DNA of 26,997 nucleotides from a virus: IMG/VR virus record IMGVR_UViG_3300032116_001110, positions 1 to 26,997 of that record. One strand, written 5' to 3'. Positions within the stretch are counted from its first letter, which is position 1. Each line of letters starts with the position of its first letter. Positions 1-26,997 of the stretch are shown here, in pieces. The translations under genes and the position numbers were made by a program. The notes beneath the pieces are model-generated. The model was given only the letters and a program-made list of their open reading frames with translations, was not told the DNA's origin and ran no database searches.

Positions 1-2155
1 CGTCATGCACGGACAGCTGCGATCCCTGACTGCTGCCAGTGCCGGGGCTGACCTCGATGGGCAGGAGCTTGATGGTCGAGGTGTACGGGAGCCCTATCTC
101 GACCTCGTAGGCTGCGCGCGGCAGCGTCACCGCGCCGCTCGCCACGGTCTGCCGAGGCATGACCACGCCATCCGCCAGCACGTCGCAGGACTTGGCCTCG
201 AGGTGCGACAGGCCGGACCAGGTGGCCGTGGCCTTGCCCGCCTGTCCGAGCGTGGAGACCGTGCCCGGGTTCGTGGCCAGCGCATAGGTGTAGGTATTGG
301 GGCCGGTCACCGTGACGACGTAGTCGCCGTTATAGCCAGCAGGCGCGAACCGCCGATGACGTACCGTGTCGCCCGTCGTGTAGCCGTGCGCGTTGCGCGT
401 GATGGTCACGGTGCCGGTGGCCCAGCTCGCGCCAGACACCGTGGCGAAGGTCGTGCCGACGACGCTGGCGTCGGTGTTGCGTTCGTCCTCGAATACTTCG
501 ACGTAGCGCTTCGTCACGCCGTTGACCGTGCGCCGGACCACGGCCCACACCTGGTCGACGCCGCCGGCCGGAATGCGGCAGACGCTTTCGTACCAGCCGT
601 CCGTCACCCGGCGGCTCCAGCCGTTCAAGCCTTGGTCCGCCTCCTGCGCCTCGCGGTACAGCGTCAGCACGGCCAGCGTGCCGTCAGCCCGCACGCACCA
701 CAGCAGGCTTTCAGGCTCGCGCTGCATGGCCATCTGGATGATGCCGGACTCCGTGACGTGCTCCGCGAAGCGCGTCAGGTCCGGCGCGGTGTACCCCTCG
801 CGCTCGCTGGTGTAGGCCAGTGCGCGGATCTTCCGGCCGCTCGCCTGCACGAAGATGATGTCGTTCCCGAACCGCACCGGACGGGCCTGTCCGCAGCCGT
901 AGTCCGACAGTGCCGCACGCCGCGCGCTGACCGGGCCGAGCACCTGGTCGCCGGAGCCCGACACCGCAAACTCGCCGCCAGAGGTCAGCGGCACCAGCAC
1001 GCGCGACGCCACGAGATGCAGGACGCGGTTGTACTCGGCGCTCACCATCTCGAAGCTGAAGCCGTCGTCGTCGTTGGTGCCGCGCGCGAAGTTGAGATAC
1101 TCACCGATGCGCGTGCCCCACACGTAGCCCGGCAAGCCGGGTGCGCCGGCGGCGATGAGGCGCTGGTCATGGAACACGCCAGTGCTCGGGAACCCGAAGC
1201 GCGTGCCCCACACCTTCGGCATGCGGCGCCAGCCGCCAGAGGCCGCAGCGGCTGCACTCGCGAGCGGCACACGCACGATGCCGTTCGCTACCGTGCCGCT
1301 GGTGACCGATGTGATCTCGACGAGGCCGTCGTTGATCCACACGTAGGCGCCGGCGTCGTAGCTCGTCGACTTCCATGCGGCTGTGCCGGTCGTCAGCGTG
1401 ACGCCTGTTCCCTCCGGGCCAGTGGCTGAGGGCGTGCATTGCGTCTTCGGCGACTCGGTCAGCACCCAGCCGCCGCTCGGCAGCGCGGTCGTGCTGAACG
1501 CATCGACCACCGTGGCCGACACCTGCGTCGCGCTGGTGTAGGCCGTGATTGTGGCAAGCCCAGTGCCGAAGGCAATCTGTCGCCCGACGTCGGCCTGCGT
1601 CCAGAGCGATGAGCCGGCCGTGGCCGTGATGCTGCCCGTGGTGGCAGACAGCGTGCAGGTGACGTTGGGCGCTTCGCCCACCTCCTCCGCTGGTTCCACG
1701 AGGAACGGAACCGTGGTGAACTTCCAGCGCGTGTCCGACTCGCGCACCAGGCGGCGCGGGTAGTAGCCGGGGTGGAATACGATCAGCGTGTCGGCCTGCT
1801 GCGTGAACTCCAGCGCCGGCAGATCGGCCGCGGCGTAAGGGCTCGCCACCTCGACCGGCGTGCCGGACACCAGCTGCGCCTTGTCGCGGTAGAACCGGAT
1901 ATAGCCGACGCCGAACTCCAGCACGTAGGCCTGCGTCGTCGAGAACACGAACGGCACCAGCCACGCCGCACCGGAGGTCTTCGTCTCGGCCACGTAGCGG
2001 GAGCCGGGGCTGCGCACCGCGCCGCCCTGAATGACCGGATAGGCGTTCTCCATCGTCGCCGCCGCGTTGGCGTACTGCGGCAGGTCGACGCGGCCGAACA
2101 TGCGCGGCGAAATCTCGCCGGCGGTGAAGTTGGTCTGGATCTGACCGCTGCGCAT
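1..2155 (-). CDS. Tail tubular protein B-like (tail nozzle) protein, 3' end beyond the left edge
   Basis: An open frame of 718 codons runs from an ATG at 2155 off the left edge with no stop. The N-terminus (FTAGEISPRMFGRVDLPQYANA, split here as FTAGEISPRM then FGRVDLPQY) and the following GGAVRSPGSRYVAETK are typical of podovirus tail nozzle / tail tubular B proteins. Further on come LPALEFTQQADTLIVFHPG and, near residue 590, a module with NAHGYTTGD and YNGDYVVTV of a kind repeated in tail proteins. The start lies 2 bases after the stop of tail tubular A, so the two are coupled. The family is usually 700-900 residues, so only a modest C-terminal part should be missing. Role: forms the tail tube nozzle below the adaptor ring. 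Family call is firm; the exact subfamily is less so. Confidence 0.85.
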   Translation of the reverse strand, partial: MRSGQIQTNFTAGEISPRMFGRVDLPQYANAAATMENAYPVIQGGAVRSPGSRYVAETKTSGAAWLVPFVFSTTQAYVLEFGVGYIRFYRDKAQLVSGTPVEVASPYAAADLPALEFTQQADTLIVFHPGYYPRRLVRESDTRWKFTTVPFLVEPAEEVGEAPNVTCTLSATTGSITATAGSSLWTQADVGRQIAFGTGLATITAYTSATQVSATVVDAFSTTALPSGGWVLTESPKTQCTPSATGPEGTGVTLTTGTAAWKSTSYDAGAYVWINDGLVEITSVTSGTVANGIVRVPLASAAAAASGGWRRMPKVWGTRFGFPSTGVFHDQRLIAAGAPGLPGYVWGTRIGEYLNFARGTNDDDGFSFEMVSAEYNRVLHLVASRVLVPLTSGGEFAVSGSGDQVLGPVSARRAALSDYGCGQARPVRFGNDIIFVQASGRKIRALAYTSEREGYTAPDLTRFAEHVTESGIIQMAMQREPESLLWCVRADGTLAVLTLYREAQEADQGLNGWSRRVTDGWYESVCRIPAGGVDQVWAVVRRTVNGVTKRYVEVFEDERNTDASVVGTTFATVSGASWATGTVTITRNAHGYTTGDTVRHRRFAPAGYNGDYVVTVTGPNTYTYALATNPGTVSTLGQAGKATATWSGLSHLEAKSCDVLADGVVMPRQTVASGAVTLPRAAYEVEIGLPYTSTIKLLPIEVSPGTGSSQGSQLSVHD

Positions 2156-2157
2156 CG

Positions 2158-2730
2158 TCAGCGGTAGTGGCGAGCGGACAGCAGCGGCGAATCGCCAAAC
2201 GCCTCCCCGGTGTCCTCCTGGCCGTTGATCGCGCGAGCCTGCTGCAGGACGGCGGCGAAGCGCTGCTGCATGGCGTCCACCATGGAGGCGCTCTTGGTCA
2301 CGGGATAGGCCATGGCCACTGCCATCGCGGCGGTCTGCGCGGCAATCAGCAGGCTGTCCCAGCGCGCGACGTCCTCGAGGCGATACACGTACCGGAGCTT
2401 GAGCACCGCCTCGTCGTAGAGGATGGCCCCGTCCTCCATCACGAAGTTGGAATGCTCGCCCTCCTCCCCGATGCTGAGCGTGCGCAGCCAGTCGCCCGGC
2501 AGCGTGAACGCATAGGGCCACTCGTAGGCAGGGGCCACGGACTGCGGGGCCAGCACGACGCGCTTCGTTGCACAGTTCCACGGGTGCATGCGCAAGGTCG
2601 AGTCGCGCACGTCGTCCCAGAGATTGGCCGCGAGCTGCGCGGAGTCGCTCGCCTCGTCGAAGGACGTGACAGGACGCTGCCCCAGCAGGAGCAGCGCATT
2701 CGAGGAAATTGAAACCGGCGACGTGGCCAT
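2158..2730 (-). CDS. Tail tubular protein A-like (head-tail adaptor)
   Basis: A 190-residue protein of the T7 gp11 type, which forms the adaptor ring between portal and nozzle. Support: usual family length (about 190-200); N-terminal ISSNALLLLGQRPVTSF followed by AANLWDDVRDSTLRMHPWNCATKR, the characteristic start in which a loss-prone helix is followed by a W-N-x-A-x-x-R motif; then YAFTLPGDWLRTLSI and a C-terminal helical half (residues 120-175). It sits between a structural gene and tail tubular B, as in T7-like phages. A very stable hairpin at 2739-2760 lies just upstream of its start. Assignment is from sequence pattern and synteny. Confidence 0.88.
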   Translation of the reverse strand: MATSPVSISSNALLLLGQRPVTSFDEASDSAQLAANLWDDVRDSTLRMHPWNCATKRVVLAPQSVAPAYEWPYAFTLPGDWLRTLSIGEEGEHSNFVMEDGAILYDEAVLKLRYVYRLEDVARWDSLLIAAQTAAMAVAMAYPVTKSASMVDAMQQRFAAVLQQARAINGQEDTGEAFGDSPLLSARHYR

Positions 2731-2738
2731 CAGGTATC

Positions 2739-2760
2739 GGGCGGGGCCGAAGCCCCGCCC
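2739..2760 (-). other. Perfect 9-bp hairpin with UUCG tetraloop upstream of tail tubular A
   Basis: Read on the minus strand, GGGCGGGGC and GCCCCGCCC are perfectly complementary around a TTCG loop, giving a C(UUCG)G loop, one of the most stable known. It lies in the 37-base gap between the preceding structural gene and the tail tubular A start. No run of T follows on the minus strand, so it is not a classical intrinsic terminator; an mRNA processing or stabilising stem, or a partial pause site setting the ratio of capsid to tail proteins, is more likely. Confidence 0.6.
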
Positions 2761-2767
2761 TCAGCCC

Positions 2768-3454
2768 TCAGTCCTGCACGTACGGCAGGGTCAGGCGGAT
2801 CACCTGGTTGTTGGCGATCTGCGCGCCGGCCACCGTCGAGATCAGCGTGCAGTCATCCGTCGTGCCGGCAAAGCCGGTCGGCAGGACGAGGCCGCTGTCG
2901 TCGGAGGTCTCGAACATGCCGCCGGTGACCGTGATCGCCAACGAGGCGGTCGTGGCCGTGGCCGCGTTGCTGATCGTGACCGTGCTGCCCGAAACGCCCG
3001 TGATGCGGGCATTCACGACACCCGCGCCAACGGTGATGATGTCGCCCACCTGGAACGCGCCGATGGGGCGGCAGTTCAGGATGGTGTTCGAGCCGTTGGT
3101 GATGTCGCCGACCGCCACCTTCGCGAAGCTGGCCGCGTTGGGCGTCGCGGTGCCTGCCGTGGTGATGGCAGTCGCCGCCAGGTGCCGGGCCGCGGCAATG
3201 CTGTCGCCGAGGTTCAGCGTGCAGCTCGCCGTGCCGGTCGACCACTGCAGCTGGGCGAGGTGGCCCATGATGCGCGAGCGCACCGGCAGCTTGCCCCAGA
3301 TGATGCGGTCGGCAATCGCCGGTGCGGTGCCCGAGGCGGGCGCCACATACACGGCCTCGAACACGCGGAGGCGGCCAGCCAAGGCGTTGACCTTGACCCG
3401 CTGCGGGATCGGCGTCGCAAGTACCGACGCCAGTGATGCGTTGAAATCAGGCAT
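2768..3454 (-). CDS. Virion structural protein following the major capsid protein, possibly decoration
   Basis: A 228-residue protein with a good AGGAG ribosome binding site in the short gap after the capsid gene. The sequence is rich in Ala, Thr, Gly and Val with few charges. The C-terminal half (about residues 95-228) alternates short beta-like stretches such as GDIITVGAGVVNARITGVSGSTVTIS (residues 138 onward), like a beta-sandwich. The N-terminal part has VKVNALAGRLRVFEAVYVAP. I do not recognise a named family. Position between the capsid and tail tubular A, and the beta-rich composition, suggest a capsid decoration or stabilising protein; this is inference. Confidence 0.7.
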   Translation of the reverse strand: MPDFNASLASVLATPIPQRVKVNALAGRLRVFEAVYVAPASGTAPAIADRIIWGKLPVRSRIMGHLAQLQWSTGTASCTLNLGDSIAAARHLAATAITTAGTATPNAASFAKVAVGDITNGSNTILNCRPIGAFQVGDIITVGAGVVNARITGVSGSTVTISNAATATTASLAITVTGGMFETSDDSGLVLPTGFAGTTDDCTLISTVAGAQIANNQVIRLTLPYVQD

Positions 3455-3469
3455 GAGTGCTGTCTCCTG

Positions 3470-4357
3470 TTACTCGAAGCACTGGATGGCGACGACGCCT
3501 TCGTCCTCGACGCGAACCGCGCCGATGGACATGCGGGCGTACACCTGCACCGAGTTGTTCTTGCCCGGCAGGCGGTCGATGGTGGCCTGCACGTCCTTGC
3601 CGACGCCCAGCGCCATGCACGGCCGAGCCCAGCAGAGCGCGGTGCGCAGGTTGCCGGTCTTCGGCAGGCGCTCGGAGCGGATGAACCGGAAGCCGAGGAA
3701 CGTGTCGATCTGGCCCTGCGCGAGAGCCTTGACCACGTTGTAGTCCATCGACTTGATTTCGGTCGTGCCGTACAGGTTGGTCAGCTGCTTCGCGCTCACC
3801 ACCATGACGCGCGAGGGCGTGGCGCCCTGCCCGGTCATGTCCTGCCCCTCGTCCGCCTGGATTTCAGCGGAGTCGAGCAGCTCCTTCGCGGTCAGCAGCT
3901 TCGCGAGCGTCAGGCCCGCCGAGCCGCCTTCCGTGATGGTCTGCGCCGACGGCAGCGTCTGCGTGCCGGTGCCGGTGCGGGCCGTGCCGCGCGCGGCGTT
4001 GATGATGATGTCGTCCATCGCGCGGTTCAGCGCCTGGACGCCGAGCGCCGGGTACTTGGACTTCGGGTCCGCCAGCATCTTGATCTCGTCCATCTCGTCG
4101 ACGAGCTCGGCCCAGGCCTTGTCCTGCAGGTCGATCCAGCGCCGGCTGTGCGGCACTTCGACGTAGCGGGTATCGGCGTGGCGGCTGGTGATGTCGTAGG
4201 CCTCGGAGCGGCCCACGCGCTCGACGGCGCGGCTCTGGCCGACGATGCCCTCGTAGCCTTCGCAGTACGGGCGCAGGCGGCTGTTGACCTGCTGGCCGAG
4301 TTCGTAGAAGTTCGCGCTGAACTGGTTTACGAACGCTTCGGTGATCTGAAAGCTCAT
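3470..4357 (-). CDS. Major capsid protein
   Basis: A 295-residue HK97-fold capsid protein of the podovirus type. It starts MSFQITEAFVNQFSANFYELGQQ, then has a helical segment with SRAVERVGRSEAYDITSRHADTRYVEVPHSRRW (residues 43 on), where the V-P-H-S-R-R-W motif is typical of this capsid family, and ends with IGAVRVEDEGVVAIQC. No N-terminal delta domain longer than about 30 residues is present, in keeping with use of a separate scaffold, encoded directly upstream. The start has an AGGAG site 8 bases upstream. Forms the icosahedral shell; probably the most abundant virion protein. Confidence 0.88.
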   Translation of the reverse strand: MSFQITEAFVNQFSANFYELGQQVNSRLRPYCEGYEGIVGQSRAVERVGRSEAYDITSRHADTRYVEVPHSRRWIDLQDKAWAELVDEMDEIKMLADPKSKYPALGVQALNRAMDDIIINAARGTARTGTGTQTLPSAQTITEGGSAGLTLAKLLTAKELLDSAEIQADEGQDMTGQGATPSRVMVVSAKQLTNLYGTTEIKSMDYNVVKALAQGQIDTFLGFRFIRSERLPKTGNLRTALCWARPCMALGVGKDVQATIDRLPGKNNSVQVYARMSIGAVRVEDEGVVAIQCFE

Positions 4358-4486
4358 GGTTTAGCTCTCCTGATGAGGTTGAACACTTGCGGGTGTCCTC
4401 GCCCTGTCAGGGTGTCCGGCGATCACCGGGCCTGCGGTCGGGGCTCGTGGCCGAGCCTGCGCGCGGGCCGTTGCCGGGTGTCCGCG
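4358..4486 (-). promoter_or_regulatory. Scaffold-capsid intergenic region with hairpin and GGGTGTCC repeats
   Basis: This 129-base gap is one of the few untranslated stretches in the late unit. It holds three direct copies of GGGTGTCC on the plus strand (4391-4398, 4410-4417, 4476-4483) and a 6-bp GC hairpin (GGCTCG 4442-4447, CGAGCC 4452-4457, 4-base loop). The capsid ribosome binding site (AGGAGA in minus sense) is at its left end. A position just ahead of the capsid gene fits a local promoter, processing site or translational enhancer, but no clear sigma70 promoter was seen. Confidence 0.4.
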
Positions 4487-5329
4487 TCAGCCGCGATTGC
4501 GCGCGACCTGCATCTCGTGCCACTTCTGCACTCGTCGGACCGCATCATCGTGGCCCGGCGCGCGTGGATTCCAATACGGAGACGCGCGGTCCTTCATCAG
4601 CGCTTCGATCTCAGCGGCGGTCGCATCCGCCACGGTGCCGCCGGGCGGGCGGTCCTCGGCCAGTGCCTTCGCCACCTTGGCCAGCACGCGCACGGCGATC
4701 GGGTTGTTGCCCAGCTCGTCGATGCCCGCCATCTCCTCGGCGTCCGCGAAATGCTTGAACGCGCGGAACGCATCGCGCAGCTCGGCACCCATCGCCGCTT
4801 CGCTGCCGTAGTGCGCCACCAGCGCGGCCTTCGCGCCTTCGACGGTCGCGGTCTGCGCCCGCCCCTGCAGGTCAGCCACGGCCGCGAGATGCGCCCGCAC
4901 GGCGGCGTTGAACTGCTTCTGGGTCAGGCCCCATTCGTGCGCCTGGGCGGCGAACGCTTTCGTGGATTCCTCGTCGAACTCGAGCTGCTCGCCCTCGCCC
5001 AGTTCGACCTTGTAGTCCTCGGCCTTGCCGGGCACCTCGCCGAAGCGTTTCTCCAGCTCGCGGTGCGCCTTGATGAGTCCGGCCGGCAGCCCGCGCTCGT
5101 CGACGCGCAGAGACTTCGCCTCCGGATCCCAGAACTTCTCGGGCACGTCCGACCAGCGGCCGGTCGCCTCGTCGAGCGTGGGGCCATCGGCAGCTGGTGC
5201 GGGCGCTGGTGCGTTTGCGTCAGTTGCTGGTGTGTTTGCCGGCGCGGCCTCGTCCATCGCGGCAGAACCGAGCAGGCTGCCTGCTGCACCGTCAGCTGGG
5301 GATTCACGCAGTGGGGTGTTCACGAACAT
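4487..5329 (-). CDS. Capsid assembly scaffolding protein
   Basis: A 280-residue acidic, Ala/Pro-rich protein that guides procapsid assembly and leaves before DNA packaging. Features: a low-complexity Ala/Pro N-terminus (residues 25-50), then VPEKFWDPEAKSLRVDERGLP and LIKAHRELEKRFGEVP, a region typical of podovirus scaffolds (peptide predicted to start the folded part), long helices, and a C-terminus ASPYWNPRAPGHDDAVRRV with the Tyr-Trp-Asn and His-Asp signature of this family's capsid-binding end. It directly precedes the capsid gene. The chosen ATG has GAGG eight bases upstream and overlaps the preceding small gene by 26 bases; a later ATG at residue 25 is possible. Confidence 0.85.
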   Translation of the reverse strand: MFVNTPLRESPADGAAGSLLGSAAMDEAAPANTPATDANAPAPAPAADGPTLDEATGRWSDVPEKFWDPEAKSLRVDERGLPAGLIKAHRELEKRFGEVPGKAEDYKVELGEGEQLEFDEESTKAFAAQAHEWGLTQKQFNAAVRAHLAAVADLQGRAQTATVEGAKAALVAHYGSEAAMGAELRDAFRAFKHFADAEEMAGIDELGNNPIAVRVLAKVAKALAEDRPPGGTVADATAAEIEALMKDRASPYWNPRAPGHDDAVRRVQKWHEMQVARNRG

Positions 5330-5528
5330 CTTCGACCTCGATGTGGGCTATCTGCTGGAGGATGAAGGCGAGCACCGAGCGCCGACCCTCGCGGTAGGCG
5401 ACGACGTCGGGCTGGCCCGGCACGAAAGACGGCTGGTCGTAGAACCTGCGCGTGAGGTCGGCCAGGATGGCCGCGCCTTCCGGGTGCTGCTCGAACACCC
5501 GGACGTAGGTCCCGGGCTCTACGGTCAC
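5304..5528 (-). CDS. Bbp19-like small phage protein
   Basis: A 74-residue protein starting with GTG in a GTGA overlap with the previous gene's stop. Its body, ILADLTRRFYDQPSF followed by VVAYREGRRSVLAFILQQI, matches the pattern of the small phage domain known from Bordetella phage BPP-1 Bbp19 (a D-L-x-R-F stretch, then a conserved E-G-R-R-x-V helix). Function is not established; the place just ahead of the scaffold gene is usual for it. The frame is open further upstream but that part is Arg/His-rich and is the shadow of the neighbouring gene, so the internal GTG start is preferred. Confidence 0.72.
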   Translation of the reverse strand: MTVEPGTYVRVFEQHPEGAAILADLTRRFYDQPSFVPGQPDVVAYREGRRSVLAFILQQIAHIEVEDVREHPTA

Positions 5529-5869
5529 GACTCGATCGAAAGCTCGTAGTCGAGCGAGCGGCCTTGCTGCTGCGAGACGAGCGCCAGGCGCCACTGCTGG
5601 CCGTGCGATACCGAGACCTGCGTGCGGTTCTGCGCGCTGTTGTAGGTCGTCTGGTCCGTCCAGGTCTGGCCGTTGTTGGTGCTGACCTGAGTTTTCACGG
5701 TGTTGTTCGCGTCGATGACGCTGTGGCCGTTGTTCAGCAGCGTTACCTTCATGGCCGACGCGCCAGAGGCCGGCGCGTTGCTCGGCGTCGGGATGACCAG
5801 CACGTCGGACACCTGGCCAAGATTGACCGAGCCGCCTGCGGTGAATGTGCCTTTGACTATCTGGGGCAT
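5525..5869 (-). CDS. Small Thr/Ser/Val-rich probable virion protein
   Basis: A 114-residue protein, MPQIVKGTFTAGGSVNLG at the start, with a beta-rich composition (NGQTWTDQTTYN, RTQVSVSHGQQWRLAL). The start at 5869 has AGGAGA seven bases upstream and is preferred to a TTG six codons earlier. It is coupled by GTGA overlap to the Bbp19-like gene. No family recognised. Beta-rich small proteins in this position may be virion accessory or fibre-associated proteins; this is inference. Confidence 0.68.
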   Translation of the reverse strand: MPQIVKGTFTAGGSVNLGQVSDVLVIPTPSNAPASGASAMKVTLLNNGHSVIDANNTVKTQVSTNNGQTWTDQTTYNSAQNRTQVSVSHGQQWRLALVSQQQGRSLDYELSIES

Positions 5870-5883
5870 TGGGTGTCTCCTGC

Positions 5884-6216
5884 TCAATCCTGAAACTTCG
5901 GCGCCTTCGCCGCTTTCTTGCCCTGCGCCGAGCGCAGCCTGGCGTAGTTCCGCGCACCGTTCGCGACGAATTGCTCGCCCTCGCGGGTAAGGGTCGCCTT
6001 GCTCTTGTCCAGTTCGCGCGCCTTGCCGGCGAGCTTGGGGGCGGTCAGGGCGTCGCCCTCCTCGACCTCGCGCAGCACGTCAGCCGGCTCGCTCGACGCC
6101 TCGGCCCAGCCGTCGTAGCCGCGCAACGCGCACCACTCATCGCAGTAGTCGCGCTCGCACATGCTGACCTCGGCAATGGCGCCGGCCTTCACAAACACGG
6201 TTCGCTGAATCACCAC
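5884..6216 (-). CDS. Hypothetical phage protein, mixed alpha
   Basis: About 110 residues. The N-terminal half holds a Cys-rich stretch (MCERDYCDEWCALRGYDGW, residues 19-37); the C-terminal half is helical and basic and ends KKAAKAPKFQD. It starts with GTG at 6216 (or a second GTG at 6213 in a GTGA overlap); GGAG lies upstream within the preceding gene. The region around KLAGKARELDKSKATLTREGEQFVANGARN may be coiled. The Cys spacing (C20, C25, C29) is suggestive of metal binding but too little to claim it. Function unknown. Confidence 0.62.
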   Translation of the reverse strand: MVIQRTVFVKAGAIAEVSMCERDYCDEWCALRGYDGWAEASSEPADVLREVEEGDALTAPKLAGKARELDKSKATLTREGEQFVANGARNYARLRSAQGKKAAKAPKFQD

Positions 6217-7031
6217 GCAATCTCCAAGAACGCACGACCACCCGCGCCGCCTGCGGCACCGCCGCCACCACCACCACCGCCGCCGCCGAAGCCGAATGCG
6301 GCCTGACCGGCAGCGCCGCCATTACCGGCTTGACCCGAGCGCGAGAACGGGGTCGGGGCGCCGTGCCCGCCGCCGCCGTTTGTTGCGTCACCTGTCGATG
6401 CGGCAATGAATCCCGGGATCACGGTCTGAGCAACAGACGGGCCGCCAAAGTTGGGAGCGCCGCCTGCAGCAGCGCCGAAGTGCCTGCCGGCCCCAAGCCC
6501 GCCAGCGATGTCAGTGACAGTCCCTTGCGTGCCAGCACCTGTCCCGCCGGCGGCGTTTCCGGTCAGCAGCCCGCTTGACCCTCCGTTGCCCCCAGTGGTG
6601 GCTGTTCCTACGGCGGCAAGACCGCCGCCGGCAAGTGCCCATTGGCCTCCCGACAGACGGGGAGCAATTCGCGTTGCCGCGCCAAGGGACGACGCAATCG
6701 TCAGGCTGCCCGCGCCTGTAGACGCTGCGCCTGCCGCGCCGCCGGCTGTTGGCGGCGGGAGCGTTATGGTCAGCACCTCGCCCGACTGAACGAAGATCGG
6801 CCACTTGATGCAGAACGACCCAGAACCACCGCCACCGCCACCGCCGCCGGACGGAGACGCGCCGCCGCCACCGCCCGCGCCCGGGGCGCAGCCAGTGAGA
6901 AACAGAACAGAAACGCCGGCGGGGACCGCAAACGTCGCAACGACGCTGCCGCCGCCTACCGCCGGCCCCTCAAACCGGACGACGTTGGAGTTAGCGCGCC
7001 CGGCCGCGAACGGAGAAAGCGAAACGGTCAT
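6210..7031 (-). CDS. Glycine-rich virion protein, second of a tandem pair
   Basis: A 273-residue protein starting ATG at 7031 in an ATGA overlap with the upstream paralogue. An N-terminal beta-type section ends in a VPAGVSVLFLTGCAPGAGGGGG motif, then comes a segment with GEVLTITLPPPTAGGAAG and long glycine runs, ending PGFIAAS and GGAGGRAFLEIAW. The pattern (short beta strand VxVxGCGxGGGGG, glycine-rich sandwich, final x-G-x-x-x-I-x-W) is that of phage glycine-rich tail or fibre tip adhesins, in which stacked polyglycine II helices present variable loops. It closely parallels its neighbour, so the two probably arose by duplication. Role as adhesin or head fibre is inference. Confidence 0.72.
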   Translation of the reverse strand: MTVSLSPFAAGRANSNVVRFEGPAVGGGSVVATFAVPAGVSVLFLTGCAPGAGGGGGASPSGGGGGGGGSGSFCIKWPIFVQSGEVLTITLPPPTAGGAAGAASTGAGSLTIASSLGAATRIAPRLSGGQWALAGGGLAAVGTATTGGNGGSSGLLTGNAAGGTGAGTQGTVTDIAGGLGAGRHFGAAAGGAPNFGGPSVAQTVIPGFIAASTGDATNGGGGHGAPTPFSRSGQAGNGGAAGQAAFGFGGGGGGGGGGAAGGAGGRAFLEIAW

Positions 7032-7861
7032 GGCACAGACCCCCAGCAAATTGCGATGAAGCCAGCGAGCCCTGCCGCACCCGCCTGACCTTGCGCGCCG
7101 CCACCGCCACCCGCGCCAAACCCAACGGGAGTGGTCGGCGTGGCGCCGCCTTGGGTGCCGCCGCTACTGCCTGAGCCGAACATGCCTCCGCAGCCGCCAC
7201 CGCCGCCGCCGCCGCCCGCGCCTCCGTTGCCCGGATTCCCGTAACTGGTGTTGACTCCCGCAACAACAGGCCCGGCGCCTCCGCGAAAATTCGCAGCCCC
7301 GCCACCGCCGCCAGACCCGGCAGCACAGATCGTCGAGCGTGGGCGATAAATTGCGGTTCTCGGCCCGTCGTTTCCGTTGCTGCTCCCGACCCCACCGAGG
7401 GCCGCACCGCCGACGCCTGAATTCCCGCCGTTGCCGCCCGCGCCAGACGTGCCGAGTTGTCCCGCGCTACCGCCCGTGAGGTTGATTCTGTTGTCGGTGT
7501 TTGCTGGCGTGTCGAAGCAGTTCTGCGCCACGGACGATCCGCTGACGATTGACGGAGATCCAGATGTCCCGCTTGCCCCGGCATTTCCGCCGCCGCCGCC
7601 GCCGCCAACGGTGACAGTCAGCACGTCGCCGGGAGCGACACGGTACGGCTCCCAGAGGACGCCGAGTCCATGCCCGCCGCCACCGCCGCCGCCTCCAGCG
7701 GCAGTGTGCCCGCCACCACCACCGCCGCCGCCGCCGCAGCCCGTGACGTAGACCTCGTAGACCCCGGGCGGAACGGTGAACGGACCGTTACCCGTGAAAA
7801 ACTCGCAGGAGCAGGCCGGCGCGTTCGCGTTCGCTGCCTGCGGGGACAACTGCACCGGCAT
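7028..7861 (-). CDS. Glycine-rich virion protein, first of a tandem pair
   Basis: A 277-residue protein from ATG 7861, one base after the stop of the upstream gene (TGACATG). It contains FTVPPGVYEVYVTGCGGGGG, GDVLTVTVGGGGGGGN, several glycine runs of 5-9, and ends GLAGFIAICWGSVP, the same layout as the following gene. The DNA is very rich in GCC/GGC triplets, so slippage between variants is possible. Glycine-rich domains of this type are known from phage tail-tip adhesins. It lies between portal and scaffold rather than with the fibre gene, which is unusual for an adhesin. The frame is open 58 codons upstream but that stretch is a shadow. Confidence 0.72.
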   Translation of the reverse strand: MPVQLSPQAANANAPACSCEFFTGNGPFTVPPGVYEVYVTGCGGGGGGGGGHTAAGGGGGGGGHGLGVLWEPYRVAPGDVLTVTVGGGGGGGNAGASGTSGSPSIVSGSSVAQNCFDTPANTDNRINLTGGSAGQLGTSGAGGNGGNSGVGGAALGGVGSSNGNDGPRTAIYRPRSTICAAGSGGGGGAANFRGGAGPVVAGVNTSYGNPGNGGAGGGGGGGGCGGMFGSGSSGGTQGGATPTTPVGFGAGGGGGAQGQAGAAGLAGFIAICWGSVP

Positions 7862-7862
7862 G

Positions 7863-8252
7863 TCAGACCGCCAGGCGCGCGACGACCGAAGAGGACGCGC
7901 TGATTGCCGCCAGGTTGAAGTAAACGAACGGCCATTGCGCATCGAACGCGAAGCCGTCCGTCGCGACGTTGGTGCCTGCGAGCGTGATGGTTGCCAGCAG
8001 CACGCCGCCGCTGTTCGCGTTCTGCGTGTTGCCATAGACCTCGACAGTCGCCGAGACCGAGCCGGTGCCGGAGACGGTGGCCTGAATCACCTTCGACCCG
8101 GACGGCACGCCGATCGGCTGCTGCAGCCCGGTTGCCGAGGCCTGAAACGCGACCGCGGCGGCAGACCCCACTGTCTGCCTGCTCGGCGGAATTACCCAGC
8201 CGTCCGGACCCAGCGTAGCCAGCCCAGTCGTGACATCCGATTGCGTCGGCAT
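7863..8252 (-). CDS. Small beta-rich virion-associated protein
   Basis: A 129-residue protein with an AGGTAAG ribosome site upstream. The sequence looks like a beta-sandwich: VIQATVSGTGSVSATVEVYG, GVLLATITLAGTN, WPFVYFNLAAISASSSVVARL. It resembles in style small phage proteins that sit beside glycine-rich adhesins, but I cannot name a family. It is coupled to the glycine-rich pair (one-base gap) and may be the base on which they mount; that is inference. Confidence 0.68.
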   Translation of the reverse strand: MPTQSDVTTGLATLGPDGWVIPPSRQTVGSAAAVAFQASATGLQQPIGVPSGSKVIQATVSGTGSVSATVEVYGNTQNANSGGVLLATITLAGTNVATDGFAFDAQWPFVYFNLAAISASSSVVARLAV

Positions 8253-8256
8253 CGTC

Positions 8257-9873
8257 TTACCTCATCATCTGCGCGGCGCTCGCCATGGGCGCCTGGTTGT
8301 CTGGGTTACTCATGGCCTGCATGGTGGCGGCCTGCTGTGCCGCTGCGGCCTGCTCCTGCGCGGCGGTCCGCGCTGCGTCGCGCTGGGCCACGTCGACCAG
8401 GAGGCGCTGCGGGACGCCGAGCGCTTCGCCCTTGGCGCGTGCGGCCTCGTCCCAGTCGTAGTTGTCGAGCACCTCGGGCTTGATGGCTGCGATCGCCGCA
8501 AGGCTCTGCTCGTAGCGGTCCATGGCCTGCACCTCGACGAGGCGCTGGGCGCGGGACAGCGGGCTGATGTACTTGAGCCGCCACGTGCGGCCGCGCAGGG
8601 ACTCGGGCGGCGGGGCCAGTACCCCGGCGCGGTACGCGAGGCCGAAGCAGCGCGCCACGAGCGGCTGCAGGAACTCGCTTTGCATGCGGCCGTAGAGCGG
8701 GCCGAGCAGCTGGCGGATGAGCTCGACGCGCACGTGTACCTCGGTCGCGGTCATCGCCGGGCCGTCCTGCGGCGTGAGCTGGTCCGCCATGAGCGCGCGG
8801 CGGATGGCGCGCTGCAGGCGTTCGATCTCCATCAGCGACGCCTGCAGGTTGCCGGAGCTCTTCAGCTCCCGCATCGAATTGACGTCGTTCGCCACGATGA
8901 TCTTGCGCGGTCCGATCTTGACCGTGCGCGGATTCAGCACGCCGTCGTCCGCTGCGATCCACATCCCAGCCACGGCGATGTCCATGCCCATCATCTGGAG
9001 CCGCACCAGCTCGTTGAGCGTGCGCAGATCGGGCAGGCACTCGAACACGGGGCCGATGGCATACACCGAGTCCGGCAGCACCTGCCAGCGCGGCACGATG
9101 GCGGGCAGCTCGTGATAGCCGGACTCGCGCACAAGCTTGCGCGTCTGAAGCTCGACGTGGCACGAGGCGTAGGGCAGGCCCTTCGCGAACGGCGGCGCCT
9201 GAAGCTCCAGCGGGCGCGGATACAGCGCCCAGACGAACTGCAGCGGATCGTCGGGCTTGGCGCGGGCCTTGCCCTTGGCCTGGTCGGAGAGCGCGTCTCC
9301 GTACTCGCGCAGCGCCTGCTCGCCGGTCATGGCGAGCTCACGGTGCACGATGTCGACCGGCCCGCCCTGCTGGCTCGCGCCGAAGAAACACTGCGACAGG
9401 GGCCAGTGCGTGAACCGATAGCCGCCGTCGGGCGACTCGTCCACGAACAGCGGACCCATGCCGGCGCACACCTGGTCGAGCATCGCCTCGTAGACGACGG
9501 CGTCGAAGTTCGACGCATGGATGTTCCGCCAGATGGTCTCGGCCGAGTCCTCGAGCCACTGCCGGCCCTCGTCGTCGACGCCGTCTATCTCCAGCTCGAA
9601 CCAGCGGCTATTGCTCGGCACCAGCGCCGACACCAGCGCCGAGGCCAGCACGCGCGCGCTGTCCGTGCCGGTGGCGTCCATGAGCTCGGCCTGCTTCGTC
9701 GAAGCGTTGCCGAGGCTCGCGTTGTACGTGCCCGCCGTGCTTCCGCCCAGGTAGAGCTGCGAGCCGCGGGCGGGGTAGGTGTGATCGAAGCAAGCGCGCC
9801 ATATGTCCTCGACGTGCGACTGGCGCGCGGTGCGTAGCTGCTGGTGGCGCTTGACGAGCGCGACGGGATCCAT
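8257..9873 (-). CDS. Head-to-tail connector (portal) protein
   Basis: A 538-residue protein of the T7 gp8 type (usual length 500-560). It begins with a long helix, VALVKRHQQLRTARQSHVEDIWRACFDHTYPA, then ATGTDSARVLASALVSALVPSNSRWFEL, both hallmark stretches of podovirus connectors; middle part has ELPAIVPRWQVLPDSVYAIGP and LNELVRLQMMGMDIAV; the C-terminal region has QDGPAMTATEVHVRVELIRQLLGPLYGR, a conserved motif. The C-terminus is Gln/Ala-rich (residues 500-530). Twelve copies form the portal ring through which DNA is packaged. Unlike in T7, scaffold does not follow at once: six smaller genes come between. Confidence 0.92.
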   Translation of the reverse strand: MDPVALVKRHQQLRTARQSHVEDIWRACFDHTYPARGSQLYLGGSTAGTYNASLGNASTKQAELMDATGTDSARVLASALVSALVPSNSRWFELEIDGVDDEGRQWLEDSAETIWRNIHASNFDAVVYEAMLDQVCAGMGPLFVDESPDGGYRFTHWPLSQCFFGASQQGGPVDIVHRELAMTGEQALREYGDALSDQAKGKARAKPDDPLQFVWALYPRPLELQAPPFAKGLPYASCHVELQTRKLVRESGYHELPAIVPRWQVLPDSVYAIGPVFECLPDLRTLNELVRLQMMGMDIAVAGMWIAADDGVLNPRTVKIGPRKIIVANDVNSMRELKSSGNLQASLMEIERLQRAIRRALMADQLTPQDGPAMTATEVHVRVELIRQLLGPLYGRMQSEFLQPLVARCFGLAYRAGVLAPPPESLRGRTWRLKYISPLSRAQRLVEVQAMDRYEQSLAAIAAIKPEVLDNYDWDEAARAKGEALGVPQRLLVDVAQRDAARTAAQEQAAAAQQAATMQAMSNPDNQAPMASAAQMMR

Positions 9874-9877
9874 GCGG

Positions 9878-10123
9878 TCAGTACACGGCCTGCGCGGATG
9901 CCTCGGCGAGGAGGCTGCGGTTACTCGTCAGGCCCTGCCCGCCGGTCGCGAGCAGCGACTGCTGGCGGCGCTTGCGCTGCGTGGCCCCTGCCATCTGCGT
10001 AGCGGCGACGCGCGCCTCCTGCGCGATGCGCTCCTGGTCCGCCTTGGGGTCGGTCAGCACGATGGGCTGCGCCATCGCCACCGGCTGGGCGGCGACCTTC
10101 GGGGCCTTCGGTTTCTTGGGCAT
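9878..10123 (-). CDS. Small basic protein upstream of the portal gene
   Basis: About 81 residues from the ATG at 10123 (a GTG two codons earlier is an alternative). Starts with a basic MPKKPKAPKV, has a helical middle, and ends with a Ser/Ala-rich tail, TSNRSLLAEASAQAVY. Small basic Gln/Arg-rich proteins just ahead of the connector gene are frequent in podoviruses and may be virion assembly factors, but no specific family was recognised. Four-base gap to the portal start. Confidence 0.65.
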   Translation of the reverse strand: MPKKPKAPKVAAQPVAMAQPIVLTDPKADQERIAQEARVAATQMAGATQRKRRQQSLLATGGQGLTSNRSLLAEASAQAVY

Positions 10124-10141
10124 GCACACGGCGCGAGGCGC

Positions 10142-10480
10142 TCAGCCCAGCGGCACTGCGACACCGACCAGCCAGCCGTCTGCGGTCAGCAGTCGGCCAA
10201 CGACATAGCGCTGCTCGATGGCCCCGTTGGCGCATGGCGCGAGCGTCTCGTCGAGCGGCGTCCCGTCCGGGTAGTCGACCTGGGCGAACATCGCGGCGAC
10301 GTCGGCGGCGCGCATGTGGGCGATGCGCTCGCGGGTCAGGCGATACGCGGGCTCCGGCTCGGGCAGATAGTCGTCCTCGGCTGCGGCCTCGGCTTCGACC
10401 TCGAGCTCGGGCGCGTCGATGACGGGCTCGTCGATGGGTGCGTCATCGCCTGGAACTTGGACGTTTCGGGACTTGGCCAT
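10142..10480 (-). CDS. Hypothetical acidic phage protein
   Basis: A 112-residue protein. The N-terminal half (residues 10-45) is very acidic with Pro/Glu/Ala repeats; the C-terminal half is folded-like: YRLTRERIAHMRAADVAAMF followed by GRLLTADGWLVGVAV. GGAGA lies 6 bases before the ATG, inside the preceding gene, which it overlaps by 38 bases. No family recognised. It lies at the junction between replication/regulatory genes and virion genes. Confidence 0.65.
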   Translation of the reverse strand: MAKSRNVQVPGDDAPIDEPVIDAPELEVEAEAAAEDDYLPEPEPAYRLTRERIAHMRAADVAAMFAQVDYPDGTPLDETLAPCANGAIEQRYVVGRLLTADGWLVGVAVPLG

Positions 10481-10721
10481 GGGCGTCTCCGGGATCGGTT
10501 GGGCGGATAGATACTCCTGCGGCGCGCGTGGATTCCAACAGCGCGAGCAGTCGCACGGCTCGGCTGTGCCGCATGTCAGCCGGGCAGTAGCCCTGCAGCC
10601 AGTACGTGACCGTGCCCGTCGGGACGTCGATGGCCCGGCCGATGTCGGCCCCGGACAGGCCGTGGGCGCGCAGCTCGGAGAGCACGGCCAGCCAGTCGAT
10701 CGGGATGGTGCCGCTGGTCAC
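10443..10721 (-). CDS. Small helix-turn-helix protein
   Basis: A 92-residue protein whose GTG start overlaps the VRR-NUC stop as GTGA. Residues 7-45 form an HTH: LAVLSELRAHGLSGADIGRAI then VPTGTVTYWLQGYCPADMRHS, with the T-G-T-V-x-x-W recognition helix; then RAVRLLALLEST. Similar small HTH proteins follow nuclease genes in many temperate phages and could act as late regulators or DNA-packaging adaptors. The C-terminal 25 residues are overprinted on the next gene. The open frame upstream of the GTG is an Arg-rich shadow. Confidence 0.7.
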   Translation of the reverse strand: MTSGTIPIDWLAVLSELRAHGLSGADIGRAIDVPTGTVTYWLQGYCPADMRHSRAVRLLALLESTRAAGVSIRPTDPGDAHGQVPKRPSSRR

Positions 10722-11155
10722 AGCACGTCCCGCCAGCCGGATGCGCTCGGCATGGGCAGCGCGGCGAGCACGTCGTCGACGGAGCGCGCAACGATGGCGA
10801 CGCCGCCGGCAGCCCGGACCTGCGCGAGGAAGCGCTCCTGCGCCTCGCTGAGGGCACCGCGCGCGGACTTGCACTCGACGTACAGGGCACGCCCATCGCG
10901 CAGCATGCCGGCGATGTCAGGGTGCCCGGTCGGGGCCGTGCGCAGCGGTCGCCGGCCGGTGCGGCTCTTGGCGTCCTCGACGTCGAGCACGCGGGTGTTG
11001 ATGCGGTGGACGAAGGCGACCACTGGGTGCAGCTGCAGGAGTCGCAGCACGTCGCGCTGGATGTCCGTCTCGCGCCTGGTGTCGCCAGGCACAGCACGAG
11101 CGCGCGGCTTGCTGCCGTCGAGTGGGAGCGCGTACTGCGCGCGGCGTCGGCTCAT
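10718..11155 (-). CDS. VRR-NUC domain nuclease
   Basis: A 145-residue protein carrying the PD-(D/E)xK nuclease core of the VRR-NUC family: E30 in the first helix (TDIQRDVLRLL), GHPD with D80, then YVECKS with E94 and K96, and the helix LSEAQERFLAQVRAAGG with Q106. All catalytic residues are present, so it should be active. In phages these stand-alone domains are thought to act as Holliday junction or branched-DNA resolvases that clear intermediates before packaging. Coupled by ATGA to the zinc-ribbon gene and by GTGA to the HTH gene. Confidence 0.88.
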   Translation of the reverse strand: MSRRRAQYALPLDGSKPRARAVPGDTRRETDIQRDVLRLLQLHPVVAFVHRINTRVLDVEDAKSRTGRRPLRTAPTGHPDIAGMLRDGRALYVECKSARGALSEAQERFLAQVRAAGGVAIVARSVDDVLAALPMPSASGWRDVL

Positions 11156-11385
11156 GCGCTGCGCCTCGCGGTGTTGACCGAGTCCTCGATGAACGTCCGC
11201 ACCGCGGCGTCACCGTGCACGAGCGCGGCCTCTCGGTACCAGCTCTGTCGGTATTGGCGCTGCAGGCTGCGCACGTAGCGGCCGAGGCAGGCGCGGCAAG
11301 CGAAATCGTACCAGCCGTGCCGCCGGGCGCAGCAGGCGCATTCGTCGATGGGGGCGGCCGGGATGGAAACGCGCGCGCGGGTCAT
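11152..11385 (-). CDS. Small zinc-ribbon-like protein
   Basis: A 77-residue protein with CxxC-x10-CxxC (C16, C19, C30, C33), consistent with a zinc ribbon, followed by a basic aromatic helix LGRYVRSLQRQYRQSWYREA. It starts at the ATG at 11385, four bases downstream of the previous stop, and its stop overlaps the nuclease ATG. The frame is open far upstream, but that part is Ser/Arg-rich shadow of the neighbouring gene. No named family; a DNA-binding partner of the adjacent nuclease is a fair guess only. Confidence 0.7.
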   Translation of the reverse strand: MTRARVSIPAAPIDECACCARRHGWYDFACRACLGRYVRSLQRQYRQSWYREAALVHGDAAVRTFIEDSVNTARRSA

Positions 11386-11389
11386 GCGT

Positions 11390-12199
11390 TTACGCTGGGC
11401 GTGCCCACGCCGACAAGGCAGCCGCAACCACGGAGGCGACCCGTGCCGCGTCCGTGCCCTCAACCCGCAGCGTGAGCCCGTCCAGCTCTGCGGATGCGCT
11501 GTAGCGGTCCTGCGTGCGCTGTGGCGCATGGCGCTGCACCAGCTCGGCAGTGGTCGTGACGCGAGGGGCCGGCTCAGGCTCAGGCTCTGGTTCTGGCTGC
11601 GGCTCGGGCTCGGGCGTCTCGACCGCAACAGGCTCGGCCGCGGGCTCGGGCATCGGCTCCAGCTCTGGCTCTGGCTCGTCCAGCGCCTCGACAACCTCGA
11701 CACCAGGCGCGAGCTCGAAACGGCCGCGCTCCAGCTTGAGCAGCAGCCGGCGAAGCGCCAGCTTGCCGCATGCCGCGTACACCGAGGGCACATGCGCCCC
11801 GGGCAGCAGGTCCGCAATCTGGCTGCTGTTGAGCGGGCCGCCTGCACGATGCAGCAGCGCCAGGATTCGCGCATTGAGCGTCCGCCCGTCGTCAGGCTCC
11901 GGCTCGATGTCCGGCGTTTCCGGCCGAGGCCTGCCGCCAGTCGAGACCACGGGCGGCGGCGGCGCCTGCGTCCTCTCCGACGCCTTGCGGATGATCGCCT
12001 GACGCTCTGCGGTCATCTCATCCGCCAGCGTGTAACCGCCGGACTCCAGCCGCTCGATCATCCCGCGCCGGCACATCGTCGCGAGAGTCGTGTCGATCGC
12101 AGACGGCAGGCACTCGGCCTCCAGCAGCTCGCCGATGTCCTTGCGCGTCAGCACGTCGACGTTGCGCAGCGCGTCGAGCACGGTGGTGACGGCGCTCAT
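11390..12199 (-). CDS. Two-winged-helix regulator-like protein with Pro/Glu linker
   Basis: 269 residues from ATG 12199 (ATGA overlap with the preceding HTH gene). Two winged-helix-like segments are visible: residues 1-60 (VTTVLDALRNVDVLTRKDIGELL, then RRGMIERLESGGYTLAD) and about 108-165 (LNARILALLHRAGGPLNSSQIADLL, then ALRRLLLKLERGRFELA). A linker at about 175-220 is almost pure Glu-Pro, coded by GGCTCN-type hexamers, followed by a C-terminal 45-residue piece with LDGLTLRVEGTDAARV. Position in the replication region suggests a phage regulator or origin-binding factor; no family could be named. Confidence 0.68.
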   Translation of the reverse strand: MSAVTTVLDALRNVDVLTRKDIGELLEAECLPSAIDTTLATMCRRGMIERLESGGYTLADEMTAERQAIIRKASERTQAPPPPVVSTGGRPRPETPDIEPEPDDGRTLNARILALLHRAGGPLNSSQIADLLPGAHVPSVYAACGKLALRRLLLKLERGRFELAPGVEVVEALDEPEPELEPMPEPAAEPVAVETPEPEPQPEPEPEPEPAPRVTTTAELVQRHAPQRTQDRYSASAELDGLTLRVEGTDAARVASVVAAALSAWARPA

Positions 12200-12411
12200 G
12201 GCTGCACCCCACGCCGGCGGAACCAGTGCTGTACCGCCTGCCTCGAGCAATGGAACCGCTCGCCGATCTCGCGCAGGCTCATGCCCTCACGCCGCAGCGC
12301 GACGGCTTCCTCGAACTGGCCATCTGGGATGCGGGCGAAGGCGAGATCGTGGCGGGCCTGCGGTCGCTGCAGTCGCTCCAGCAGGAACACGTAGCGGGCG
12401 AACGGCGTCAT
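12196..12411 (-). CDS. Small HTH DNA-binding protein
   Basis: A 71-residue protein starting at ATG 12411 in an ATGA overlap with the P-like gene. Its C-terminal half is a clear HTH: EEAVALRREGMSLREIGERF then HCSRQAVQHWFRRRGV, resembling resolvase/HTH_23-type domains. Likely a phage transcription factor. The open frame extends 58 codons upstream, but that stretch is antisense-frame shadow of the P-like gene. Confidence 0.72.
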   Translation of the reverse strand: MTPFARYVFLLERLQRPQARHDLAFARIPDGQFEEAVALRREGMSLREIGERFHCSRQAVQHWFRRRGVQP

Positions 12412-12827
12412 CGCAGCGACCCCCGCAGCTTCGCGAGCTCGGCCCGTGCTGTGTCCCGTGACGACACGGGTGCCGGCAGCTGCGGCACGCAGCGGTACGC
12501 CGCGGCATTCTCCCGCGGCTGAGGCCTGCACCAGGCGAGGAACTCCGGCAGGCTCGGTGGCCATGGGTCGCCGTTGGTCAGGCACGCCAGAAGGCCGCGC
12601 TTCACCTGGTCACCCGACAACGCGGAAAGCGCCGTCGACCACAACTCCGTCGGCGTCTCGCCGTGGACGCTCGTCCACTTGCGGCCGTAGATTTCCGCCA
12701 TGCGCAGCCAGAACGTCGCCATCGCCTTCGAGGGCTTCCCGGTTGGCCTCCCGGACTCTGTCGACGACTGACTTCCGCGCGCCATTGCCGCCGCTTCCGC
12801 CGCTGCCAGTTCCCCTGCTTTCCGCAT
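12408..12827 (-). CDS. Replication protein P-like (helicase loader)
   Basis: About 139 residues. The core, FWLRMAEIYGRKWTSVHG then TELWSTALSALSGDQVKRGL and DPWPPSLPEFLAWCRP, matches the lambda P-type domain that in phages delivers host DnaB helicase to the origin-bound initiator. The start is uncertain: ATG 12827 (GGAG just ahead), ATG 12785 or ATG 12722. With the first, the gene overlaps the O-like gene by 218 bases in another frame. The gene ends in an ATGA overlap with the next HTH gene. No phage helicase was seen, in keeping with use of the host's. Confidence 0.78.
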   Translation of the reverse strand: MRKAGELAAAEAAAMARGSQSSTESGRPTGKPSKAMATFWLRMAEIYGRKWTSVHGETPTELWSTALSALSGDQVKRGLLACLTNGDPWPPSLPEFLAWCRPQPRENAAAYRCVPQLPAPVSSRDTARAELAKLRGSLR

Positions 12828-13461
12828 ACTCCACCGCCTTTCGCACCCAGTTTCGCCAGACCGCCTCCCAGTCGAGGGCACGGCCTCCGGCCCCGGATTT
12901 CGCCGCCCAGTAGTCCGCGAACTTCGCCAGCTCCTGCGGTGCCCTGGTCGTGCCGATGGCCCGGCAGGCGAAGGCCCAGCCGTCGGCCGATGGGGTCCAA
13001 TCCGGGGGCAATCGCGAACCCCTCGCCTCTCGAGGGGGGGCTCCCGACCGAAGGGAGGGAGGGGGGGAGTTATAGTCTGGTGTCTGGTTAGGGTTATGCT
13101 TCGGTTCCGATTCGCTAACCGATTCGGAAACCGATTCGGTTTTTTTCGGACGACCTCCGCGCTTTCCGATCTCACGGTTCACCGTGCGTTGATGCTCTGC
13201 CTTCCGCAGCTCGACATCGGCCCGCTCGTTGACCAGACCATCGTCGGTGACGCGCCAGAATCGCCGGGCCACGGAGTCGACCGCCTCGCGCTCTAGGCGC
13301 GTCTCGGCGCGCATCAGGCGGTAGAGCTCGCGCCCGGTCGGGAGGGGGCGCTCGGTGGCGTAGTAGTGCTGGAGCATCAGCAGATAGGCGCCGTGCTCGG
13401 CCAGCGACAGGGCTGCGGTGTCCCGCTGGTAGTCGCCGATGTAAAGCTTGAAGAAGTTCAC
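12610..13461 (-). CDS. Replication initiator, DUF1376 / O-like protein
   Basis: A 283-residue protein starting GTG in a GTGA overlap. Residues 1-90 are a DUF1376 domain (FFKLYIGDYQRDTAALSLAEHGAY, YLLMLQHYYATERPLPT, RRFWRVTDDGLVNERAD), the N-terminal DNA-binding part of many phage O-like initiators. A basic linker RGGRPKK (about 100) and a low-complexity Ser/Glu/Pro section follow, where three 12-bp DNA repeats lie. A C-terminal DnaT/O-like part has LAKFADYWAAKSG and WEAVWRNWVRKAVEYAE. Related proteins tend to end soon after this last motif; here about 70 further Gly/Arg-rich residues overlap the P-like gene. Confidence 0.82.
   Translation of the reverse strand: MNFFKLYIGDYQRDTAALSLAEHGAYLLMLQHYYATERPLPTGRELYRLMRAETRLEREAVDSVARRFWRVTDDGLVNERADVELRKAEHQRTVNREIGKRGGRPKKTESVSESVSESEPKHNPNQTPDYNSPPPSLRSGAPPREARGSRLPPDWTPSADGWAFACRAIGTTRAPQELAKFADYWAAKSGAGGRALDWEAVWRNWVRKAVEYAESRGTGSGGSGGNGARKSVVDRVREANREALEGDGDVLAAHGGNLRPQVDERPRRDADGVVVDGAFRVVG
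13034..13142 (+). other. Candidate replication origin: three 12-bp iterons and a G-rich tract within the O-like gene
   Basis: Three tandem 12-bp units share CCGATTCG and start at 13107, 13119 and 13131. On their left, across a comparatively AT-rich stretch (13069-13100), are four closely spaced G runs (7 G at 13034-13040; 3 at 13053; 3 at 13057; 7 at 13061-13067) able to form a G-quadruplex on the plus strand. On the right are seven T. In lambda the origin iterons lie inside gene O in the linker region, the same place as here. The repeats could also simply reflect the Ser-Glu repeat in the protein. Confidence 0.5.
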
Positions 13462-13595
13462 CGCGCGCCCTCTTCGGGTTCAGGCGACGACAGGCTGGCC
13501 AGTGCCAGGCGCTCGGCCTCCGCGCGCGACAACCCGGCGTCGAACTCGATGATCGCGGCCCGCTCGGCCCACGCTTCTCGCTGGTCGTCAGTCAC
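13458..13595 (-). CDS. Small conserved phage protein (45 residues)
   Basis: GTG start in a GTGA overlap with the CII-like gene and GTGA overlap with the O-like start. The product contains QREAWAERAAIIEFDAGLSR then AEAERLALA, a pattern I recognise from tiny proteins encoded beside replication genes in many temperate phages of proteobacteria. Both ends are fixed by tight overlaps. Function unknown; a helical, acidic peptide. Confidence 0.72.
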   Translation of the reverse strand: MTDDQREAWAERAAIIEFDAGLSRAEAERLALASLSSPEPEEGAR

Positions 13596-13900
13596 TCGTC
13601 GTCCTCCGCCAGCTCGCTCGCATGCGTCAGCCGCGACAGGCGCGACTGGGCCAGCGTGAGCAGTGCTTCGATCTCCGCTTCGGGGTAGACCTTCAGGTGT
13701 GCGGGAATGACCTTCAGGCCAAGCACGTCGAGCATCGCGGCCAGCTGGTCGATGCGACCCTCGCTGACCCAGCGCGACACCGTGGCCACGTCGACGCCGC
13801 AGGCGCGGGCGACCGGGGCCTGTCCATGCTCCGCAAGCTTCTGCCGAATTAGTCCTGCGAACTTGCGGGACTTTGCGGGTGCGTCGGGTAAATCTCCCAT
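13592..13900 (-). CDS. CII-like transcription activator
   Basis: 102 residues from ATG 13900 (TGATG overlap with the upstream gene). Residues 28-45, PVARACGVDVATVSRWVS, form an HTH very like lambda CII, followed by DQLAAMLDVLGLKVIP, which parallels the CII tetramerisation region. Lambda CII activates the repressor-establishment and integrase promoters; position between cro and the O-like gene is the lambda one. Length is close to CII (97). The acidic C-terminus ASELAEDDE might be a protease-sensitive tail, which is inference. Confidence 0.82.
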   Translation of the reverse strand: MGDLPDAPAKSRKFAGLIRQKLAEHGQAPVARACGVDVATVSRWVSEGRIDQLAAMLDVLGLKVIPAHLKVYPEAEIEALLTLAQSRLSRLTHASELAEDDE

Positions 13901-14100
13901 CACATGATCACCAGAACACCCAACGCCCAGCACACAATGCCGGCCGGCAGACACCAGCCCAGCGCGATAAAGAGCCCGCCGAGCTCGTCGGCCTCGGCGG
14001 AAAGTGGGCAGGGAGGGTCATCTGCCGTGAGGAGATCCAGCACGTCGAGGCTGGCCCGACGTCCGGCCGGAGCCGCGCGATTGGGATGGTCCACAGTCAT
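13900..14100 (-). CDS. Small protein with C-terminal membrane segment
   Basis: 66 residues. A soluble N-terminal 40 residues start MTVDHPNRAAPAG, and the C-terminal LGGLFIALGWCLPAGIVCWA plus LGVLVIM is one transmembrane helix. Its first 13 residues and the DNA around its start closely resemble the start of the next gene upstream (MTVDHPRSAASVG), suggesting a duplicated or recombined gene start. TGATG overlap with cII. Function unknown. Confidence 0.62.
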   Translation of the reverse strand: MTVDHPNRAAPAGRRASLDVLDLLTADDPPCPLSAEADELGGLFIALGWCLPAGIVCWALGVLVIM

Positions 14101-14160
14101 GCGACAACCTCCGCGACAAAGGCCGGAGCCCGCCCTGCTACGCTTGCCGCTGTCACACGT

Positions 14161-14535
14161 TCAAGCATCACAAGGGGGCTCCGATGTCCGACTCAGAGAC
14201 GCTAACTGGTCGCTTAGACGCTCTAACCTGCGCGTGTCTGGCGCTGATTGCAGCGCTGCCAGATGCCGAGCGACATCACGCACGCGCACACTTCCTGCTG
14301 CTCGCAGCAGGTCGGCCTCTGTCACCCCTGACGGGCACGGCTCGACTTGCCTTTCAAGCAGAGAAAGAACGGCTCGACTCAGCATTTCGAGATGGGCATC
14401 CATCGCCGCCAGCCGGCTGAGCAGCGCCTGGTCCTTCTCGAACGCCACGCGCTCCGCCTCCGCCTTCACGCGGGCCAGCTCGGCCACAAGCTCGGTACCG
14501 ACGGAAGCCGCGCTCCGTGGGTGATCGACGGTCAT
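14161..14535 (-). CDS. Coiled-coil protein following cro
   Basis: 124 residues in an ATGA overlap with cro. Residues 14-60 (LVAELARVKAEAERVAFEKD, QALLSRLAAMDAHLEMLSRA) look like a coiled coil. Codon third positions are strongly G/C in this first half, as elsewhere in the genome, but clearly less so in the second half (14161-14350), where a plus-strand ORF with its own ribosome site overlaps. The C-terminal part might therefore be constrained by, or belong to, the opposite strand. Function unknown. Confidence 0.6.
   Translation of the reverse strand: MTVDHPRSAASVGTELVAELARVKAEAERVAFEKDQALLSRLAAMDAHLEMLSRAVLSLLERQVEPCPSGVTEADLLRAAGSVRVRDVARHLAALQSAPDTRRLERLSDQLASLSRTSEPPCDA
14184..14420 (+). 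CDS. Possible antisense-encoded small protein between cII and cro
   Basis: 78 residues beginning MSDSETLTGRLDALTCACLA. It has an AAGGGGG ribosome site 5 bases before its ATG and an N-terminus that resembles small phage proteins with an R-L-D-A-L-x-x-A-x-L-A-L-I-A helix. It lies wholly opposite the coiled-coil gene. Third-position GC is only about half, lower than in sure genes here. It would be translated from a rightward transcript leading over cro into the repressor gene, the place of lambda's pRE RNA. Either strand may be the coding one; I hold both as possible. Confidence 0.4.
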   Translation: MSDSETLTGRLDALTCACLALIAALPDAERHHARAHFLLLAAGRPLSPLTGTARLAFQAEKERLDSAFRDGHPSPPAG

Positions 14536-14747
14536 GCGGCAGCCCCTTGCCGGGGCTCGCCGAAGATGTCGGGGCGGAGGTCAAGGGCGGTCACGGCACC
14601 ACGCGTGACGTGCTCAATTTGCCGAGCACGTTCAGCCGTGATGCGCACGCGACCGCGCAGCCAGTGACTCACCGTTCCGCAAGACACGCCGCACTGGGCG
14701 GCAAACTTGGCCTGCGTCGTGGTCTGCATGTATTCGCTCAGCGTCAT
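14532..14747 (-). CDS. Cro-like repressor (YdaS/Cro family)
   Basis: 71 residues with an HTH at 12-31 (QAKFAAQCGVSCGTVSHWLR), followed by RVRITAERARQIEHVTRGAV, the pattern of Cro/YdaS-type regulators. It is divergent from the repressor gene and separated from it by two operators; the first operator ends its palindrome only 4 bases upstream of the ATG. Any promoter at this operator would give a very short or absent leader, so translation may be leaderless, or begin at a second ATG (14729). Expected to shut down the repressor promoter and favour lytic growth. Confidence 0.82.
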   Translation of the reverse strand: MTLSEYMQTTTQAKFAAQCGVSCGTVSHWLRGRVRITAERARQIEHVTRGAVTALDLRPDIFGEPRQGAAA

Positions 14748-14750
14748 AGT

Positions 14751-14763
14751 TTAGCCCTGCTAA
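14751..14763. promoter_or_regulatory. Operator 1 at cro (TTAGCCCTGCTAA)
   Basis: A 13-bp palindrome TTAGC-CCT-GCTAA, 3 bases upstream of the cro ATG. Half sites are perfect. With operator 2 (centre 25 bp away) it forms the divergent cro/repressor control region. Predicted binding site for the CI-like and/or Cro-like protein. Confidence 0.78.
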
Positions 14764-14775
14764 TGTTTGTCATTT

Positions 14776-14788
14776 TTAGCAGGGCTAA
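14776..14788. promoter_or_regulatory. Operator 2 between cro and the repressor (TTAGCAGGGCTAA)
   Basis: The exact reverse complement of operator 1, so both are the same site in opposite directions. A -35-like TTGTCA lies between the two operators at 14767-14772 on the plus strand, but no good -10 was found for it, so the repressor promoter is not fixed. Confidence 0.78.
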
Positions 14789-14823
14789 GCGTTTTCTGCA
14801 ACCCCATACGCCACACTGAAGTC

Positions 14824-15246
14824 ATGGGCGTGAACAGGAAAATTACACAGGCGGATCGCGAAGCTTCCGACAACCTGAAAAGGCTGTGGAAGGGAAAAGC
14901 CCGCGAGCTGGGCCTGACTCAACAGATCGCGGCCGAGCGCCTGGAGCGCAGCCCTGGCCTCATCAGCCAGTACATGAACGGTCATACCGCGCTTGGCCCG
15001 GTTGCCGTTCTCAAGTTCGCGCACTTGCTTCAATGCTCGCCGCGCGACATCCGTCCCGATTTCGATTACGGGACTTTGGTGCCCGGCGAGATCCCGGCCG
15101 ACGTCGTCGAGCTGGCAATCAAACTGTCCGCAGTGCCTGAACCCGTCCGCCGGGACGTGCTGGGCTACGTTTCGGTGGCCCTTGCCAATCAGGGCTACAT
15201 CGACTTTATCGTGAAGCTCGACGACAAAGTTGCAGAGCGGGCATAG
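14824..15246 (+). CDS. CI-like phage repressor (XRE family, no S24 peptidase domain)
   Basis: 140 residues from ATG 14824. HTH at about 31-52: LTQQIAAERLERSPGLISQY, MNGHTALGP, as in XRE-type phage repressors; then DIRPDF, a common end of such domains. The C-terminal 60 residues (VVELAIKLSAVPEPVRRDVL, GYVSVALANQGYI) are helical and lack the Ser-Lys protease of lambda CI, so induction by RecA-driven self-cleavage is not expected. Divergent from cro and flanked on both sides by operator pairs, so it should control both the leftward unit and the rightward operon. The frame is open 19 codons upstream through the operator region; the later start is preferred. Confidence 0.85.
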   Translation: MGVNRKITQADREASDNLKRLWKGKARELGLTQQIAAERLERSPGLISQYMNGHTALGPVAVLKFAHLLQCSPRDIRPDFDYGTLVPGEIPADVVELAIKLSAVPEPVRRDVLGYVSVALANQGYIDFIVKLDDKVAERA

Positions 15247-15312
15247 CGCGTCTATCCTTCACGCATCACGACCAGTGATTGCTCCCACCCCCAGCTTATG
15301 GGTGGAACACCA

Positions 15313-15351
15313 GACGCCTCGACGGTTGCAGCCGCCGGGGCGTCGTCTTTT
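15313..15351 (+). terminator. Probable intrinsic terminator after the repressor gene
   Basis: GACGCC (15313-15318) pairs with GGCGTC (15339-15344), followed by GTCTTTT. The loop is long (20 bases) and can form extra GC pairs. It lies 66 bases after the repressor stop, ahead of the second operator pair, and would separate repressor transcription from the rightward operon. Confidence 0.5.
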
Positions 15352-15412
15352 CTGGGGTATCCCCGTCCGTCTCTTTATTCCACATGCGGCTGGCTTTCTG
15401 TTCTATCGAAGT

Positions 15413-15425
15413 TTAGCAGTGCTAT
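15413..15425. promoter_or_regulatory. Operator 3 (TTAGCAGTGCTAT)
   Basis: One-mismatch copy of the TTAGC-N3-GCTAA palindrome. Its last base overlaps the -35 of the predicted rightward promoter. Its centre is 25 bp from that of operator 4, the same spacing as operators 1 and 2. Confidence 0.75.
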
Positions 15426-15453
15426 TGCACACATAGTTTAGCCCTGCTATTGT
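15425..15453 (+). promoter_or_regulatory. Predicted rightward early promoter
   Basis: TTGCAC (15425-15430), a 17-base spacer, and TATTGT (15448-15453) fit a sigma70 promoter with 4 of 6 matches in each box. Operator 4 fills most of the spacer and touches the -10; operator 3 touches the -35. Repressor binding would block polymerase directly. It would drive all plus-strand genes from 15495 to int. Confidence 0.6.
15438..15450. promoter_or_regulatory. Operator 4 (TTAGCCCTGCTAT)
   Basis: Differs from operator 1 only in the last base, and shares flanking bases (TAGT before it, TG after). It lies inside the spacer of the predicted rightward promoter. Confidence 0.77.
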
Positions 15454-15494
15454 CTTTCCCACACCGCGCCCCTCGGCGCGAGACGGGAGGAGAC

Positions 15495-15632
15495 ATGATC
15501 CAGATCGACTACGAGACCGCCCGCCGCCGTGCGTGGCTGTCGCGGTGGCACAGCGCCACCGTCGAGCGCCGGGTGCGCTTCTACGGCTGGGCGACCGTGC
15601 TGGCCTTCGTTGTACTGGGGGCTGCGCGATGA
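15495..15632 (+). CDS. Small single-pass membrane protein, first gene of the rightward operon
   Basis: 45 residues from ATG 15495 with a strong GGGAGGAG ribosome site. N-terminal half is basic (IDYETARRRAWLSRW), C-terminal VRFYGWATVLAFVVLGAA is one membrane helix. The stop overlaps the next ATG (ATGA). First-gene position and a strong ribosome site suggest high early expression. Function unknown; no family recognised. Confidence 0.65.
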   Translation: MIQIDYETARRRAWLSRWHSATVERRVRFYGWATVLAFVVLGAAR

Positions 15633-15799
15633 GCCCGGAGTACCTGGTGTATTTCCGGACCTACATCGCTGGCGGCGCGACCGTGCGCCAGTCGATGTTC
15701 ACCCATCAGTTCGAGCATGCGCTCTGTTTGATCGCCGACCTGCGCGACACGCACGTCGAGTACGGCATCACCGCCGACTATTGGATGGTGCCGGCATGA
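15629..15799 (+). CDS. Small hypothetical phage protein
   Basis: 56 residues, starting MSPEYLVYFRTYIAGGATVR and ending GITADYWMVPA. ATGA overlaps on both sides. Contains a short helical HQFEHALCLIADLRDTHVEY. Nothing to support a function. Confidence 0.65.
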   Translation: MSPEYLVYFRTYIAGGATVRQSMFTHQFEHALCLIADLRDTHVEYGITADYWMVPA

Positions 15800-16005
15800 G
15801 CGCGGTACAGCAGGCAATCATCCGGCGCACCGGGTCCGAGGTTGTGCTGTCGATGGCGAGCGACGACCTCGACGCCCTGCTCGACGCGGCCAGTCGCTAC
15901 GTCCGCGACTACCACCCGGTCGGCTACGGCACGACGGTCAGCAAGCCGAAGCACTCCGACGGCCGCTGGCTCGTCCAGGTTTGGAGGGCTGCGACATGCG
16001 AGTAG
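15796..16005 (+). CDS. Small hypothetical phage protein
   Basis: 69 residues, starting MSAVQQAIIRRTGSEVVLSM, then DDLDALLDAASRYVRDYHP and ending RWLVQVWRAATCE. ATGA overlap with the upstream gene; the exonuclease start lies 10 bases inside its end. The final strand-like VSKPKHSDGRWLVQVWR could form a beta hairpin. No family recognised. Confidence 0.65.
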   Translation: MSAVQQAIIRRTGSEVVLSMASDDLDALLDAASRYVRDYHPVGYGTTVSKPKHSDGRWLVQVWRAATCE

Positions 16006-16973
16006 CCGCGGCACCCCGCATTGAATGGCTGGCCCAGCGCCAGCGCGGCATCGGCGGCAGCGACGTTGCCGCCATCCTTGGCCTCTCGCCGTGGGCGACA
16101 CCGCTCGACGTGTACCTGCAGAAGACCGGCCCGGTCGTCGACCGCGACCTCGGCGAGCCTGCCTATTGGGGCACGGTGCTGGAAGGCGTCGTCGCCGACG
16201 AGTACAGCAAGCGCGCCGAGCGCCCCATCATCGAAGTGCATGCCACGCTGCACGCGCCGGATGCCGACTGGATGCTGGCGAACATCGACCGCGCCGTCGG
16301 GCACTTCGCCCGCGTCGAGGCCGGGCGCCTCGTCGGTGCTGATGGCTTGCTGGAGTGCAAGACCGCCTCAGCCTTCAAGTCCGCGGACTGGGGCCGTGGC
16401 GACGACGAGGACGCCGTCCCCGTCCACTACGCCGCTCAGTGCATGTGGTACCTCGCGGTCACCGGCCTTGAATGGATCGACGTGGCCTGCTTGATCGGCG
16501 GCCAACGGTTCGTCCAGAAGCGCGTCGTGCGCGACGAGGAAACCATCGCGGCGATCGTCGAGCGCTGCTCCGCGTTCTGGCACGGCTGCGTCGTGCAGCG
16601 CAAAGCGCCGGAGCCGACCTCATCGCGCGACGTCATCACCCTCTACCCCGAGGACAACGGCCAAGCCGTCGAGGCTGGCGAGGCAGAGCTCGCTGCGTAC
16701 TCCGAGGCGCTCGCGCTGCGCCAGCAGATCGAGGCGCTGGAGGCCGAGCTCGAGCAGCGCACCGAGGCGCTGAAGGTCGCCATCGGCGAGCGCGCAGCGC
16801 TGACGCTCGACGGCAAGCAGCTCGTCACCTGGAAGGCCGCCAAGGCCAGCACGAAAACCGACTGGCGTGCGATCGCCGAGACCTACAAACCCGACCCCGA
16901 ATGGGCCGAGCGGTTCGCCGCGGCCACCACCACCGTGCCCGGCTCGCGCCGGTTCATCTTCTGCAAGAGGTAA
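15996..16973 (+). CDS. YqaJ-type viral recombinase exonuclease
   Basis: 325 residues from ATG 15996, GGAGGG seven bases upstream (a TTG five codons earlier is less likely). The N-terminus QRQRGIGGSDVAAILGLSPW is the signature of the YqaJ / lambda-exonuclease family. Catalytic residues visible: E63 (VLEG), D98 (NIDR), E120 and K122 (LLECKT), and Q148 (YAAQ). A coiled coil at about 225-262 separates the nuclease from a C-terminal 60-residue part ending PGSRRFIFCKR. It digests 5' strands of double-stranded DNA and hands 3' tails to the annealing protein encoded next, forming a Red-like recombination pair. Confidence 0.93.
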   Translation: MRVAAAPRIEWLAQRQRGIGGSDVAAILGLSPWATPLDVYLQKTGPVVDRDLGEPAYWGTVLEGVVADEYSKRAERPIIEVHATLHAPDADWMLANIDRAVGHFARVEAGRLVGADGLLECKTASAFKSADWGRGDDEDAVPVHYAAQCMWYLAVTGLEWIDVACLIGGQRFVQKRVVRDEETIAAIVERCSAFWHGCVVQRKAPEPTSSRDVITLYPEDNGQAVEAGEAELAAYSEALALRQQIEALEAELEQRTEALKVAIGERAALTLDGKQLVTWKAAKASTKTDWRAIAETYKPDPEWAERFAAATTTVPGSRRFIFCKR

Positions 16974-16976
16974 CCC

Positions 16977-17933
16977 ATGACCACCGCACTCAAGGCCGCC
17001 GTGACGAACGCGCCGGCAAAGAAGCGCCCGGACACCATCGCCGGACTGCTGACCGACCCCGCCATCAAGGCGCAGATGGCACTGGCGCTGCCGCGCCACA
17101 TGACCGCGGAGCGCCTTGCGCGCATTGCCCTGACCGAGGTGCGCAAGACGCCAGCGCTCGGCCGGTGCGACCAGGCTTCGTTCCTCGGCGCGATCATGCA
17201 GTGCGCCGCCCTGGGCCTTGAGCCCGGCGGTGCGCTTGGCCACGCCTACCTGCTGCCTTTCGAGAACCGCAAGAAGGGCATCACCGAGGTGCAGTTCATC
17301 GTGGGCTATCGCGGCATGATCGACCTTGCTCGGCGCTCCGGTCAGATCCTCAGCATCGAGGCGCGCGTCGTCTACGAGGCCGATCGCTTCGACGTGCAGC
17401 TTGGCCTCGACAGCAATCTGGTGCACGTGCCCGCGTGGGACGTCGCGGAGCGCGGGCCGCTGCGGTTCGTCTACGCCGTGGCCAAACTCAAGGACGGCGG
17501 CACCCAGTTCGAGGTGATGAGCCGCCTCGAGGTGGAGAAGGTCCGCGCCAAGTCGCGCGCCGCGAACAACGGCCCGTGGGTCGACCACTACGAGGAAATG
17601 GCGAAGAAGACGGTGATCCGTCGCCTCTTTAAGTACCTTCCAGTCAGCATCGAGCTTGCGACCGCCGTCGGCCTCGACGAGCAGGCCGAGGCCGGCATCG
17701 CGCAGGACAACCCGCTCACGATCGACGTGGAGCCCACGGAGACGGGGCAGGAGCGCGGCGACGCGGGGGCCGAGGACTTGCCCTTGCCCCAGCTGCTGGA
17801 GCTGCTGGAGGGCGCCAGCGACGCCGAGGGCATCGACTTCATTCGCAGCATGGGCGCGCACCTGCAGGACGCCGAGCGCGTCCAGCTCGCAGAGGCGAGC
17901 CGCCAGCGCATGAAGGCGCTTCAACCCGAGTAA
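16977..17933 (+). CDS. recT: RecT-family single-strand annealing protein
   Basis: 318 residues, three bases after the exonuclease. RecT hallmarks: LARIALTEVRKTPAL, SFLGAIMQCAALGLEPGGAL, then GHAYLLPFENRKKG and EVQFIVGYRGMIDLARRSG, and WVDHYEEMAKKTVIRRLFKYLP near residue 200. The C-terminal third (about 235-318) is acidic and probably flexible, binding partners rather than DNA. It anneals complementary single strands at ends produced by the exonuclease, acting in phage DNA repair and recombination. Confidence 0.95.
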   Translation: MTTALKAAVTNAPAKKRPDTIAGLLTDPAIKAQMALALPRHMTAERLARIALTEVRKTPALGRCDQASFLGAIMQCAALGLEPGGALGHAYLLPFENRKKGITEVQFIVGYRGMIDLARRSGQILSIEARVVYEADRFDVQLGLDSNLVHVPAWDVAERGPLRFVYAVAKLKDGGTQFEVMSRLEVEKVRAKSRAANNGPWVDHYEEMAKKTVIRRLFKYLPVSIELATAVGLDEQAEAGIAQDNPLTIDVEPTETGQERGDAGAEDLPLPQLLELLEGASDAEGIDFIRSMGAHLQDAERVQLAEASRQRMKALQPE

Positions 17934-18023
17934 CCGAATCGCGGCCGGCGCGTCGGGCAGCAACCCGCAACACCACGCGCGACACGTCGGCCGCTCCCCT
18001 CAGAAGCAAGAAAGGAAATGACC

Positions 18024-18239
18024 ATGTCCAAATCACGCATCTACGTCGTTCACATCCACGCCGACGACAACACCGTCCGCCCGCCGCGCCTGGTGCGCGC
18101 CAGCAGCCGGGCGAAGGCCGAGCGCCACGTCGCCGCCGGCATGATCACCGCGCACGTCGCCAACCAGGACGAGCTCATCCAGCACATACCCGGCGGCATC
18201 GAGGTCGCGGGCGAGGACATCGAGGAGGACGCGGCATGA
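18024..18239 (+). CDS. Small conserved phage protein
   Basis: 71 residues. AGGAA precedes the ATG at 18024 by 7 bases, so this is preferred to an ATG two codons earlier. Sequence KSRIYVVHIHADDNTVRPPR then LVRASSRAKAERHVAAG is the pattern of small phage proteins that follow recombination genes; an alpha/beta fold is likely. The last codons overlap the next ATG. Function unknown. Confidence 0.7.
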   Translation: MSKSRIYVVHIHADDNTVRPPRLVRASSRAKAERHVAAGMITAHVANQDELIQHIPGGIEVAGEDIEEDAA

Positions 18240-18565
18240 TCTCGACAAGTCTCACCAGCCCGTATGACGACGACCACGACTGCGAGGGTTGTCATGGCCT
18301 GTCCAGAGATCTGGACCGCGTCGAGCAGCACCGTGTCGGCCTGCTCGGCGAGTTGCACCAGGCGCGCGAGCAGCTGGCCGCGGCCGAGGCCTTGGTGCGC
18401 GAACTGAAGGGCGCGGTGCGTGCGATCTACGGACACGCCATGGACTTCGAGCAGGACCCGCGCCACGCGCTGGAGTACATCGTCGAGGCCTGCTGCACGG
18501 TGCTGACGGACTTCGAGCAGGCAGAGGCGCTGGTCGAGTTCGCCGATGTTGAGGCGGCTGCGTGA
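18236..18565 (+). CDS. Coiled-coil phage protein with N-terminal Cys-His motif
   Basis: 109 residues, ATGA overlap with the previous gene. Residues 12-20 hold DHDCEGCHG, a possible small metal site; residues 22-62 form a coiled coil (LSRDLDRVEQHRVGLLGELH, ARVx-type EQLAAAEALVREL is close). The C-terminal part is acidic. No family recognised. Confidence 0.65.
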   Translation: MISTSLTSPYDDDHDCEGCHGLSRDLDRVEQHRVGLLGELHQAREQLAAAEALVRELKGAVRAIYGHAMDFEQDPRHALEYIVEACCTVLTDFEQAEALVEFADVEAAA

Positions 18566-18759
18566 TGGGCTGGTGGCTGCTCTTGGCCTGGCTGGATGGG
18601 GGCGTGCCGACGAGCACGATGGTGTTTACCGGGATCGACGAGCAGCGCTGTCTGGCCGTGGTGCGCGAGCACTTGGAGGCGCAGGAGGCGCGACCTGACC
18701 GCTACGTCGAATCGCTGTATGTCGGCTGCGTCGAAGGCAGCCGGCCGAGGAGGTTGTGA
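18565..18759 (+). CDS. Small protein with hydrophobic N-terminus
   Basis: 64 residues from ATG 18565 (TGATG overlap; a GTG one codon earlier is possible). MGWWLLLAWLDGGVPTS looks like a short membrane or secretion signal, followed by an alpha/beta segment VFTGIDEQRCLAVVREHLEA and a second Cys (YVGCVEG). A small periplasmic protein is possible but unproven. Confidence 0.6.
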   Translation: MGWWLLLAWLDGGVPTSTMVFTGIDEQRCLAVVREHLEAQEARPDRYVESLYVGCVEGSRPRRL

Positions 18760-19034
18760 TGGCAGCGAAAGACCCGGAGAAGAAGCGCGCGGCGTGGCTG
18801 CGCTATTACGCCAAGGCTCGGGACAAGGTGCTGGCGAGACAGCGCGAACGCTACCACGAGTCGAAGGCGCGGACCGCTGCGCAAGCAGAGACGCTGCGCA
18901 GAAGCAGAGAAGCCCGCAGCGCAGCGGACGCGGTCGCGGCCGGCGCAGTGCCAGCCACAAAGGCCGAACGCATTGCCGCCATCAGGGCCGCGAACAGCGC
19001 GAAGATGCGGAAGGCGATGGGGATAGAGGCATGA
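18759..19034 (+). CDS. Small basic helical protein
   Basis: 91 residues from ATG 18759, with GAGGAGG 5 bases upstream. The N-terminal half is strongly basic and repetitive (DPEKKRAAWLRYYAKARDKV, LARQRERYHESKARTAAQAE), like the basic helical leader found in some phage HNH proteins, but no nuclease motif follows. Probably binds nucleic acid. ATGA overlap with the next gene. Confidence 0.62.
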   Translation: MAAKDPEKKRAAWLRYYAKARDKVLARQRERYHESKARTAAQAETLRRSREARSAADAVAAGAVPATKAERIAAIRAANSAKMRKAMGIEA

Positions 19035-19597
19035 CAGATAAAGAACTCTTAGAGCTTGCCGCGAAGTCGGTGGGTCTAAACGCTCAGTGGGATTGCCCAG
19101 AGCGCGGCATGATGATGTTCACGCCCAGTGGCATCGACACAATGACGTGGAACCCATTGGCCAGCTACGACGACGCGCTGCGTTTGGCCCAAGCGATCAG
19201 CGCAGAACCTTGCATCGACATTCGCCGCGCCATTGTGTGCGTTTCCGTCGAACTCTCCGAGGCGCGGCGTGAGATTGGCGCACTGAACAAGCGATTGTTC
19301 GACGAACTATCCGCCGCGCGCGACGAGGCTGAGATGAAAAGCGCCTGCATCAAAGGCATGAAAGACGTGGTGGACGAGCTGGCCGCCGAACTCGCCGAGG
19401 CGCGGGAAAACGAAAAACAGCTTGGGAGTGCCTATGAGCATAACGCCTTAGCCGCAATGCGTTTTCGCGACGAGCTTGCGCAGGCGAGACAAGAGGCGAA
19501 ACGCTTCAGGGAAGCGCTGGAGAAAATCGCCAGCGACCGATACAACTTCCGCGATTTCTGCGACATTGCCCGCGCCGCATTGGAGGGCAAGCCGTGA
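19031..19597 (+). CDS. Coiled-coil phage protein
   Basis: 188 residues from ATG 19031. An N-terminal domain of about 55 residues (MTDKELLELAAKSVGLNAQW, NPLASYDDALRLAQAI) is of a kind seen in many phage proteins of unknown function. A long coiled coil follows (about 72-175), with two copies of a repeat around ELSEARRE and ELAEAREN, and the C-terminal DFCDIARAALEGKP is also frequent in such proteins. Two copies of the 16-17-bp DNA repeat seen across this cluster lie in it. Stop overlaps next GTG. Confidence 0.7.
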   Translation: MTDKELLELAAKSVGLNAQWDCPERGMMMFTPSGIDTMTWNPLASYDDALRLAQAISAEPCIDIRRAIVCVSVELSEARREIGALNKRLFDELSAARDEAEMKSACIKGMKDVVDELAAELAEARENEKQLGSAYEHNALAAMRFRDELAQARQEAKRFREALEKIASDRYNFRDFCDIARAALEGKP

Positions 19598-19971
19598 GCG
19601 AATTTGACGACACCAGCGACATGACGGAAGAAGAATGCCGGCAGATGCTGCGCATCGTTGGCGACGAGCGGGATGCGTTGCGCGAAGAGCGTGACGAGGC
19701 TCGCGCCGAACTCGCCGAGGCGCGGCGGGATGTTGAGCACTTGTATGAATTGGTGGAGCGTCAGAGCGACCTTTTGCGCGGCGTGGTTGATGCGCTTCGT
19801 GGCCCGCCGCCGCCCGACACTGCGTGGTCAGTCCACGACGCGCCAGAGCTGGCCGTCGCAGCCAAAGCCGAACTCGCCGAGGCGCGAAGGGAGCGGCGAA
19901 AACTTGGGAGAACGAAGCGGAATGGCGCTCGCGAAGGTACGAAAAGTGCGCGGTAGAACTCGCCGAGGCGC
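19250..19971 (+). repeat. Dispersed direct repeat GAACTCGCCGAGGCGCG in coiled-coil genes
   Basis: Copies at 19388-19404, 19708-19724 and 19870-19886 are identical over 17 bases; one at 19956-19971 matches 16 bases; one at 19250-19266 has a single mismatch. Each codes for E-L-A-E-A in its local reading frame. Identity at third codon positions over five copies in 720 bases suggests recent duplication or gene conversion, not just protein repetition. Confidence 0.75.
19594..19956 (+). CDS. Coiled-coil phage protein, probably truncated by a frameshift
   Basis: As it stands 120 residues from a GTG start (GTGA overlap). Residues 10-70 form a coiled coil (MTEEECRQMLRIVGDERDAL, REERDEARAELAEARRDVEH). 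After KAELAEARRER the frame turns into a basic tail (KLGRTKRNGAREGTKSAR) of poor quality, while good coiled-coil sequence goes on in the -1 frame from an AAAA run at 19899-19902. Adding one base there would give a single 205-residue protein ending at 20210. Confidence 0.6.
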   Translation: MSEFDDTSDMTEEECRQMLRIVGDERDALREERDEARAELAEARRDVEHLYELVERQSDLLRGVVDALRGPPPPDTAWSVHDAPELAVAAKAELAEARRERRKLGRTKRNGAREGTKSAR

Positions 19972-20210
19972 TGAAAGAGCGCGACGCGCTGCGGGCCGAG
20001 TTAAACGAAATCGAAGGCGTCCTCGCCGTATGGCGACGGAGAACAAATGAGGCGGAAGCCGAGCGCGATGCGTTACGGGCGGCCATCAACAGCGCGCCAC
20101 ATGCAGTTGACTGCGCATCAGACAGATTTGAAAGAGAAGGGCCAGCCCTTATGCAGCCGTGCGATTGCTGGCTCGCAGATGTTTACGCAATAGACGCGGC
20201 AAGGGGGTGA
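19899..20210 (+). pseudogene. 3' part of the frameshifted coiled-coil gene
   Basis: Open frame with no own start. It continues the upstream protein in the -1 frame: KTWENEAEWRSRRYEKCAVE, LAEALKERDALRAELNEIEG, then AINSAPHAVDCASD and CDCWLADVYAIDAARG at the end, whose style is that of the conserved C-terminus of phage proteins of this type. Loss of one A from an A5 run is the simplest cause; programmed slippage or a sequencing error cannot be told apart here. Confidence 0.55.
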
Positions 20211-20213
20211 GGG

Positions 20214-20384
20214 ATGAGCAACACCAAAAGCGGCGGGCCGGCGTTTCCTTTCCCGACCTTGCATGGGAGCGATGCGCTCGAAATGGTCCGCGATGCGGAC
20301 AACGACTGTGACAAGGACGGATTGCGCCGAATCCCTGAGCCAGCGAGGGCCAAGATAGACATGGCGCTGGATGGCAAGCCATGA
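20214..20384 (+). CDS. Small conserved phage protein (GGPAFP type)
   Basis: 56 residues, ATG 20214 with a GGGGTGAGGG ribosome site. Begins MSNTKSGGPAFPFPTLHGSD; the T-K-x-G-G-P-A-F-P motif is typical of a widespread group of tiny phage proteins. Here the usual following G-M-T-L-R-D-Y-F-A part is missing and the rest (DNDCDKDGLRRIPEPARAKI) is different. ATGA overlap with the next gene. Function unknown. Confidence 0.65.
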   Translation: MSNTKSGGPAFPFPTLHGSDALEMVRDADNDCDKDGLRRIPEPARAKIDMALDGKP

Positions 20385-20548
20385 CCCACCCATCCCAACA
20401 GCCCCGCAAGCAATGCCCGCGCGGCCACCAGCTGGCCGGCGACAACCTGGTGCTGCACCGGGACCGCAGGCCGAGCGGGAAGCCGCGTATTCGCCGGCGC
20501 TGCCGAGAGTGCGAGCGCGCACGCTGGGAGGCCCGGAAATGCTCCTGA
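20381..20548 (+). CDS. Small zinc-finger-like protein
   Basis: 55 residues. C12-x3-H16 (CPRGHQLAGDNL) and C41-x2-C44 (CRECERARWEARK) give a CH...CC metal site; the G-H-x-L-x-G-D-N-L pattern is common in small phage HNH-like or zinc-finger proteins. No His-Asn-His catalytic set is visible, so a binding role is more likely. The gene overlaps the excisionase start by 10 bases. Confidence 0.68.
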   Translation: MTHPSQQPRKQCPRGHQLAGDNLVLHRDRRPSGKPRIRRRCRECERARWEARKCS

Positions 20549-20904
20549 CCGCGCAAGAGGTTGCTGCCCGCCTGCAGGTGTCGACCAAGACCGTCTGGCG
20601 CCTGGTCGACTCCGGGAGGTTGGCGGCGGTACGCTTGACGTCGAGCCGCCGCGGCTGGCGGTTCACGGAGGCGGCCGTGGTGGCTGCCGTCAACGAAAGC
20701 GAGGAGAAGGCAGCATGCCCGTCCGCAAGCGTGGCGACGCCTGGCAGGTCGACGTACAGGTCGGCGGACGCCGTGCTCGACAGACTGTTGGGACCAAAGC
20801 CACGGCGCTCGAAGTCGAGGCGAAACTGCGGCGCGACCTCGAGCGCGAGCGGGTCGGCCTCAGCCCCAATCGTACCCTTAAGGACGCACTTGCCGACTAC
20901 CTAG
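20539..20904 (+). CDS. xis: Excisionase-like winged-helix protein
   Basis: 121 residues from ATG 20539. The first 60 are a MerR/excisionase-type winged helix: LTAQEVAARLQVSTKTVWRL, VDSGRLAAVRL, then GWRFTEAAVVAAVNESEEKA, a domain that binds DNA and bends it. The frame then stays open for 60 Ser/Arg-rich residues overlapping the integrase start by 190 bases in another frame. It lies directly ahead of int as in lambda, so it should direct excision. The C-terminal tail may be only a by-product of the overlap. Confidence 0.78.
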   Translation: MLLTAQEVAARLQVSTKTVWRLVDSGRLAAVRLTSSRRGWRFTEAAVVAAVNESEEKAACPSASVATPGRSTYRSADAVLDRLLGPKPRRSKSRRNCGATSSASGSASAPIVPLRTHLPTT

Positions 20905-21668
20905 AGACCGGAGCCACCGCGCTCCGGTCGTTCGATTCCCTGCTCTACGTCGCCAAGGTCATCAGGCCATTCTGCGACCGTCCGATCGACCGCATCGCTG
21001 ACGCCGCCGCCGACGTCATCCGAGACGGCCAGAAGCGAGGCCGCACCCCGGCCACCATCAATCGACAGCTCGCCCTGCTCCGACGGCTGGGCAATCTCGC
21101 GTACAAGTGGGGATGGACCGACAGCCCGGCCGGCAAGCGCGTCGAGCTGCTGCGCGAGAACCAGGAGCGGCACGTCTACCTTGACCAGCACCAAGTCGCC
21201 GCGATTGCCTCTCAGGCTGCGCACGAGGGCACCAGAGACGCGATCTGGCTGGCCGCTACCACTGGCCTGCGTCGAGGCGAATTGCTTGCCCTGCGGCCTG
21301 AGCATTACCGGGACGGGGCACTATGGCTGGCGACCAGCAAGTCTGGCCGCCCACGGCGCGTGCCGGTGCCGGCCGATGCCCGGTACATCTGCGAGCGCTT
21401 GCCGCTGGCAGTGACGGTCGTGGCGTTGCGCAAGGACTTTGACAGGGCCCGACGGGCGGCTGGCCTGCCGGGCGTCCGGTTCCACGATCTGCGCCACACC
21501 TTCGCCAGCTGGGCCATCGACGCCGGCGTCGACCTGCGCCTGCTGAAAGACCTGATGGGCCACAGCACGATGCAGATGACGAGCCGCTACGCCCACCTCG
21601 AGGACAGGCACCACGATCAGGCCATGCGGAAGATGGCAAAGAAGCGGAAGCCTGTGACGCGTACGTGA
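20715..21668 (+). CDS. int: Tyrosine recombinase (phage integrase)
   Basis: 317 residues. N-terminal arm-binding part starts MPVRKRGDAWQVDVQVGGRR; core-binding helices about 55-145; catalytic domain 155-300 with R186 (TTGLRRGELLALR), K209 (TSKSGRP), H257 and R260 (FHDLRHTFASW), H283 (LMGHS) and nucleophile Y292 (RYAHL). All catalytic residues are present. It inserts the phage at a tRNA-Leu gene; the attP lies immediately downstream, and the stop region carries one pair of arm-type repeats. Confidence 0.95.
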   Translation: MPVRKRGDAWQVDVQVGGRRARQTVGTKATALEVEAKLRRDLERERVGLSPNRTLKDALADYLETGATALRSFDSLLYVAKVIRPFCDRPIDRIADAAADVIRDGQKRGRTPATINRQLALLRRLGNLAYKWGWTDSPAGKRVELLRENQERHVYLDQHQVAAIASQAAHEGTRDAIWLAATTGLRRGELLALRPEHYRDGALWLATSKSGRPRRVPVPADARYICERLPLAVTVVALRKDFDRARRAAGLPGVRFHDLRHTFASWAIDAGVDLRLLKDLMGHSTMQMTSRYAHLEDRHHDQAMRKMAKKRKPVTRT

Positions 21669-21868
21669 CGCGGCCCGGCCATTTTCGGCCGATTCCAGTC
21701 TCTCAGGCCCCAGAAAACACGGGGATTTTCGGGACTGTCCGGTCTGGGACGGCACTTAAAATCCGGAGGCCGCAAGGCCATGCCGGTTCGATTCCGGCCC
21801 CGGGTACCAAAGACTTACGCCCGATTCCCAGAATTTCGCGAGAACGCCTGTGACGCGCCTGTGACGCG
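21654..21868 (+). other. attP: tRNA-Leu 3' core flanked by paired arm-type repeats
   Basis: Two pairs of GTGACGCG lie on either side of the core: 21654-21661 and 21665-21672; 21850-21857 and 21861-21868. In both pairs the copies start 11 bp apart and the leading copy is preceded by CT. The core is at 21755-21809. A further near copy in inverted direction (GTGACGCT) sits at 21877-21884. This is the layout of a lambda-type attP, with arm sites for the N-terminal domain of Int about 85 and 40 bases from the core. Confidence 0.8.
21755..21809 (+). tRNA. 3' part of a tRNA-Leu(UAA) forming the attachment core (partial, not a functional gene)
   Basis: The stretch begins in an anticodon loop CTTAAAA (anticodon TAA), continues with a long variable arm (GGCC-GCAA-GGCC), a T arm GCCGG-TTCGATT-CCGGC (21782-21798), the acceptor strand CCCGGGT, discriminator A and CCA. 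The long variable arm marks class II, fitting Leu. No matching 5' half is present upstream, so it is the phage copy that restores the host gene on integration. Confidence 0.85.
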
Positions 21869-21879
21869 ACTTTCCAGCG

Positions 21880-22041
21880 TCACCCTCGGCGGAACACCTC
21901 GATGGCGGCGATCACGCTGGCGACCGCGCTGCCGATAGCCGGGATGGCGTCCGGGTGCAGCTGCACGCCGAAAGCACCCACGAGAAGCGCCAGCCCGCGC
22001 CAGGTAGACGGCTCTCGGAGCCGAGCAATCACGTATTCCAT
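21880..22041 (-). CDS. Small holin-like membrane protein
   Basis: 53 residues from ATG 22041 with AAGGAGA five bases upstream. RLREPSTWRGLALLVGAFGV then LHPDAIPAIGSAVASVIAAI give two hydrophobic segments; the R-L-R-E-P-S-T-W-R-G start is characteristic of small phage lysis-associated proteins coded near endolysins. Last gene of the leftward lysis group; its end touches the attP region. A holin or holin partner. Confidence 0.7.
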   Translation of the reverse strand: MEYVIARLREPSTWRGLALLVGAFGVQLHPDAIPAIGSAVASVIAAIEVFRRG

Positions 22042-22051
22042 TCGCTCTCCT

Positions 22052-22270
22052 TTACCTCACGATCCCGAACACTGCGGCCAGCTTGGCCATGGCCGCCCCA
22101 GCCGCCCCAGCAGCGCCGCCGACCAGCATCAGGGTTTTCCACCCGCCCCGTGCCTCGGCCAGCGTCTGGCGGATCTCGGACAGCTCGTGCCGCATTTCGC
22201 GCATCTCGTACTGGAGGTGCTCGATCGTCGCGCTGTGCTGTCCTACCCGCTGGTGCAGCTCCTCACTCAT
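22052..22270 (-). CDS. Coiled-coil membrane protein, lysis-associated
   Basis: 72 residues from ATG 22270, with GGGAGG eight bases upstream; an in-frame ATG at 22360 has no ribosome site. A coiled coil (LHQRVGQHSATIEHLQYEMR, EMRHELSEIRQTLAEARGGW) is followed by a membrane segment TLMLVGGAAGAAGAAMAKLA. Proteins with this layout are found beside endolysin genes and may be holin-like or help anchor the lysis complex. The 108 bases between it and the endolysin hold no gene I can support. Confidence 0.6.
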   Translation of the reverse strand: MSEELHQRVGQHSATIEHLQYEMREMRHELSEIRQTLAEARGGWKTLMLVGGAAGAAGAAMAKLAAVFGIVR

Positions 22271-22378
22271 CCGCAATGCCTCCCACATGCAAAGGGGCGC
22301 CGTGTACGCGAGCAGCGCCGGTCGTACCGCGTCCCTGAATCTCAGTCGCTCGGCGTCCATGCCGGCTGTGTAATGGCC

Positions 22379-22729
22379 TCATGCGCGCCCGCCGTGGCGA
22401 ATGCTGAAGTGGTTCCCGTCCGGCCGGCTGAACCTGCCGCCCCATGCGGCATCCGGCGCGAGGCTCTCCCAGTATTCGCCGAGCGCTTTGTAGGCGGCGC
22501 TGTCCGTCTGGTACACGCCGCCGATGAAGAGGTTGAAGTCGACCGCCAGCCGCTCGACGTGCAGGCTGTTGATGATGCCCTTGCCTGCAGCGGCGTTCGC
22601 GCGCGCCTGCGCCGGGTCGCGGTAGGCGTCGCCGAAGGTCAGCTCCATGCCGTTGTTGTAGGCATATTCGATGAGCAGCCCCACGAGGCGGGTGAAGCGC
22701 CGCTGCTTCTGGCCGAGGGTCTCGCTCAT
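22379..22729 (-). CDS. Endolysin, M15-family L-Ala-D-Glu/D,D-peptidase
   Basis: 116 residues. Zinc ligands of the M15C peptidase group are visible: SLHVERLAVDFNLF with H57 and D64, and DGNHFSI with H107; between them YKALGEYWESL fits the family. No signal peptide or membrane anchor, so export to the wall needs a holin. It cuts peptide links in peptidoglycan to free progeny. ATGA overlap with the fibre-associated gene upstream. Confidence 0.88.
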   Translation of the reverse strand: MSETLGQKQRRFTRLVGLLIEYAYNNGMELTFGDAYRDPAQARANAAAGKGIINSLHVERLAVDFNLFIGGVYQTDSAAYKALGEYWESLAPDAAWGGRFSRPDGNHFSIRHGGRA

Positions 22730-23439
22730 GCGGCGGGCCAGTCTGCGGCCTCGACGGCCTCGATGGTCTCAGCCGCGGCAATGGCGTCCTTGATGGCGCG
22801 GGCGACGCTGTGCGCTCCCTGCACGCGGCCGAACACGGCCGAGCCGAGCTGAATCAGCATGACCGGCGTCAGCTTGCGATCGACGTTGGACTCATCGCGC
22901 CACGACACGGTGTCGGGCGGGGTCAGATTTGCGAGCGGCGCGGCCTGGATGAAGGCGACCGCCGCCGTCAGGTTGACGATGGATTGCGGTGTGGTGTCGA
23001 AGCGCCAGCCGTTGAAGTCGACCCCGCCCGCGATGAACTCGTCCCGCCGTGCGTTGATGTACAGCTCGCGCTGGCGCTTGGCCTTTGCCAGCAGCTCAGC
23101 CGCGGTCTCAGCGCGCAGGTTGCCGTCAGCGTCCACGATGAGGCCGGTCGGGTCGTCCGGGGTCAGTACCCAGCCCTCGGGCGGCAGCTCACCCGGCGCG
23201 ACCCTGCAAACACTGACGGGCTCCCCTACGCCGTTCGAGCGCCAGGCATAGTCGAACTCGGATTCAAGCTTGAACGTGTCGCCGGTCTCGGCCAGCTCCT
23301 CGACGAGCAGCGAGGGCGCCAGCGGCGCGGGCAGGCCCACGGTGTACCGATGCACCTGCACGGCGTGCTTGTGTGCTGCGATGGCGGCCAGCAGCTCTGC
23401 GCGCGTGCCTGAGTATTCTGCGGCGTAGACGATGCGCAT
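22726..23439 (-). CDS. Fibre-associated protein with DUF4376 domain
   Basis: 237 residues, nine bases after the fibre gene, with GGGAG ahead of the ATG. The C-terminal half is the DUF4376 domain: LYINARRDEFIAGGVDFNGW, RFDTTPQSIVNLTAAVAFIQ, and VSWRDESNVDRKLT. This domain is usual in tail fibre chaperone or assembly proteins coded next to fibres. The N-terminal 100 residues are of unknown fold (MRIVYAAEYSGTRAELLAAI). Confidence 0.8.
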   Translation of the reverse strand: MRIVYAAEYSGTRAELLAAIAAHKHAVQVHRYTVGLPAPLAPSLLVEELAETGDTFKLESEFDYAWRSNGVGEPVSVCRVAPGELPPEGWVLTPDDPTGLIVDADGNLRAETAAELLAKAKRQRELYINARRDEFIAGGVDFNGWRFDTTPQSIVNLTAAVAFIQAAPLANLTPPDTVSWRDESNVDRKLTPVMLIQLGSAVFGRVQGAHSVARAIKDAIAAAETIEAVEAADWPAA

Positions 23440-23448
23440 CGCAGCTCC

Positions 23449-24819
23449 CTAGATTTTGATGAAGTAACCGACGACGGCCGAGGGCGGCATGTTGTTGGTG
23501 TCGGATGCGCCGGCAGTGCTGCCGGAAATGGTGACGGGCTGTGTTTGCCCAGTCAGAACCCACACGCCTCCGCCGGCCGCGCCTGTGTTTGTAACCCCCA
23601 CGGTGAACGAGCCCGACAGGCCGGTCGCGGAATGCGTGTGACTGTTCGTTTCCGCGCCGCCCGTGGCGCCGACCGTATTGCCCAGCACGCCAGTGCCCGT
23701 GCCGCCCTTGCCGACCAGCGTGCGCCGGCGCAGGTCCGGCAGGGCAAAGGTAGTGACTCCGTCGCCCGCGCCCCAGGTGGTGCCGACGGCGGCAAACAGC
23801 GCGGCGTAGGTCGTGCGGCTGACGTTGGCGCCGTTGCACTCCAGGTAGCCTGTAGGCGTCGAGGTGCCGGCAAACGCGATGATCGAACCAGGAGCCGCCG
23901 TCTGCGCGACGGGCGTGCCGTCGGCCTTCGTGTAGGCCATGCAGTACCAGACCCCTGCCGCGCCCTCGAAGAAGATGGCGATGTCCCCGGCGGCAGTGGT
24001 GATGCCCGCCGCGCCGGGCAGGACGAGAGATGCGCCGTGCGCGATGGTCAGCGCGCCGGTGAATCGAAGCGCCACCATCGTGCCGGGTGCGATGCTGGCG
24101 ATCGCCGAGATGTTCGTGGTGCCCGTGACGTTGAACAGGTTCCCGTCCGCCAGCGTCAGCGTGGCCGCGCTGGCCACGGTCGCAAAGCGCCAGGTCTGGG
24201 TCTTCGTGAACACATTCGCCGCGCTCGTCAGCTTGGCCGTGTCGGCAGAGCCAGTGACGCCCAGCGTGGCCTGCGCTTCGCTCTGGCTGACGTCGTCGAG
24301 AAGGCCCTGCGCGAAGCTCGTGACGGTCACGAAACCCGGGATGAGCCCGGCCACGTCGGTGTTCTCCAGCGCGTTGCCGGCGCTGTTCCAGCGCAGCAGC
24401 TTGAGCGCCTGCGGGCTCGGCATCAGCGGCGAGACGCCGGCCAGCGTGTCCGCGTTGCGCAGGAAAAACCGGGCCTGGTATTCCAGCTGCTGGATGAGCA
24501 TGACGGTGCCGTCGATGTCGTCGTCCAGCGTTTGCGCCAGCAGGTCGCCGGCGTCCTGATAGTCGATTGTCCGGCTGTACGGCATGACCCGCCGGAGCCG
24601 GACGGCAGACCCTGCGCCAGGCGCCACGACGAAGGTCACGGTGCCGCCCGTCGGGCTGCGCAGGCCGGTAATGGTGTAGTTCGTGCCGAGCGACTGCACG
24701 ACCCCGTCGACGGTCACGACGAGATGCGCCGCCGAAATGACGTAGAACGTGAACGGGTAGGCGACGGCTGCCCCGTTGCCCGTGTAGTTGTTGATCGGCT
24801 GGTTGGTGTTGACCGGCAC
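23449..24819 (-). CDS. Tail fibre protein with T7-type N-terminus and tail collar domain
   Basis: 456 residues with GTG start overlapping the terminase stop by one base. Residues 1-125 resemble the T7 gp17 N-terminal virion-binding domain (YTGNGAAVAYPFTFYVISAA, RVMPYSRTIDYQDAGDLLAQ, TLDDDIDGTVMLIQQLEYQA). A middle beta shaft (170-300) has repeats of Thr/Ala/Gly. Residues 310-372 are a tail collar domain (PGSIIAFAGTSTPTGYLECNG, one residue group, then FALPDLRRRTLVGKG) with a Gly/Thr-rich tip ending VVGYFIKI. It mediates host attachment; the tip should set host range. Confidence 0.87.
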   Translation of the reverse strand: MPVNTNQPINNYTGNGAAVAYPFTFYVISAAHLVVTVDGVVQSLGTNYTITGLRSPTGGTVTFVVAPGAGSAVRLRRVMPYSRTIDYQDAGDLLAQTLDDDIDGTVMLIQQLEYQARFFLRNADTLAGVSPLMPSPQALKLLRWNSAGNALENTDVAGLIPGFVTVTSFAQGLLDDVSQSEAQATLGVTGSADTAKLTSAANVFTKTQTWRFATVASAATLTLADGNLFNVTGTTNISAIASIAPGTMVALRFTGALTIAHGASLVLPGAAGITTAAGDIAIFFEGAAGVWYCMAYTKADGTPVAQTAAPGSIIAFAGTSTPTGYLECNGANVSRTTYAALFAAVGTTWGAGDGVTTFALPDLRRRTLVGKGGTGTGVLGNTVGATGGAETNSHTHSATGLSGSFTVGVTNTGAAGGGVWVLTGQTQPVTISGSTAGASDTNNMPPSAVVGYFIKI

Positions 24820-26426
24820 TATCGTCCCCCGAAGTCGAGCTCTACCTCATGCACGCCACTGCTGGGGCGCCAGTCTCTCCGCGCCTGCCCGGCGACCTCG
24901 CCGACCACTCGCCCGATCCGCACCGGCTGCGCCTTGATGGCTTCAGCGCCGGAGTCGAGGAAGTCGTCCGGCTGCCCGGCCACGCCCGGCACCCAGTCGC
25001 GCATCTGGTCCTCGACGGCGTCGAGCACGCTGGTGTGTGCCCAGAGGAACCGCCCCGAGAGCGGCGGCTCCAGTCCGTCGAGGATGCGCCGGTCCTTGTT
25101 GGTCGTGCCCGGCTGGAACGCCTCGACGACCGACACCCCGGTGCCTGCTAGCGTCTTGCGCAGGATGGGCGGTACGAAGCCGCCCGGACCGTTCGTCTCC
25201 ACGGTGATGGACGGTAGCTGCAGCCGCCGCGTGGTTTCCAATATCTGGCCGCACTGGTCGTAGATGTCGCCGCGCAGCGCCTGCGCCACGTGCCAGAACA
25301 GGTGGCCGCGCTCATTGCTGAACACGACCGACAGCGCCGAGGTGTCGCCGCCGATCTTGCCGAGCGCGCAGTCCCAATAGGCTGACGCTGACACCAGCTG
25401 GGTGCGGCCGAGCATGAGCCGCACGGAGCCGTTCGCCATGGCAATTTCCGGCTCCGCGTCGTAGGGCACGATCCGCGACGGGTCGAGCCGGATCGCGCCG
25501 ATGGGCTTGGCCTTCAGCTGGTACTGGCTGTCCCATTCGTTGATGGTCTTGCACTCCGCGCGCCGGAAGGCGATCTCCTCGCGGCTGAACCGCTGCGGCC
25601 ACGCGCACCGCGCGTAGATGTCGATCGGCTGGCCCGGCGGCTGGTCAAACACCACGGCCCTGCCCTGCACCAGGTAGTCGACGCCCTCGACCAGCAGGCG
25701 CGGCCCCATGAACACATAGAGCCCATCGCTCGCCGGCTCGAAGTTGAACGGGAAGCGCCGCTGCTCGGGCTTGTCGTAGCGGACGTGATCCTCGAACAGT
25801 GGGATCTTCAGCACGTCCGCGCCGCGGCGGATCTGCTCGTCGTAGATGCTGTCATGCGTATGGGGCGTGCCGATGTAGAGCTTGAGCCCGCCGGGCACAA
25901 GGATGTGCGTCGCCTCGCTGGTGCGCTCCCGCAAGGCGTTGCGCGCCTCTGCGTTGCGAATGTTGCGCGGCACCTCGATGTCGTCGAAGACCACCTCGTC
26001 GGCGCGGGCGGCGGTCACGTTCGACATGATCCCGTGCGCCGTCACGTTGGCATTGCGGGCGTCCGGGTTGCCGACGACGTCGAAGCGCGCCGCGCCCGGT
26101 TGGCCACCGGGCAGCATGCCGCGGCAGAGCGGATGCCGGCGCAGCACAGCCCGCGTATCACGCGAAAGCTTGTAGGAAACCGGGTCGTCCGCTCCCTGGT
26201 CGAGAAAGCGCCAGCCAGCGTCACAGTAAAGCCGCCACGCCTGATACACCGCGACGATCGTGGACTTGGCCGCGCCACGGAACACCTCGAGCACGGCCAG
26301 ACGCCCCCGGCGTTCGAGCCAGTGGCAGATCCGAAAGTGGAGCTCCGGCACCTCCCAGCCCTGAACCTCGGCCCAGAGCAGGAAGAACGCGACGAAACTA
26401 ATGCGGGGTCTTCTTGCCGCCGCCAT
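24819..26426 (-). CDS. Terminase large subunit (T7 gp19-like)
   Basis: 535 residues. ATPase: Walker A-type FRGAAKST at 49-56 and Walker B VVFDDIE at 145-151, with ILVPGGLKLYIGTPHTHDS as coupling motif. Nuclease: D352 and D361 (WDCALGKIGGDTSALSVVF) and DDFLDSGAEA near 487. Between them, residues 228-274 carry a small insert with RLLVEGVDYLVQGRAVVF, similar in style to a fibre beta module. NEWDSQYQLKAKP at 297 is typical of this terminase group. It drives DNA into proheads and cuts concatemers. Overlaps the small subunit by 29 bases. Confidence 0.92.
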   Translation of the reverse strand: MAAARRPRISFVAFFLLWAEVQGWEVPELHFRICHWLERRGRLAVLEVFRGAAKSTIVAVYQAWRLYCDAGWRFLDQGADDPVSYKLSRDTRAVLRRHPLCRGMLPGGQPGAARFDVVGNPDARNANVTAHGIMSNVTAARADEVVFDDIEVPRNIRNAEARNALRERTSEATHILVPGGLKLYIGTPHTHDSIYDEQIRRGADVLKIPLFEDHVRYDKPEQRRFPFNFEPASDGLYVFMGPRLLVEGVDYLVQGRAVVFDQPPGQPIDIYARCAWPQRFSREEIAFRRAECKTINEWDSQYQLKAKPIGAIRLDPSRIVPYDAEPEIAMANGSVRLMLGRTQLVSASAYWDCALGKIGGDTSALSVVFSNERGHLFWHVAQALRGDIYDQCGQILETTRRLQLPSITVETNGPGGFVPPILRKTLAGTGVSVVEAFQPGTTNKDRRILDGLEPPLSGRFLWAHTSVLDAVEDQMRDWVPGVAGQPDDFLDSGAEAIKAQPVRIGRVVGEVAGQARRDWRPSSGVHEVELDFGGR

Positions 26427-26733
26427 CGTGCGCCCGGAGCATGGCAGCGGCCCGCTGCTCGGCGCGGGCGATCAGCTGCTCAAGGTCATGGTCGTGCTCT
26501 GTCGGCGCATTGCTGTCCCGGCCCTCGATGCGCTGCCCGACGAACACGAGCTGGGTGACGATGGCGAGCGTCTTGGCCGCGTTCTTCTTCAGCCACAGAC
26601 GATCTCCCCGGCCATCGCGGCTGTCGAGGTCGGGCCAGTGCGTCGGGTCGCACTCTTCGAGGAATACCTCGGTGAGACGCTGCGCGAGGTCGTTCATGCG
26701 CTCGAGCTGGTCGGGTCGGATCTTGATGGTCAT
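26398..26733 (-). CDS. Terminase small subunit-like protein
   Basis: 111 residues from ATG 26733 (ATGA overlap with the membrane protein gene). IRPDQLERMNDLAQRLTEVF, LEECDPTHWPDLDSRDGRGD, RLWLKKNAAKTLAIVTQLVF is the pattern of the small protein always found just ahead of this type of large terminase. The C-terminus is acidic-to-basic and flexible. Role: DNA recognition for packaging. The call rests on pattern and place; it lacks an obvious HTH. Longer reading from 26976 is a shadow. Confidence 0.75.
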   Translation of the reverse strand: MTIKIRPDQLERMNDLAQRLTEVFLEECDPTHWPDLDSRDGRGDRLWLKKNAAKTLAIVTQLVFVGQRIEGRDSNAPTEHDHDLEQLIARAEQRAAAMLRAHDGGGKKTPH

Positions 26734-26960
26734 GCCAGCTTGCTCCAGCGAAGGAAGGATTCGATCTTGCGGAACGTCCAGGTGACGGAGACCACCATCC
26801 AGAACGGCGCGGCGAGCAGCGTGACGAACAACAGCCCGGACTGCCATGGCTGCGGTATGAGCTTGATAAGCCAGAACGCTCCGAACAACGTCGCGCCGCC
26901 TGGCACGCCCACGGAAAAGATAACCAGCAGCGCACCGACACCTTCGAGTAGCTGTTTCAT
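26730..26960 (-). CDS. Two-helix membrane protein, candidate holin
   Basis: 76 residues with two membrane segments (LLVIFSVGVPGGATLFGAFW at 11-30 and SGLLFVTLLAAPFWMVVSVT at 41-60) and a short basic end RKIESFLRWSKLA. AAAGGG lies ahead of its ATG. In T7-like phages the holin gene lies just upstream of the small terminase, so this is the first candidate for the phage holin, though two other small membrane proteins sit beside the endolysin. Confidence 0.68.
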   Translation of the reverse strand: MKQLLEGVGALLVIFSVGVPGGATLFGAFWLIKLIPQPWQSGLLFVTLLAAPFWMVVSVTWTFRKIESFLRWSKLA

Positions 26961-26997
26961 TCCAACGCCCTTTCAAAGTCTGGACCGCGCCGCGGGG
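26957..26997 (-). CDS. 3' end of a gene cut by the right edge
   Basis: One minus-strand frame enters from the right edge, reads RRGPDFERALE and stops with TGA overlapping the next ATG (ATGA), the same coupling used all through this genome. Only 12 full codons are visible, so identity is unknown; by T7-like order a virion or lysis gene would be expected. Confidence 0.4.
   Translation of the reverse strand, partial: PRRGPDFERALE

Follow-up and report, generated by a model that had tools for sequence, protein, structure and literature searches.

Described prophage switches

The CI repressor of phage lambda has an S24 C-terminal domain and uses three 17-bp sites per operator, with OL and OR ~2.3 kb apart. 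Shorter repressors have been described in other prophages. DicA, a 135-aa repressor without a cleavage bond, has OR- and OL-like operators and is relieved by an antirepressor (PMC10448788). The Gifsy repressors, of ~136 aa, are also uncleaved and are freed from DNA by antirepressors (PMC3121763). In Rac, RacR represses ydaS and binds between racR and ydaS, a region with three repeats (PMC5700373). In CP-933P, the CI and Cro roles at OR and at an OL-like promoter fall to PaaR2, which is octameric, and YdaS; together with YdaT they are regarded as CI, Cro and CII analogues on overlapping operators (PMC8630535). For RacR, DicA and PaaR2/YdaS, binding or repression has been demonstrated by experiment (PMC5700373, PMC10448788, PMC8630535). 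In phage 933W, OL3 is missing and the repressor apparently binds non-cooperatively (PMC3317979), so three sites per operator set are not universal.

Organisation of the immunity region

The window analysed here is an entire IMG/VR record of 26,997 bases, for which no DNA similarity to catalogued phages was found in the region concerned. The locus is best read as the immunity region of a temperate podovirus, lambda-like in mirror image, with a repressor/Cro switch working at four palindromes (probability roughly 0.88). The phage is classed as a podovirus from its head-tail connector, T7-like tail fibre and terminase genes, and as temperate from its integrase gene. An excisionase-family helix-turn-helix (HTH) protein (20371-20904, plus strand; TIGR01764, 9e-9) is encoded just before the integrase at 20715. 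The features of the region are listed in Table 1.

Table 1. Genes, operators and candidate signals of the immunity region (positions in the window; PWM, score against the operator family matrix)
Feature	Position	Strand	Basis
DUF1376/DnaT-like replication gene, cro side	12610-13461	-	Pfam 3e-23
cro-like gene, YdaS family, 71 aa	14532-14747	-	Pfam PF15943 3e-15; PHROG 35 6e-17
OR operator, cro-proximal: TTAGCCCTGCTAA	14751-14763		Read directly; PWM 12.1
Possible weak, shifted cro promoter: TTGCAG-17-TAAAAA	14773-14801	-	Suggested by sequence
OR operator, repressor-proximal: TTAGCAGGGCTAA	14776-14788		PWM 5.6, lowest of the four
Short CI-like repressor gene, 140 aa	14824-15246	+	Lambda-CI-type N-terminal domain and ~55-residue helical C-terminal part (predicted)
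Hairpin followed by GTCTTTTCT, possible terminator between repressor gene and OL	15313-15344	+	Fold
OL operator A: TTAGCAGTGCTAT	15413-15425		PWM 13.8
pL-like promoter: TTGCAC (15425-15430), 17 bp, TATTGT (15448-15453)	15425-15453	+	Family register: -35 at site A +12, -10 at site B +10
OL operator B: TTAGCCCTGCTAT	15438-15450		PWM 11.9
First small ORF of rightward operon	15495-15632	+	
YqaJ/lambda-exonuclease family protein, OL-side operon	15996-16973	+	Pfam 2e-33; TIGR03033 8e-33
RecT single-strand annealing protein	16977-17933	+	Pfam 3e-57; PHROG 148 4e-96

The repressor and cro genes are divergent with operators between them. A second operator set of the same word lies beyond the repressor gene, over the promoter of the recombination operon, giving the order ydaS/cro operon (leftward), OR, repressor gene, OL, lambda-exonuclease/RecT operon (rightward). 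With lambda the locus shares the mirror-image gene order, the CI N-terminal fold, operators that bracket promoters and an exonuclease operon at pL. It differs from lambda in having two sites at each of OR and OL rather than three, an OR-to-OL distance of ~660 bp and no S24 domain. The preliminary description had contrasted the operator pairs with lambda; for layout and spacing this contrast is not supported, as the layout is that of OR-cI-OL in lambda and many relatives, like K-12 Rac, have similar sites at a distance of 24-25 bp. The difference in site number is real, but it is shared with the closest relative (locus L134, also 2+2), and 933W too departs from three sites, having no OL3. The operator word and repressor of 933W are different, and the two are not of the same gene family by any test run.

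By sequence, residues 5-79 of the repressor correspond to the N-terminal domain of lambda CI, and a model predicted with an alignment of 15 sequences can be superposed on lambda CI at 0.9-1.0 Å over ~75 residues. This model superseded a poor one made without an alignment (pLDDT 52), and its confidence is low in the C-terminal part (pLDDT ~51-71). Peptidase S24 (PF00717) was not found by Pfam in the 140-aa protein, so that it is not an S24-type CI but has the composition of the short non-cleavable repressors (CI-like HTH, about 135-160 aa, no S24). The repressor probably belongs to the RacR-SA53/DicA/GfoR class of short prophage repressors. Its nearest named relative is that of the Rac-SA53 prophage, to which it is 51% identical over residues 13-80. 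DicA/DicC of Qin and GfoR/GtgR of Gifsy are likewise repressors of ~135-140 aa without a cleavage domain. The NCBIfam DicA match covers residues 25-74 only (0.009), while hhalign against the C-terminus of DicA and SA53 gives a weak profile alignment that extends to residue 110; the operator word of DicA differs from that of the window.

The cro product scores 56.2 bits against PF15943 (cutoff 30) and is thus of the YdaS family; it also matches Cro structures in the PDB (3bd1, 3e-9; 8co2/8c7k). The labels given to both genes in the preliminary description, cro and a 140-residue repressor without a cleavage domain, are therefore correct. Since Pfam names YdaS a toxin and ydaS is toxic in K-12 (PMC5700373), the two genes might instead form a toxin-antitoxin pair with the palindromes as its autoregulatory operators. 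YdaS has been argued to be a Cro (PMC8630535), and this reading is very improbable and was set aside, since the second operator pair would control the recombination operon and the layout and family match those of cI/cro.

The correspondence with Rac and Rac-SA53 of Escherichia coli extends beyond the short repressor and divergent YdaS Cro. A ydaU-like DUF1376 gene stands on the cro side, taking the place of ydaU in Rac and having cro-side homologues in L134, Rac-SA53 and K-12 Rac, and recombination genes stand on the OL side. The exonuclease is YqaJ-type in the window and RecE (recE) in Rac. The K-12 RacR is a different HTH protein with three OR sites, as opposed to two in the window. CP-933P differs from the window in its four 18-bp repeats of GTTTAGTAA consensus and its toxin-antitoxin operon that contains the repressor gene. 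A 120-aa ORF on the cro side (13592-13954, minus strand) has a weak HTH match and is a possible CII/YdaT analogue.

Operator palindromes and promoters

The four sites share the consensus TTAGC-N3-GCTA(A/T), and the distance from start to start is 25 bp within the OR pair and within the OL pair alike. Direct reading confirmed the sites and spacing that had been described earlier. With up to one mismatch to TTAGCN3GCTAA, the whole 26,997-bp record gives 4 matches, which are just these sites, whereas 100 shuffles of the record gave a mean of 0.17 and a maximum of 2; a chance origin was rejected on this basis. A longer contig of 35,882 bp, the sole very close one that turned up and 99.97% identical to the record over a shared 9.5 kb, holds the same sites and no others. 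It is the same phage and so does not count as independent evidence, yet the word is not frequent elsewhere in either sequence, an outcome that had been named as one that would count against the operator reading. PWM scoring at distances of 23-27 bp to each side of the pairs turned up no third OR or OL site.

The position of the cro-proximal OR site relative to the repressor start is the same as in L134, L140 and others. An AGGG within this operator, 7 bases before the cro ATG, may represent a Shine-Dalgarno-like sequence. At OL, the rightmost base of operator A is also the first of the rightward promoter's -35, and operator B overlaps the -10 of this promoter. These elements fit the family template. 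A consensus promoter/terminator scan at a strict threshold called none of the OL promoter, the shifted cro promoter and the hairpin terminator, and the OL promoter is thus assigned by family register and not by the scan. The 17-bp-spaced promoter proposed earlier over the second pair is present, although it is imperfect and falls below that threshold. The OR pair does not fit the template, as the -35 register on the cro strand reads AAAATG; the OR spacing is consequently not explained by a visible in-register promoter.

Some gamma-proteobacterial LexA boxes resemble TTAG-type palindromes, a likeness which would allow the sites to serve a host regulator such as LexA. In the window, TTAGN6TACTA had no match and CTGTN8ACAG-like matches occurred at chance level. 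As no LexA box was above chance in the window, and as the repressor gene is accompanied by these sites in phages of 0.33-0.69 GC, host LexA sites were rejected and a role of this kind is barely credible.

Relatives carrying the operator word

A search of genome contigs with the repressor protein alone gave no match, and an alignment-based protein search of the same contigs returned two loci only; when three repressors were aligned and the alignment served as query, 80 loci were recovered. In nearly all 80, TTAG-N5-CTAA palindromes lie upstream of the repressor gene, a second palindrome being mostly 24-25 bp from the first, and many have a further pair 0.5-2.2 kb downstream. The conserved pairs that the preliminary description proposed to look for in related phages are thus found. 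The closest relative, L134 (43% identity), has 2+2 sites at 24 bp, a YdaS Cro, DUF1376 genes and no third sites. In several other relatives OR has three sites, at spacings of 25 and 23 bp. The region of L140 showed no DNA similarity to catalogued phages.

The C-terminal part of the repressor varies among these phages. L136, L140, L204 and L206 combine the same DNA-binding domain with an S24-like C-terminal domain, as read from sequence, and the window, L134, L084/L209 and SA53 carry a short tail. The operator word is also found near a separate group of S24 repressors by Pfam (L026, L072, L106, L116); PF00717 is present in P0008, P0009 and others. In L135, L205 and L210 the same DNA-binding domain continues into ~110-120 residues that can be aligned neither with the short tail nor with an S24 domain over its full length.

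Common to the repressors beside the operator word is the recognition-helix region [TS]QGxVSQYxNG. This association across phages argues against the palindromes being used by the YdaS-type Cro only, with the repressor binding elsewhere. Such an arrangement is conceivable given that both proteins have HTH domains and that the footprints of PaaR2 and YdaS overlap (PMC8630535), but it is quite improbable here. The four palindromes almost certainly serve the repressor as its docking sites in a lambda-style switch. The earlier proposal that the two pairs are repressor/Cro operators flanking the repressor gene is supported by the gene identities, the layout and the conservation in the family.

In many relatives (L209, L134, L204, L206, L212, L217 and L227), the cro promoter -10 ends 6-7 bases before the cro ATG, and the cro mRNA would therefore have no leader, a property that belongs to the repressor gene in lambda and CP-933P.

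Proposed regulation

In the switch as read here, a repressor dimer would bind each TTAGCN3GCTAA palindrome. Repressor at OR would block the leftward cro (ydaS) and replication operon, and repressor at OL would cover the -35 and -10 and so block the rightward exonuclease/RecT operon. After induction, the YdaS-type Cro would take the same sites and shut off the repressor gene. Induction probably proceeds via an antirepressor, and not by RecA-stimulated self-cleavage. The lack of a third site counts against this reading, as it offers no place for the discrimination between Cro and CI that is usual at OR3.

A reduced 2+2 switch without OR3, with cooperativity arising from a non-S24 C-terminal domain at the same 24-25 bp spacing, is an unlikely reading. 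If it were true, the operator-promoter module would be a fixed frame on which phages swap repressor oligomerisation domains, and Cro and the repressor would discriminate without a third site.

Operator spacing

The 25-bp spacing is not peculiar to this phage and recurs in many others. Rac-type operator pairs are 25 bp apart, with a -35 of GCTATTGA in SA53-like loci and GCCTATTGACA in K-12; in K-12 Rac the word is TTAGGCN3GCCTAA in the same promoter register. No described TTAGCN3GCTAA operator family with a spacing rule was found in the literature searched, which does not show that none exists.

Two scans of IMG/VR bear on what sets the distance. The first, independent of protein, took two operator words 3-30 bases apart and gave 22 loci at spacing 25, no more than 5 at any other spacing that is not a multiple of three and no more than 13 at each multiple of three, among the matches listed. 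Among the matches listed, TTG stood at the -35 register in 20 of the 31 distinct pairs with spacings of 24-26 bp, as against 2 of 93 with other spacings. For the second scan, a TTGAC -35 was fixed (GCTATTGAC) and the gap to the next palindrome was left free (2-20). Of 80 distinct modules, 75 had sites 24 (20), 25 (44) or 26 (11) bp apart, distances that correspond to spacers of 16, 17 and 18 bp in the promoter; TA...T was in register at the -10 in 74 of those 75. Although exact duplicates had been taken out, related lineages are still among the modules, which therefore do not count as independent events. In promoter-bearing pairs, operator spacing accordingly follows the promoter, and the spacing at OL is largely promoter-locked. 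The palindromes at OL would be interlocked with a promoter of 17-bp spacer, hence the 25 bp.

The spacing might instead be set mainly by the repressor, with dimers touching on one face of the DNA and binding cooperatively, and OL and OR tetramers looping the ~660 bp between them. The OR pair, still 25 bp apart although it shows no good promoter in register, is in keeping with this, as is the octamer formation by PaaR2 and lambda CI (PMC8630535). In three-site relatives, the promoter-free neighbour of a -35-bearing site is 23-25 bp away at 9 of 15 loci and 35 bp away at 4, which are alike, with one locus each at 15 and 32 bp. Against a spacing set mainly by the repressor stand the tracking of the spacer by promoter-bearing pairs, the 933W repressor, reportedly not cooperative (PMC3317979), and the retention of the same DNA-binding domain and spacing with S24, shortened or unrelated C-termini. 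It is the less probable explanation, although a tenable one. The promoter-free neighbours at 23-25 bp leave room for, and suggest, a dimer-dimer constraint in addition to promoter locking, and the spacing at OR is either inherited or due to dimer-dimer contact. Cooperativity or looping over the ~660 bp, as put forward in the preliminary description, is plausible.

The window itself, with promoter-locked spacing at OL, is an ordinary lambda-style switch of a known kind, and its value is as a handle on the wider pattern. Across phages of 35-70% GC that share the operator word and the 24-26 bp spacing, the spacing tracks the promoter spacer while the C-terminus varies between S24, a short helical tail and other domains, which makes it directly testable whether lambdoid operator spacing is dictated by the geometry of RNA polymerase or by contacts of the repressor.

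In the first scan, palindrome pairs also peak at 15, 21, 27, 33 and 39 (L008-L126, among the matches listed); peaks at multiples of three may reflect repeats inside coding sequence. Four loci (L309, L311, L314 and L315), whose sequences look related, have three sites with the outer one 35 bp from its neighbour, one helical turn more.
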